The notes below the pieces were generated by a model that saw only the letters and a list, made by a program, of their open reading frames with translations, searched no databases and was not told the DNA's origin. A stretch of 64,000 nt of DNA from Prototheca cutis (lineage: Eukaryota; Chlorophyta; Trebouxiophyceae; Chlorellales; Chlorellaceae): contig BCIH01000007.1 in NCBI GenBank assembly GCA_002897115.2, forward strand, positions 832,227 through 896,226. The letters run 5' to 3'. Positions 1 through 64,000 of this stretch are shown here, in pieces; position 1 is the first letter of the stretch, and each line of letters opens with the position of its first letter. The position numbers and the translations under genes are program-made.

Positions 1-2086
1 AGTTCGCACCAGGTCAAACAGCTCCTTGGCCGCATCTGGGGTCAAAGCCGGCGTCGCCTTGTCCGGATGCAGCTGAAGTGCCAGCGATCTGGCACGTAGA
101 CGGCGTCGGGTTTGTTGATTCATTTATTTGTGATGCGCTACAGCATGGTCACAGCCTTGGTGCCCAATGGCTGATGAGAGCCAGTGGCGCAACCCTCCCA
201 TAAACCCAGGTGCGGGTCCATCTCGTCTCACCTAAATGCGCCCTGGACATCAGCACTGCCGGCTCCAGGCGTCAGACCGAGCAGCGCGTACCAGTCCGGC
301 TGCAGCGTCGGCACGTCGGCCAGCACGGCGGCCCGGAGGCGCAGCTTCCGTGCAGCTTCCGCATCGCCCCGTGTTGGCACCCAGGCCGCGAGCTCGCGCT
401 GAGCGGGCCCCAGGCATCCCAGACGAAGCAGCAGAGCTGCCAGCTCACGGCCCCCAGACGCGCCCAACGCCATGGCGCAGTGCAGGTCGGCCAGTGCAGC
501 CGCCCCGGCACCCACTGCCTTGAACTGCCGCGCGCGCTGCAGGTACAGCGCCTGGCGCGGATCGGGCATGCCCGGGGCCGCTGCAGCATTCTCAGGGCCA
601 GCCTCCCGCTGGAGACGAATTAATTCCTCCGTCAGGGACGCAATCTCGGCGGCGCAGCGGTCTCGCCGGCTCTGTGGCGCTACATCGCAGTCTTTGTTCT
701 TCTCAGCACAATGCATCGACGCTGGCTCCTCGCGTGCCGCCGACCGCCAGGGTGTCTCCAGCTTTGGGCCACTGCCGGTTCCTGGCCGCCGCTCGCCGGC
801 ACCTCCTTCGGTGCCATCCTCACTGGTGCTGGGGCTGGATTCAGGGCTGGCAGCCCCAGAGTCGGTACTTCCGTCGTCCGTTCCGTCGGTCGAAGAAGAT
901 CCCGGCGGCCGCAAGGACCCGTGGTGCCGGTGGCGGGGCGACAGGTCGATGTGCGCGGCTGCCGCGGTCCAACGTGGAGAACCGGGGTCGAAGGCGCTGG
1001 TATCGCTGCTGCGTCCACTGCTTCTTCCATCTGAGTCAGGTCCGGCTCTCTGGCCCTGCTCTGACCCCGGCGAAGTCGTGCCAGCTGACGGTGACTGGCA
1101 GAGCCGAGGACTGGACTGCGGCGATGCACAGGCACTGCCGTCGGCTGCTTCTACAGGCAGCAATTCGCCGGTGGCATCGTCGCCCCCATGTGCCTGCCGT
1201 GGTGCTGCTCCCATTGAGTTGGCAAGGTGTGCTACACCGAAATGTGAGGCGTCCGAGCTGGTCGCCTCTTCTCCCTCCTCGTCTGCGCTCTCCTCCTCTG
1301 TCTCATTGACATCAGAGGTGGAAGAGCACGGTGCCGTGGAACTCGATGGTGATGCAGAACTTCTCCAGCGTGTGCTGCGTGCTCCCTCCTCCGGTGCTGG
1401 CCCTCCGGCCTCTGCGGCCGTCGGACTGGAAGAAGGTTCCCGATCCAGCTGCAGCTGCAGCGCCCGGAGAGCCTCCAGCAACGACACCTCCAGGTCCTGC
1501 AACCCTGATGTTGCGTCATTTTCAGCCCGATGTGAACCGTGGGTGGATCGGACACCGCGAGCGCTGCGCTCCCGGGTCCCTCGCCGCATCATCTCGACCA
1601 CGGCCCGTTCTGCCCCGAGTTCGGCTCGAAGGACTCGAATCTCTTCCTGCTGCTGCGCCAGCCGAGCCTCCAGGTCCCGACGCTCCGCCTGCATGTGCAG
1701 CAGCCGCTGCTGCGCCGTCCGCCAGTTGCCATGCACGAGCCGCAGCTCCTGTTGTTCGTACAGGCAGGGCGGTCGTTGTCGGAGGGGTTGTTTGGTGCAG
1801 CATGCGTGCAATAGACTGTAGCAGACGTAGGATAAGGCACACATCCCTGGAAGAAGCAACAACGCATCGATGGTAGTACTTGGAAGAAAGTTCTCACATC
1901 CACCGCATCACACGGGTCACACTCAAAAAATTATCACTGCCGTACATCTTCGCAGGCCGCCAGGCGCAGCCTCAGCAGGTCAGACGAGCTGTGCAGCCGA
2001 TTCCTGGGCTGGTGGCCGGGCCTGGGTGGCTGGCACAGTCTCGTGGTGATGCAGTCCTCAAAGCCAGTGCCGCCAAAGTCCTCCAT
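1..2086 (-). CDS. DnaJ (J-domain) co-chaperone with coiled coil and TPR-like region, C-terminus cut by the window edge
   Basis: Three exons fit: 2086-1946, 1748-232 and 88-1, all with GT-AG ends and compatible phases. The last junction reads AFR|SLALQLHPDK, which restores a J-domain with the HPD tripeptide that stimulates Hsp70 ATPase. Order: acidic N-terminus, a heparin-like charged coiled coil rich in Arg/Gln/Glu (first ~100 residues of exon 2), a long Ser/Gly/Glu-rich disordered stretch, a helical region with alternating Ala/Leu resembling TPR repeats, then the J-domain at the C-terminal end. J-domains placed after TPRs are typical of DNAJC7-like proteins, but the TPRs here are poorly defined, so only Hsp40 membership is firm. 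The ATG at 2086 and the first intron are inferred from phase and splice sites; the long second exon is open without any ATG near its 5' end, which supports an upstream exon. Confidence 0.7.
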
Positions 2087-2472
2087 CTGTGAAGGGGTAT
2101 TTGTGGTTGGTGGAAGTGAGTGGTCCAGAGGGAGGGAAGGGCGATGTCCGGGACAACTGCTCAACTGATGCTGCCCAGACAGCAGCGGGTACAAGACGGC
2201 GGTGCAGAGGCATGTACCGCTTAAACAGCAAAGAAACCTGCTTTTTTTCCGCACCTTTGCAGTCTGGACACTCGTGCCAGGCTGCTGGGATGGACTGGAA
2301 AGCGCGTCGGACCGGCGGCCAAACGATCGCGGCATGAATGCCTTGCCAATGCTCCTGGGAGACCAGGGGGAAGGGAATTGTGTGCGCAATCTGTGTGAAT
2401 GGTCGTCCTTGGGTCCTCCGCTCGTACATCTCATGACATCATCGCCACAGCAACGTTGCATTGGGCAGCGCA
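2087..2472. other. Intergenic, no gene seen
   Basis: About 390 bases upstream of the DnaJ start. Reading frames here are short and overlap in all six frames without homology or splice logic. It presumably contains the DnaJ promoter and the 3' UTR of whatever lies upstream. No TATA box or repeat stands out. Confidence 0.4.
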
Positions 2473-2952
2473 TCATGCACAGGAAGCTATGCATCGTGAA
2501 CCCAAAGCAGCGCACCCTTGTATGCCATCGCCGTCACGTTCTATGCGGTGGCACACCGCGTCTCCGAGTCGTGCACGCCATGACAGGTGGCCGTCAAGCA
2601 TGGGGCTGCTCTCCTCATGCTCCTCTTCCAGGCAGGGGTCCAGCCTCCGGGGTGCTGGCCCCCCGACAGGGACCCGGCGGCGGGGCTTGATGCCAGACAT
2701 TTGGAACTGCAGAGCATCCTCCTCTGGAGTCCTGGGCTGCTGTGTTGGCGTCCATGCAGACATACATGGCTGCTCGGCCTCTCTCCGACGGGAATGGGGG
2801 GGCTCCGCTCTGGGCGTGCCGCCCTGCGGAAGGGGCAAGGACTTTGACGGGTCAGACCACGTCGAGCGTGGCAGTGGAACGTCGCTGTGCCCCACATGCA
2901 ATGCGCGCACCTCTGCATGCAAATTGAATGTCGATTTGTAGGGCCTCTGCAT
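2473..2952 (-). CDS. Hypothetical protein, weak candidate
   Basis: Open frame of 159 residues from an ATG at 2952. The translation is basic and acidic in patches, contains a Pro/Arg-rich centre and a run of glutamates near residue 110, and has no recognisable domain, signal peptide or membrane segment. Third-codon GC is lower than in the confident genes around it. It could be a real small gene, one exon of a larger one, or a chance frame in GC-rich DNA. I list it only because no other frame explains this 480-base stretch; the function is unknown. Confidence 0.2.
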   Translation of the reverse strand: MQRPYKSTFNLHAEVRALHVGHSDVPLPRSTWSDPSKSLPLPQGGTPRAEPPHSRRREAEQPCMSAWTPTQQPRTPEEDALQFQMSGIKPRRRVPVGGPAPRRLDPCLEEEHEESSPMLDGHLSWRARLGDAVCHRIERDGDGIQGCAALGSRCIASCA

Positions 2953-3334
2953 GACTAGGGATCGGTTGACCGCCGCAGGGTCAGGTCGCCAGTGCAACGT
3001 CACAAGGGCGATGGCAGTGCGCGGGAACAGGCGGCGGCATGCGGGTGCAGCGGTACTACGTCATTCGCATCATAAAATACACCAACATGACGCTTGTTTC
3101 TGCCTGCATTTGGCGTGCCTTGCCTGTGCTTGATTGGTGATCGCCAGTATCGAGCGGTGCTCCGCACCGGAACAATTTTGAACTGCTTTATTTTGCCCTG
3201 CATGGTACGACCAGACGACCACAGCCACAAGGGGGCTCACACCGGGTATTCGGTGTCATACAAAACGCACACCCTTGGAAATCAAATAAACAACAAAGCG
3301 TGATAGGTACAAGCTGTGCAGTCACGTCTCACGC
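2953..3334. other. Intergenic / 3' UTR of bL9, nothing specific seen
   Basis: AT-richer stretch following the bL9 stop codon on the minus strand. No coding signal, structured RNA or repeat was recognised. Confidence 0.4.
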
Positions 3335-4091
3335 TCAGTCTTGAAGCTTCTGGACCAGGAGCGTAAAGTTGGCCTGCACTCCGGTGTGCAGCTTGACCGC
3401 CACCGAGTAATTCCCCGGCCGCCTCATGGGCGGTAACACGATGCTCTTCTCATCAAACTCATGTCCAGTGCCCTCCTGCAGCAGCGTCGCCACTTCCTTG
3501 GCCGTTGGCTCCCCAAACAGGCCACCCGATGCTGTGAGCCGCCGGTGCATGGTGAACTTGCCGATGGTGGCCAGAGCCGTTGCGATCTGCCGTGCGCGTG
3601 CCACTGCCTCGGCCTCCGCACGCTCCTTTTCAGCTTGGGCCTCGCGCATGCGGCCCATGACCTCCTCGGATGCCGGCTCGGCCAGCCGCCGGGGGAACAG
3701 GTGGTTCCGGATGTGGCCTGCCGTGGCCCAGCAGACGTCTCCCGCCTTGCCCAGGCCGCCCACATCCTGGGTCAAAACCACCTGGTGAAATTGCAACAGC
3801 AGTGGGACGTGAGCATCATGGGACACGGCGCGCCCCATGCCAGGATCCATCAGTGTGCCCACTTTGTCGGTCGACAGGTCTCTCCTCCCATCACCATGCA
3901 CCCTCTGCAGCAGCATCCGCGCGAACCTGGCGCCGGTGCACCACGGTCTTGGACGCGACGATGACCAGTCTGCGAGAGTGGGTCGACCCAGGCCCGCTCG
4001 CCTGCCCCACGGCCTTGAAAGGCAGGAACCGGCAGGGGGTGCCTGCCTGCAGTGCCGTGCATGGCGACGAGTGTGTTGCCTCCGTGCACAC
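3335..4091 (-). CDS. RPL9: 50S ribosomal protein bL9, probably plastid (5' end unresolved)
   Basis: Exon 3781-3335 encodes the bL9 signature: VVLTQDVGGLGKAGDV, then GHIRNHLFP, the Glu/Ala-rich connecting helix, and a C-terminal domain ending in a typical beta strand (AVKLHTGVQANF). The preceding exon ends at 3927 with CAG|GT, giving TVVHRRQ|VVLTQDV in phase 0, preceded by VIVASK, which resembles a plastid transit-peptide cleavage context. bL9 binds the L1-stalk base of the bacterial-type large subunit. No ATG lies in frame in the upstream exon before a stop near 4100, so a further 5' exon, possibly joined at the CTGCAG near 4047, must carry the start. Plastid rather than mitochondrial location is inferred from the Ser/Thr/Val-rich leader. 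Confidence 0.85.
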
Positions 4092-4512
4092 CCCACTCTT
4101 TCATATCCAAATATTGATCCCAACCCACACATCCTAGATCATAACCTTGCTCGCACCAGGCGCTGCATATCGGGCTGGAGGGAGGGCATTGCCGACAGAA
4201 GTTCTGCGCAGTTAGACGCGATGCGATTGGGCCCTCCGTGTTCTGTGCATGTACCGACAAAATGCACTGGAATGTTCCTCCTTTTTTTGTGAAACTCTCC
4301 CAGTGATGCTGGGCTGTCAACGCCTACCTCACACCCTATCAGTGCCATCGCTGACGATGCGGCATGCGACGAGAGAAATGCAAGAGCAACATCGTCCACA
4401 TACCCTGAATCTAGCGCCGCTGCATTCACTTATGTATAAACATTCTATTAGAATATAAGTCACATAAAACAAGTCGATAATCCGCGACTTCTGGGCCCAG
4501 AAAAAGGTAGCC
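4092..4512. other. Divergent intergenic region between bL9 and HYPK
   Basis: About 420 bases separating two divergently transcribed genes; it should hold both promoters and probably the missing first exon of bL9. It is AT-richer than the coding DNA. No definite TATA box was assigned. Confidence 0.4.
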
Positions 4513-5070
4513 ATGGCGGACAAGAAGGAGGAGGTTGTGCAGAGCAGCCGCACGGGCACCGAGCAGGCAAAGGCCCTGGATAAAGTCACGGATCAGGTGG
4601 GTTTCCAGCATTTGGAAGAGTAAGGAACGCGCAGAAGGGAACAGCTGTGTGGAGGTGGTGCACATGCAGGTCCATGCCTGATTGCTGCCGGGGTCCACGC
4701 GCTTTGCAAGCCAACACACTGCGCAGGGCGAGGAGAAGGAGCTCAAGAATGTCGACTGGTCCAGGGTGCAGGCCTCCATGACCAAGCTCGCACAGCGCCG
4801 GCAAGCCGAGCAGGAAGCCGCGCGGCAAAGGTGGGTGACAGGTCTGGGCGGATGCTGGGATGGCTGTAGGGCATAGCGCGGGATTGGGTACTCACTCCCT
4901 CTCCCCCCACATGCAGGGACAAGGCTCTGGCAGCTGTGAAGATCAAGCCAGCGGATGTGGACATCATCGTGCGCGAATTTGAGATTGAACGCAAGGCAGC
5001 CGAGCTGCGGCTGCGCGAGCACGACGGCAACCTCCCTGCAGCACTGGCATCACTCGTCAGTGAGGAATGA
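4513..5070 (+). CDS. HYPK: HYPK homolog (huntingtin-interacting protein K; NatA-associated UBA-like chaperone)
   Basis: Exons 4513-4596, 4727-4830 and 4917-5070 join in phase to 113 residues. The central segment (GEEKELKNVDWSRVQASM) and the C-terminal UBA-like helix bundle (IVREFEIERKAAELRLREH, then GN and a final hydrophobic helix) match HYPK, which binds the N-terminal acetyltransferase NatA (NAA10/NAA15), restrains its activity and assists nascent chains at the ribosome. Length is that of the family. The start is the first ATG, in a good context (GCCATGG). It is divergent from bL9 and convergent with the thiolase gene. The three-exon model is well supported. Confidence 0.9.
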
Positions 5071-5645
5071 ATGAATGGCTGACNGGAGTGGAATGTGATG
5101 CACTGGCATTGCGCTCAAGTGGTCTGATTCGTCCATTTCTTAGGGGCTCAAGCATGCGCTCTCTCTGTCGTGCAGACGCCCCAGTACTTTCTCGGGGCTC
5201 CTTCATGAATGCTTGCTCGTCTGATACCACACCGATGTTCCTGTAAAGCGCACAGCTGTCCGGCTGTTACAAATCCATCCACGCGGCGCGCCGCGGCGGC
5301 AACGCCCCCCAGGGCAGTGCTGGAAAATGCGGGTGGGAAAAGCAACAAAAACGGCGCTACACATGTGGGTCACACGATGCGGATTGACTGCTAGCCAAAG
5401 GAAAGAGCAGATGCTTCTGCCCGTGTCCCAGCTCCATTTCATTGCATGCTGGGTCTGGCCCGGAGCTTGGCAAGGAGGGAGGAGGGACTGTCAAAATTGG
5501 TGGGCCCATGGCCTCGGCCCGGGGTGGCATGTGTGCAAGGGATCATGACTCAGGGTCAAGGAACAACAGCCCACCCTCACTAGAGGGCGAGGGATCATCA
5601 CTCTTCCCCCTCATGCTCGATAGGGACGATCATGCATGCACCTCC
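5071..5645. other. Convergent 3' intergenic region (HYPK / thiolase)
   Basis: No coding signal; holds the 3' UTRs of both flanking genes. One ambiguous base (n) occurs at about 5084. Confidence 0.4.
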
Positions 5646-7119
5646 TCAGAGGTCGACCTGGCGGGACAGCCCCGCGGCGGGGTTGGCAGCGGGCTTGGCG
5701 GCACGGATCTCGTCGTCAGCAGAGTCGCGCTCAAACACGGCGGCGGCGCCCATGCCTGAGCCGATGCACATGGACACGACACCAAAGCGGCCGGCCTTGC
5801 CGCGGCGCTTGAGCTCGTTCAACAGTGTGGCTGTCTGGCGCGAGCCGGTGCAGCCGAGCGGGTGTCCCAGCGCGATGGCGCCGCCGTTGGGGTTGACCTT
5901 GTCGGCGTCCAGGCCCAGCGCACGAATCGAGTAGAGGGCCTGGCTGGCAAAGGCTTCGTTGATCTCGTACACGTCAATGTCCTCCAGGGTCAGGCCCGCA
6001 GCCTTGACAGCCGGTGGGATGGCGGCGACGGGGCCGACACCCATGATCGCGGGGGGGACGCCTGCCACGGCATACCCGCGGAAGACGAGCTCGATGGGCA
6101 GACCGCGGCGCAGGGCCTCGCGCCGCGTCATCAGCATGACGGCCGCAGCACCGTCGGTGGTCTGGGAGGATGATCCGGCCGTGGTCAGACCGCCTTTCTT
6201 GAATGCTGGCTTCAGCTTGGCCAGCGACGCGACGGTGACGTCGCCGCGGATGCCGTCGTCCTCGGAAATGACGACCTTGCGCTCGACGCCATCCTCGCCC
6301 TTGAGCACGGTCTCCACGGGGACGATCTCGTCCTTGAACTTGCCCGCCGCGCGCGCGGCAAAGGCCTTGCGGTGGCTGGCCGCCGAAAACGCGTCCTGGT
6401 CCTCGCGGGTCAGGCCGTACTTGGCAGTCACGTTCTCGCTGGTGATGCCCATGGGCACCAGGCAGTCGGCGGCCTCCTGGCAGCTGGTGACCTTGGTGTT
6501 GACCGCGCCGTCCCAAGCCATGGGGTTCTTGGTCATCGTCTCCACGCCGCCGGCAATGCCCACGGTGTAGAAGCCCGCGCGGATGGCCGAGGCCACCGCC
6601 GCAATGGCCTGCAGGCCGGACGAGCACTGACGGTTGAGGGTGTGCACGGGGACCGTGTGCGGGAAGCCGGCCAGCAGCATGGCCATGCGCAGCTCGTTGG
6701 CACGCTGGGCAGAGGGACCCATGACGGAGCCAAACACGATGTCACCCACAGCCTCGGGCTCCACGCCAGTGCGCTTGAGCGTCTCCTTCAGCACGGGGAT
6801 AATCAGGTCCTCCACAGGGGTGTCCTTGAACCCACCCCGACGGGAGCGGCACAGGGGGGTGCGGCACGCCGACACGATCACCACGTCATCGAGGCTGCCA
6901 GCCTGCCGCTGGTAGGCAGAGGTGGGGGCCGCGTTCATCTCGGGGGTTGCGCCCTCCTGCGACGAGGATGCCGGAGATCGAGGTGTCAGAAAAGGGACCC
7001 GGACCGTGGCAAACGGCATGCTCAGTCGTGAACCAACATCCAAGACCACATGATCAAAACCAGCATACCTGATGCAGGTGCTGCAGGAGGACCTGCTGGC
7101 GCTGACCGGCCCTGTTCAT
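5646..7119 (-). CDS. KAT: Peroxisomal 3-ketoacyl-CoA thiolase with N-terminal PTS2
   Basis: Catalyses the last step of fatty-acid beta-oxidation, thiolytic cleavage of 3-ketoacyl-CoA to acetyl-CoA. Exon 2 (6956-5646) carries the thiolase fold with the nucleophilic Cys in NRQCSSG, EINEAFA, GHPLGCTG and the second active-site Cys in VSMCIGSGMG. Exon 1 (7119-7069, 51 bases) encodes 17 residues including R7-Q8-x5-H14-L15, a perfect peroxisomal targeting signal type 2, as in plant KAT2/PED1. The junction CAG|GTATGC...CAG|GAG is phase 0 and gives 453 residues, close to plant homologs. The long frame continues upstream of exon 2 only by chance. Convergent with HYPK, divergent from glyoxalase II. Confidence 0.95.
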
Positions 7120-7644
7120 AGTGATGCTTGCGGAACGCCGGGAATGGGGGGAGGGAGCAGGCGTGACCCACGAGCAGCTCGTCGCCGAGGATGGTAAGAC
7201 AGGACTCCCGGAAAACTATGGAAAATGTGGGGCGAGGAAGTTCTGATATACGAGGAAAGTCATCCGCTTATGCTATTATTTTGCGTCTATGTGGCTTGCG
7301 ATGCGCTCGCATAAACAGGCCAGCGCTGAGTCAGCAGCAGCACGCCCCCTAGCGGGCTCGTTTCAGGGCGGGATCCCGAAACCCTGCGATCCTCGCTGGG
7401 TAATCGTCTGGTCATCCATATGGCCCGTCCAGCCCGCGATCGCCCCCTCCCCAGCAGTATGTCGTTGCTCTGGACCCGGTCTAGACCTTTCGCATTGGTG
7501 GGAGGATCATTTCGTTGCCAGCAACGAGGTTTGTTCGGCGACTGCTACACTCATGGGCATGGCGTCTCCGATCGGAGAGATTTGGTTCTCCCCTCCCAGC
7601 CCTGCATGGGCACTGTTTGACAATACGATGACATATCATTGATC
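7120..7644. promoter_or_regulatory. Divergent promoter region between thiolase and glyoxalase II
   Basis: About 525 bases between two divergent ATGs. Short frames only. AT-rich patches near 7200-7280 and just before 7645 could hold core promoter elements, but no motif can be assigned by eye. Confidence 0.35.
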
Positions 7645-7922
7645 ATGAGAGCATTTTTAATACTGTGTTGTTTTACTGCAGTGTGGTTTGCGAGCGCTGC
7701 ACGGAGTCGGAGGCGAGACCCTGTGGGTTTGGCCGGCCTGCCTGGATCCGATCCTACCCGGTGCAGCTCTCTGTGGCCCTCGTTCCGGACACGTTGCGCC
7801 CAGACCTGCGCCGCTCCCCGCCGCGGATTTCTGGTGCTGGCATCTGCCATGGGTGGGCTGAACATCGACCGGATCCCCTGTCTCTCCGATAACTACGGTA
7901 GGTGGGGGGGGGGGGGGGGGGT

Positions 7923-7972
<50 letters not shown>

Positions 7973-9043
7973 AATGGGGTTTGCGCAAAGGCTGGCATGA
8001 TATGCATGTCTCGCCTGCACCTTCCCTCCTGTGTGGTGTACACCCTCCTGATGGACTTTTGACACTGTCCAACACAACCCTCTGTGCAGCATGGCTGCTG
8101 CAAGACCCTGGCAGCAACATAGTGGCAGTGGTCGACCCTTCCGAAGCCGCCCCGGTCGTTGAGGCCCTCGACGCAAAGTACGCCCCAGTTGCCTGGCTGG
8201 CTGTGGACAGCTGCCCCTCGCACAAAAACCGAGCAGTGCGCCAGTTCTCAACCGCTCCACACCCCATCTCTCGTTGCGCTGCAGGGGCCTGCAGCTGACG
8301 CACATTCTGAACACGCACCACCACTGGGACCACACCGGGGGCAACACTGAGTTGAAGAGGAAATACAATGCCACAGTGATTGGCCCTGCGGCGGACAGGG
8401 ACCGCATCCCCGGCATCGACGTGGCGCTCAGCGATGGCCAACACTACAGCCTGGGCGGTGCCGAATTTGTGACGTTCGACACGCCTTGCCACACCCGTGG
8501 CCATGTCACCTATTACTTCCCGGCATCCAAAGCTGCCTTTACGGGTGCGCTCAGTTTGTGCCTGCTTTTTTGGGGGGGAGGGCTCATTTCACACACACAT
8601 CCTTATGCACCTGATGAAGCAGGGTGATACTTGCACCAAAAAAATTAAAATGATCCAAGTAAACAGGTGACACGCTGTTTTCGCTGGGATGTGGACGTTT
8701 CTTCGAGGGTACGGCGGCTCAGATGCAGGTCTCGCTGAGCAAGATTGCGGCACTGCCCGGCGATACCCGCGTGTTTTGCGGACACGAGTATACTGCCAGC
8801 AATGCCAAGTTTGCGGTCAGAGTGGACGGTGGCAACGAGTTTCTGCAAGCGTTCAAGGCGCGAGTGGACGCAGCGCGGGCGAGGGGCGAACCCACGGTGC
8901 CCAGTCTGCTGGCCGACGAGCTCAAGGCCAACCCTTTCCTACGACCAAATGCCCCAGCCATCCGTGCAGCACTCGGAATCCCGGCTGACGCTTCAGCGGC
9001 GGACGCCCTGGGAGCCATCCGCGCTGCCAAGGACCACGGGTGA
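7645..9043 (+). CDS. GLO2: Hydroxyacylglutathione hydrolase (glyoxalase II), organelle-targeted
   Basis: Hydrolyses S-lactoylglutathione to lactate and glutathione, the second step of methylglyoxal detoxification. Exons 7645-7897, 8090-8177, 8285-8544 and 8667-9043 join in phase to 325 residues. Metallo-beta-lactamase motifs: THHHWDH metal site, TPCHTRGH, GDTLFSLGCGR and the C-terminal GHEYT of the substrate-binding helical domain. The first ~75 residues are hydrophobic then Arg/Ala-rich and precede the conserved domain (IDRIPCLSDNY), so they probably form a mitochondrial or plastid presequence; an internal Met just before GGLNIDRIP could start a cytosolic form. The first intron carries a very long poly-G run. 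Confidence 0.92.
7904..7968. repeat. Poly-G tract in glyoxalase II intron 1
   Basis: A run of G broken by a single T near 7922, about 65 bases long, starting a few bases after the GT donor. On the transcript it is G-rich and could form quadruplexes. Length may be uncertain because of sequencing of homopolymers. Confidence 0.9.
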
Positions 9044-9249
9044 TGAGCTGGCGCAGGCCTGCTTTCTTGGTGCTGCTGTGCTGCGACCATGTTTTGCATT
9101 TGACACAGGACACGCCCCCACTGCTATGCATTGATTGGCGCCGTGGCCGATCACCATGCTGACAGCGATGATAATCTTATCGTGAAGAATCTCGTGTAAC
9201 AGAATGCTCTTGCCTGCGTCACTGGCCACAACGCTCAGCTCGCGCAATA

Positions 9250-10354
9250 TCAGGAGCACTGGATGGTCCAGATGAGGTCAGCATCAGTGAAAATTTCCAC
9301 ACTGTCGCCTTGCACGAGGTTGCTCGTGCTGAGCAGGCCACCCATCTTCATCTCCGTGTTGTCTGCGGCAGTTTGGGGGGAGGGGGAGGGGGAATGACGA
9401 TATTTCTGATGCCCGCAATGACTGTGCATCACCTTGGTCCACATGCTGTCTGTGGTATCTCATCTCGTGCGGTCGTCGCCCCATAACTGGCAACCAGGTA
9501 GCAGGGTTGGGAGGAACCCTCGGCACCCCCCATCCCCACTCAACCCCCGGCCCCCTACGGCACTACTCTGCATCCAACACACACACGCACCCATGTCCCA
9601 GCGAAGACCCTGAGTGGACGCGCGTGCCGGCCCCGCGAGCGGGACCAAGCCACAGCAGGGTCCCTCCCGGTCCCTTTCAACACGAACGACGGTGCGCCCT
9701 TTGCGGATGAGCCGCGTGGCATTTCCCTCCCCCACCAGCACCAGAGGCAGGTCTCTATAGCGATATAGGGTTCCCAGGTTGCTCAGGATGTGGTCTAGCC
9801 GGCCCCCATGCGCGCCAAAGGCGACGATGTGGCCGGCGACGCCACCTCGTTGCCGCGCAAACTCCATGCACTTTTGCAGGTCGGTGAGGTCCTGATCGTG
9901 GGACAGGTCTACGATTTCCACGCCTGCATCACGGTAAAAGTCTGCGACCTCAGGCCGAATGCTGTCCAGATCGCCCACGATGGCGGTGGGCAGATGTTGA
10001 GGACCGTCGGGGGCACCGCTCTGCCGCCGAGTCACCTCATCGTACAGCCGATTGGCACCGCCGTCGGCACAGATGCGCAGCGAAGCTGCAGAATTGTGTG
10101 GAAGATTCTGGGTGGGTGGGTGTGAGCGTGTGGTGGGGGGGGTAAGACAAGAACAGCAAGGGGGACCGGGACTGGGTGGGACCCACTACCACCAAGGCTC
10201 CACCGACCACAGCTTTTGCTGTCGTACCCGACTCCCAAAGAGGCAGGGTGTGGTCCGGCAGCGTCCAATTCAGCAGCACAACAGTGAGTGGCTTGGGATC
10301 AATGCTCTCATGGGAGAATGGGCTGGTCAGGATGTGCGGGGGGCCGCTCGTCAT
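9250..10354 (-). CDS. TPK1: Thiamine pyrophosphokinase
   Basis: Transfers pyrophosphate from ATP to thiamine to make the cofactor TPP. Exons 10354-10228, 10085-9591 and 9362-9250 join in phase to 244 residues. Recognised motifs: LNWTLPDHTLPLWES|A then SLRICADGGANRLYDE, the catalytic/metal loop GDLDSIRPE, DQDLTDLQK, GAHGGRLDHILSNL, and the C-terminal thiamine-binding domain with CGLVPLAG, GLRWDM|DNTEMKMGGLLSTSN and the terminal WTI. Length equals cytosolic plant and animal enzymes. No transit peptide is apparent. Convergent with glyoxalase II, separated by about 200 bases. Confidence 0.93.
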
Positions 10355-10714
10355 GGTCGCAACATGGCCCTGGCCCGGGCACCCAGCTCCGCGCGGCTTG
10401 GCTGGCCTCCGACGGAAGGGATCCCTGGCCTGGCCCCGCAAGCAGGGTCTCCGCGACGCCAAACAGAATGTAGTCCAGGGTAATGCCCTCATGCACAAGG
10501 CAAACAGGCTGGATAAGTCGCGCTGAAACCTAAGTCACGGCTGCCACTTGGCACGATGTGGTTGCAGAGTGTCGGAAACCCTCGCACTCCCCCATCACCG
10601 ACCCAAGATCCTTTTCAACGACAGTCTCGATGTCGTGGCTCAATTAATGTACACCGTCTTATTGACTTGGCAATTTTCTCTTCGAATATGAGCAGAACAG
10701 ATAGTCACGGCCCA
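10355..10714. other. Intergenic, nothing recognised
   Basis: Lies between the TPK start and the stop of the next minus-strand gene; should contain the TPK promoter. No coding or repeat signal. Confidence 0.4.
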
Positions 10715-11821
10715 TCAAGGGGCTATTCCTCGCTCGGGGTGGAGCAGGATGTCCCGACGTTCCGCCAGCTGCCGTCGCAGCTGTGCCTGCACGTCATTGG
10801 GCACGTCCTTCTCAAGCGGCTCCTCCGGCTGTGTGAGCGACGGCCGCCTGTGCAATGGTGTGCGTACGGGGGCAGCGTATGGCAAAGTTGAGTGCCACAT
10901 GCTATGGCCTCAGGGACACCTCATGTGCCGCCGGTAGCCCACCCGTTCCACCAGCTACAGAGGCCTATTCTACGGGACCTGCACATCAGACCACAGACAA
11001 TCCACTCAGCTATTCCAAAGGGTACCATGACTCCCACCCACTCTCCACCCTTGCGCCCCCAATTACCTGCGGTGGCCCGACAGAGGGGCCTCGGTCTCTT
11101 CGGTGTGCACCGAGATGCCAGCCGGCTCACGATCATGAATGTGCAGCGGCGTGCTCATCCGGACTTGGAAGGGGAACTGCAGTGCGATGTGTGGGTGTGG
11201 AAGTCCCTGGTCAGCCACAGACGAGACAGTCAATGCCTCCAGGGGTTGGACACCGTCGACCTCGCACTCCCCCGACGCTCTCTCGCATTGCACAGCCTCG
11301 CACCTCCTCGTAGCAGTCCTTGGTGGACTTTCCAGGAAAAGTCTGGAGAGATTCACGGCTGACATCCAACTCCTGTCCCAAGTCCACCGGGGAGTGCCTG
11401 CATGCCATTCCCAAGAGGGGGAGGGGAGGTGTGTGGTGAGGACCCTCTTGGAGCGTTCCGCAAAAACGATCTCAGGGTCCCACACTGGCACCGAGGGCGC
11501 CGCACGACAGCCATCAATAATTTTCCAAGGCCTGTGGGCGTGTCGGGAGCCAAGTCCTAGCACGATCGAGGCCCAGCGTCCGGGAGTGGAGCCGTGCCTT
11601 GTCGACCCCCGAAACACCAGTTCCCCGCACCTGCGGCCGGTTCCCGGACCGCTGCATCCTACAGAGCACTCGGCCTGGACATTCCTCCGCACAGACAGGT
11701 AGTGCGTTCCCTTGAACGAACGCAGAGCCTGCGTGCGCTCAAGAGCCGCGCCAGCAAACTCCCGACGAGTGTGGTGGCCAGTGGCCAGGACGGCAGGGGA
11801 ATAGCAAGCAAAAGCCGCCAT
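10715..11821 (-). CDS. Uncharacterised 174-residue protein from five small exons
   Basis: Exons 11821-11697, 11531-11444, 11372-11304, 11176-11067 and 10847-10715 all have GT-AG ends and phases that close on a TGA. The product begins with a short Ala/Arg-rich leader, then a segment with VPVWDPEIVFAERSKR, a charged stretch (ELDVSRESLQTFPGK), FPFQVRMSTPLHIHD, and a Glu/Arg-rich helical C-terminus. The leader could be an organelle presequence. No known domain was recognised. The last three exons look clearly coding; the first junction is less certain, because the whole region upstream of exon 4 is also open in one frame by chance. Confidence 0.5.
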
Positions 11822-13039
11822 ATTTACTCACGAGCACTTTAAAAGCGCAGTAAAATTCCGGAACGATTGCATATTTTTCTTTGCATCGGGGCCTTGTTAT
11901 TGAGCGGTCAGGAGGGTGCCAGCAAAGCTCCTGGACCGCTCCAGACGCGGCGTTGTACGGTCGAAATGTGGCTGGGAAATTCATGTTCCAGGCAAAAAGG
12001 AAATTTCTTGGATTTTCCCAGTCCATTTCCCGATGATTTTTGTATGGACGTGCGCACAGCAGTCAAGGTTTCAGAGCACATTGTTTGTAGCATGCATGAG
12101 GGACGCATCTTTGAACTGCTGGTGGGGCATTGAAGGAGGGCCATCGGTCAACCTGCCACCCCGCCACTGCACCCAGGAACGCATCGCACCAGGCAGGCTT
12201 ACATGAGATGGCCGGGGAAAAGAAGTTCTCACGTGAATGTTCCAATTTGGAAGGTTCTGGGTCAAGAGGCCTGGGTGCCCGGGAGCAGAGACGGCTCGGG
12301 CCCAGTTCAAAATAGGGCCGGAGGCGGCCGGCCATCGAGAGGGACGGTAGAGCCGGGAGGGAGAGGACCCCCCCAGTTGTTGAACATACATAAGACATCC
12401 AGCTCCGAATTCCACATACATACAGGCTGGCATGGCAAGCGGCTGTATTATACAGGAGGGGGGCATAGCAGGGGTGTGTCCGGTCTGGAAGCAGCCAGCT
12501 CCTGGAGCTGGCACGGCGATGGGCACAAGGACGGCCCCCTGTGGGGTACAGGGGTTGACAGGACAGTCCCTCGACGAAATGGCAATGGGTGGGCGGGGTG
12601 CGGAACCAGAACGTTCCAGCCAGCCATTTTTTTGGTTGGGCCCTTTTCTCGTCTGGTTCAGAAGGCAGCTGCGCCGGAGGCGCGAGCGGGGCATGCTCGA
12701 CCTCAGTGGGCAGGAAGTGGTGGAGAGGGAGGGCTCGACCAAGCGCGCTCCAATGAAATACCCTGCAACACGGCGGGATCTATCAGTACATGGCTACAGC
12801 ACGTCGCTTGTGAATTGAGGATGATGGTTCTTGGGCGACCGGGACCCAGCCACCAAAGCCAGCACCAGTGGAACAGGTGGCTGTTGGCTGGAGTCTATGG
12901 ATGGATGGACGACGGACACAAAAAGAGAAGGCTCTGCCGAGGGCATGAGCAGATGCCTGGCACGCAGGGCGGCAGCGGAACGTCCGTCGCCGACCTCGTC
13001 TTGGCTTTTTGCCGGCGGCCTCGCCTGCAGCTTGCTTGC
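11822..13039. other. 1.2 kb without a convincing gene
   Basis: Upstream of the unknown gene and downstream of the PHAF1-like stop. Frames of 220 residues (minus) and longer (plus, running into the antisense of PHAF1) exist but lack homology, and composition is GC-rich enough to give chance frames. Probably the PHAF1 3' UTR and a promoter. Confidence 0.35.
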
Positions 13040-15745
13040 TCAGGGCGCAAATACGGTGACGGTAGCGATGTGGCCGCTGCGCAGCGTCTCAAACACAACC
13101 CCCGGGTAGGCGTGGAGGAGGGCGGCCTGGGCGGCGGCGCCGCCGGAGTCTCGCGCGGCGAGGGGCGCGGCACGGCAGCGGCCAAACACTTTGCTTACCA
13201 TCGAAGCGGTGTCAGTCTCGCTGACGGCCGGTCCCGCCCACGGCCGCAGCGCGGGCATCCGGACACCCGCGCGCAGACCCGGCACGGGTCCCGGTCCGCG
13301 TTGAGGCGTCGCCGGAGACAGTCGCCGCCGCGTCTGCGTGCCGCAGTCGCGCTGCAGCGATACGGGTTCGAACGGCCCGCAGCCGCCGAGTGCGAAGTCG
13401 TGCGCTGGCGCCGACACCACACAGAGACCGTCCTCGCCCTCGGACCAGCAGCAGCCGTTGGCCGCGGCGGATCCACCACCGCCACCGGATCCACCAACAT
13501 CCAGGTCGGCCTGGACAGCCGCGGTCTGCGTCGCCGCGTCTGCGCTGTCATCACCCCCCGTCGTCGCCATGCTTTCTTCTGCCAGGACCAGCGCGGCAAG
13601 GTCGTCGCCATCAGACCAGCCCTCGGACGGCGCCCGGCCGCCCCGGTCCCAGCCGGCGCCCGGCAGCGGCTCGACGGCTGCGCTGATCGTGGGCGCAACC
13701 CGTCGCGGCTCGCGTGGTGGGAGGGGCGTCCCCAGATCCGGTGACGACCCCAAGCTGCTCACTGCACTGCTGTCATCGGCCGAGGAGGCAGGGGCCGAGG
13801 AGATGGCGCCCAGGCGCGATTTGGCGGCCTTGCCTTTAGCCTTGCCCTTCTTCCGGCCGACGAGCGGAGGCAGCGGCGCGGCAGCAGGCTGTGCGGGCTG
13901 CACGGGTGCTGGCACAGGCACCGGCACCGCAGGGGTAGTCAGTGGAAGGACCTTGGTCAGCACCGACACCGACGACACCATCTCGGCCTCGGAGTCCGTT
14001 GCCGAGTGCGAGGTAGCGCCGCAGGAGGCATTGGCGACGTCATCCTCTCCGGCATCCCAGTCCCGCATGGGGGCTGCGATAGTGCCGTTGTCCGCCTGCG
14101 CTGCAGGCGCAGTCAGGCTCTCCCCGGGGCCCGCCAGCAGCCCCAGGGCCAGCATGCCGCGCTGCGCGGCCGTCGCTGCTGGCCCGTACACCCTACAAGG
14201 GAGGAGGAAAGAAAGTGATGGACCAGCATGAATACCGGGCGTTTCCAGCCACAGGCTGGTCCGTAAAAAAGATCTCCACGCCCAACCACTGCCTCACCTG
14301 AACATGCAGCGATGGACCAGTCCAAACGAGGCGCTGCCGGGCATGTTGGTGTGCAGAACAAACTTGGCCACGGTGTGAGTCCTGGCATCAAACACAACAT
14401 CCAGGCCCCGGCGTGGGTAAGAGTACACATACCGTCGAGCCCCGGCCTGCACAGTCGCCAGGGAATGTCGGCAGCTGGTCGAGAGGGCGCCTTCGTCCCA
14501 TCAAAACACCCAGTCACACACACGACAAAGACCAACAGTGGGGACCACGCTGGCATTGATGGTTGCGACCAACAACTCACCGGGTCGCGGCAGGGGCGGG
14601 CAGTGGAGGGCCGTCCCAGCTGCGTAAGCACTGTCTGCACACCGGCCCCAAGTTCCAGCGCCAGCGCGGACGTGCCATCGGCACCGCCAGCCTCGGTGAA
14701 CAGGCCGACGCCGGGCTCGACATGAACCAAGGAACGGGGGCCAGTCGTCGTGGGCGCTGCGGCAGCCAGCGCTTCGGCCACGCCCCCGGCCGCGCCGGCA
14801 AAAACCGCCATGCGGCAGGCCGCCACATCCGGGGCCACCGGAAAGTGGAGCAGGCTGGAGGCGCTCAAGTCCTCCGCCTGGTCGCTGCGTGGGAAAGCTT
14901 TCCGGCCGGGCGGTGGCACGCTGCTGTCCCCATCATCCCCAGGCAAGGGAAACTCGAAGAGCAGACCCGGGTACAAGAGGGGATACGTGCCCTCTGCCGC
15001 ATCCCACGCCACTGCAGCATTAGATTGGACAATTAAATTAGGTGAAGTGAGACGCATGCTGCTGTCATCTCTCCTCCAGGCACCATCGCATGGCCCCATT
15101 GGGGCACCTGCAGCGCTCGTCAACAAACCCACCGGATAAACCCCCACCACAACGGCACTCCCGCACAGGCGCGCATACCGGGGTACGTGGGCCCCAGCGC
15201 GTCGTACACACGACCCAGCGTGGGCAGCTGCGCCGCGCCACCGAAGACGCGGCGGCCGCGGTAGCTGATGCAGCATCGGGTGGCATCGTCGATCTGGATG
15301 CTCCTCAAGCGCTGACTCAGCGGCTCAAACACCAGGCGCTGGCCGTGCTCGGGCAGCACCACGGAGATGTCCGACTCCAAGACGGCCTGGTTAGTGTGCA
15401 GGCACGCAAACCCGTGTGAGCTACGACAACAGGGGAGGAAGCCTGTCGAGAAAACCCCCTGTGGTGGATGCACTCCACGCACCTCGCCCACCCACCTTGG
15501 TGTCATAGTGCACCTCCACCCGCCTGTAGACCTTTCTGTGCTGCTGGAGGTAGCTCAGAACGTCGGTAATGCATGATCCTGCACGGGGCGTGAGCCGGGA
15601 TGGGAGGGTGGGCAGCAGCGGGGGGAAGGGGCCCCGAGAGGGCCATTCTGTGCAACGGCCCGAGGGTTTTGGCGTGGCGAGACTCACCTAGCAGGAATGG
15701 CCCCAAGCGCTGTCCCGGGACGATTTCATGCGTAATTAAGGCCAT
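13040..15745 (-). CDS. PHAF1: PHAF1 / UPF0183 family protein (phagophore assembly factor 1-like)
   Basis: Exons 15745-15688, 15578-15496, 15386-15179, 15011-14581, 14446-14298 and 14192-13040 join in phase to 693 residues. The N-terminus (LITHEIVPGQRLGPFLLG), the strand with LVFEPLSQRLRSIQI, LGPTYPG, LLYPGLLFEFPLP and the hallmark DVVFDARTHTVAKFVLHTN plus FGLVHRC match the UPF0183/PHAF1 family, which in animals binds phosphoinositides and the phagophore. The C-terminal motif VVFETLRSGHIATVTVF is separated from the rest by roughly 330 residues of Ser/Ala/Pro-rich, mostly disordered sequence that animal members lack. It holds a basic cluster (GRKKGKAKGKAAK) and two TQT tripeptides. An intron hidden within the last exon cannot be excluded. 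A role in algal autophagy is inference. Confidence 0.85.
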
Positions 15746-17297
15746 TTACGGGCTCTAACCGCTTCCTGCGAGCCACCGCGGTGGTGTCGACGCGATTGAC
15801 GTCGTCCCAGAGAGCGTGGGAAGGCCCCGAGAGCCTGCTCGTTGAGGGCCCTGGACAGCACAGAATAATCCTGTAATTTGTGTCACAGATCTCTGAACCA
15901 CACACTTTTCAAAACGGGTTGCTTCTCTGGGGCCCGGAAGGTGTTTGACGAACTCACGCGAGTCGAACAGACCGCGACTCCCCAGCACAAGGTTCCCTGC
16001 CAGATCAGTTCGAGGCCTATGTCTGTCACCCGTCGGGCACCTGGAGCTGACAGCACCGGGGGCCCAGAACCTCTACCATCGAAACCACAGCATCTACAGC
16101 TCTCAATACCAAGTTCCTGCCTCATACTTCGAGGCTTCCGCTTTATCATCGTGCCTGAGAGGTGGGAACCCAGGGGCGGGGGCGCGAAGATTTGCAGGTT
16201 CGCAGTCAGCAGAGCTCGGGCGCAAAGCCGCCCTCGTCATAAAATGCTCTGGAAACGCCTAGCAGGAATAAGTGAGGCAGTGACTCCAGACACGTTCAAC
16301 CGCAGTCGATCTTGTTGAAGCGTCGTGCGCCATGTGCCGTTGTGTTGAGGCCCTGCAGGTAGGGGTCGGGTACATGGCAGTACATGCGAGGGCTGGGGCA
16401 CACCGCTCTTTCGTCATGGCAGGAATATGATTTTCCACTGCATCCTTTGGGTGCATGACAGCTGTAAAGTGAAGGCAAGTCCGTAGGATCTAATGTCGTT
16501 CTTTTGTCAGCGTTACTAACACACCGCGAATGGTGAGTCAGCTCTCGCATCGGGCCTCCCAGGAGTTCGCCAATCACCCCAATTCGATTCTCGCTGTAAT
16601 CCATTCCACAGAACAAAAGCTTTGCCTCCTGCGGGAGCGGTGGCCCCGGTGCTGAGGAATGCGGCAGCTTCCTCATGGATTCACCTATCGGCCTTTTGGG
16701 CGAATATTTGGGATACGTGGGCCCAACTTGATCGTACTCAGGGTGCACAATACCATGCCCCCAACGTTGTCTGCCCGGCGGAGAGTCGGTATAAATGATT
16801 TGAAGACAGCATCAGTGGCAGTATCAGGCCTGTCGGGGTGGCAACGCGTCAAGAAACCGCAGGGGTTCATGGGACCAGCAGGCAAAAGAAAGATCGAACG
16901 GGCGAAAATGAGCACTCGGGTCGACACCAGCCTGGGCTGACACATGCCGGCCCTTTGCCAATCGGGTTACATGCAAGTTACGAATCAATCCCACCTACTC
17001 CATAAATTTACATATCCCCCGTAGTCCATAGGAGTTGGAATAGCTTGTTGTCGTGTAGCGATCACGGGTGCGACCGGCCAGGTCCTGCCGGCCACTTTGT
17101 GCAACTTGACACGAAGCCGTCAACAGGGCGGAGCTTGCAGCGCAGCGCAAATCGACGGAGCAGCTATCTTGTAATTTCTAGTATGTTTCGTTCTACTATG
17201 ATACCAGTGCCTGGACTGCAACAAGGTGAGCAAGCGCGGTGCGGGCACCTTGGACGGATCGGCTGGAAGTGCTGGGACAGGGACACGCTCGTGGTCG
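15746..17297. other. 1.55 kb divergent intergenic region (PHAF1 / bZIP-like)
   Basis: Lower GC than its surroundings. Only short frames; one at 15878 begins with a few residues resembling a pentatricopeptide helix and one on the minus strand (16296-16748) is Cys-rich, but neither has family-level support. Presumably long promoters and 5' UTRs. Confidence 0.4.
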
Positions 17298-18682
17298 ATG
17301 GAGCCGGTCGATGCTCTGCTGGCCGCTCCTGACGGCTCCGTCGTGGGTCTGGTGCCTGTGCATATTGCTGATGTGGAGGAATGGGGCTGGGAGGCAGGTG
17401 ATCGCGGGCTTGTGGTCATGTGAGTAGGGTTTAAGCATGTCCGAGGTGGGGAAACCCCAGCTCCGTGGGACGCGGCTCAGAGGGAGCGGCCCACCCCATG
17501 CGCCCCTTCCAGCGTCCCTAGAAATCTGTGTTCCCTGATCTGGCGGGCTGATCACTGCGTCCCGCGTTCTGCTGCAGGTTTTGGGACCCCGACCATGTCC
17601 GGCAGCCGGATCCTGGATGCATGCGACTTGGAACCGGACAGCCTGAGTTGCTGCGCTTCGCTGCCCTCCTCGGCCTCTTCGGCCATGATCAGCGACATGT
17701 TCATTTTCGACAGCGACCCTCTTATGTCGGACTGGGACATGCTTCATGGATTTGTCCAGCCAGAGACACCTGAGGCTTGGGTCCCACCCCAAGTGGCACC
17801 CCTCCACGCGGACTGGCCCGTCGCCCCAGGCCTCGGTCAACTCGAGACCGGCAGCAGCGCCAGCACTTATACGCACGTCAGGTTGGTACACTGGGGTGTC
17901 CAAGGGGTGACCGATTCATTCGGCCAGCGTTTCACGAACTTGGAAGCTGGTCTTGGCTTGTTCCCTCCAAGGGGAATTTGCCCAGCGGAATCAAAGTGCG
18001 CTGTGCAACGGATCGTCATCCCTTGATCCAGCGTTCACGCCTCCCTCTCCGATTAAAAACCACAAACAGGCGCCCGAGCTCCTGCTCAGTCACGCTGCCG
18101 GTTGAAGAGGCGCCGCCAACGACCCATGTCGACGTCGCGGCGGGCGTTCTCCTGCACACCCAGAGCCTGCCCGAGCTCCGGCGCTTTGCCAGCGCGACCC
18201 GCCGCGTGCTGAGCTCGGATGAGCTGGTCTCCGCCGGCGCCGCACGTGGCTCGCAGACCCCATCCGGGTCGCCCATGTCCTCCCACACCTCACAGGCACC
18301 GGGCAGGCCATTGGACAGTGCTCGCGACATGACCCGGTCGGTGTCTGCGGGTCAGCTCCCCATCCGCGGCACCGCCGCCGCGCCGGGCACGCTCAGTACC
18401 GACAACATGCTTGCCGTGCCGCACATCGATTTCCTGACGCCGCTGCACCTGCGCAAGGGCCGCGGAGGCCGGCAGCCCGCCGCCGACCCGCGCCTGGACC
18501 CCCGCATCGACCCCAAAAAGGCGCGCCGCATCCTCGCCAATCGCCTCAGTGCAGCCAAGTCCAAGCTCAAGCAGAAGAACGGCGGCGTCGCCATTGCCCC
18601 CGACGTCGCCGACCGCATTCGCCGCAAGCTTGACCAGCCGGTGCTGGCCCTGTCAGCCGCGGACCGAACCGATGCGGTGTGA
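17298..18682 (+). CDS. bZIP basic-region protein lacking a leucine zipper
   Basis: Exons 17298-17397, 17578-17881 and 18070-18682 join in phase to 338 residues. Residues 282-303 (DPKKARRILANRLSAAKSKL) match the DNA-binding basic region of plant group I bZIPs (RSG/VIP1 type, ILANRQSAARSK). The N-terminal half is acidic and Met/Asp/Ser/Trp-rich, like an activation domain; the middle is Ser/Pro-rich. After the basic region only 35 residues remain and they lack heptad leucines, so canonical dimerisation is absent. The start is the first ATG with a sensible frame; a slightly longer upstream frame begins only with GTG. Likely nuclear and regulatory, by family inference. Confidence 0.75.
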
Positions 18683-19835
18683 GACATCGCGTCGTCGGGG
18701 GAGGCTGGCCGGCGTCCCGTTGTTACCACCACAATCGGACGGGTGGGTGGAGCATCCCCCCTTCCCTCCCACCCCACCAAGTCACACGCTGACACATGAA
18801 CTGAAGCAGACACAAGGCCATCGTGCTACCTCGCTTCCAGGTACTAGCACACCCCACCCCAGGCCGGGACCCGCCACTGAATAAGCTGGGAACTGTCCCA
18901 GACAAGCTGCTTTACATCGCTGCGAAGATAATCACTTTCCTACTTGTCCTCGGTTCCCCCCTTTTGTTGCACCTTGGTTGAGCAACCTGAATTCAGCTCT
19001 TTGGGGGCCAGCCGCAAGCCCCAGCCCCCGACCTGCCACAGCGTAGAGTGTTTTCTGCTGGCCATTGTATTGCTCTTCCCCTCGTGCTCAACTCTCAAAC
19101 GGCTGACTAGCCAGGATATTATTTCCATATCTTGTTCAAACGCCTTGTATGGTCCCCCTTTTCTTTCCTCTTGTTCATGATGGGCTCGTCTTGATGGAGG
19201 GTTTGTGTTCGATTTGCTTTTCAGAACCCCGGCGGGGCCGCCCTTCTGCCGCCGCTGCCGCCGTCCCTCCATCCCTGGGCGCCAGAAGGGCTCAGGACAT
19301 CCATCCCCCATTGTCGCACTGTCTTGATGGAGCGCCCCCGGTCTTTTCGCTCCAGTTGCATGCATGGCAATCCCGCTGTACTTGCCCAGGCACATGTGCC
19401 AGGCCACAATCTTTCCATGCGGGACAGGCTGCACACGGGAGGGTAGCCCACACCAGACCACCCCCCCCGCCCCCTTTGCGCTCGACGGCCATGATCACTA
19501 TTTTATCTGCTGTCTTTTACCCCCCTCTGATACTATGTTGCACATGTCTTTTCCTGTTTTCCTGCAATGCATGGCCATTGCGAAAGGGATTTTTTATCTG
19601 TCTCCCCTCCCCTTGCTTGCCTGCCATTTCCCGGCCCGCCGTGGCCCCGAGCTTGTGAAGATCGGGGGCCGATGGCACATGTGCCTCTTCCCGCTGCTGC
19701 GTGAAATGAACCACGTAGCTTGCCTTTGCTGCCACTCCCCGCCTGGCGGACCTTTTGCTTCTGGGGGCGGTGGCACCCTGTACACCATTGGAGAAGGCCC
19801 GCGTGCATGCTTTTTGGATAGTGTAATGTACTCGT
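18683..19835. other. 1.15 kb convergent region (bZIP-like / EFHC1-like)
   Basis: Pyrimidine-rich plus strand with many short frames. No domain or repeat recognised. Most likely the two 3' UTRs. Confidence 0.4.
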
Positions 19836-22800
19836 CTAGGAAGACTCCAGGACGGCATGCAGCAGTGCAGCAGTGGTGGGCACCTGGCCGCGGCTGGCCA
19901 CGGCACGGTGCAGCGTGATGGCCTGATGATGCGTCAGTGGAACTCCAGCGGCAACAAATGCTCCAGCGAGGACATCTGCCTCGGCGGCGCCATGCAGCGG
20001 CAGTGCTTCCCGCAGCGCGCACAGCGTGTCGCGATCTGGATGAACGAGAGGTGGGCAAGCCCTCGCATCATCGTCAGAGGTGATGGACATGCACCTGCAT
20101 CTGGAACCATGCGCTCAACCCGCCGTCCCAGACAGCAGCCGCCCCAGGCACCTTCGAGGGACAGCCGAAGCTGGCGCAGGCAAGCCTGGGCCTGGGACAT
20201 GGGGTGCCGTGTCAGCTCCATGTGCTGGAGCGTGAATTCGTCGGCGGCCACGAGGAGGAAAGTACGGCGCAGCACGGTCAGCGTGGCACCCACATACAGC
20301 TCGCGCTCTTCCACCTGTGCGCATTAGGTTTGCCGTGGGAGGCAGCATCTCTGGGTGAGGCAGAAGGCTTGCCGCTCGGCGTACCTGATTCCATGGGCCG
20401 CCCTTTCTGCCCTATAAAAGGACTGCCAACCGGCATTCACAACAGGCTTACCTTGGCAAGGCTGCACCTTTCCAGGAACCGGCCGCCCTGGATGTTCTGG
20501 CTGGGCACTGCATGCTCAAAGATCTCCACGCTCCCATCCGTCACGTGAAAGGCAATCGTAAACAGACGGTCCCTGCCATGGATGCCGGGTGGGGGGTTGT
20601 ATGTAACATCCATACCGGATACGTGTGTTGTATGCTGGATGTGCATGTGCCACGTGGCGCAAGGCCCCTGGTGCCGTGCGCAGTGCGCTGGTGTGGTTGG
20701 CACCCCACCGCAGGCCCTCACCTGTCGGTCTCGGCACAGGGTTCCATGAATCGACCCTGGAACCGAAGGACAACGCCAGTTCCATTCAGCAGCTGCTTGT
20801 GCACCTGCCGCTTGGCCGCCCCAGATTTCTGTATGGCAACGAGATGGAGGGCTGGGTGTGTGCCACGCAGGGCATCATTGGTTTCGTGCAGAACAAGCAT
20901 GTGAGCGGGAGAGCAGTGCGGCTTGCGATTGATGACAGCAATAAAAGCGCACGGGAGGGACAGCGGTTCCATCAGCAGCAGGACCCGAGTCGTTTTGCTG
21001 CAAAGGTAGTGAGCGGCCAGTGGTCTGCTTGGTGTTGACCCCGGTACTTGGCAGTCCACCTATCCCAGGCTTCTTTGCGCTGGCCTGCGGGGCCGCCAGT
21101 GGCTTGAGCTCGTCCTCTTCTAGTCCCTGGTTGTCCTGGTGATGGGGTGGGGACCAAGTGTGCAGGATGGTGGTGAGACGGCAGTCAGAAGTCAGCAAGG
21201 CACGGGATCAGAGGAAAAGGCGTTGTTGTGCACCTGCAGCCAGCGCTTGGTGTATGGGTCTGCGTCCAGAATCAGGAGCTGCCGCGAGTGGACCTGGAGG
21301 TTGGCACCGATGCGCAGCTTGTCCAGGGTCAAAGTCAGGCCGGGCGGCATGCCTCCCAGGCCCACGACCCGGGGCTCATCCTCGACCTGAAGGGGTTGGG
21401 GCGGCAATATTTGCTACAAAGTCTGTGAGTTGGGAGCATGGCATTCATGTCACATGACGTCACAGCTTGATGTGCTCCTCTTTTGATTCCTAGGCAATAA
21501 ATAGAAGCATGTAACAGCATGTCCTGAAGGAACCCAGCACGGACACCTGTCCCAAACCCCGGTTTGCTCACCGACGTTCTGACAAGAAAGATACGGCCAG
21601 AGGCACTTCCAGTGACATCCACAAGCTCCACCTGGGGTCATGTGTGTGAGTGTTGAGATATGCATTTGCTTTTTTTTCCTCTGTGTCATTGCTGCACATT
21701 GTCCATGGAGCGGATGGCTCACCGTGTCATCTGCAAGATAGTACCGAAGCTCCATGTGATGCTCATCACCACACAGGCTCCCTGTGTCATTCCAAAGTGC
21801 GTAAAACCGCAGCACCTGCAGTGAGACAGTGGATGCATGCCGGTCTGGAGCATTCCATTGTGTGTGGGGAGTGTTGCTGTTGGATGCTCGAGCTCATGCG
21901 CTGGCGAGAAATGGCAGGAACTTACATGCATCAAGGGAGCTTAAAAAACGCCCCTTCTCCTCGCAGCACCGCACCTCATTCGAGTGTGCCAGGTACTGCC
22001 GGGTCTTTGCACTTGGAGGTGGCTTGCCCAGCCGGATCTCCGCAAATCTCGTGGGAGAATCAGGGTCCTGCCGTTCGGCGACTGCATTGAAGGTAGGGAT
22101 CGGCAACTTGATGTCATGTGCATCCAGAGCAAACTTTTGGGTCTGGTGGTGAATGTGGAGTGGCATGGCAGGCAGGCACTTTTGCACGCATAAAAAAAGG
22201 CCTTCAAATCTCGCCCACAGCCGAACGCAGATCAATCACGTACTTATTTTCTGGGCACGTTCCTTGGCCGCAGCAGCTTCCTGCTCCGCCTGCTCCACCG
22301 GGCACGAAATGGCTGGCCCAATTGGGAAGCCCCGCTGCTCCAGGAATGCTCGGCTATACTGGTCGGCATCCGTGATGGCATAGGACACTCCTCGGACCAT
22401 GATTGATGCCCCAGGCTTGAGCAGGTCGAGCTGGAGTGTGGGCATGCCATGTCGGGCCACCAGCGGCCGGGCCTGGAGTGTTTTGTGTTGGGGTTGGAGG
22501 AAGGGGGGTGTTAATCAGCGTCGATGAACAGGGACCCACCCACTACATTTGTTGTCTGGCACAGAACGCCCTGCGGCGTTCCATCGCCCCAAGCTCAAGT
22601 ACCATGGCGTCATGCACAGGCGGCAACAAGCAGTCATCACGCGCGGGGCCATCACCCACGTGGAAGATGGCGGCCTCGGGCAGACGGGGTGCCATGATGC
22701 CAAGGCTCATGTCCTCAGGCCACACCAGGATGAAGGCTCGGCACAGAGCATCCCCCTCGGCAAAGTTTCTGTAGTGGGATTTGAAGGCCAGCAGGCAGCC

Positions 22801-22995
22801 GTCGTACTCGACAAATCTGGGGTGGAATGGCGCCGCAGGGACATGGGCAGCAGCGGGAGCAGTGGCCGAGCCTCTGGGTTCAGACAGCAATCTCAGCTCG
22901 GCGGCCGTAAGAGACATGGGAGCTCCCTCTGCTACCCGGTAGCCATTTTTAAAGGACAGAGACTGCTTGCGAGGGTACCTCGCGTCCAGGGGCAC
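19836..22995 (-). CDS. EFHC1/Rib72-like protein with three DM10 domains (flagellar doublet-microtubule inner protein family)
   Basis: Exons resolved with closing phases: 22995-22603, 22472-22244, 22201-21975, 21815-21723, 21631-21572, 21386-21234, then from 21135 and ending at 20722 (inner boundaries unresolved), 20572-20452, 20314-20095 and 20035-19836. Family signatures: N-terminal SLSFKNGY; first DM10 ending in VRGVSYAITDADQYSRAFL; second with VLRFYALWNDT, ELRYYLADDT and LLILDADPYTKRWL; third with VVLRFQGRF, DGSVEIFEH and TFLLVAADEFTLQHM. Rib72/EFHC1 lines the lumen of ciliary doublet microtubules. The C-terminal EF-hand region is degenerate. The 5' exon with the ATG was not found. DM10 domains can also occur fused to nucleoside diphosphate kinase, but none is seen here. 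Confidence 0.85.
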
Positions 22996-23631
22996 CTGCG
23001 GGCCAGCGGTGCCATGTCGACATGTCACGCAAGGTGACGCCGCGAATGCAGCATTATCGCTCCATGGAATGCACCTCAGAACAACTCACAGCTTCTCGAA
23101 CACTGAATCCTGGCAGAAAGGGCAGTCGGGCAACGCCCGGACAATCCCCCGCCATCTGTCGCTCCCGAGTTGGAGTGCTTGGAACCCGCTCTGCGGTGCA
23201 CGAGAGGACTCAATTAATGCTGCCTCTGCAAGGCGACTAGTTCATTCGACATGTTTCAAAACATGGGAAGACTGTCGATCGGCTCATAAGCACTGCAAAA
23301 GCGGTGTTTTACCCATCGTGGCATCGGCCGTCACCTCTGGTGTGCCACCGGCTGACATTTTGGTTTCCCCCTCCCCCCTCCCNCTCCAATCAAGCGGACT
23401 GATCTACGGTTTTTTCTTTGAATCCATTTCTCCAAGAACTCTGTCCTTGCCATCATCCCGTGTTCATGTTACAATAATGTAGCAGTCAGCAGTCCAAAAC
23501 AGAGGTCAGTCATCAAAGGTGGGTGCTTGGTTGGCACCCGGACTCGCAGCGTGGGCTTGGGTGACGTGGCGGAATCGTGCTCACCCCATCAAACGGGAGC
23601 AAGGCCTCATCCACAGTCAAAAGGTGAGCTC
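22996..23631. other. Region upstream of the EFHC1-like gene, missing first exon expected here
   Basis: Between TIC20 (stop at 23632) and the first assigned EFHC1-like exon. An ATG-bearing first exon must lie here or slightly further, but no candidate could be chosen. One ambiguous base at about 23383. Confidence 0.35.
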
Positions 23632-23792
23632 TCAACTATACTCGGACATTTGCACTTGATGGTACACCGACTCCGACACCAACGGGATCTCGCCATAGTG
23701 GCCCCTGCAGCACATCAGGAATCGAGGTAAAAGCTGTCAATGTGGGGATCGCAAGCAGCACCCATATTGACTTGAGCACCAGGGGGGAAATG

Positions 23793-23854
<62 letters not shown>

Positions 23855-25191
23855 ACTGCATGTATGGTGGACGGGAGCTCCCCACCGACATGGACAGCTG
23901 GTGGGGTGCATGACAGAGCCCGCCCGGGCACCTGCTGCTGTGGGCATCTGAGCAAATTAGGGCCGACAAAGGCACGGAAAGCAGCCAACGTCGGTGAGTA
24001 ATGAGCCCTTTGAGGTTTTGATTGGCGGTCGTGCAGCGTTCTTTCTTTCTTACTTGTGTGTACAAGCAATGGCAACCCAACCCGCGGCATGCGGGCCTGG
24101 CTGAAAGGGTTCCCCCATGACAGGCGGTCACCCCTCCAGTAACCCCATCCCCCCCCCCCCCCCCACACACACACACCCACCCACCCACCGACCCCCCTGG
24201 AAACAAACAAGCAGTATCCATACCGCAGTGTCCAGAAGACGCAATAGAGGATGGATGAGAAGCACATGACCCAGGTGATCATGTCCCACCACTCCTTGAG
24301 TGGCGACCAGACGACTTGGGGCGGGATGTACGTCCGCAGGATGTGGATCAGCATGACCATGATGTCCAGCATCACCGCCTGCATCGCATTAAACCGCACA
24401 AAATGGTGCAGCTTCTTGTTCTTCACGACGCCGAGGAACATGACAAAGAAGATGACCAGGGGGGCCAGCTGCGAGCTAAAGTACAGCTTGGCAATGGGGC
24501 CTGTGATGATGATGGGAGTTGGCGGGTTTCGTGATTGAGGGTGAGAGCATTGACAAGGCGGGGAGAGGTGGAGGGACCCATGGTCAAGGACCACCACCTG
24601 AAAAAGACCCACGGTTCTGGCCCAAGGATCAAGCACAGCATTGACAACAGTCAGCCATGTCACCCACCCACCACACACCTGCCGAGAAGTAGACAAACAT
24701 GAAATTTCGGAACCGCATGTAGATTTGCCTTCCTGTGGAGAGGCTGTCTACCCAGGGAACCATGTAGAACAGTGCTGCCACGATGCGCCAAAACATGGTG
24801 GGGGGTCGCTCCAGGGCCGCCTTGACAGCCTCGTCCTCATCATACTCGCGTTGGGGACCCGCGGCGGGGATCCACCGGTCTGGGACACGGCCCCGAGCAA
24901 GAGGCCTGCGCGGCAGAGAACCTGGACACAGCGAGCAACATGAGGAGGAATGACGCAGTGCGATCGCATGTGCAAAAAACCAGGCATTTCCATGCATCAA
25001 CTGGGTGCATCAATAGGGTCTCCTCGCGCGCCCGCACACTTACCCGCCAACCCATTGGGACTTGGACCGAGCGCCAGAGCGGGCTTCAACCTGCCACCGC
25101 GTGATGCTGCCGTGAACGGCTTCAATCCAACCAGCCTGCGGCATGCAGAGCCGGCGCTGGCGAGCCCGGGGGCAAGCCCACTCGCCACCAT
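23632..25191 (-). CDS. TIC20: TIC20 family inner-envelope translocon component
   Basis: Forms part of the protein-conducting channel of the plastid inner envelope. Exons 25191-25044, 24921-24679, 24500-24224 and 23704-23632 join in phase to 246 residues. The first exon and the start of the second are Ala/Gly/Arg/Ser-rich, a plastid transit peptide. Then four hydrophobic helices: MVPWVDSLSTGR, GPIAKLYFSSQLAPLVIFF, the family signature HHFVRFNAMQAVMLDI, and ITWVMCFSSILYCVFW, ending with GEIPLVSESVYHQV. The last exon is recoverable only by splicing across an intron that holds a (GT)n microsatellite and a C-run. Length fits the TIC20-I/IV group. Confidence 0.92.
23796..23853. repeat. (GT)n microsatellite in TIC20 intron 3
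   Basis: About 29 uninterrupted GT dinucleotides on the plus strand, (AC)n in the transcript. A C-run followed by (CA)n lies in the same intron near 24149-24176. Confidence 0.95.
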
Positions 25192-27409
25192 CACAGAGGA
25201 CGGCAGGCGAGTGTTTTGGTCCACTGGCCTCAAGTTTCGCTTTTGCGAGGACAAACCTAAAAATGAAAAGTCAATCGTGTCATGATGAACAGTGGCTTGG
25301 GCTGATGGCATGCATGGGCGCATTGGTCGTTGCTCCAGCCAAGGTCGGCATTCACCAAAGAAAGAGGTGGAGTACGATTCCAGACAAACTGGGGCGCAGC
25401 CCCCAACAGCGCCCGCTCTCCACCGGGGAGAGGAGGCGCCCCACGAGGTTACCGAGAAGCGAAGTAACTGGGCATTGCCTCACAGCACGTGTTCAATGGT
25501 ACTGTTCCGTGGCGCAGGGCCTGCGGCAAATCCTGGTGATCAGATCATATCAGATGGAGCGCCTGGGAGGTGGAGGTGCGGAGGCAAGCTTGGTTTTGCG
25601 ATCAAAAGGCGGCGGCCTGTCGCCGGTCAGGACCAGTCTCTCCCCAGGTGGTGGATGTTGCACGCGGCGTTGACGTCGCGGTTCCACACCACGCCACACC
25701 TCTGGCATTTGAGGATGGCGTACTTGTTCCGGGCAGTGCTGCTGTTTGCGTTGCGCGCAGTGCTGCAGGAGGGCCCACTGTCAACTGCGGGGCATCACGT
25801 CCACCGGCCTCGTCCCAGCCTGGAGCACCTGTTGCGCTTGATGCCGGCGTACCCCCTGGGTGGGTGTCTTCTCTTCCCATCCGCGCCGCATCTCGAAGGC
25901 ATGCCTCTTGCGCGTGCTCGGCCACCTCAATGCCACCCCCGGCATGCACGTCCCAGGGCAGCTGCCAGTGCAGCCCTCCCTTCGAGGTCGTCCTCATGTG
26001 GCAGCAGTGCGTTCTGCAGGGGCCGCCCGGTGCCGACAGAGGAGTTGTCCCCGGCCCTGTGACAGCTGGTGCATCGACCAGTCCAATGCAGTGGCTGCAC
26101 TATCCATTCCTGTGGTCCAGCTTCAACGCAGGATGAGGAGAAGGTGTTTTGACTGTGGACATCAACCAACACCAGCCACCACAGCTCTTCAGCCCGACGA
26201 TGACGCCCAGCACATGGACGACTGGCACGATCCGAACCAGCCGGCGGACTGCAGCCGGGACAGCCGCCGGCAGTGCTGGCCCAACCCCCGCTATGCCGAG
26301 CAGGGTTCACCATGAGATATCCACGCTACCAGACCCCAACAGGCTGCTGTGGACAGCCAGCTGGTCTTGCTGACCCCGAGCGCGGCATCCCACAGTGGGG
26401 ACGATGCTGGACCTTTAACCCCTGCCCCTCGCCACCCCCTGAAAGACTTTGTCATCAATGGCATGGTGCAGTGCCACATGCTAAAGCACCCAGGCACACC
26501 GAAGGATGACCATATTCGATTCACTCGAGGAGTGCTAAGCACCCGCTCCCTGGAAACCGTCGACAAGTGGGCGGCAGAACTGGAAGAAGAAGGGCTCTGG
26601 GCCAAGATGCCTCCCAACTCAGGCTCTGGATCCAAGATGTGGAAGATCGGGTGGCGGAGACGCAGCTGCCAGAAGTACAGGTGGAGGACCACAGCGAGAC
26701 CAGGTGCAGCTGCAGAGGCCCAGAAAACGGTGGCCACGACATTGCCTGTTGCTGAACTTGATGCTGATCCCTAGATAGATTGACCTGTCTTTGTCTGCAC
26801 AATACTTCCCTTGATTTGGCAACAATGGGCAATTGAATGAAGATATGGAAGTGTAAGACGAGATTTTCTTTTGAAATCAGCCCAAACAGCACCTGCTCTA
26901 GGGCCCAAACAGTGTATGAACCCTAAGGCGCTTGNTGGCGGCGCGTTTGAAGAATGCCAAGGGCCNCCGAGCGAGAAACCGACATAATCGCAACTCCCAT
27001 CTGCACCCTCAATCCTTTCATTATCTTGATTTCTGGAGTTAACAGGCGTTGCAGGGCCCTACACGCGCGGCTTGGTGGCCCCCCCCCCCCCCCCCGCAGC
27101 TGCGCAGCCCCCAAACGTTGAAGGGCGATTGCCCACGAACGCACTCCTTCCTGGCCCCGCCCTGTTCTGAGACTGGACTTTGGTGCGGAATAAACATCAT
27201 CGTGCAGTCGTACAAGGGGGTGCTGCACGGGAGGGCCTGAAAGGGATTGTCGAATATATTTCACCAAAAGAAAGTGTGGACCTCGTGTTTGATTTCTGGG
27301 CCCCTCCACCAAGAACAGGCCGGAGAAATGGGGAGGCTTCGCGCAGAACATGGTCATTCTGGGCAAGCCGCGAATCCGTTTACTGTAGGGCGATGTCCAC
27401 TCGCTTGAC
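25192..27409. other. Gene-poor 2.2 kb stretch between TIC20 and the MT-A70 gene
   Basis: Contains only frames without family support, two ambiguous bases (about 26935 and 26966), a 17-base C-run near 27079, and the minus-strand zinc-ribbon fragment listed separately. This composition fits decayed mobile DNA plus the two flanking promoters; that reading is inference. Confidence 0.4.
25627..25794 (-). pseudogene. TnpB/Fanzor (OrfB-type) zinc-ribbon remnant
   Basis: An in-frame segment on the minus strand reads KYAILKCQRCGVVW followed by NRDVNAACNIHHL and then a stop. CxxCG next to NRDxNAAxNI is the hallmark of the C-terminal zinc ribbon plus RuvC-III aspartate of TnpB and its eukaryotic relative Fanzor, RNA-guided nucleases of IS605/IS607-type elements. 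Just upstream is a tandem STARN repeat and a possible first Cys pair (CPAVDSGPSC), then a TGA. No RuvC-I or RuvC-II segment could be read in any minus-strand frame upstream, so this is either a fragment, a frame-disrupted copy, or one exon of a split gene. Similarity is short, so chance cannot be fully excluded. Confidence 0.5.
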
Positions 27410-28536
27410 ATGACCGCACTGGACGCCCAGCTGCTGAGCGTCGACACGCTGCTGCACAGCGACGCGACGGCCCTCGACCGGGACTGGGCGGGGCTGGATG
27501 CGGATGCGCTCCGGCAGGAGGTCGACCGCTACCGCCATGCCATCTCCTCGGTAGCCCAACAGCTTACCCAGCTGGGTCAGTAGAGCATGTAGTGGATGCA
27601 TGCAGCAGTTGATGGGGCAGGGCCATGGGGCTATGAAGAATAACGGGCAGCCGGGCGCTGGCACCCACTTGCCTGCCTGTGTCCAGCCATGACTGGGCCA
27701 GCAGCAGCGTCTCCAGCCAATGTTGAGTGCAGTCTACGAACTCTCTTTCCCACACATCCAGGTGTGGCCGTCCAGCTGGACTGGGCCTCCCCTGAGACAC
27801 GGGACTGCCCAGGCGATGATGCTGACCGCGACGCAGAAGTGGAAAGCACGCTCGCGGAGCTCGATCCCGCACAGTGGCAGGTGGTTTTTGGTGGTGTATT
27901 GCACTGCAAAGGTGTCCCTGCCTGCAGCATGGCCTTGTGCATGTATGTGTGTGCGTGTGTGGTGGGCTGACGGTGCTAGGGTTTGTAGTTCTGGATCAGC
28001 CCCAGCTCCATGTGCTCTGTGACTGAGCGCCCAAACATTCAGATCTCTCTGCAAACACCCACAGACAGAGACATATCCCTCCAACACCCACAACTCCACC
28101 TCGCTGGCAGGTCCCGCCGCACTGCATCCCCATCCACGCAAACGTCACAACGTATGACTGGGAGCCCCTGATTGCAGCCACTCGGTTTGACGTGGTGATG
28201 ATGGACCCACCCTGGCAGCTGGCCACGGCCAATCCAACCCGTGGCGTGGCGCTGGGCTACTCTCAGCTCACTGACGCCGACATCGCACGTGTGCCCGTGC
28301 CGCGGCTCCAGGATTCAGGCTTTCTTTTCCTCTGGGTCATCAACGCAAAGTTCCAGTTCTGCCTCGACCTCCTTGACCTCTGGGGATACACGTACGTTGA
28401 TTCGGGGGGGGGATGGAATGGGAAAAGGGGAATGTGTTATGTCTTTGCCTGTGGGTGCCGCCTGTCATGCCCCGCCTGGTGGGTTTATGGACCTGCCTGA
28501 CGATGGCACACACACCTCCGGCAACCCCCCTGCAAC

Positions 28537-28590
<54 letters not shown>

Positions 28591-29369
28591 CATACAACCA
28601 CTGTACAGGCTTGTCGACGAGATTGTGTGGGTCAAGATGACGGTGAACCGGCGGCTGGCCAAGAGTCACGGATTCTATCTGCAGCATGCCAAGGAGGTCT
28701 GCCTGGTGGCTCGCAAGGGAACTGGCCCAGACCTACCCGCACAGGGCAATGGCGCATGGTCGGACGTCATCCTCAGGTGCCTGCGCTGGGTTGGTTGCTT
28801 GCTTTCTTTGTGTGTGTCGCGGGGGGGGCCCCCGATGAAGACTTTTACAGCCACACCCGCCGGAGAGCTGGCGGGTTATAGGTTAAACCACTGCATCAAC
28901 ACCTTCCCCTCTCACAAGCAAATTCTCCTGCAGCGAGCGCCGGGGTCAGAGTCAGAAGCCAGAGGAGATGTACGAGCTGATCGAGCGCCTGGTTCCGAAC
29001 GGTGGGTTTTGGGGGCCGGCGGTGGTGGTGCGAGGGTGCCGTCGAGCAGGGCACTCGATGACAGCGTGTTGTGGTGTGCATGAGGCACCTACTGGGGTAT
29101 GGCGGCCTGGAGAATTCCCTTTCAGCACGTCCTCTCCCGCATGTCAGCAGGATCGATCGCTGGTCCATTACGAAATCAACGCAACGCACACACCCACCCT
29201 CACTGCAGGCCGGTACCTGGAGATTTTTGGGCGCAAGAACAACCTGCGCGACTATTGGGTGACCATAGGGAACGAGGTCACGGGCAAGGGCTTGCCCGCC
29301 AGCGATGCCAGCGCTCTGCGGCACGGCGTCATGGTCCCAGGCGCCGTCTATGGCCGCAGCAACTCGTGA
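27410..29369 (+). CDS. MT-A70 family adenine N6-methyltransferase, MTA1/AMT1-like
   Basis: Exons 27410-27575, 27762-27880, 28111-28391, 28609-28776, 28934-29001 and 29209-29369 join in phase to 320 residues. The catalytic DPPW lies at 127-130 and is followed by QLATANPTRGVALGYSQL, then FLFLWVINAKF, VDEIVWVKMTVNRRLAKSHG, YLQHAKEVCLV, the SQKPEEMYELIERL helix and LEIFGRKNN. METTL3 has an MPYGT/LPYGT-type segment after DPPW and METTL4 differs again; the NPTRGVA-type segment, the YLQHAKE motif and the small size without CCCH zinc fingers fit the MTA1 (AMT1) clade that methylates DNA at ApT in ciliates, with relatives in green algae and early fungi. RNA as substrate cannot be excluded. Intron 3 contains a 49-base C-run. 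Confidence 0.88.
28539..28587. repeat. Poly-C tract in intron 3 of the MT-A70 gene
   Basis: 49 consecutive C on the coding strand, about 20 bases before the AG acceptor, where it may serve as an extreme polypyrimidine tract. Confidence 0.9.
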
Positions 29370-29594
29370 CATTGATTGACTGCTGGTGGACCGGACGGTC
29401 GGTTGACCATCCCCGTGCTGCTGCATTGGCCTTGCACTGTCGTCCTGCTTTGAAAATGTGTTTCATCTGAATTTTTCACATGCAAAGCAGGGATTTCAAG
29501 TGCAAACGCGGTCATACGCAAAACAGAACCGGCCAAGAGACTCAATCCGTACCAGCCAGCCACCAAAGATTGACAAGAGAAACAGCAAAAGGAA

Positions 29595-32500
29595 TCACCA
29601 CGACAAGACAAGGACTTTATATGTTTCAAGAGCGCCGTACCCCAGGGCACACGCGGTGGCCAATTTCCATAGAGAGGATCGGTATGCTAGCCTGCGCCAG
29701 AGTGCGGGAAGCAGGACCATCCCCGCTACTATGGCAACGGCAGCCTGGAGCATGCTGACCTGGCGATTCAGCGCCGCCAGCTCAGCATCCAGCCGATCCG
29801 TCCGGTCCAGCAGCTCTGCCACCGTGCTCAGCGGCGTAGGCTGCTGCCGGGCCTGCACAACGATGTGATATGAAGTTGGCATGCGGTCAGCGGCTCCGTT
29901 CTCGTCATCACGGGAGGACTGGCAATTCCCAAGACGCAATGAGATCATTGCCCCATGCATCATTGGCTTGATCCCAACCCTCCCCCCCAAATCCCTCACC
30001 TGCGTTGCCTGGACACGCACTCCGGCGATGGCAGCGCTCAGGGCGGCCAATGCCTTGGTATGGTTGACTTGCATCTCATGGATCACCCGACCCAGCGTCT
30101 GCGTCTGCAGCTTGGCCGCCTTGAGCTCCTGCGTGGGGGGAGGTTATTGGCGTGGATTGTCAATAGAAGGGCATCCTGTCAATGCAGTCGCCACCGATGA
30201 GAGACTGTCGCACAGGCGACACGAACAGTCCCATCTTGCCTCTTCCTATCCCCATCACCCCTTCCCCACCAGCACGAGAACATCAGTCCCCCCCCCCCTT
30301 CTTTGCAGTACTAATACTACACACCTGGACGACGATGTCATACACGGTGGCACCGCTGGCCCGCCGTGGACCCAAGGAATCCAAGGTCAAGGGTTTCTGT
30401 TTGGGTGAAGGCACCGAGGGCCTCACATTGTCTTTTCCGCTGCTCTCCTCAACATCACCCGCCTTGTCCAGGGCTGCCTTGGGCGCCACTGCCACGATCT
30501 TGCCCGCCTCGACTGCTTCGGGCGTGGCTGCAGTAGTCGGCTGCAGTCGTCGTGCTTCTTCTGCATTTGTTGCACCGGCGCCTTTGGCAGCACCATTTGT
30601 CGTGGCTGTGCCTTCGGTCTCGGTGGGCACATTGCCACTGCTGCCCTTGGCAGTCTCGGGCGTTTCGTGGCCCGGAGCGGTTTCGGGTGTGACAGACTGC
30701 TCTACGGTTCTTCCCACCGGCAGCGCTGCTTTTGGTGGGACGGGACCAGGGGTGGGGCCCGCAGGTTCACCGGCCATCTCGCCATCCATTGTCTTTGAGG
30801 TCGTATTGGGTTCAGCCTGCGGCGCTACAGTGGTTCCCGGCAAAGGGTGCGCTGTCGAAGGCTCCTGGATGGTGGGATCCTGGCTGCCATGTTTGGCCTC
30901 CGATTCGCCCGCAACAGGCCCGCCTGTCGGCACATCCTGTCCGGTCTCAGCAGGCCTTCCCGGCTCGGAAGCGCTGGGCAGGAATCCAGGCCCCTCCCCC
31001 TCGGCACCGGCATCTGCATGACCCACCCGGGCCAGTTCCGCCTCGAGCTCCTCAGCCGCACTCTTGCCTGCATGGGGATGTGGGGATGCGGGGATGTGGT
31101 GCTGTCGCTGCCGGAGAAAGAGGCAGCCACCACACAGCTACTGGTCTGCCTCTTTCTCAATGCTCTATTAGCTCAGCAGCAGCACTTTTATACAAGCCAT
31201 GGACCCTCTTTCGCTAGCTCCCCCTTCCCGCACCGTAGATGGAAATGCCGTTGAGGGCGCACACGGGTTCGGAGGAGTAGTGCGTGCGCAGTCTGATGAG
31301 CACATACCGTGCCCAGCTCGGCTTTTGCAGGGCAAAGCACTGTGACCCTGCGGAGATCGATGGGAACAAGTGCCGGGGTGAGGGTCCGAGATTGTTTTTG
31401 CTGTGATCGAGCGGAGCGGAGCGGAGCGGAATGAAACGGAGCGGACTGTTTCCCTCACCTCTGTGCATTGGTATAATGACAGCGAAATCACGCTGAGTAG
31501 TTGCCCACAGCACAATCCAAATTACCCAGCTGCGGACCTTTGGCTTTGCTGGCTGTAAAATTTCCGGTGAGCTGCCAGGCGGGGTTGCCCAGGCTGGACT
31601 CGAGGTTTCCGCCGGCATCCTGCCGGGGGTTGCTCTGCCGGGCAAGCACCTCAAAGTCCTTTATCCGTGAGGAATACAGCTCGTTCTGCGTAATCTCCAC
31701 CCTGCCCGGCCAAGGGAGAGTCATGGGATTAGGTAATTTGAGGGGGGGTTAATCATGACAGTGGCGACCACGTGCCATAACACAACTCGTGATCCACTGG
31801 CCCCCACTGACACACACCCACACCCAACACACACCCACACATGCACAGAGCGTCGTGGGATCCAGCGACAACGGCCGCGGTTGTGATTCATTCATTCAGT
31901 TCATAGCAAGCAGCGCCCACCACAAAACTCACACAAAGAGCTTGGCCACGGCGGAGAGCTCAATCATGACCCACTTGTCCGCCCGGCAATCGTTCTTCAG
32001 AAAGGTATCAGAGTCATCGTCCAACAAGGCCTTTGGCTTCCGCGCCTCGGCATTCGTGGCCAGCACTTTGGCGCCTGCGGTTGTTGGTCGGGGAATTTTG
32101 GGTGGATTTGTCTTTTGCCGAATGTTTCCAGGGACACAAGGAAAACCCACCTCCAACTCCAGGGTCAAAAGCCAACCGACAAGCAACGTACCATCCTTGC
32201 CGAGTGCAAAGTTGGTTAGACTGTCCACGCTCAGTTTCTGGCTCGCCTTTGGTTCCACCAGCTCTGTATCTGCCGATGGAACCTCTGCATCCTCTGCCCG
32301 CAAAGCACCAGGTGCTGCCTTGGTGCCCCCGCCGCCCTCAGCATCAACAGTCTGTCCGGCTGCGCTGGAATTCTGGGCGGAACTTGCGCCTTCCTCCCCG
32401 CTCAAACCTGCTTTGCAGGTGCCATTCTCTGATATCAAGACCGGGGACTCCGGTCTTGATGCCTCCAGGGCTGGCTCGCCATCCTTCTCAACCCTGCCGG

Positions 32501-32735
32501 TCTCCCCAGGTGCAAGGCTGGCATCCACGGCGTCCTCAGGCCCCGGGGTTTCAACGCCCCCCAAAGGGCTGTCCCCACTCGGTGTCGGGAGCGCCGCTGT
32601 CACATTCTGATTGCTCGCGGCCGGTAACTGTGAAGTTTCGTTGGCTTGGCAGCGTCCTAGGTGTGCCAGGAGCAGGAGCAGGAGCGCCGAGACTGGCCAG
32701 GAACACCGGGCATGGGAGCGCCTCGCTGCACTCAT
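29595..32735 (-). CDS. Mid-SUN (SLP1/SUCO-type) ER membrane protein
   Basis: Exons 32735-32192, 32074-31933, 31701-31526, 31347-31234, 31067-30325, 30128-30000 and 29852-29595 join in phase to 701 residues. Residues 1-29 form a signal peptide (leucine core ALLLLLLAHL). The SUN domain sits mid-protein, about 180-325: AKVLATNAEARKPKALL, SDTFLKN, VMIELS, VEITQNELYSSRIKDFEVL, NFTASKAKG, WARYVLIRLRTHYSSEP and LNGISIYG. It is followed by a long Pro/Glu/Thr-rich linker, a coiled coil and a C-terminal membrane helix. This order is that of yeast Slp1, animal SUCO/OPT and plant SUN3-5, which act in the ER and nuclear envelope in protein quality control or cargo folding. It shares a divergent 310-base promoter region with PIG-A. 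Confidence 0.9.
31409..31444. repeat. (GAGCG)n pentanucleotide repeat in an intron of the SUN gene
   Basis: Four clean GAGCG units, then a degenerate copy. Lies in the 178-base intron between exons 3 and 4. Confidence 0.8.
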
Positions 32736-33049
32736 TCATGCACCCTTCCGCAATGCATGAATGGTACACTGCTCACAAATCTGTTCATGCAATGTCGGAA
32801 CGGACGGTGCTTTATTCAGGTGGCCATGCCTTACCGGAAAGTCGCGAATGACGTATTTTCACGTCCGTCAAAGTGCGGTTTGAACCATTTTAGCGGGCCT
32901 GGTCGGACTCAAGCGATCCGACCCAATTACCGCGCCCTGATCCGATCTGCTGCTCCGCATGGCACTGTTTGTAGGCTATGATGCCATGCCGCCAGGCGTG
33001 AGGTAGCGATCGCGAGCGTGGTTGTGGGGGCCCCACAAGTGCTAGCACC
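32736..33049. promoter_or_regulatory. Bidirectional promoter region (mid-SUN / PIG-A)
   Basis: 314 bases between two divergent ATGs of ER-related genes; no longer frames, so both promoters and 5' UTRs must be here. No motif could be assigned with confidence. Confidence 0.4.
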
Positions 33050-35614
33050 ATGGACCACACCGGGCCTGGGGCCAGCCCCAGGCGAAGGCTGAGCATCCTC
33101 ATGGTCAGCGATTTCTTCTACCCAAACACGGGAGGTGTGGAAAACCACATTTATCAGTTGTCACAGTGCCTGCTGAGTCGGGGCCATCACGTCGTCGTGC
33201 TCACCCACAGCCGAAAGACCCCGCCGGGCATCCGGTACCTGACCAACGGCCTCAAGGCAAGGATTGTTACGGTTTTGAAGTAAGGGTTTTGTTGTATGTC
33301 ACGCATCAAATGCTTGGATGCACGATGGGCATGCATTTTGACTGGTACATGCGTGCATGGCAATTGTGAAGGTGGTACCTGCTGTCCCCACCGCGCAGCT
33401 GCCCAACCCCTTACCCTGGCCCCCACTTCCACCATCAGGTGATCTACCTGGCACGGTACCCCTTTGTTCTGGAGAACACGTTCCCCACCATTTTCGGCCT
33501 GTACCCCGCGCTGCACCGTATTCTGGCCGAAGAGCGGGTGGACGTGATTCACGGGCACCAAGCCTTCTCCACCATGGCGCACGAGGCGTTGGTGGCGGCT
33601 CGGTTTGCGGGAAGAGGTGCAGTGTTTACCGACCATTCACTGTTTGGGTTTGCGGATCTGGGATCCATCGCGCTGAACAAGGCGCTCAAGCACAGCCTGG
33701 CCGACGTCGATGCGGCCATCTGCGTGTCGCACACCAGCAAGGAGAATACCGTCCTCCGAGCCTGCTTGCCCCCAAGCCTCGTCTCCGTCATTCCCAATGG
33801 TCCGTTGGTACTTTGCTCCATTTTTCATGGGGACACTGTTGACGTGGGCATTGTGTGTGTTGGGGGGGGGGGGGGGGTTGCCGGGGTACGTGTTTGGAGG
33901 TGCAAGGTTTCCTGGGGCATGATAGGGACCATACCCAAAGCCCAGTCCAAGCCACAGCCATGCGCCATGCCCCCCTCCATCAAAACACCCAAGCTATCCA
34001 ACTGCCGGTGCAATCAACCGTAATAAATCAATCCCATGCAGCCATAGACGCGGGGCTGTTCCGGCCCGACCCCCGCCGGCGCGCGCCAGGGACAATTGCG
34101 GTGGTCGCCCTCTGCCGCATGGTCTATCGCAAAGGCATCGATCTTCTGGCAGCCATCCTGCCCACTCTTGCCGCCGCGCACCCCGAGCTGCGCTTCATCA
34201 TCGGTGTGCAGGGCACCTGAGTGGTTTGTTGATTTTGGGGAAGGAGATTAGGGTGGGGGGGAGGCAGAGCGGGTGCTGGGAAGTCTGTCGGGCGCATGCT
34301 AATCATCGTGACACCCTTGTCAGGCAAGTTACGTAGCACCATTTGGTACATCTGTGGTCATTGGAACTGGACTCGTCATATGTGTTCCATGCCACACCCA
34401 TATCCCCCCCCGGGTCCAGGTGGGGATGGCCCCAAGCTCCCCATGCTCAAGAAGATTGTCACAGCGCAAGGGCTGGACAACCGCGTAGAGTTCCTTGGAG
34501 CCGTCCGGCCGCAGGATGTCCGGTCAGTTCTGGTTCGAGGCCACATCTTCCTAAACTGCTCCCTCACCGAAGCTTTCTGCATGGCCATCGTTGAAGCCGC
34601 CGCCGCTGGTGCGAACCAAAGGCGGGGAGGGTGTGCGTGTGCGCGTGTGTGTGTGGGGGGGGGGGAGATGCTTTTTAAGCCGCGGGTGACAGCGGGAGGG
34701 GGTGGGCAGTCGCTGCGGCTGGGGATGTAGCCAATACCATGTGTTCCTGGTCCTGTGCAACAGCAACCCTGCTGATGGAGAAGCAAACTTGCCAGCAGCC
34801 GTGGCTGATCACAGGCCTGTGTCCCAACAACAATGACCGCAATGCAGGGTTGCTGGTGGTTTCCACTGGTGTGGGTGGGGTGCCGGAAGTGCTGCCCCCA
34901 GACTCACTCATCCTGGCGCAGCCCTCATGCACGGGACTCACACAGGCACGTCTGTCTGGGAACCCTGTGGCGTGATTGATGTGTGGAGCCTGTGCCATTG
35001 TTGCCGTTGATGTGTTGAATTCACCATGCATGTGATCAGCAAATCCCGCTGCAGCTCATGACAAATGGTTCATGCACCCGACACGCCATGCGCCGCTCAC
35101 AGGCCGTCGAGGAAGCTCTCGTCCGGCTGCCTACCATCGATCCCCACCGCCAGCACGAAGCCGTTCGAGGAATGTACAGCTGGCAGGGTGTGACTGATCG
35201 CACCGAGGCAGTCTATTATGACGCCATCTATGTAAGAAGGATCAGTCAATTGCGGTGCAGTTTATGAGTGGGGCCCCACCGAACAACAAGTCAACAAGCC
35301 TGAGCAGGTTTGTGCCCTTGAAATCACACTATGCCCACTCATCCCCACCTACATGCACCCCCATACAATTCTTCCAGGGCCCGCGGAGGGGAGGCGGCAT
35401 GCTGGGCACGCTGTGGCGGTGTCGGCAGTGTGGGCCCTGGCATGGTCTGCTGTGCTGTGCATTGACTGCGGTGGGGATGCTCCTGTGGGGCCTGCTGGAG
35501 TGGATACGGCCATCGCGTCAGATCCCGCCTACGCCGCGCTTTCCACACACCTTCAAGCAGTCGCCCAGCATCGTGTGCTCTGATGATGATGATGACGACG
35601 TGGTGCTGAGGTGA
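33050..35614 (+). CDS. PIGA: PIG-A: catalytic GPI N-acetylglucosaminyltransferase subunit
   Basis: Adds GlcNAc to phosphatidylinositol on the cytosolic face of the ER, the first step of GPI-anchor synthesis. Exons 33050-33256, 33439-33799, 34042-34203, 34420-34608, 34848-34945, 35103-35231 and 35378-35614 close in phase to 460 residues (human 484). Motifs: [57 protein letters not shown]4 nucleotide-sugar site [19 protein letters not shown] and [12 protein letters not shown], and a C-terminal membrane helix ([19 protein letters not shown]) followed by an acidic tail. Introns 1 and 5 need GC donors (AAG|GCAAGG and CAG|GCACGT); no GT donor gives the family alignment. Confidence 0.94.
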
Positions 35615-36117
35615 GAGGGTCGCAGAAGCTGACTGGACCTGCTACCCAAACCCGGCAACAATGGGGGTGACAGTCCCTGGGTACACACGAGGACAAAATG
35701 CATCATGACCCAACAAAAGAAGGACCGCACTGAAACATTGGCAGGTGAGGAGAGGGCTTTTACTCTTGCTTGCCCGTGGGTCTGGGGGCAGCGGGCTTGT
35801 TTTCCTTTTGTGGGGTGGGTGGCTGCCCTGGGACACCACTGCCAATCCTCTCGATGACAACGTGCATTCTGCATTGCCATCCATGCCGTGCGAGGTTTTC
35901 CTCTTTGCCACTGGCATCGCCTGCAGGTAACTGATTCCTGACCGTGTGTCTACTGTCTCATTTCTCAAGGAGAGTTGCCAACCGACGTTGACTGACCATA
36001 CACATGACCCACTCGTGACATTCAGACGCTGCCTTTCCATGAAAGTGGTCAGATATTTCAATGAAACAAACTCCAAACAGTGTCTTTCTGCACCAGATTC
36101 TTCTTGCAACTGGCCGG
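35615..36117. other. Convergent 3' region (PIG-A / cytochrome b561)
   Basis: About 500 bases without a gene; contains both 3' UTRs. Confidence 0.4.
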
Positions 36118-37164
36118 TCATCGGTGCTTGCTGGCATCAGGCGCTGAGGGCATGTCTGCCAGGGGGATCACGAGCGGGACACGCTTGCCGTCGCCCCGCA
36201 GCTGACTCAGTATCGTGGCAGCCAAGCCCGCTGCCAGTAACTGCCACACCCTGCACACCACGCCCTGCACGTGCGTGTGTAGTGGTAGGGGCTGTGCACG
36301 ACAGCTGGAACGCCGCGCTGTCCCCAGGTTCTAATGACACCAAGTGCGGAGGATACATGTAGAGTGCCATGTTGGCACCTGTCGCTTCCACAGCACGCCC
36401 AACAGGCCGACACTCCCAGCTCCCCCAGCATCTCCTCCCTCCAAGACCCCGCCCACCTGGAACACGGCGGCGTGCGGGAGAGGCAGCTGCATGGCCAATA
36501 GAGCCAGCGTCCAGGTCAGCGCTCCGACGCAGCGGTGGAGCCACTTGGCCATAGGTTGCCAGGGCTCGGGGAGTCTCGTGACAAGACCCAGTTTCCGGAA
36601 GCTAAAGACACCACCGAGCGGTGCCAGGGAGGCTAGCAGCAGAGTCAGCAGACCCACTTTGCCATGCAGAGACGTGAAGTGCTCCTTGTTGTTCCGAGCC
36701 TGAGTGGAAAGAAGTTTGTCAATGGCACAGGTATCGGAGGCAATGCACTGATTGGTCTGGAGCTAGAGAGCCCAATCAACATGTTGAGTGGGCCCCCTCC
36801 ACCAACCACCTTCCAACGCCCAGTGGCATCTTGAATCCCTGCCAGCACAATCAACAATCCTCGCCCAAGATGGGCGCACCTTGTTCGCGTAGATGGCTGT
36901 GAATCCTAGGAAAATGCATGCTGAAGCGCCAGTCTGGATCCAGGCGTGGCCCTGGATGGCCCTCACACGCTGCATGCCCTCCAGGTTCCGAAAGGCCACT
37001 GCCCTGAGGATGCCCTCTGTCATCAAGCCCAGGAAGCCCGCCGACATGAGCAGCGGGTGCCATGAGAAGAGTAATCCCACGAACACGCCAGGAAGCTGGC
37101 TTGCCACGATGAAGAAGCAGCAGGTGAGCGCCAGCGCCCGGGGGACGGTGGCTGGTACTGGCAT
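36118..37164 (-). CDS. Cytochrome b561 domain-containing membrane protein (CYB561D1/D2-like)
   Basis: Exons 37164-36880, 36699-36457 and 36264-36118 join in phase to 224 residues. Six hydrophobic helices are visible. Histidines placed as in the family: SWHPLLMS, GHAWIQ, SLHGKVG and WLHRCVGALTW, the pairs that ligate two haem b groups for transmembrane electron transfer, usually from ascorbate. The junctions ANK|ARNNKEHF and AVFQ|GVVCRVW are phase 0. No N-terminal DOMON domain, so this is the short ER/vesicle type rather than the CYBDOM type. Substrate and membrane are unknown here. Confidence 0.85.
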
Positions 37165-37561
37165 GACGGCTAGTCACCCGTGCTCTGTGGCTCAGCGATC
37201 ACATGCAGGCCGGGGACTGGTTGGTCACATGAACAGATCTAACAAACAATAATGTCCTCGATGTATGATCGCATTTGCAACATCGCTGCTGCTGATCACG
37301 CTCATAACTGGCTGGCTCGTGTGATCGAGAGAGCAGGCTGTGCGGGGACCGCCGGATCCGGCCAATGGTCCTGAAGGGGCTACAGTCCAGGTCACACAAG
37401 CTAAGACGGGAACGTGAGTTGTACAAGTATCCGCAAAGAATCACGTACAATACATACATATTTCGGTCTCGCTCAACAAAATCAAGAACCATGTATCTGG
37501 CCTGCATGCTAAGATTGGTGGGGGTGGGGAACGTCATCGTCACGTGTGATGTGATTCGTCA
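37165..37561. other. Intergenic, nothing recognised
   Basis: 400 AT-richer bases between the cytochrome b561 start and the REV1 stop, both minus strand. Confidence 0.4.
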
Positions 37562-40500
37562 TCAGATGATGGAGCCTAGCCAGAGCCTGGCACCATACTG
37601 TTTCCTGGCCACTCTATCAACGGCATCTCGGACTCGGGAGGCGATCTGTGGGTCCAGTACGGTGGCCAGACTTCGAATGGCAACTGCGACACCCTCCAGG
37701 TCCCAGGCGAGCCCTTTGCTGAGATGGTGGATCAGGGCCGCAGCAATGTGCTCGGCGTCATATACTGGCAGCACTGCTTGTCCTTCTTGCCGGCAGGAGC
37801 TGCCCCCAAACCTTGCCAGCATCTCCTTGGGCAGGGTCGCCAGTGACCGGGGCTGGAACTTGAGCAGTTCCTCAGGAACCCCAGGGACAATTGATGGCGG
37901 CTGGACCGCCGACTGTACCGGCCTGACGTCGCCGCTTCCATTCATTGCCCGGCCAGCGGCCATTGCCCCGCTGCGTTGGAGAAGCCGTCGGCGCTGGGCC
38001 GGGCCCAGGTCGTTCATGATTTCTTCCTGGACTTTGGCCGGCAATTCGGCGAACACTGCAGGGTCCACACGCACGTCACGGAGCGTCCGACTGCCCGTCG
38101 GCCGGGGATGCCCCTCGTCCTCACTGTGGTGGTTGGTTTCCCTCTTTCTTTTGGCAGGGCCCTTGTGGCCGGTCCGACTTGACGGTCGGCTGCTGGTGCT
38201 GCTGCCGGTGGCCGGGAGCGTCAGCTGGCCACCGGCAGTCCCGCCCGCCGGCACCCGGCCGCCAGCGCTACTGCCCGCTGACGCCGGCTGCAGGATGCCC
38301 AGTGTCCCTGCACCCCCCCTTCCCTCCAGCTGCACGCCTTGAACCTTGTAGGCCTGCTCGATCTCACGGCGCAGATGCCAGGGCAGCTCTGCCAAAACTC
38401 CCAGATCAAGCTTGGAAGCCGAAGGCAGGGCTGTGATTGGGGTGCCGGCGCACTCGTCTCGAGGTTGCATGCCAGGCGGCCCAGGCTGAGGAGGGGGGGT
38501 AGCGCTGCACACCGGACTTGGCGATGGCACCGTCGGCGCTGTCCCTCGTCGCTCCTCCAATTTCAGCTGTGGCAGAACTTTGCCTGTTGTGCTAGCAGTG
38601 CCGTTCAGAAGCTGCACTCTGTTGGGCCTTTCGGGGACAGCAGTTGCTCCCACTCTCTGCGCCGCCGGCTCAGCCGCCTCCAACTTCTCAGCCCTCTGTC
38701 CCCCAAACCTGCTTCGAGGCAGCGTGCCCAGGAGCTCACGCTGGAGCTCCCAGGGAAGTGCGGACATCACACGTGCGTCAATCTGGCTCAGCGACAGGTC
38801 CTGGAAGCCAGCGAGAAGCTGGGTGTGCCTGGTACGCTTCGGTGTTCCAGCGTCAGCGTTGTCGTCCATTTCAGCGTGCTGCTCTTCAGCTCGTCCCTTG
38901 CCGTTCTGCTCGGTGCCACCACCGCAGGGCATGTTGGGCTCGGAGGGACGTGAGCCCAGCAATGACTTAAACGATTGCCCTTGACCGCGGCTAGAAAGCC
39001 CAGCATGCACGTCGTCTTCGGAAGACGACGACCAATCCAGCGAGGGGCTGGCACTCCGCGAACTCGACGTCAGCATGTCTGGAGCAGGGGCAGTGTCTGC
39101 TTGTGCCAGAGCCAGGCAGTTCTCATCCTGATGATGTGCAAGGGCCTGGGGGGTTCCAACATCACCAGCCGTTTTTGCCGCGGGAATTGGTATGGATGTA
39201 TCCCCCGCTGTTGCTTGAGCGCCAGTGTGGCTGTCCACCACTGCTGAAGCCTTCTGGACAGGAGCATCCTGCCCAGCCCTACTATGGACCAGTCCACGTC
39301 CATCAGCAGCGGTGCTGCGACCCCTGTGGAGCAACAGGTCAGCCAGGGCACCGTTCGACCCCCCCTGGGCCTTGGACGTGCCACGGGTGCCCCGCGCCCC
39401 CGGTCCCTCCAGCCGTGTCATCTGCGGGAGAAGGAAAACCGGGGCTGTGCATGTGTGTGGGTGTGGGTGTGGGTGCGCGTGTGCGTGCGCTTGTGCATGT
39501 GCATGTGCGTGTCCATGTGCGTGCGCGTGTTCGCGGCGAAAGACGGATTTAAAAGCTAAACCACTATCAGTGAGACCTCAGAAGACAGGCCATAGCATGT
39601 TTCGGGCTGTGCGGCCCATTGCATCCCATCCTACCCCCAAATACCCGGCATGCACTTTCGCAAAACCACCCCACCCACGCACCACGATGCCAAGGCCACG
39701 GATTTCCTGGGGCGGACACCGCAGACCGATCAGCAGCTCCCTGGCCGAACGCTGCAAGGTCAAGAGGTTCGCCGGGCACTGTGCAAACGCAGTGCTGCGG
39801 GACAGATTGTCGCAGATGCCCGACCCCAAGAACTTGGTTGGCTGGAATTCTCCCTGCTTGGAGCGGTTTGGGTGAGTGGCAGGCTGGGCGGTTGCCCGTC
39901 GATCCAAACCATTGACCGCGGAGGAATCAAGGACTCCTCGCGAGTTCATCTGCTGCATCCGAAGTAGATCCAATGCCGCCACTAGCACAGCACACCATTA
40001 TTCAGACCTCCCGCGCCCGATCAGCAGGCCAATCAAGAAGGACACCCACCAACCCCACGCACCTGTCTCCGGCGCTTGAGTTTGAGTGTGAGGTGGCGGC
40101 CCTGCACGCCGGCGGTGTCCATTCGAGCCCAAAGCTCGCTCGCAAGCTTGTCGACAAAGGCCTCGGCTTCGGCGGGGGNATCAAAGCGCACTCCCCAGCT
40201 GATTTCCGCACCGATGCTCTTACGTGGCGGCGGCGGTTGTACGCGCCGACGGTCGATCCCAGCTGCCGCATCCCATAGCGCGGCACCCGTTTTGTCCCCG
40301 AGCGCCGCCTGCAGTCGTGCTCGTGTCCAGCCCTGGCGGGAGGTACAGGGGCTTTGTGCGAATGTTTTCACATTGACAGTGCACTGCAGTTATGATTGTC
40401 GTGGGAACAAACAGCGCCACTCCCACGCCCACCGCTTGTCACCGCTGGCACAGCACCACCAAGAACAGACCTGGAGGTCGGATACGAGGCGGAGCCCGGA

Positions 40501-42459
40501 CTCGGCTAGTTTTTGTGCGGTGGACCATCCCACGCCTGGGAGCTCCGACAACTCCATTGCCTGGATGGCAGCAGCCGCACCCTGCTGGTCCAGCCAGTGC
40601 TGGCCGTCGGGCTTGGACTTCTTTGTTGCCAGCCGGGCCGCCAACATGCTGGAACCAATGCCAACAGATGCAGTGCATCGCGTGGCAGCACAGATTTCGG
40701 CCCGTAGTTTCGACGCCAGTGCCAACGGCTCACCGAGGCCTGTGACGTCCAGGTATGCCTCATCACAAGACACGGGCTGCACGCAGGCACTTGTCCTCAG
40801 GAGCAGCCGGTAGACCTGTGGGGGTCGATTCTTTTTTGAGTGCTTCCTAGTAGGTGCTTGGACATCTGTGTGTGTTCGGATCAAGCAGTCCTCCCATCCA
40901 ACCTGAACTCACCTTGTCTGAGACTTCATGGTATTGTTCAAATTCGTAGGGCACGACGATCAGGTCTGGGCAGAGGGCCTTGGCCTTGGCCATGAACATG
41001 CCAGCCCTGAGGCCGTACTTTCTTGCCTCGTAGTTGGCAGAGGATACCTCCGCCGTGCCCTTGGCATTGGAATGGCACACCGCCTGGTTTTGTTGGAGGG
41101 TTGTTGGGGGGTAGTTGGGGAGAAGGCTGCACCAAGGGCGGTGGAAGAGGCGCTCACATTTCCATCGTCTGCAGGCCGCAATGCTTCAACCCCCAAGACA
41201 CACCAGGGGTTTGCCGTGGAAGATGGTGTGTGTGACTTCGCTGACAGAGGCGAAGAAGCAGTCCTACATTTGGTTGGGAACAGAAAATGATGTCTCCTGA
41301 TCGATGCAAAGGAAGCAGATAGGTGTACACACAACCGTGGAGCCACGCCGACATCAACATTCCTTGACCTGTCCCAACAATGCGCTGTCAACCCCACCAG
41401 GACAGCTGTCCCTACCATGTCCACATGAAACACGACTCGGTCCTTTGGGATGGGGTCCGGGGTGGGCCCTTGCACGGTGCCCGACTGCATCAGGGCCTCC
41501 AGCCTCGTTTTCCACGTCCCTGTGCAGCAATGGCTCATGAGAAGAAGGGGGGTGGTCAATGTGCAGTTAATAGAACAGCACTGACAAATACCCAGGAGCT
41601 CCAGGCAACGGGGCATGGAAGAGAGCCGGATGCATACTTGGCTGCCAACAGGAAGTTCCCACATTCCAATACACTCCCCACAGCCCTTGCTTACCAATGA
41701 AATGCAGTCTGGATGCGGAGAAGAAAGACTCCACAAAGTTGGGATCTTCCTTGCTCGTCCTGGGCCCACCCTTGAGCAGGTCACAGGCAGCCCGGAGCTG
41801 TGCAGCCAGGGCCTGGGCCTCTGCCATTTCCCGTCCATCGATAGGTCGAGTCTCTGAGGACAGCGGCTGTGCCGGATGCTCGGGAGCCTTTGTCACCACC
41901 TCTGCATCCTGTGCTGCCACAGGCTCATCAGGAAGAGGCCCGGTCTGGACTGGCAAGACCGCCTGATCACGCCCACCCAAAGGCAGCAGCTTTTGCTGGC
42001 CTGGAATGTCCAGCAACGAGGACAGCAAGTACCCCCGAATCTGCGGCAGATGTTGTAATAAGGAACTGAAGACAAGCTACTGTGTCATCCATGCATACAC
42101 TGATAGCTCGGTGTTTCGACGGGTCCCGACATCCTTCATGCCTCTGCTGCATCATGCAACACCCACAGGAACCAACAATCAGCAGATAATTTGCCAACGC
42201 TTGCAGCGTCGCCCCGTGCCATGAACCCATGGGGACATCCAATGTACCGGCAGCAGTGTCCCAGCCAGGATGGAATCGGTGATCCACTCTGGACAAACGA
42301 CGGGCTTCGGATTCCTGCATGCATCGGGGAGGTGTGGTCGCTGCAGATGTGGGCATGGCCCATGACGGGATTCGTAATGGGGTTGCTTGCCAGCAGGGCA
42401 CCCACAAAGTATTATATGCATGCCCCTGATATCTCCCCTAAAGAAATTCCGGCATGTGA

Positions 42460-42520
<61 letters not shown>

Positions 42521-43028
42521 CGCCGAAGAACACCTTGCTTTCCCAAGCTGCTTTATCTTGGCATCCGTGAGATTGGCGCAGATGATGTGTGTGTGGTTTG
42601 TCGGGGATGGGTAGGTCACAAATGTCCCCCCATGTCTGGCCATGAGCTCCTTGAGATCCTGCATGTCAGGGAACAACGGACATGGGATTCTGGATCTTGT
42701 GTGAAACTCAAAATATGGAGCATGCTGTGTGTTATGAGGCAGGACATGCACCTCGGTGCAATGCACGTCCCCCCCAAAAAATTGCTCCGAAACAAGCCTG
42801 GTGGCTGGGGTTGGTGTAGCCATTGGCATGGATAGCCACCCCACGGAAGAGTTCGCTCAGCTTCTCTCCATTGGCCGCCTGTGCCTCAAACTGCTCTCCC
42901 AGCTTGAAGATTTTGTTCCGGAAGTAGGCCCTGAAGCTGCCGCCATGGTGCATGGACTCCCCATCTGGCTCCCCAGGCACATCGGGCTTGGCATGCAATG
43001 CCCTGCCTCCCCTTCCGCCTCCACTCAT
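37562..43028 (-). CDS. REV1: REV1 Y-family DNA polymerase (deoxycytidyl transferase)
   Basis: Eleven exons: 43028-42798, 42658-42534, 42314-42248, 42040-41695, 41519-41416, 41263-41204, 41083-40913, 40815-40471, 40332-40063, 39853-39683 and 39421-37562; all phases close, giving 1249 residues (human 1251). Order: BRCT domain (GVAIHANGYTNPS, ARHGGTFV, THIICANLTDAKIKQL, CPEWI), the N-digit region (FFSASRLHFIGTWK), palm with catalytic DMDCFFASV at 290-298 and SCDEAYLD, thumb GIGSSMLAARLATKKSKPDGQ, little finger (AEISWGVRF, GICDN), a long disordered region with ubiquitin-binding LPxxLxxEI motifs, and the C-terminal domain that recruits other TLS polymerases. The intron 1 donor is GC. One ambiguous base lies in exon 9. 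Confidence 0.95.
42461..42519. repeat. Poly-C (plus) / poly-G (transcript) tract in REV1 intron 2
   Basis: 59 consecutive C on the plus strand, so poly-G on the REV1 transcript, about 15 bases from the GT donor, the same position and strand polarity as in the glyoxalase II intron. Confidence 0.9.
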
Positions 43029-44059
43029 GGCCGAAGGCCCAGCCGTCGAGCTGCCACGCCGGTGGTCATCAATTGTTCGTCATTCCGGTTCAGCTCCATC
43101 CGCAGGGTCGTCTCTGTCGAGACATCCGCAGTGACACCAGATGCCGCACAATCGGTCTGAAAGCCCCCCTCCCATGAGTTTAGAAGGTTACATGGCGATG
43201 CCTGTTTAAACGCCGGATACAATCCAGTGACAAGGCCATGAGCCAGTGTTGGAGTCGGAGGTGTCAGATGTACACGAACGGCAGAAAATGATGAAAGTTT
43301 GTCGAAATTCGCTGACTCCCACCTGCACAGCAAAGGCATGTTTTTCAAACAAAGTGCCTGTTTGACCACATTCCCTAGCCGCGTCGCTCAGGTGATTGGG
43401 TTGGGTTCCTTCTGATAGCAGGGCAGGTCGTGCAGGGAGCAGATGCCCACGGTGGTGTGCCATCAGCTGGTGCTGCAGCAACGAGGAGTGCCAACCCCGA
43501 ACGGCGAGCATCGTCTCTGGAACAGAGACTTGATAGCGTGTCTGAACATGAGGCACATCGTGCAGTATCCCTGCGGAAGACCGGCCAACGGCTGGAGCAC
43601 TTCCAGCGCCCAGCACCGCAGTGCTGATGAACATCCATCCATCCATCCATCATGGGGGGTCATAGCCTTCCCAACTGGGGATCCGGAACCCCGGGGCTCC
43701 TTCCCTTCACCAGGACAGGGAAAGGAGGTGGCCCATCATTGAGGTGGTCCACCTTCCTATTGCCCTGTGGGGGGTGACAATTCACAGCCACCAGTGATGC
43801 CCAGCAACCCCCGGGGTGATGTGACGCAGTTGCTGGCTGAGCTGGTTGCATTATTTTGGCCCTGCATGGTAGGGAGTCTCCTTTTTTTTCGCGTGTCGCG
43901 AGGAATCGGCGTGACATGGCTGCAGAAAGACTGCATGCCAGCATGCAATGCGTTTGTATATTGCATGAATACTATTTTTAAATATTTTCAACATTGCAAG
44001 GTCTTCTGGGGGTGGAATCATCTGCGGAGGCGGAGGCGGGCTAGTGCCCTCAATGCACA
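43029..44059. other. 1 kb divergent region (REV1 / SUV3)
   Basis: Contains a short CATC tetranucleotide repeat near 43632-43652 and an AT-rich patch before the SUV3 start. Frames present have no family support. Confidence 0.4.
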
Positions 44060-47000
44060 ATGCGGGGTGCCCTGTCCTTGCGCGCCGCCCAGGCGCTGAG
44101 AAGAGTCTGGGCATCGCCTTTGGCCGAGAATGCTCTACTACGAAGTATTGGAGAGCATGAAACTGCCCCGGCAAAGAACGGTCGTTGGGCTTCCTGCGGC
44201 AATGCGGTGTTACGTGCCTGGTGGGAGCCCCTGGCACCTGCCCAGACCTGCCGGGCATATACCTCGGCGTCCCGGAGCCCGGATACGGGGGTGAAGGAGG
44301 AGCATGGAGGAGCAGTGGTACCTGGTGGAAGTACTGCAGCAGAGCCCACTGCTGCTGGCCAGTCTGCAGCCGACCCCCCACCGCCGACAGTGGACTTGCT
44401 TCCCATGCTGGACCGGCCACCGGTGCGGGAGCTGAGCAGCCTTCCCCCCTCTGGGGTGGCTGCCGGCGAGACGCTGGTATCGCTGCAGCGCAGCGGACTG
44501 ATGCGTGACAGGGCACTGGCGTTGTATGTGAACAGCGCGCTGTTTGCTGAAGCCGCAACTGAATTCCGGCGGACGGTGCTGACCTCAGCAACACCCAAGG
44601 AGCTAGAAAGCATAGCGGCGCTGCGGCGACTGCCGCAAGACCAAGCGGTGGATGTGGTGTTCCCCGCATTTGCGCGGTTCGTGCTTGCACGGTACCACGA
44701 CCGCATCGCGCGGTACCGCGCGCTGGTGCAGACGGCCGACCTCCGCGCCCCGCACGCGTGGTTCCCGCTGGCGCGCGCACTCCGACGGAAAATAGTGTAT
44801 CACGCGGGGCCCACGAATTCGGGCAAGACGTACAGCGCGCTGCAGGCCATGCGCGCCGCGGGCAGCGGCGTGTACTGCGGGCCCCTGCGCCTGCTGGCGA
44901 TGGAGGTGTACGACAGGCTCAACGCTGAGGGCACGTACTGCGACCTCGTCACGGGGCAGGAGCGCCAGGAAATTCCGGGGTCCGCGCACGTCGCCTGCAC
45001 CGTCGAGATGAGCGACATGCAGCGGCGAGTGGACGTGGCCGTCATCGATGAGATTCAGATGATTGGCGACGAGAGCAGGGGTTGGGCATGGACCCGGGCC
45101 CTCATGGGCCTCCCGGCCACCGAGATACACCTGTGCGTTTGGTTAGCTGTGTTGATGTTGATTCTGGGGGTTTTGGGGATGGCAGTGCCGTCGATGCAGC
45201 TGTGGTGCCGAGGTTTGCACGGTGCAGTGCTGCTTCTCATAAACCCATCCAAGAATGAACCCAAGCAAGCCAACAAGCTACCCAACAGGTGTGGGGATGG
45301 CTCTGCGGTGGACTTGGTTCGATCGCTGGCGAAGGACATGGGTGAAGAGTTTGAGTTGCGGACGTACGAGCGGTTCACAAATCTGGAGCTCGAGGACGAG
45401 GGCCTGGGCGACTCGGGCTACTCCGCCATTCGCCCGGGGGACTGCATTGTCGCATTCTCCCGTCGCGACATCTTCCGTATCAAGCAGGTGGGACACAGTG
45501 TGGGCGTGAATGGGGTGGGGTGGGCAATGGAAGACGCAGACAGAAATGCTGCTGTGCTACAAGGTGAACAGCAATGTTCCAGGCCCCCCCATATCTTGCC
45601 CATACCAACAAAACAGGAGGTGGAGGAGCAGACACGGCATCGGTGCTGCGTGATTTACGGTGCACTGCCGCCCGAGACACGGCGTCAGCAGGCACAGCTG
45701 TTCAACACCCAGGGCAACAAGTACAGTGTGCTCGTGGCCTCTGATGCCGTGGGCATGGGACTCAACCTCAACATCGGCCGCGTCGTGTTCCACTCCCTCT
45801 ACAAGCGCCATGGTCGGTGGGGTACTGACTGGCTTTTTTTGGTGGAGGATTGCGTGCTGCCAGTCCACCTGCCATCTGCAGCCACCTGAGCCCATGGCCC
45901 TTCTTCGTGCCTTGAACACAGGTGGCCGGCAGCTGGTCCCTGTGCCGGTGCCCATGGTCAAACAGATTGCCGGGCGGGCGGGGCGCCGGAGCTCTCGATA
46001 TCCCATCGGACGCGTGACGTACCGTGAACGAGCCGACGGCGACCTCCTGGTCGAAGCGCTCAATGTGCGACAGCTCTGTTGTCTCTTTGGACATGATGGT
46101 CGGGGGGGAGGGGGGATTTGGGGTGTTTGGGGCAGGGGGATGAGGGAGGGGCGGGGGGGGGGGGGTGCAGCACAGGTTGCTGAGGGAACAGGGAGGGAAT
46201 GCCGAGTATGGAATGAGATCTGGCCTCATTGGAACGTCAATGATCACCCTAACTGACTTTCATCTGCCACTCACTGGGCAGACACCGCTGGGTATGCTGG
46301 TCACGCCCAAGGCCGGACTGTTCCCAGAGTTTGAGCATCTGGAAGTGTTTGCGGGACAGCAGCCGGAAACCAGCTTTGGGTAAGGCCAGGCGTGTGTCTG
46401 TGCTGTGTGTCCTGAGGCTGACCTGCATGTTGCATGAGGTTGCGGTGAGCGGCAGGGGCGGGCGGTTCCATCCACAGTCATTTTCACGTCAACCAGATGT
46501 GGCCCCTTTCTTCCAACCAACCGCTCCCCATCCTTCTTCCAAACTGGAATCCAGGGAGACGCTGTCCAACTTTGCAAGGCATGCTGTGCTGGACTCTTCC
46601 TTCTTTCTGTGCAAACAAGATGGCATTCTGAGCATCGCCGCAATGCTTGCCGAGGTTGGTTGACCCAGCGGGTTGCGTTATTGAGGGGTGGGGCCGGATG
46701 GCAGTTGCGTTTTTTGGCGAGGAGGCCCTCTTGTTCTTCGGCAACCCTCACCACCCTCATATGTTTACAACGAACAGATCATGGACAGCAATCCCAACAC
46801 CCACCCACTCATCCACCCAATAGCAGACGCGGCTGTCGCTGCGAGACATGTACACATTCTGTATGGCCCCCGCGGGTCTGAGCGACTTGCACGTGATGGC
46901 GGCGCTGCTGCAGTTTGCACGGGCGTACGCCAGCGGGCAGCCTGTGGTGTTGGATCTGCCGCTCCCCCGAGTCATGCCCAGCAACGCGGAGGAGTTGCGG

Positions 47001-47396
47001 CGACTGGAAACCGCACATGCCATCGTCAACCTCTGGCTCTGGCTCAGCTACCGGTTTGAGGAAGAGGCCTTCCCCGGGCGCGAGCAGAGCCAGGCCCTGG
47101 CTGCCGAGATCTGCGACCTGCTCCACCGCGGGCTCCGCAAGGTCACACGCCTGGCCAAGACCAGGACCGCTTTGGGAATGGCAACGCCGACAAAATCGCC
47201 GCGCGGCCGCAAGCGTCCGTCGGGGAGGGCCAGCCGGCAAAGACAAGTCTCCGCGCCGCCGCCGCCGCAGACGCTCGACAGTGCGCACCGACGCCTGCTC
47301 GCGCGGTTTGAAGAAGATGCCCAGCTGCTCGCCGCCACACGGGAAGATCTCTGGGGCCGACCGCGCCGCCGACGGTCCCGCGTCGCAGCGCACTGA
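44060..47396 (+). CDS. SUV3: SUV3 ATP-dependent RNA helicase (mitochondrial degradosome type)
   Basis: Exons 44060-45132, 45289-45487, 45617-45812, 45922-46064, 46282-46379, 46555-46654 and 46827-47396 join in phase to 792 residues. The N-terminus is Arg/Ala-rich, a mitochondrial presequence. Ski2/DExH-type motifs: Walker A GPTNSGKTYSAL, CGPLRLLAMEVYDRLN, VTGQE, Walker B VIDEIQMIGD, RRDIFRIKQ, YGALPPETRRQQ, SVLVASDAVGMGLNLNI and QIAGRAGRR, followed by the SUV3 C-terminal helical domain (LRDMYTFCMAP) and a basic tail. It unwinds double-stranded RNA for 3'-5' decay in mitochondria. The basic low-complexity tail after residue 720 is typical of plant and algal forms. Confidence 0.95.
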
Positions 47397-47849
47397 TGGA
47401 TTTGCACGCTTTTCAAGAGCAGGCCCTCATGAACCAGTTGGAGAGCACAAGGTGACATATATTTCTTTCAGAGCGAACGAGTGCATTTTGTTCATGGGCA
47501 CACTACACTTTGAGTGTCGCCCTGGCCCCCCCGTGCGTGAGTGTGGTCGGGCACGTGCTTTCATAGTGAGAGCCGCTGGCGCGACGGCAGAGCGGGGCAC
47601 TGCCATTTGTAGTTTCTGCCGTCGCTTTCAGAAAGGGTCGACAAAAAATACACTCATTGAACGGATGGGTGGATGGATGAAGCAGGAACCGCTTCACAAA
47701 ACGCTGGCGGCAATGGCAGGTCATTGTTCACAATATCACAAAAAACAGGAGACCAGGTGTTGTCGGGTCTTCAAGAGCACTGTGCTTGTGCACGTATGGC
47801 TGGGATAAAAACGACAATGGCCTCCCCTCCCATCCACACAGCTTCCTTC
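47397..47849. other. Convergent 3' region (SUV3 / ALDH-like)
   Basis: 450 bases with no gene seen. Confidence 0.4.
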
Positions 47850-49876
47850 TCAGGTGGTGGTCCTGTGGCCGACAGAGGCATGGGCGGCGTCGACCGCGGG
47901 TTCGATAGCCGCACCGGCGGCGTGGCGTGCCTCGTCAGCACTGGTGTCGCGCATGGCCCGGGCAAACCCGCGTGCTCCATCCAGAATGCCGACAGCCATC
48001 GTGCGTGCCGTGCGGAGCGTCATGACCTGGTACTCCATGGGCAGCGGGTGGAGGTAGGACTCAAAGGGCAGGCGCACCACGCCCTTTGCCGGGTTGTGAA
48101 GCATGAGGGAGTTGCCGGCCATGCCCAGGCGAGTCAGGACTCCCGGGAGCAGATCACTGGGTTCGGGCCGCTGCGACGCCTGGACACCCACGCGGAAGAG
48201 TGCAGGGTCGGGTCTCCCTGCGTGACAGCCGCGAGGAAGCTGCGCCGACAACGCGGCGAGTCGCGGCGGGCAATTGACGCAGACCATGCCGTACTCCAGG
48301 CGCATGATCGCGGCCTCGATATCGGCGCGGTGCTCGCGGTGTGCGGCCTTGTTCACCATGATCGTTGCAGCGACGTTGCCACGCAGCGTGCGGGTGCAGA
48401 CATCGACGGCCTCGTCCAGGAAGCCCCGGAGCATGGCGTGCTCATCCCCCGGTTCAACGGGCAGGCGACCAATGGCCAGCCATCCGACTCGGCAGTCGGT
48501 GTGGCCAAAGGGCAGATGGTCGCGTGTGGCCGAAGCCCACGGACCTAGCTCTAGCACCGCCCAGGGAGGGCAGGGCTCTGTGCCTTCAGGCAGGTCGCTC
48601 CGGGCCCGGGCGGAACTCACCCACGCCGTCGGGTACTCCTTCAGCAACGCCTCGTGCCGCGCGGGCGCGCCGGGGTCAAGCAGTGCGGGCCGCTTGTACA
48701 CGTCCAGCTCCTCCTTCACCAGTCGGATAAACTCGTCGCCCTGGTCCCAGGCCGCCGACAGCAAAACTACCCGGGGCGACAGCGGCGCTGCCGACCCCGC
48801 GTACGCCAGTGCCTCGACCAACACCTGGCTCTGGTGCTGGAGCGCGGCCTGGGACCAGCGCCCTGGAACCACGATCCACGGCGTCGCGCCGGAGATGTCA
48901 CCAGTGACCGTTCCGGGGAACGGCGCCGTGGGGGGCCCGCTCGACGCGGTGCCCCCCACGACACCTTTGGGCCCAGCATTACCGCCAGCGGCGCTGAACG
49001 GCAGACCTGCCGGCGCCAGTCCGGCAAGCGCCCGCACGGTGTCTGGGGTGTGCCCCACCAAATGCAGGCGGTCCAGCCCCGGGAAGACCAGCAGCTTTGC
49101 CATGTCCTCGACGGGAACGACCACGGACGCAAAGTACCCTTCGCGGCCCAGTGGGTCCATGATGTACTCCACAGCCAGCTGGAGCGGGCGCTGGTACGGC
49201 GGCAGCGCCAGCCCCACCACGCAGTCCTCGGCAAAGGCCAGGTGCAGCACCCCCAGCAGCGCTTCCACGGGGCTGTGCCCGGCGCCGTGGACCAGTGCCA
49301 GCGCCGGGGACGAGCCCGCGGGCCCTCGTGTGGGTTCGACCCCTGGCTGCAGGGTCACTTCAGTGCTGGAAGCCCACCCCAGGAGCGACAGCCAGCGCTG
49401 CACAAAGCCCCAAGGGTAGGCCTGAACCACGTAGGCGTCGCCCTCTTTGTCCGCGGGCGGCACGGGCACCTCGCCGCCCTTGCGCAGCAAATCCAACGTC
49501 GCGAGCAGACCATCCAGATAGTTGGCCAAGGGAACGACCATGCCCCGAAGCTCCTGTGACGCCGCCGCCTGGGAGGCATGAGGGAGGAGGCGAACGCATG
49601 GGCATCCGGATTGTCAAGGCAGTGCTCTGTCGTTCCTATGGACAATCTATGCTCCCCAACCCCCTCCTCCCTGACAACGCTTGTTCATTCACACACCTCC
49701 TTGGGGATGCCACGGACGGTGGCAGCCGCCACGCCCCAGGTGGCTGCGGCACTCAGCACTCGGCTCCTAATCTCCAGTGCCGACGTGTACTTGTCTTCCC
49801 ATGTCGTGGAAGCCCAGTCAGCCTTTCTATTGGACAGAACCGTCAGCAGCTGGGTGGGGTTCTCCTGCTCCGCCAT
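47850..49876 (-). CDS. ALDH-superfamily protein lacking the catalytic cysteine
   Basis: Exons 49876-49697 and 49568-47850 join in phase 0 to 632 residues. The first exon (MAEQENPTQLL, NRKADWASTTWEDK) resembles the helical N-terminus of long bacterial-type aldehyde dehydrogenases; the body has the Rossmann-fold and the family segment TPWIVVPGRWS, at about 288. In active members the sequence ELGN-x-TPVIVVPG carries the general-base Glu and NNGSFNCNA-x-R the nucleophilic Cys. Here these read DISGATPWIVVPG and YAGSAAPLSPRVV, so both the Cys and the Glu are replaced. NAD binding may persist. No targeting peptide is obvious. Divergent from the CBL gene. A role as a scaffold or regulatory pseudoenzyme is inference. 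Confidence 0.75.
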
Positions 49877-50509
49877 CGTGGTGCCTGTGTGGGCCCGCTC
49901 TCGCACCTGCTGGGTGGGACAAGGGACACCAAACCAGGTCGTGAGGCGTCAGCGCCACTGCAGGCAGACGTGCGCAGGCCACGTCGTGATTCAAACATGA
50001 TCGCATATGCTGGAATGGATCCCGAGGACCAACATAAAGGTCCCCAAGCCAGTACCGAGATCGTCCGTGCAGCCCCGACAGCAGCCAAGCAGGCCCAAGC
50101 TCCGATCAGCGCTCGTCGTCGACCCAAACCAAAAAGGTAAAGCAACGGCTCCGCAGATGTCGATGCACGATAATGTGGTCAATGAAGCAAGTAGATATAA
50201 TTCTGCCTATACACGAGCATGGCATCATGTCCCGGGAGGCAGCGATGAGGCAATGCCGTCATTTCATGAGGGGCCTGGGGGCCTGGCTCGCGGGTGAGCT
50301 CGCAAGAAATTGTGAGGCGGGTCCAAGCGTACGGCAGTCCTCGTGCAGCGGATCAGGGCGAAACCTGTGGATGGAATGAATGTATATGAGTAATACAAAT
50401 ACTACACTGTATCCATGACAGACTGCATTATCGCGTGACATCTCTTTGACAGCGGAGAAGAAGACCTGGCTGGAGAATACCATTGCAGCATGCCCATTCG
50501 GAGCATCGG
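49877..50509. promoter_or_regulatory. Divergent intergenic region (ALDH-like / CBL)
   Basis: About 630 bases between divergent ATGs. One minus-strand frame contains a hydrophobic stretch but starts only with TTG and has no plausible splice into the ALDH-like gene. Confidence 0.35.
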
Positions 50510-52091
50510 ATGGGGTGCGGGTCCAGTAAGCCCGAAGCTGAGGGAGCTGAGCTGATCCGGAGCAAGTCTCAACTGTCGAGCCTGGCCCCGGGTCCGCCAC
50601 AGCTCCCATCTGTGGTGCTGGGCTTCAGCGTCCCTGCGCTGGCGGCGCAAACCCAATGTGTGCGAGCGGTGCATGGGGCTATGATGCTGGGGCCAGCGCC
50701 TCACGCACTTTGGCCTCGGTACCGTGCATGAATGAGGCTTCGATGTGTCCTGAGATGGGGCACCTTAAGAGCCCACAACTTGCTGCTTCCTGTCCGTGGG
50801 AATGCGTTTGGGGCGCACACTCGCAAACAACACCCTGGCAATCCCTCGGCATCTGCAGTCTCGGAGGCTGAGATCGCCTCCCTTGCACGTCTTTTTGACA
50901 GAATCAGCAACGAGTTCCACAAGGTAACCTGTCAGGGGGTTCATGGGAGCTTCTTTGAGCCCCTCTGCTGTCTTGGGGTCGGTGATCGGGAGGAGGGCCA
51001 TCGCTCTCTGCGCCTGTTGTAGAGCCGCAACACCCACGCGAAATGCCATTGCCCTCCAAATGCCGCCAGGACAACCTCATACACAAGGATGAGCTCATGT
51101 GGGCACTGTTCAAGGCCCGCCGGGACAGCCTTTTCGCTGACCGGGTGCGGCCATGCGTCTGCTATTGTTTGTTGGGAGGGTCCTGCGGCTGGGTGCAGAA
51201 TGCCGGGGTTTGGTGCATGAGCGGGCGCAGTTCAGCTCCACGCACGCGCGCATGCATGCACGCATGCATGCATGCTGGAAGCAAAACAGTACCCGCACGG
51301 TGGCAGAACACACCCCACTTTTCCTTCCGCCAACACTGCAGGTCTTTGAGCTGTTTGACATCAAGCAGAACCAGGTGCTGGACTTTGAGGAATTTGTAAA
51401 ATCCCTGAGCGCTTTCCACCCAAAGACGTCTGTGGAGGAGAAGGCATCATGTACGCCGGCGTATTTTATTTTACGGGGGTGTGCTGCCGCATGGTGGTGC
51501 TGGTTGGATGCATTGGAACGCGGTCGTCCTTGAGGGCCGACGCCGAAGCCGGTCTGGTGCGGGGAGATGGTTCCTATTTCGGAGCTGGGGCTCTGGGTCC
51601 ATGCACTACACACACATGTCCTCATCCACTCCTTTCATGCCCACCCTGTGCAGTCGCCTTCAGGTTGTACGACATCGGGCACACCGGCACCATCGAGCGC
51701 TCTGAGTTGCGGCGATTCCTGATAGCCATCATGGCCGAGAACCCTGCCATTGATTTTGATGAGTCTGCACTCGACGCCATCGTGGACAGCGTACGGTGGT
51801 GCTGGTGTTGTTCCTCTCCCTCCTTCCTTGTCCTTGTCTGGTCCAAGAACGGTGTGAGGACTGCAAGCTGGCCGGGGACAAATCTTGCTCTCTCAGACAA
51901 CACAAGTCAACAATCTCCCAACTCTGCAGACGTTCCGGGAGCTGGATATTGCACGGGACGGCAGGATCAACCCGGAGGAATGGGCCACGCTGGTCCGGAG
52001 AAACCCCGATATCATCGCTTTTATGACGCTGCCAGTGTTGGAAGAGCTGACGGCACGCTTTCCTCCTGTGGTGGAGGGGAACCGGACCTAG
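50510..52091 (+). CDS. CBL: Calcineurin B-like (CBL) calcium sensor, N-myristoylation type
   Basis: Exons 50510-50611, 50867-50923, 51070-51144, 51342-51450, 51654-51790 and 51930-52091 join in phase to 213 residues, the standard CBL length. The N-terminus MGCGSSK has Gly2 and Cys3 for myristoylation and S-acylation, hence membrane attachment. EF-hand loops: a degenerate first (DNLIHKDEL), then DIKQNQVLDFEE, DIGHTGTIERSE and DIARDGRINPEE. VFELFDI, FEEFVKSLSAFHP and FAFRLYDI are CBL hallmarks. CBLs bind and activate CIPK kinases in plant and algal calcium signalling. The 3' splice site of exon 2 has an alternative a few bases upstream. Calcineurin B itself is the main alternative; CBL is preferred from the sequence around EF2. 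Confidence 0.88.
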
Positions 52092-52443
52092 GCTGCAGCA
52101 TGGTCTGGTCAAACGGAGACCCAGTGGCCCTTTGATGATGGCGATGAAGCATGCATGCAGGCCCACATGCCTTGCTTCATGCAGATTCTTCTTTTCACAC
52201 TGCCCATTTATTGAAATGCATTGCACGTGCCGTTGCCCAAGCATTGTACATGTCTTCATCTTCTGCTCCTTCTTCCTTGTACAATCTAGGAACAAGCATA
52301 AGGTTGCTTGGTTGTTCTAGCGAGAGGCCGCAAGGTGCGTGCATCGCAGCGGTCAACGCCTGCGTCTCTATCCGATGCGCAGAGCGCGGCCAGCCCCGAG
52401 GGAGGGCACGCCGATCTGGCGGCGGCGTACCAGCAATCAAATG
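52092..52443. other. Convergent 3' region (CBL / malic-enzyme-like)
   Basis: 350 AT-richer bases, no gene seen. Confidence 0.4.
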
Positions 52444-54717
52444 TCAGCTGTACCGGCGGTAGCTGGGGTCGTGGGCAGAGGCCAGGATCTTAGCCATGAT
52501 GTCGTGAGGCTGGGGCATCTCCGTCGCGACCCCGGCGTGGTAGGCCATCGTGGCGACGGCCGCCGCCACGCTCGCCGCCACCTCCTGCAACGCGCTCACC
52601 GGTGGGTACAGCGCCCCCAGCGCCAGGTCCCTTTCTGCAGCATGGTGTTTCTTAAAGGTTTGTGGCTGAGAAAAAACAGTATGGGGCTGTGGTGATTGTC
52701 AGAACACACGGGAGCCTGGTCCAAGGCACATGTTCTTGTCTGGTTAGCAGGAGGCCCATGCCCAATGGCCCATCCGACCCCTTGCGTTCCTCCAAACCCA
52801 CTCGCCCCCCCGGGGGAGGGGGTAAAATAAATGAATCAACAAACACAGCACAGGGAAATAAATGTATCAAAANAAAACAGCAAACCCGCCAGCAATAATC
52901 CAACGCACCAGTGACAGAATCGGCGACGGCTCGGGCTGCGGCGAGGAGCATGTCTTCGCGCAGGCGCGTGGCGCGCGTGACCAGGAGTCCCTGGCAGAGT
53001 CCCGGGAAGATGTACGCGACGTTCGCGGCACGCGTCTCGTGCTGCTCTTCTCCAGCCACTTGGACCGAGCGGCAGGTCATGGCGTCTGCAAACAGCGCGG
53101 CGCCATTGGACCACTCGTACGCGTCCTGTGCGGCGAGCTCGCTAAACCCGGCGATGCCGTCGGCGTCGTGCTGACTCAGCGGCATGAGCACGGGGCGGGG
53201 GCTTGCAGCGGCCATTTCGCGGACGACGTCGGCGGTCCACGCCCAGGCCGGGACGTCCTTGGCCAGTCCGATGAGCACGGTGGGCTGGACTTCACGGACC
53301 GCAGATAACAGATCAGGACACAGCGGCCCATCCTGGAGGTAGGGCAGGAGGTGGTCGGGCACAGTGTCAAGATCCGGACGATCCTGGACCATCAGGCCCG
53401 CGCGGTCCACAAACCAGATGCGTTTGCGCGCGTCCCACACGGTGCCCCCACGGTGCTCCCGCTGCACTGCCTCCTCAAGCAGCTCCGCCACTGCGGCGAG
53501 TTCGGCGTCGTCGCCCACGAGCATAAAGCGGTGCGCGGACAGGCTGCCGCCCGTGGCCGCCAGCGCGGCGTACAGACCCGCGAGGACTGTGGCCGGCAAC
53601 CCGTGCACCGCATCCGAGTACACGGGCATGTTGGCTCGGTGATTGACAATCAGCTCCTGCGCAGCCCCGTAACTCATGTCCGCGACATCGACCACCAAAC
53701 TTGTGCCAAAACGGCGCCGGACGGCAGCCATGAACTCTTCGCGCAGCGCCCGCGCGGGCTCGCCGCGTTCGCGGCGGCGAGGCAGCCCGACGTAGAGGGA
53801 GTCCGACAGCAGGCGTGCGTTGTCGGTGCCGACGTCGAGGACGACGGGCAGGCATCGCGAGGGGTTGATCCCGCCAGCCACGGCCAGCAGCGCCAGGCGC
53901 GTCAGCGGCGACCCGATGGCCTGCACGCCCCAGTCCCCCGCAGCACCGAGGCTCTCGCCGTCTGTCACCGACACCAGTTTCACGCGGCGCATGGGCCAGT
54001 TGCGCAGCAGGCGCCCCACGCCCCCCGCGTCCTCCAGGCTCACAAACATGCCCCGCGGCAGAGCGCGGAACATCAGGCTGAACCGCTCGCAGTACCGCGC
54101 GGCGTTCGGGTGCTGCAGTACCGGCAGCAGCTCGGTCAGGTTGCCGCGCATGACGTAGTGAAACAGGCGCTCGTTGCGTTCCGCCAGCTGCAGCAGATAC
54201 GCCAGGCGGTCCACGTCGCTGCGCTGGGACCGCAAGTTGACCATGACGCGCTCCGCCTGAATGTCCTGGCCCAGGACCTTGGACGGGAGCAGGCCACGCA
54301 GGAACAGGCGGTCCCGCTCCTCCCTCGTGAATGCAAGTCCCTTGTTGTACTGCATACAATACAGCTAGCACAGGTGTGATTCAATATCAATCGTAATGTG
54401 TGTGCGGGATTTCCCTTGTTTGGCAAGAGTACAAGCAGAGTCACCTCACCACCGCTTCCTAGTAAGGCCCCACCACCACCCGCCCACCCATCCACTGCTC
54501 CACTACCAACCTTGGAGTTTCGGATGAGGTCCACGCCGGTGAGCACGGTGGATGCCCAAGGGGGCACCACCGCGTCCTCTCGCTGGCCCTCGTCGCCGTC
54601 ATCGTCCGCCTGGCGCCCAAACCCCGTGTACAGCGTGGCGCAACCCCATTGGACCCGGCCTGGCCGGGGCTGGCCTAGTCCAGCAACCCGGCGCAGCAGC
54701 GCCCGGGCCAGTGGCAT
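52444..54717 (-). CDS. Malic-enzyme-family protein with altered active site (probable pseudoenzyme)
   Basis: Exons 54717-54511, 54349-52909 and 52634-52444 join in phase to 612 residues. Mitochondrial-type presequence (PLARALLRRVAGLGQPRPGR). The malic-enzyme frame is clear: LIRNSK|YNKGLAFTREERDRLFLRGLLP, RGMFVSLED, LVSVTDGE, CLPVVLDVGTDN, LSDSLYVGL, PATVLAGLYAAL, RPVLMPLS, VAYIFPG and LYPPVSALQEV. However the catalytic Tyr motif (VYTPTVG) reads VLQHPNAAR, the catalytic Lys (PVGKL) is Arg (PLTRL), the metal site FEDF is VADM and NDDIQGT is YSDAVHG, and the nucleotide loop GAGEAA is VGDDAE. Malate decarboxylation is therefore unlikely. One ambiguous base lies in intron 2. Confidence 0.85.
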
Positions 54718-54915
54718 GATCAAGTGCAGGCGAGATCAAGGTCCGGTGCCTGCCGGGGAGGCGCCTTGGCACGGGAACCGGTGCGGGGACCGGGGAGGGC
54801 CCTCTCGGCACACCGACAGGGTTGATGCTGCGCCCTCGCCCCAGCAGCACAGCGGAGGCGTACACAGATCAGCGCACGCCCTCACACGCAGCGGCGTGTG
54901 CAATGAGAATCCATC

Positions 54916-55086
54916 ATGAGCAAGCATGACATCGGGGGGGTGCGGGAGCGAGATTCGGGGGAGTGGTGGGGCCGGATCGGTGCGCTTGCCACCCAATATT
55001 TCGTCCTCGCCAGCATGGTTGTCATCGGTACGGCATTTTTCATCGCAGTGCTCTCAATCCCAGCACATGTTCGGCCGCATGCGTGA
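54916..55086 (+). CDS. 56-residue single-pass membrane protein candidate
   Basis: Uninterrupted frame from ATG to TGA starting 199 bases from the divergent malic-enzyme-like ATG. A short charged N-terminus (SKHDIGGVRERDSGEWW) is followed by about 24 hydrophobic residues (YFVLASMVVIGTAFFIAVL) and a short basic tail. The charged head, single helix and size resemble small respiratory-complex or plastid membrane subunits, but no family was recognised. Chance is possible; a GT at 55027 could also begin an intron. Confidence 0.4.
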   Translation: MSKHDIGGVRERDSGEWWGRIGALATQYFVLASMVVIGTAFFIAVLSIPAHVRPHA

Positions 55087-56101
55087 ACTTGGTATGATGC
55101 AAGATAGATGCTGCTGTTCTCCTACTTCTGAGACTATGCTGCTTGGAGTTCAACAGGCTGTCTTGGCGGGGATTGGTCCCTAAGTCGATGATTGGCCCCC
55201 AACATGATGATTGCCCGCCGGCCGTGCTCAGGCCCCAGATCACAACTGGCGAGCTGGGCTGCGAGACTTCGCATGCAGCCTGAGAAAACAGTGTCCTGTG
55301 CTTTGGGCTGCAGTTGCATGCTCGTTCATAACCCTGTATTGCCCGTGAGCGAGCCCAGTGCAGTGGGTTTCATGCACTCATGCCATTTTTTCTAGGTAAC
55401 CACGAACCAAACGGCCCAAGGGCCAATGCACTGCTTCCAACATCCGGAGCATTGGTGTCAGGATGGTTCTTTGCCCGCAATGCTTCAAGGGACCCATCCG
55501 GCCGCCATTACCTAATAGCCCGGGCACCCTCCCAGGGCCGGGTCTGAGCAGGTTGAGGCGCCCAGGGATTGATCGTCTACAATCCATCCGCCCATTTACG
55601 TCCATCAAAACGAGAACGTTCACCCGGTAATGGTTCGCGTCTGCGGACCTGTAGCAGCACGACTAATTGGGCAACGTGGCCACCGGGGGCCGATGCAATC
55701 ACACGGGGATGCAGCAAAACCCTACCTTGTGGGTGCCGCGAGGGAGCAATACACAGCCAGCACCCCCGTGCTGCACGCTCAGAGACGCCAATCAGAACAT
55801 AATATCATCATCGGCTCTAGCTCCCGACTGCAAGGAGCTGTTTGCGATCGGCATTGCCCTGGAATGCTGACTCACCCAAAGGGCTGTCCAGCTCCGCTGC
55901 TCTCCACGTGACAGGACCGATGTCGTCCTTTCTCACATCCAGGTTCCCGAAGCACCCACTAGCGTCGTATATCTTCAGTGGGAGGGGAACGAGCATCCTA
56001 CAAGCTATTTTTCACTTATCCCAGCATACCAGTTTCACTGGGCATCCCGTCGCCCGCTCTCATCGACCTCGTCGGTCTGCTGCCCTAGCCCTCATTACGC
56101 G
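55087..56101. other. 1 kb upstream of glutamine synthetase
   Basis: No gene or repeat seen. Should hold the glutamine synthetase promoter. An AT-rich tatat motif occurs near 55968, but its role is unproven. Confidence 0.35.
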
Positions 56102-57729
56102 ATGTCTCCCCCGGCTGAGAAGTACACCCTGCCGCCGGTGTTCGGTAAGCGCCGGACCATTGTTGTGGATGGTAGAACTGCATTGTTGCGTTGCCTTCGT
56201 CGGGGACCGATGCCAGCCCTGGGCCTGGGATGCGCTGCCCCGGGGCTCGCGGGGTGCTAGGTTTCCGGCCCGAGGCCAGCTGGCACCTCCATCGAATCGC
56301 CCCAAACCCAACACCATCTGCGCAGGCACTCAGGGCCAGATCACCCAGCTCCTGGATCCGTTGATGTTCCAGCGCTTCAGCTCTCTGGACCAGGTACGAC
56401 GGGCGAGGCGGTACGGCTTGCGGCCACCCTGTCCGGGGCCAAGGGCCAGCCCGACTGGGGGGCTTGAGCATCGAGCGGGTTGGGTATCGCACCCACTTCC
56501 CGACTGTCCGCCGACGATCTTGCTTGGATCATTGTGTATTGGGTATGAGGTCTGATGAGTCAGCATGCTCTGTGTAGGGCTGCGACAGCATGGCGTTTGA
56601 CGCTGGATGGGGTGATGAGCCCAAATCCCCCCCTCCCCCCGTGGTCAAACCTGACTCTTGACCTCACCCCCCTTGTCACACACAGAGCGGCAAGATCTGC
56701 GCCGAGTACGTTTGGATTGGCGGCACTGGCTCCGACCTGCGCAGCAAGACCAAGGTCCTGAGCAAGATCCCCGCCTCTGTGGCTGACCTGCCCGCCTGGA
56801 ACTACGACGGTTCCTCCACGGGCCAGGCCCCCGGCGACGACTCGGAGGTGTACCTGGTGGCCCGTGCCATCTACCGCGACCCCTTCCGCGGCGGTGACAA
56901 CATCCTGGTGATGGCTGACGCGTACGAGCCTCCGCGCGTGAACGCGGACGGCACGGTCAGCGACCCCGTGCCCATCCCCACCAACACGCGCTTTGCGTGC
57001 GCCGAGGCCATGGAGAAGGCTGCGGGCCAGGAGCCGTGGTTTGGCATCGAGCAGGAGTACACGGTGCTGGACGCTCGCACCAAGTGGCCCCTGGGCTGGC
57101 CCACCAACGGGTACCCCGGTCCCCAGGGCCCCTACTACTGCGCGGCGGGCGCGGGCAATGCCATCGGCCGCGACCTGATCGAGACGCACCTCAAGGCGTG
57201 CCTGTTTGCCGGCATCAACATGTCTGGCATCAACTCTGAGGTCATGCCTTCCCAGTGGGAGTACCAGGTGGGCCCCTGCACGGGCATCGACTCTGGTGAC
57301 CAGCTGTGGATGTCGCGCTACATCCTGCTGCGGCTGGCGGAGCTGTACAACGTGGAGGTGAGCTTTGACCCCAAGCCCATCCCCGGCGACTGGAACGGCG
57401 CCGGCGGCCACGTCAACTACTCCAACAACGACACCCGCGCCGAGGGCACGGGCTGGGACGCCATCCAGAAGCAGGTGGAGAAGCTGGGCAAGCGCCACGC
57501 CGTCCACATCGCCGCCTATGGCGAGGGCAACGAGCGCCGCTTGACGGGCAAGCACGAGACCTCGTCCATCCACGACTTTTCGTGGGGCGTGGCCAACCGC
57601 GGCTGCTCCATCCGCGTCGGGCGCATGGTGCCCGTCGAGAAGAGCGGCTACTACGAGGACCGCCGCCCCTCCTCCAACCTCGACCCCTACCAGGTCACCC
57701 GCCTCCTGGTCGAGACCACCCTGCTCTGA
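56102..57729 (+). CDS. GLN1: Glutamine synthetase, type II (GLN)
   Basis: Condenses glutamate and ammonium using ATP. Exons 56102-56144, 56326-56393 and 56686-57729 join in phase to 384 residues. Signatures: [38 protein letters not shown], the catalytic [20 protein letters not shown], the glutamate/ATP loops ([29 protein letters not shown]) and [10 protein letters not shown]. Only about 35 residues precede the conserved core and they are not transit-like, so it is most simply the cytosolic isoform; Chlamydomonas GLN1 has similar length. Codon use is strongly GC3 biased, as expected for high expression. Confidence 0.96.
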
Positions 57730-58286
57730 GCGACGGTCTAGGCTGCGCAGCGACGGGGGTGCGGCGAGGGATGCATGGAGCGTGCCGAGGTGACGAAAGG
57801 CGCGTCACGACGTCTGTCTGTGAATCTGTCATGCTGTGAAGCGCGGCGTGGATTGGGGTCGTTGGTGTGGCAGGGTGGTCTGTCGAGACGATCAGCGACC
57901 CATTCCACGTCAGGCACGGCCTGCGGTGGCATTTCAGCCGCACTGGCTGGCCGCCGCCACCCACAGGCTCGTTTCGATGATGGAAGAACATTTTTGGCTG
58001 GCGCCTCGAAAAACCTCTTTGTGCACCCTTGTTTACCCACCTCTGTCTCTTATCATCCCGGCAGCGGCTCGTCCGCTGGTTTAACTACCCTACTACAAAT
58101 GTTTCTTCCCTGTGTGCATTGTCCTGATGTGGGCCGGCCCTGTAACCAGACCTAGCTTGGTCTTGTGGAGAATGAGAAGGGGGGGTGGTTGAGTAATACC
58201 CCGACTAATATGCAAGGACAAGACTCTTACAAAGGCGTGACCGGATGCAAACCGAGCATGATGGACATTGTTCCTTCTTTGATACA
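57730..58286. other. Convergent 3' region (glutamine synthetase / membrane protein)
   Basis: 560 bases, no gene seen; the glutamine synthetase 3' UTR. Confidence 0.4.
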
Positions 58287-59629
58287 TCAGCCCTGGGATT
58301 CGGCAAACATGCCGGCAGGGGCCTTGGGGTCCCTGATGGCATCGAGGAGGGCGTCTCGCTCTGATGCCTGCTGGGGTGCCGGTCTCGCCTGTCTCGCCGG
58401 CGCCGCTTGCATGCCGGTCATTGCAGGGCCGCCTGCCTTGAGTGCACGGACGACCTTGGTGTTGAAGAGAAGCATGGGTGCCTGGAACAACAGCAGACCC
58501 GCCACGCCTGCAATCAGGTTCTCCAGCGGCGGGTGGAAGTACCTGTGTTTTGAGTTGGGTGATGGAGTGCATAACGTGTTCCTTGACCTCTGTATGTGGG
58601 AGGGGCCATGCAAAAAACCCACTTGTGCACCAGACCTTGCGGTGTAGAAGGACTCGCCACAGACCAGCGCTGCCAGGACCAGGCTGAGCGCAATGTGTGC
58701 AGCCAGGAACACCTTTTCCACTGAGATCCCGCTCGGCTGTGGCTGCCGACGCAGCGCCAGCAGCGGATGCACGGCCTCCGAGGCCAGCCCACTGATGGAA
58801 GCAGCCGCGAGGACAATGTGGTCCGACATGACATGGGGTGCAGCCTGGGTAATCTCCCTTCCATACTCGTTCGGGTTGAAGATCAGACCTGTTTGTGGGG
58901 AGGTGGGTGTGTTTTGGAAATTTGGGGCCATTGGTCGTGCGTCAGCGACCTGCCGGTTGTCAGCCAAGATGTCATTGGGTCCCTCGAGCCACGCCTTCAT
59001 TCCCCACTACCCCCAAGCACCTCGCAGGTGCAGCTGGTAGAGCGCGAGGCGGAAACCGGCCTGCAGGGCATACAGCACTGCCGGCGCCAGGACCTCGGGC
59101 ATGTGGTAGAGCCCTGGGAGCAGCACGCCCGCCAGGAACCTGATGCCCAGCACACCAAGGACCATCACGCCGCCCCATTTCCGGAAGAACAGATCAAAGT
59201 GGTGCAGCGGGAGTTCCGCTGATTCCACCTTGGTGCCTGTGTGTTTTTGGTGTGTGTTTTGAGGGCGTTGGCAAGGCACAGCCAGGTGGGCAGCAGAACC
59301 CAGGTCGAAATGCGCTGCATGGAAGATGGAGGCTGCACCGATGCAATGCACACATTCGAGCAACATCTTGAGGACACAGGCCACAGATGCAATGTATCTA
59401 TCTGCACCATGGTCAGAAACCCCTGTGCATGACTGTCTGTACCGTCATAGAGATAGATTCCGCAAGCCAGAGTCAGCAGCCAGCCAGCATGGACAGCCAC
59501 GAGCAGCGTCCCACCCAGTCGGCTCTCAAACGTGGGCGTGCGCACCCTCGGGCCCTGCACTGCTGCAATGTCCGGCGCTGGCACGGCCGGACGCTTGGGC
59601 AAGGGGGGTCTCCTCCGTGCACCCTGCAT
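58287..59629 (-). CDS. Uncharacterised multi-pass membrane protein
   Basis: Exons 59629-59443, 59236-59021, 58888-58636 and 58542-58287 close in phase to 303 residues. Hydrophobic segments: LLVAVHAGWLLTLACGIYL (residues ~42-60), VMVLGVLGIRFLAGVLLPGLY, VLAPAVLYALQAGFRLALY, HIVLAAASISGLASEA, VFLAAHIALSLVLAALVC and LIAGVAGLLLFQAPMLLF, so about six helices. The segment GLIFNPNEYGREIT and SDHIVLA suggest a lumenal or matrix loop. The C-terminal tail is Ala/Gln/Arg-rich and probably cytosolic. The family was not recognised. It is not a cytochrome b561 or a TIC20 paralog. Exon phases support a real gene. Confidence 0.65.
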
Positions 59630-60668
59630 TCACTTCAGGTCGGCTTCTGCCCTGACAGGGACAATTTTCAGACGCTGGGCGCTATCTGGCCGCACAACTG
59701 TCAATGAAGGTTGAGTAAATTGGCACTGGATGAGCTGGTGCCAACGATCCCGGCCAGGTGGCGTGTGTGCTGGAGGGAAGGGCTACTGTTGCTGCTGTCC
59801 TTTCACGGATGGACTCAAAGCCGAAACGAGGCCAGCTTTCTCTCAAGAACCCGACAGGATGTCGCATGCCTTGGAATAGTGATGCTGTGAATTGGAGCAG
59901 ACTGCTTTGTGTGCGATAGTTCTTTGCTTTTCGCTGCGGGAAACAGGCGCGTTTGCTTGCAATGCCGAGCCATGCCGAGAGCGATCGACGTGTGGTGGGG
60001 AAGCGCAAGACCACAGCAGGACCCCAGCAGGCTCAGCAGGGCCTGCCCGAATGGGCAAACATCCCAGTTTCACACTTGATTGGTGGCCCAAAGTCATGGC
60101 CAATATACGCATGTCGTTTCGTGTTTGATTAGAACCCAGGAGAGCGACGGCATCTGGAAAAGGCCTCAGAGTGCATGCCGCCGAGAGATGGAGCACGCCA
60201 GGCTCCACCGCGATCTGAGATGAGGCCAGCGCGGGGAGCAAAGGCATCACCCCGAGGCATGACGAGGGCGCAAAACAGACCTGAGTTTGCGTCAGCGGCT
60301 GCGATGCCTGAGCAGAGCCCCACTTCAACCCCCGAAAGGCCACAGCGTGCGTTGCCATTTCTTGGGTTGGTGCTGGCGATCTGCAGGGGGGTTGGGGCTC
60401 CGAATGGCTTCACGGCCGGAGCATTGGACTAGTATGGAACATCCGTCGCTCATGTAATGAAGATCAAATGTTAATATTGCAATACCTGAACCTCACTGCC
60501 TTCGTTTCAACATGAAGCAGGGACGGCGACCAGACAGCTGTTCATGGCACCCTCGCCAGTGTCCCCCCCACAGACGGCGAGTATTGTCTGGTGGCATGCT
60601 CTCTATTTACCAGAGTTTTCAATGATCAGGCAGGGCTAACTTTGTCTCTGTTGCACTAGAAAGCAACC
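59630..60668. other. 1 kb divergent region (membrane protein / POLQ-type helicase)
   Basis: AT-richer, no gene recognised. Likely holds both promoters. Confidence 0.4.
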
Positions 60669-63999
<3,331 letters not shown>

Positions 64000-64000
64000 C

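What the first reader, a model, noticed from the sequence alone, without database searches (positions are those of the whole stretch)
27410..29369. Green-algal MTA1/AMT1-type MT-A70 methyltransferase, candidate DNA 6mA writer
DPPW at residues 127-130 followed by NPTRGVALGYSQL, plus a YLQHAKE motif and no zinc fingers, separates it from METTL3, METTL14 and METTL4. The MTA1 clade was characterised in ciliates as the ApT 6mA DNA methyltransferase, acting with a second MT-A70 subunit and two DNA-binding partners; relatives occur in green algae and basal fungi. If the algal gene has the same function it links this lineage to germline-independent 6mA writing. The partner subunits are not in this window.
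Basis: partly seen in the sequence, partly recalled or inferred. Interest (0 to 1): 0.75.

Follow-up and report, generated by a model that had tools for sequence, protein, structure and literature searches.

The report
Algal DNA adenine methyltransferase gene (AMT1/MTA1)
This is an intact gene for AMT1, an enzyme that puts a methyl mark on adenine in DNA; the enzyme is already known from green algae, fungi and ciliates, but here it sits in what looks like a colourless alga in which the related messenger-RNA methylation enzymes were not found.

Summary
Six GT-AG exons at 27410-29369 (+) encode a 320-residue MT-A70 protein with the quoted motifs. It is of AMT1/MTA1 type: Tetrahymena MTA1 scores 237 bits, METTL3 140, METTL14 57. 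Every organism name shown among the 120 listed of 869 homologues is a green alga, and trees put it beside Chlorella. Seven of eight SAM-contact residues of the ciliate enzyme are identical, and its three DNA-facing lysines stay basic. Fresh here: no light-harvesting or Rubisco small-subunit match in the genome, so it is probably a Prototheca; the only other MT-A70 gene found is a METTL4; METTL3, METTL14, WTAP and VIRMA were not found, while YTH and METTL16-type domains were. These absences lack a eukaryotic positive control. MTA9, p1 and p2 could not be tested properly.

The parts
27410..27575 (+). exon 1 (residues 1-55): start codon and predicted N-terminal helices 3-15, 19-27 and 31-54
27762..27880 (+). 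exon 2 (residues 56-95): acidic linker, low model confidence at 65-98
28111..28391 (+). exon 3 (residues 96-189): start of the MT-A70 domain; DPPW at 127-130 and NPTRGVALGYSQL at 136-148
28392..28608 (+). intron 3, 217 nt, with a run of 49 C at 28539-28587
28609..28776 (+). exon 4 (residues 189-245): K198/R204/K207 (DNA-facing lysines in the ciliate enzyme) and YLQHAKE at 212-218
28934..29001 (+). exon 5 (residues 245-268): ERRGQSQKPEEMYELIERLVPN, with SAM-contact residue S251
29209..29369 (+). exon 6 (residues 268-320): SAM-contact residues R276, N279, N289, E290; C-terminal tail and stop TGA

Best explanation
The gene encodes the catalytic subunit AMT1 (=MTA1) of a eukaryotic DNA adenine N6-methyltransferase. 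It binds SAM at the DPPW pocket and methylates adenine at ApT in double-stranded DNA, probably preferring hemimethylated sites so that the mark is copied after replication. In ciliates its N-terminal helix docks p1 and p2, and an inactive MT-A70 partner (AMT6/7=MTA9) helps hold the DNA. In this alga the mark is expected in linker DNA just downstream of active transcription starts. Shown here: gene structure, family, conserved residues, predicted N-terminal helix. Inferred from relatives: DNA substrate, ApT specificity, partners, location of the mark.
For: Intact six-exon gene. Score order MTA1 237 > METTL3 140 > METTL14 57 > MTA9 26 bits. In alignment A1 of 25 sequences (the window, 19 with a green-algal name, 5 unlabelled) DPPWQLAT and NPTRG are invariant. 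Of the eight SAM-contact residues that PMC9852454 lists, seven are identical and D182 is N106, as in 23 of the 25 sequences of A1; the three DNA-facing lysines K280, K286, K289 are K, R, K. The AlphaFold model has a helix at 31-54 with pLDDT about 85-89 ahead of the domain, where ciliate MTA1 has its p1/p2-binding helix. The first nine of the 50 Foldseek rows shown are Tetrahymena MTA1 entries. Trees place it among green-algal sequences with Chlorella (96/89; 94/86; 94/96). Algae with reported ApT or periodic 6mA include C. reinhardtii, C. variabilis, prasinophytes and Auxenochlorella (passages of PMC12695648, and of PMC12633428).
Against: No native-DNA methylation data for this genome. MTA9, p1 and p2 not identified. 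The trees lack AMT6/7 and AMT2/5, hold only two METTL3 rows and at most one METTL14 row, and contain long branches; the smallest group holding the window protein is unstarred, and the green-algal group as a whole is unstarred there (94/96 and 90/94). In one search the best tree does not show all 20 AMT1-type rows as one clade (holding them together is not rejected, p-AU 0.437). The AU test does not firmly reject METTL3 joined to the window branch (p 0.0484; 0.0858), nor METTL4 joined to it (p 0.161). METTL3 follows closely in Foldseek (1.0e-18 against 5.1e-22), and model confidence is moderate (mean pLDDT 70, pTM 0.58).
Confidence: 0.86

Rival explanations
1. The protein is an AMT1 by descent but has been recruited, wholly or in part, to RNA m6A, filling in for METTL3-METTL14, which this genome seems to lack.
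For: A METTL3 query matches only this gene; METTL14 and WTAP searches give nothing and VIRMA only a 7.6-bit match with a stop inside, yet a YTH-domain gene is present.
Against: A METTL16-type (PF05971) domain is present and could supply m6A (function recalled). The AMT1 motifs are the same as in algae with reported 6mA. YTH domains need not read m6A (recalled: fission yeast Mmi1).
Confidence: 0.06
2. It is an ordinary METTL3-type mRNA m6A methyltransferase; several databases label its homologues 'mRNA m(6)A methyltransferase' or 'mettl3'.
For: Shared DPPW fold; METTL3 structures match at 140 bits and follow MTA1 in Foldseek; database names.
Against: 97 bits less than ciliate MTA1; no CCCH fingers; NPTRG and YLQHAKE where METTL3 reads ELPYGT and HWLNHGKE; the two METTL3 rows sit together on a long branch apart from it (100/99, 95/77, 100/100), though AU tests do not firmly exclude a join (p 0.0484, 0.0858).
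Confidence: 0.03
3. The gene is a relic: the AMT1 protein persists but the pathway (MTA9, p1, p2) has been lost and little 6mA is made.
For: No second MT-A70 partner found.
Against: MTA9 is too divergent for the probes used: the METTL14 query does not list ciliate MTA9 in the PDB even at E 10. Reading frame and catalytic residues are intact, and a close relative keeps 162 of 169 compared residues.
Confidence: 0.05

Closest known systems
AMT1/MTA1 of Tetrahymena thermophila (PDB 7yi8, 9u9e, 7f4l)
   Same: MT-A70 domain, DPPW, NPTRGVALGY/QPSRGVAIAY, YLQHAKE, SERRGQSQKPEE; 237 bits over residues 95-291; a helix N-terminal to the domain
   Different: 320 against 372 residues, with a C-terminal tail after residue 291 beyond the end of the ciliate chain; SAM contact D182 is N106 and K286 is R204; partners unverified
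Green-algal AMT1 (Chlorella vulgaris P0001, C. reinhardtii P0074)
   Same: 66% and 56% identity over 98% and 99% of the query; same motifs
   Different: Host here appears non-photosynthetic and METTL3/METTL14 were not found in it
METTL3 (human; a budding-yeast homologue P0345)
   Same: DPPW-type fold, 140 bits to human METTL3
   Different: RNA enzyme with CCCH fingers (recalled); lacks NPTRG and YLQHAKE
METTL4 (own genome C11:583262-584382)
   Same: MT-A70 family
   Different: DPPWENRSVKR motif; METTL4 rows form a separate 100/100 branch

Membership tests
AMT1/MTA1 | MT-A70 domain with intact DPPW | tested here: met
   PF05063 E 3.4e-37; DPPW 127-130
AMT1/MTA1 | Closer to ciliate MTA1 than to METTL3, METTL14, MTA9 | tested here: met
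   237 against 140, 57, 26 bits; Foldseek ranks 1-9 are MTA1, rank 10 METTL3
AMT1/MTA1 | Groups with AMT1 sequences in a tree of MT-A70 families | tested here: inconclusive
   Lies with Chlorella in the green-algal group (96/89; 94/86, unstarred; 94/96, unstarred); but AMT6/7 and AMT2/5 not sampled, all AMT1 rows not one clade (p-AU 0.437 for holding them together), and AU tests with METTL3 p 0.0484/0.0858, with METTL4 p 0.161
AMT1/MTA1 | SAM-contact and DNA-facing residues of the ciliate enzyme | tested here: met
   7 of 8 SAM residues identical, D182 is N; 3 of 3 lysine positions basic (residues from PMC9852454)
AMT1/MTA1 | N-terminal helix that binds p1 and p2 | tested here: inconclusive
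   Helix 31-54 predicted with pLDDT about 85-89; binding untested
AMT1/MTA1 | Partners AMT6/7 (MTA9), p1, p2 in the same genome | not tested
   No partner sequence was at hand as a query; MTA1, METTL14 and PF05063 searches found none, but METTL14 is insensitive to MTA9 and MTA1 finds it only at 26 bits
AMT1/MTA1 | Methylates ApT in DNA | not testable with these tools
   Needs native long reads or an enzyme assay
METTL3 | Closest similarity to METTL3, CCCH zinc fingers upstream (fingers recalled) | tested here: not met
   (upstream in-frame stop)
METTL14 | EPPL in place of DPPW | tested here: not met
   DPPW present; 57 bits only; EPPL seen in the METTL14 chain
METTL4 | Groups with METTL4, DPPWENxSVKR-like motif | tested here: not met
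   The METTL4 is a separate gene on C11; the window protein has DPPWQLAT. The AU test alone does not exclude a join (p 0.161)
AMT2/5 | C-terminal ZZ zinc fingers | tested here: not met
   Pfam scan shows MT-A70 only; feature taken from PMC12695648

The most novel reading that the evidence does not exclude
A non-photosynthetic alga has discarded the METTL3-METTL14 mRNA m6A writer but kept AMT1 with METTL4, METTL16-type and YTH genes, so that AMT1 is its main N6-adenine methyltransferase and either carries a DNA-only 6mA system or has taken over RNA sites that the YTH protein reads.
Probability: 0.2. Interest if true: 0.5.

Novelty: new member of a known kind. Interest (0 to 1): 0.3.

Why it matters
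It extends AMT1 to a lineage that, on this evidence, has lost photosynthesis and has a small genome, which suggests that the 6mA pathway is kept under genome reduction. If the loss of METTL3-METTL14 is confirmed, the genome gives a natural separation of DNA 6mA from METTL3-dependent mRNA m6A, two marks that are easily confused in assays.

Tried and rejected
METTL3 identity rejected (scores, motifs, no CCCH fingers). METTL4 identity rejected: that gene is on contig C11. A pseudogene is rejected: open frame, GT-AG splice sites, high conservation to P0260. The search for a second MT-A70 partner with METTL14 failed its own control (ciliate MTA9 is not in the PDB list), so its silence is not used. 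NCBIfam gave no match (a library for prokaryotes). The first tree (33 rows) held long rows; for (28 rows, cropped to the catalytic domain) I dropped meta341, meta344, meta346, meta75 and meta2, and for (24 rows) dropped METTL14 and the five METTL4 rows, restored meta2 and added Botryococcus. Alignment A1 holds the window protein and 24 of the 120 homologues listed; 749 of the 869 found were not listed. P0260 was left out of all trees because its frame runs through introns (seen). The neighbour frames were looked at only for context: 5 of 10 had no Pfam match.

Full report
What is there. On the plus strand, ATG at 27410 opens a gene of six exons with GT-AG introns of 157-230 nt, ending in TGA at 29369. 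It encodes 320 residues. The start is bounded by an in-frame TAG at 27386. GC at codon positions 1, 2, 3 is 69, 44 and 79%, as expected of a coding sequence in a GC-rich genome. Pfam sees a single MT-A70 domain over residues 121-290.

Which family. Against solved structures the protein scores 237 bits with Tetrahymena MTA1, 140 with METTL3, 57 with METTL14 and 26 with MTA9. A second search limited to longer proteins (111 found, all listed) added early-branching fungi, Blastocystis and the ciliate Stylonychia, and, well below them, a budding-yeast mRNA m6A methyltransferase, P0345 ('METTL3' for P0345 and 'Oxytricha-like' for P0303 are my labels). In trees of 33, 28 and 24 rows the window protein falls among green-algal sequences next to Chlorella. 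Caveats: AMT6/7 and AMT2/5 are not in these trees; several supports are below the tool's star; the AMT1 rows are not one clade in the best tree (p-AU 0.437 for holding them together); and AU tests do not firmly exclude attaching METTL3 (p 0.0484, 0.0858) or METTL4 (p 0.161) to the window branch. I take this as uncertainty about where distant outgroups attach, not as evidence for those identities, since the scores are clear.

How it probably works. Paper PMC9852454 (Results section read) names the SAM contacts D182, V183, D209, S332, R357, N360, N370, E371 and the positively charged residues K280, K286, K289 of Tetrahymena MTA1. In the window protein these are N106, V107, D127, S251, R276, N279, N289, E290 and K198, R204, K207. 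The single SAM-site change, D to N, is the rule in the relatives aligned: 23 of 25 sequences have N and the two Picochlorum rows have D (read). The AlphaFold model has a well-predicted helix at 31-54, then a poorly predicted acidic linker and the catalytic domain, matching the position of the ciliate helix that is needed for p1 and p2 binding. Foldseek's nine best matches are MTA1 structures, one of them bound to hemimethylated DNA; METTL3 follows at rank 10. Global superposition is poor (TM 0.49 by query for the best row), as the model is of moderate confidence.

The genome. The window lies in a 19.89 Mb, 23-contig genome. No light-harvesting match (PF00504, E up to 0.001) and no Rubisco small-subunit match (PF00101, E up to 10) was found, though a TIC20 plastid import domain is encoded in the window. 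The METTL4 on C11 is closest to an Auxenochlorella protein, at 48%. A table in PMC12636532 (passages seen) lists Prototheca cutis at 20.0 Mb and 61.3% GC; the window has 60.7%. So the source is probably a Prototheca, perhaps P. cutis. This name is inference and no tool gave it.

The rest of the adenine-methylation set. In the same genome MT-A70 searches find only this gene and METTL4. A METTL3 query hits only this gene, at 38-46% identity in three pieces, so a true METTL3 should have been seen. METTL14 and WTAP gave nothing and VIRMA one 7.6-bit match with a stop inside. These searches work exon by exon, score only the best candidates, and the control genomes named in their answers are prokaryotes, so absence is likely but not proven. 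A YTH domain, a METTL16-type domain (PF05971) and cytosine methyltransferase domains on three contigs are present.

What is known already. PMC12695648 (abstract and passages seen) reports AMT1 across eukaryotes, names C. reinhardtii among its bearers, and finds robust 6mA only in AMT1-encoding species (15 species with AMT1, 3 without), at ApT and downstream of transcription starts; it says p1 and p2 occur only with AMT1 and that AMT6/7 tends to co-occur. PMC12633428 (passages; the same work as PMC12636532) reports 6mA at ApT in Auxenochlorella, with far fewer sites methylated and a noisier signal than 5mC. A review, PMC11065753 (passages), names green algae as a place to look for such enzymes. 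I found no report on 6mA in Prototheca: 'Prototheca'+'6mA' (4 papers, 3 listed) and 'Prototheca'+'DNA methylation'+'genome' (24 papers, 10 listed) showed only the Auxenochlorella paper as relevant by title and abstract; I did not open the others, and the library is open-licence only. The finding is thus a new member of a known kind, with the apparent METTL3-METTL14 loss as its one fresh aspect.

Noticed in passing
G000:C11:583262-584382 (locus L005): A METTL4-type gene, 48% identical to an Auxenochlorella protein; the only other MT-A70 gene found in the genome.
   Followed up: yes
G000 whole genome: METTL3, METTL14, WTAP and VIRMA not found, while a YTH-domain gene (C3:810795-811193) and a METTL16-type gene (C2:120213-121148) are present.
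   Followed up: partly
G000 whole genome: No light-harvesting or Rubisco small-subunit match: a probably non-photosynthetic alga, Prototheca-like in size and GC.
   Followed up: partly
No AMT1 labelled Auxenochlorella among the 120 listed of 869 or the 111 found, though that genus is reported to have ApT 6mA and its METTL4 is in the database (P0121); its AMT1 may be unannotated or mis-modelled, or unlabelled.
   Followed up: no
window 28539-28587, 42461-42519, 7904-7968: Long C or G homopolymers (49 C in intron 3 of this gene; 59 C; 18 and 46 G), possibly assembly artefacts or real tracts.
   Followed up: no
window 5649-7115 (-), 23740-24747 (-), 37565-39577 (-), 52655-54364 (-), 56662-57726 (+): Frames with thiolase, TIC20, ubiquitin-binding (UBM), malic enzyme and glutamine synthetase domains.
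   Followed up: no
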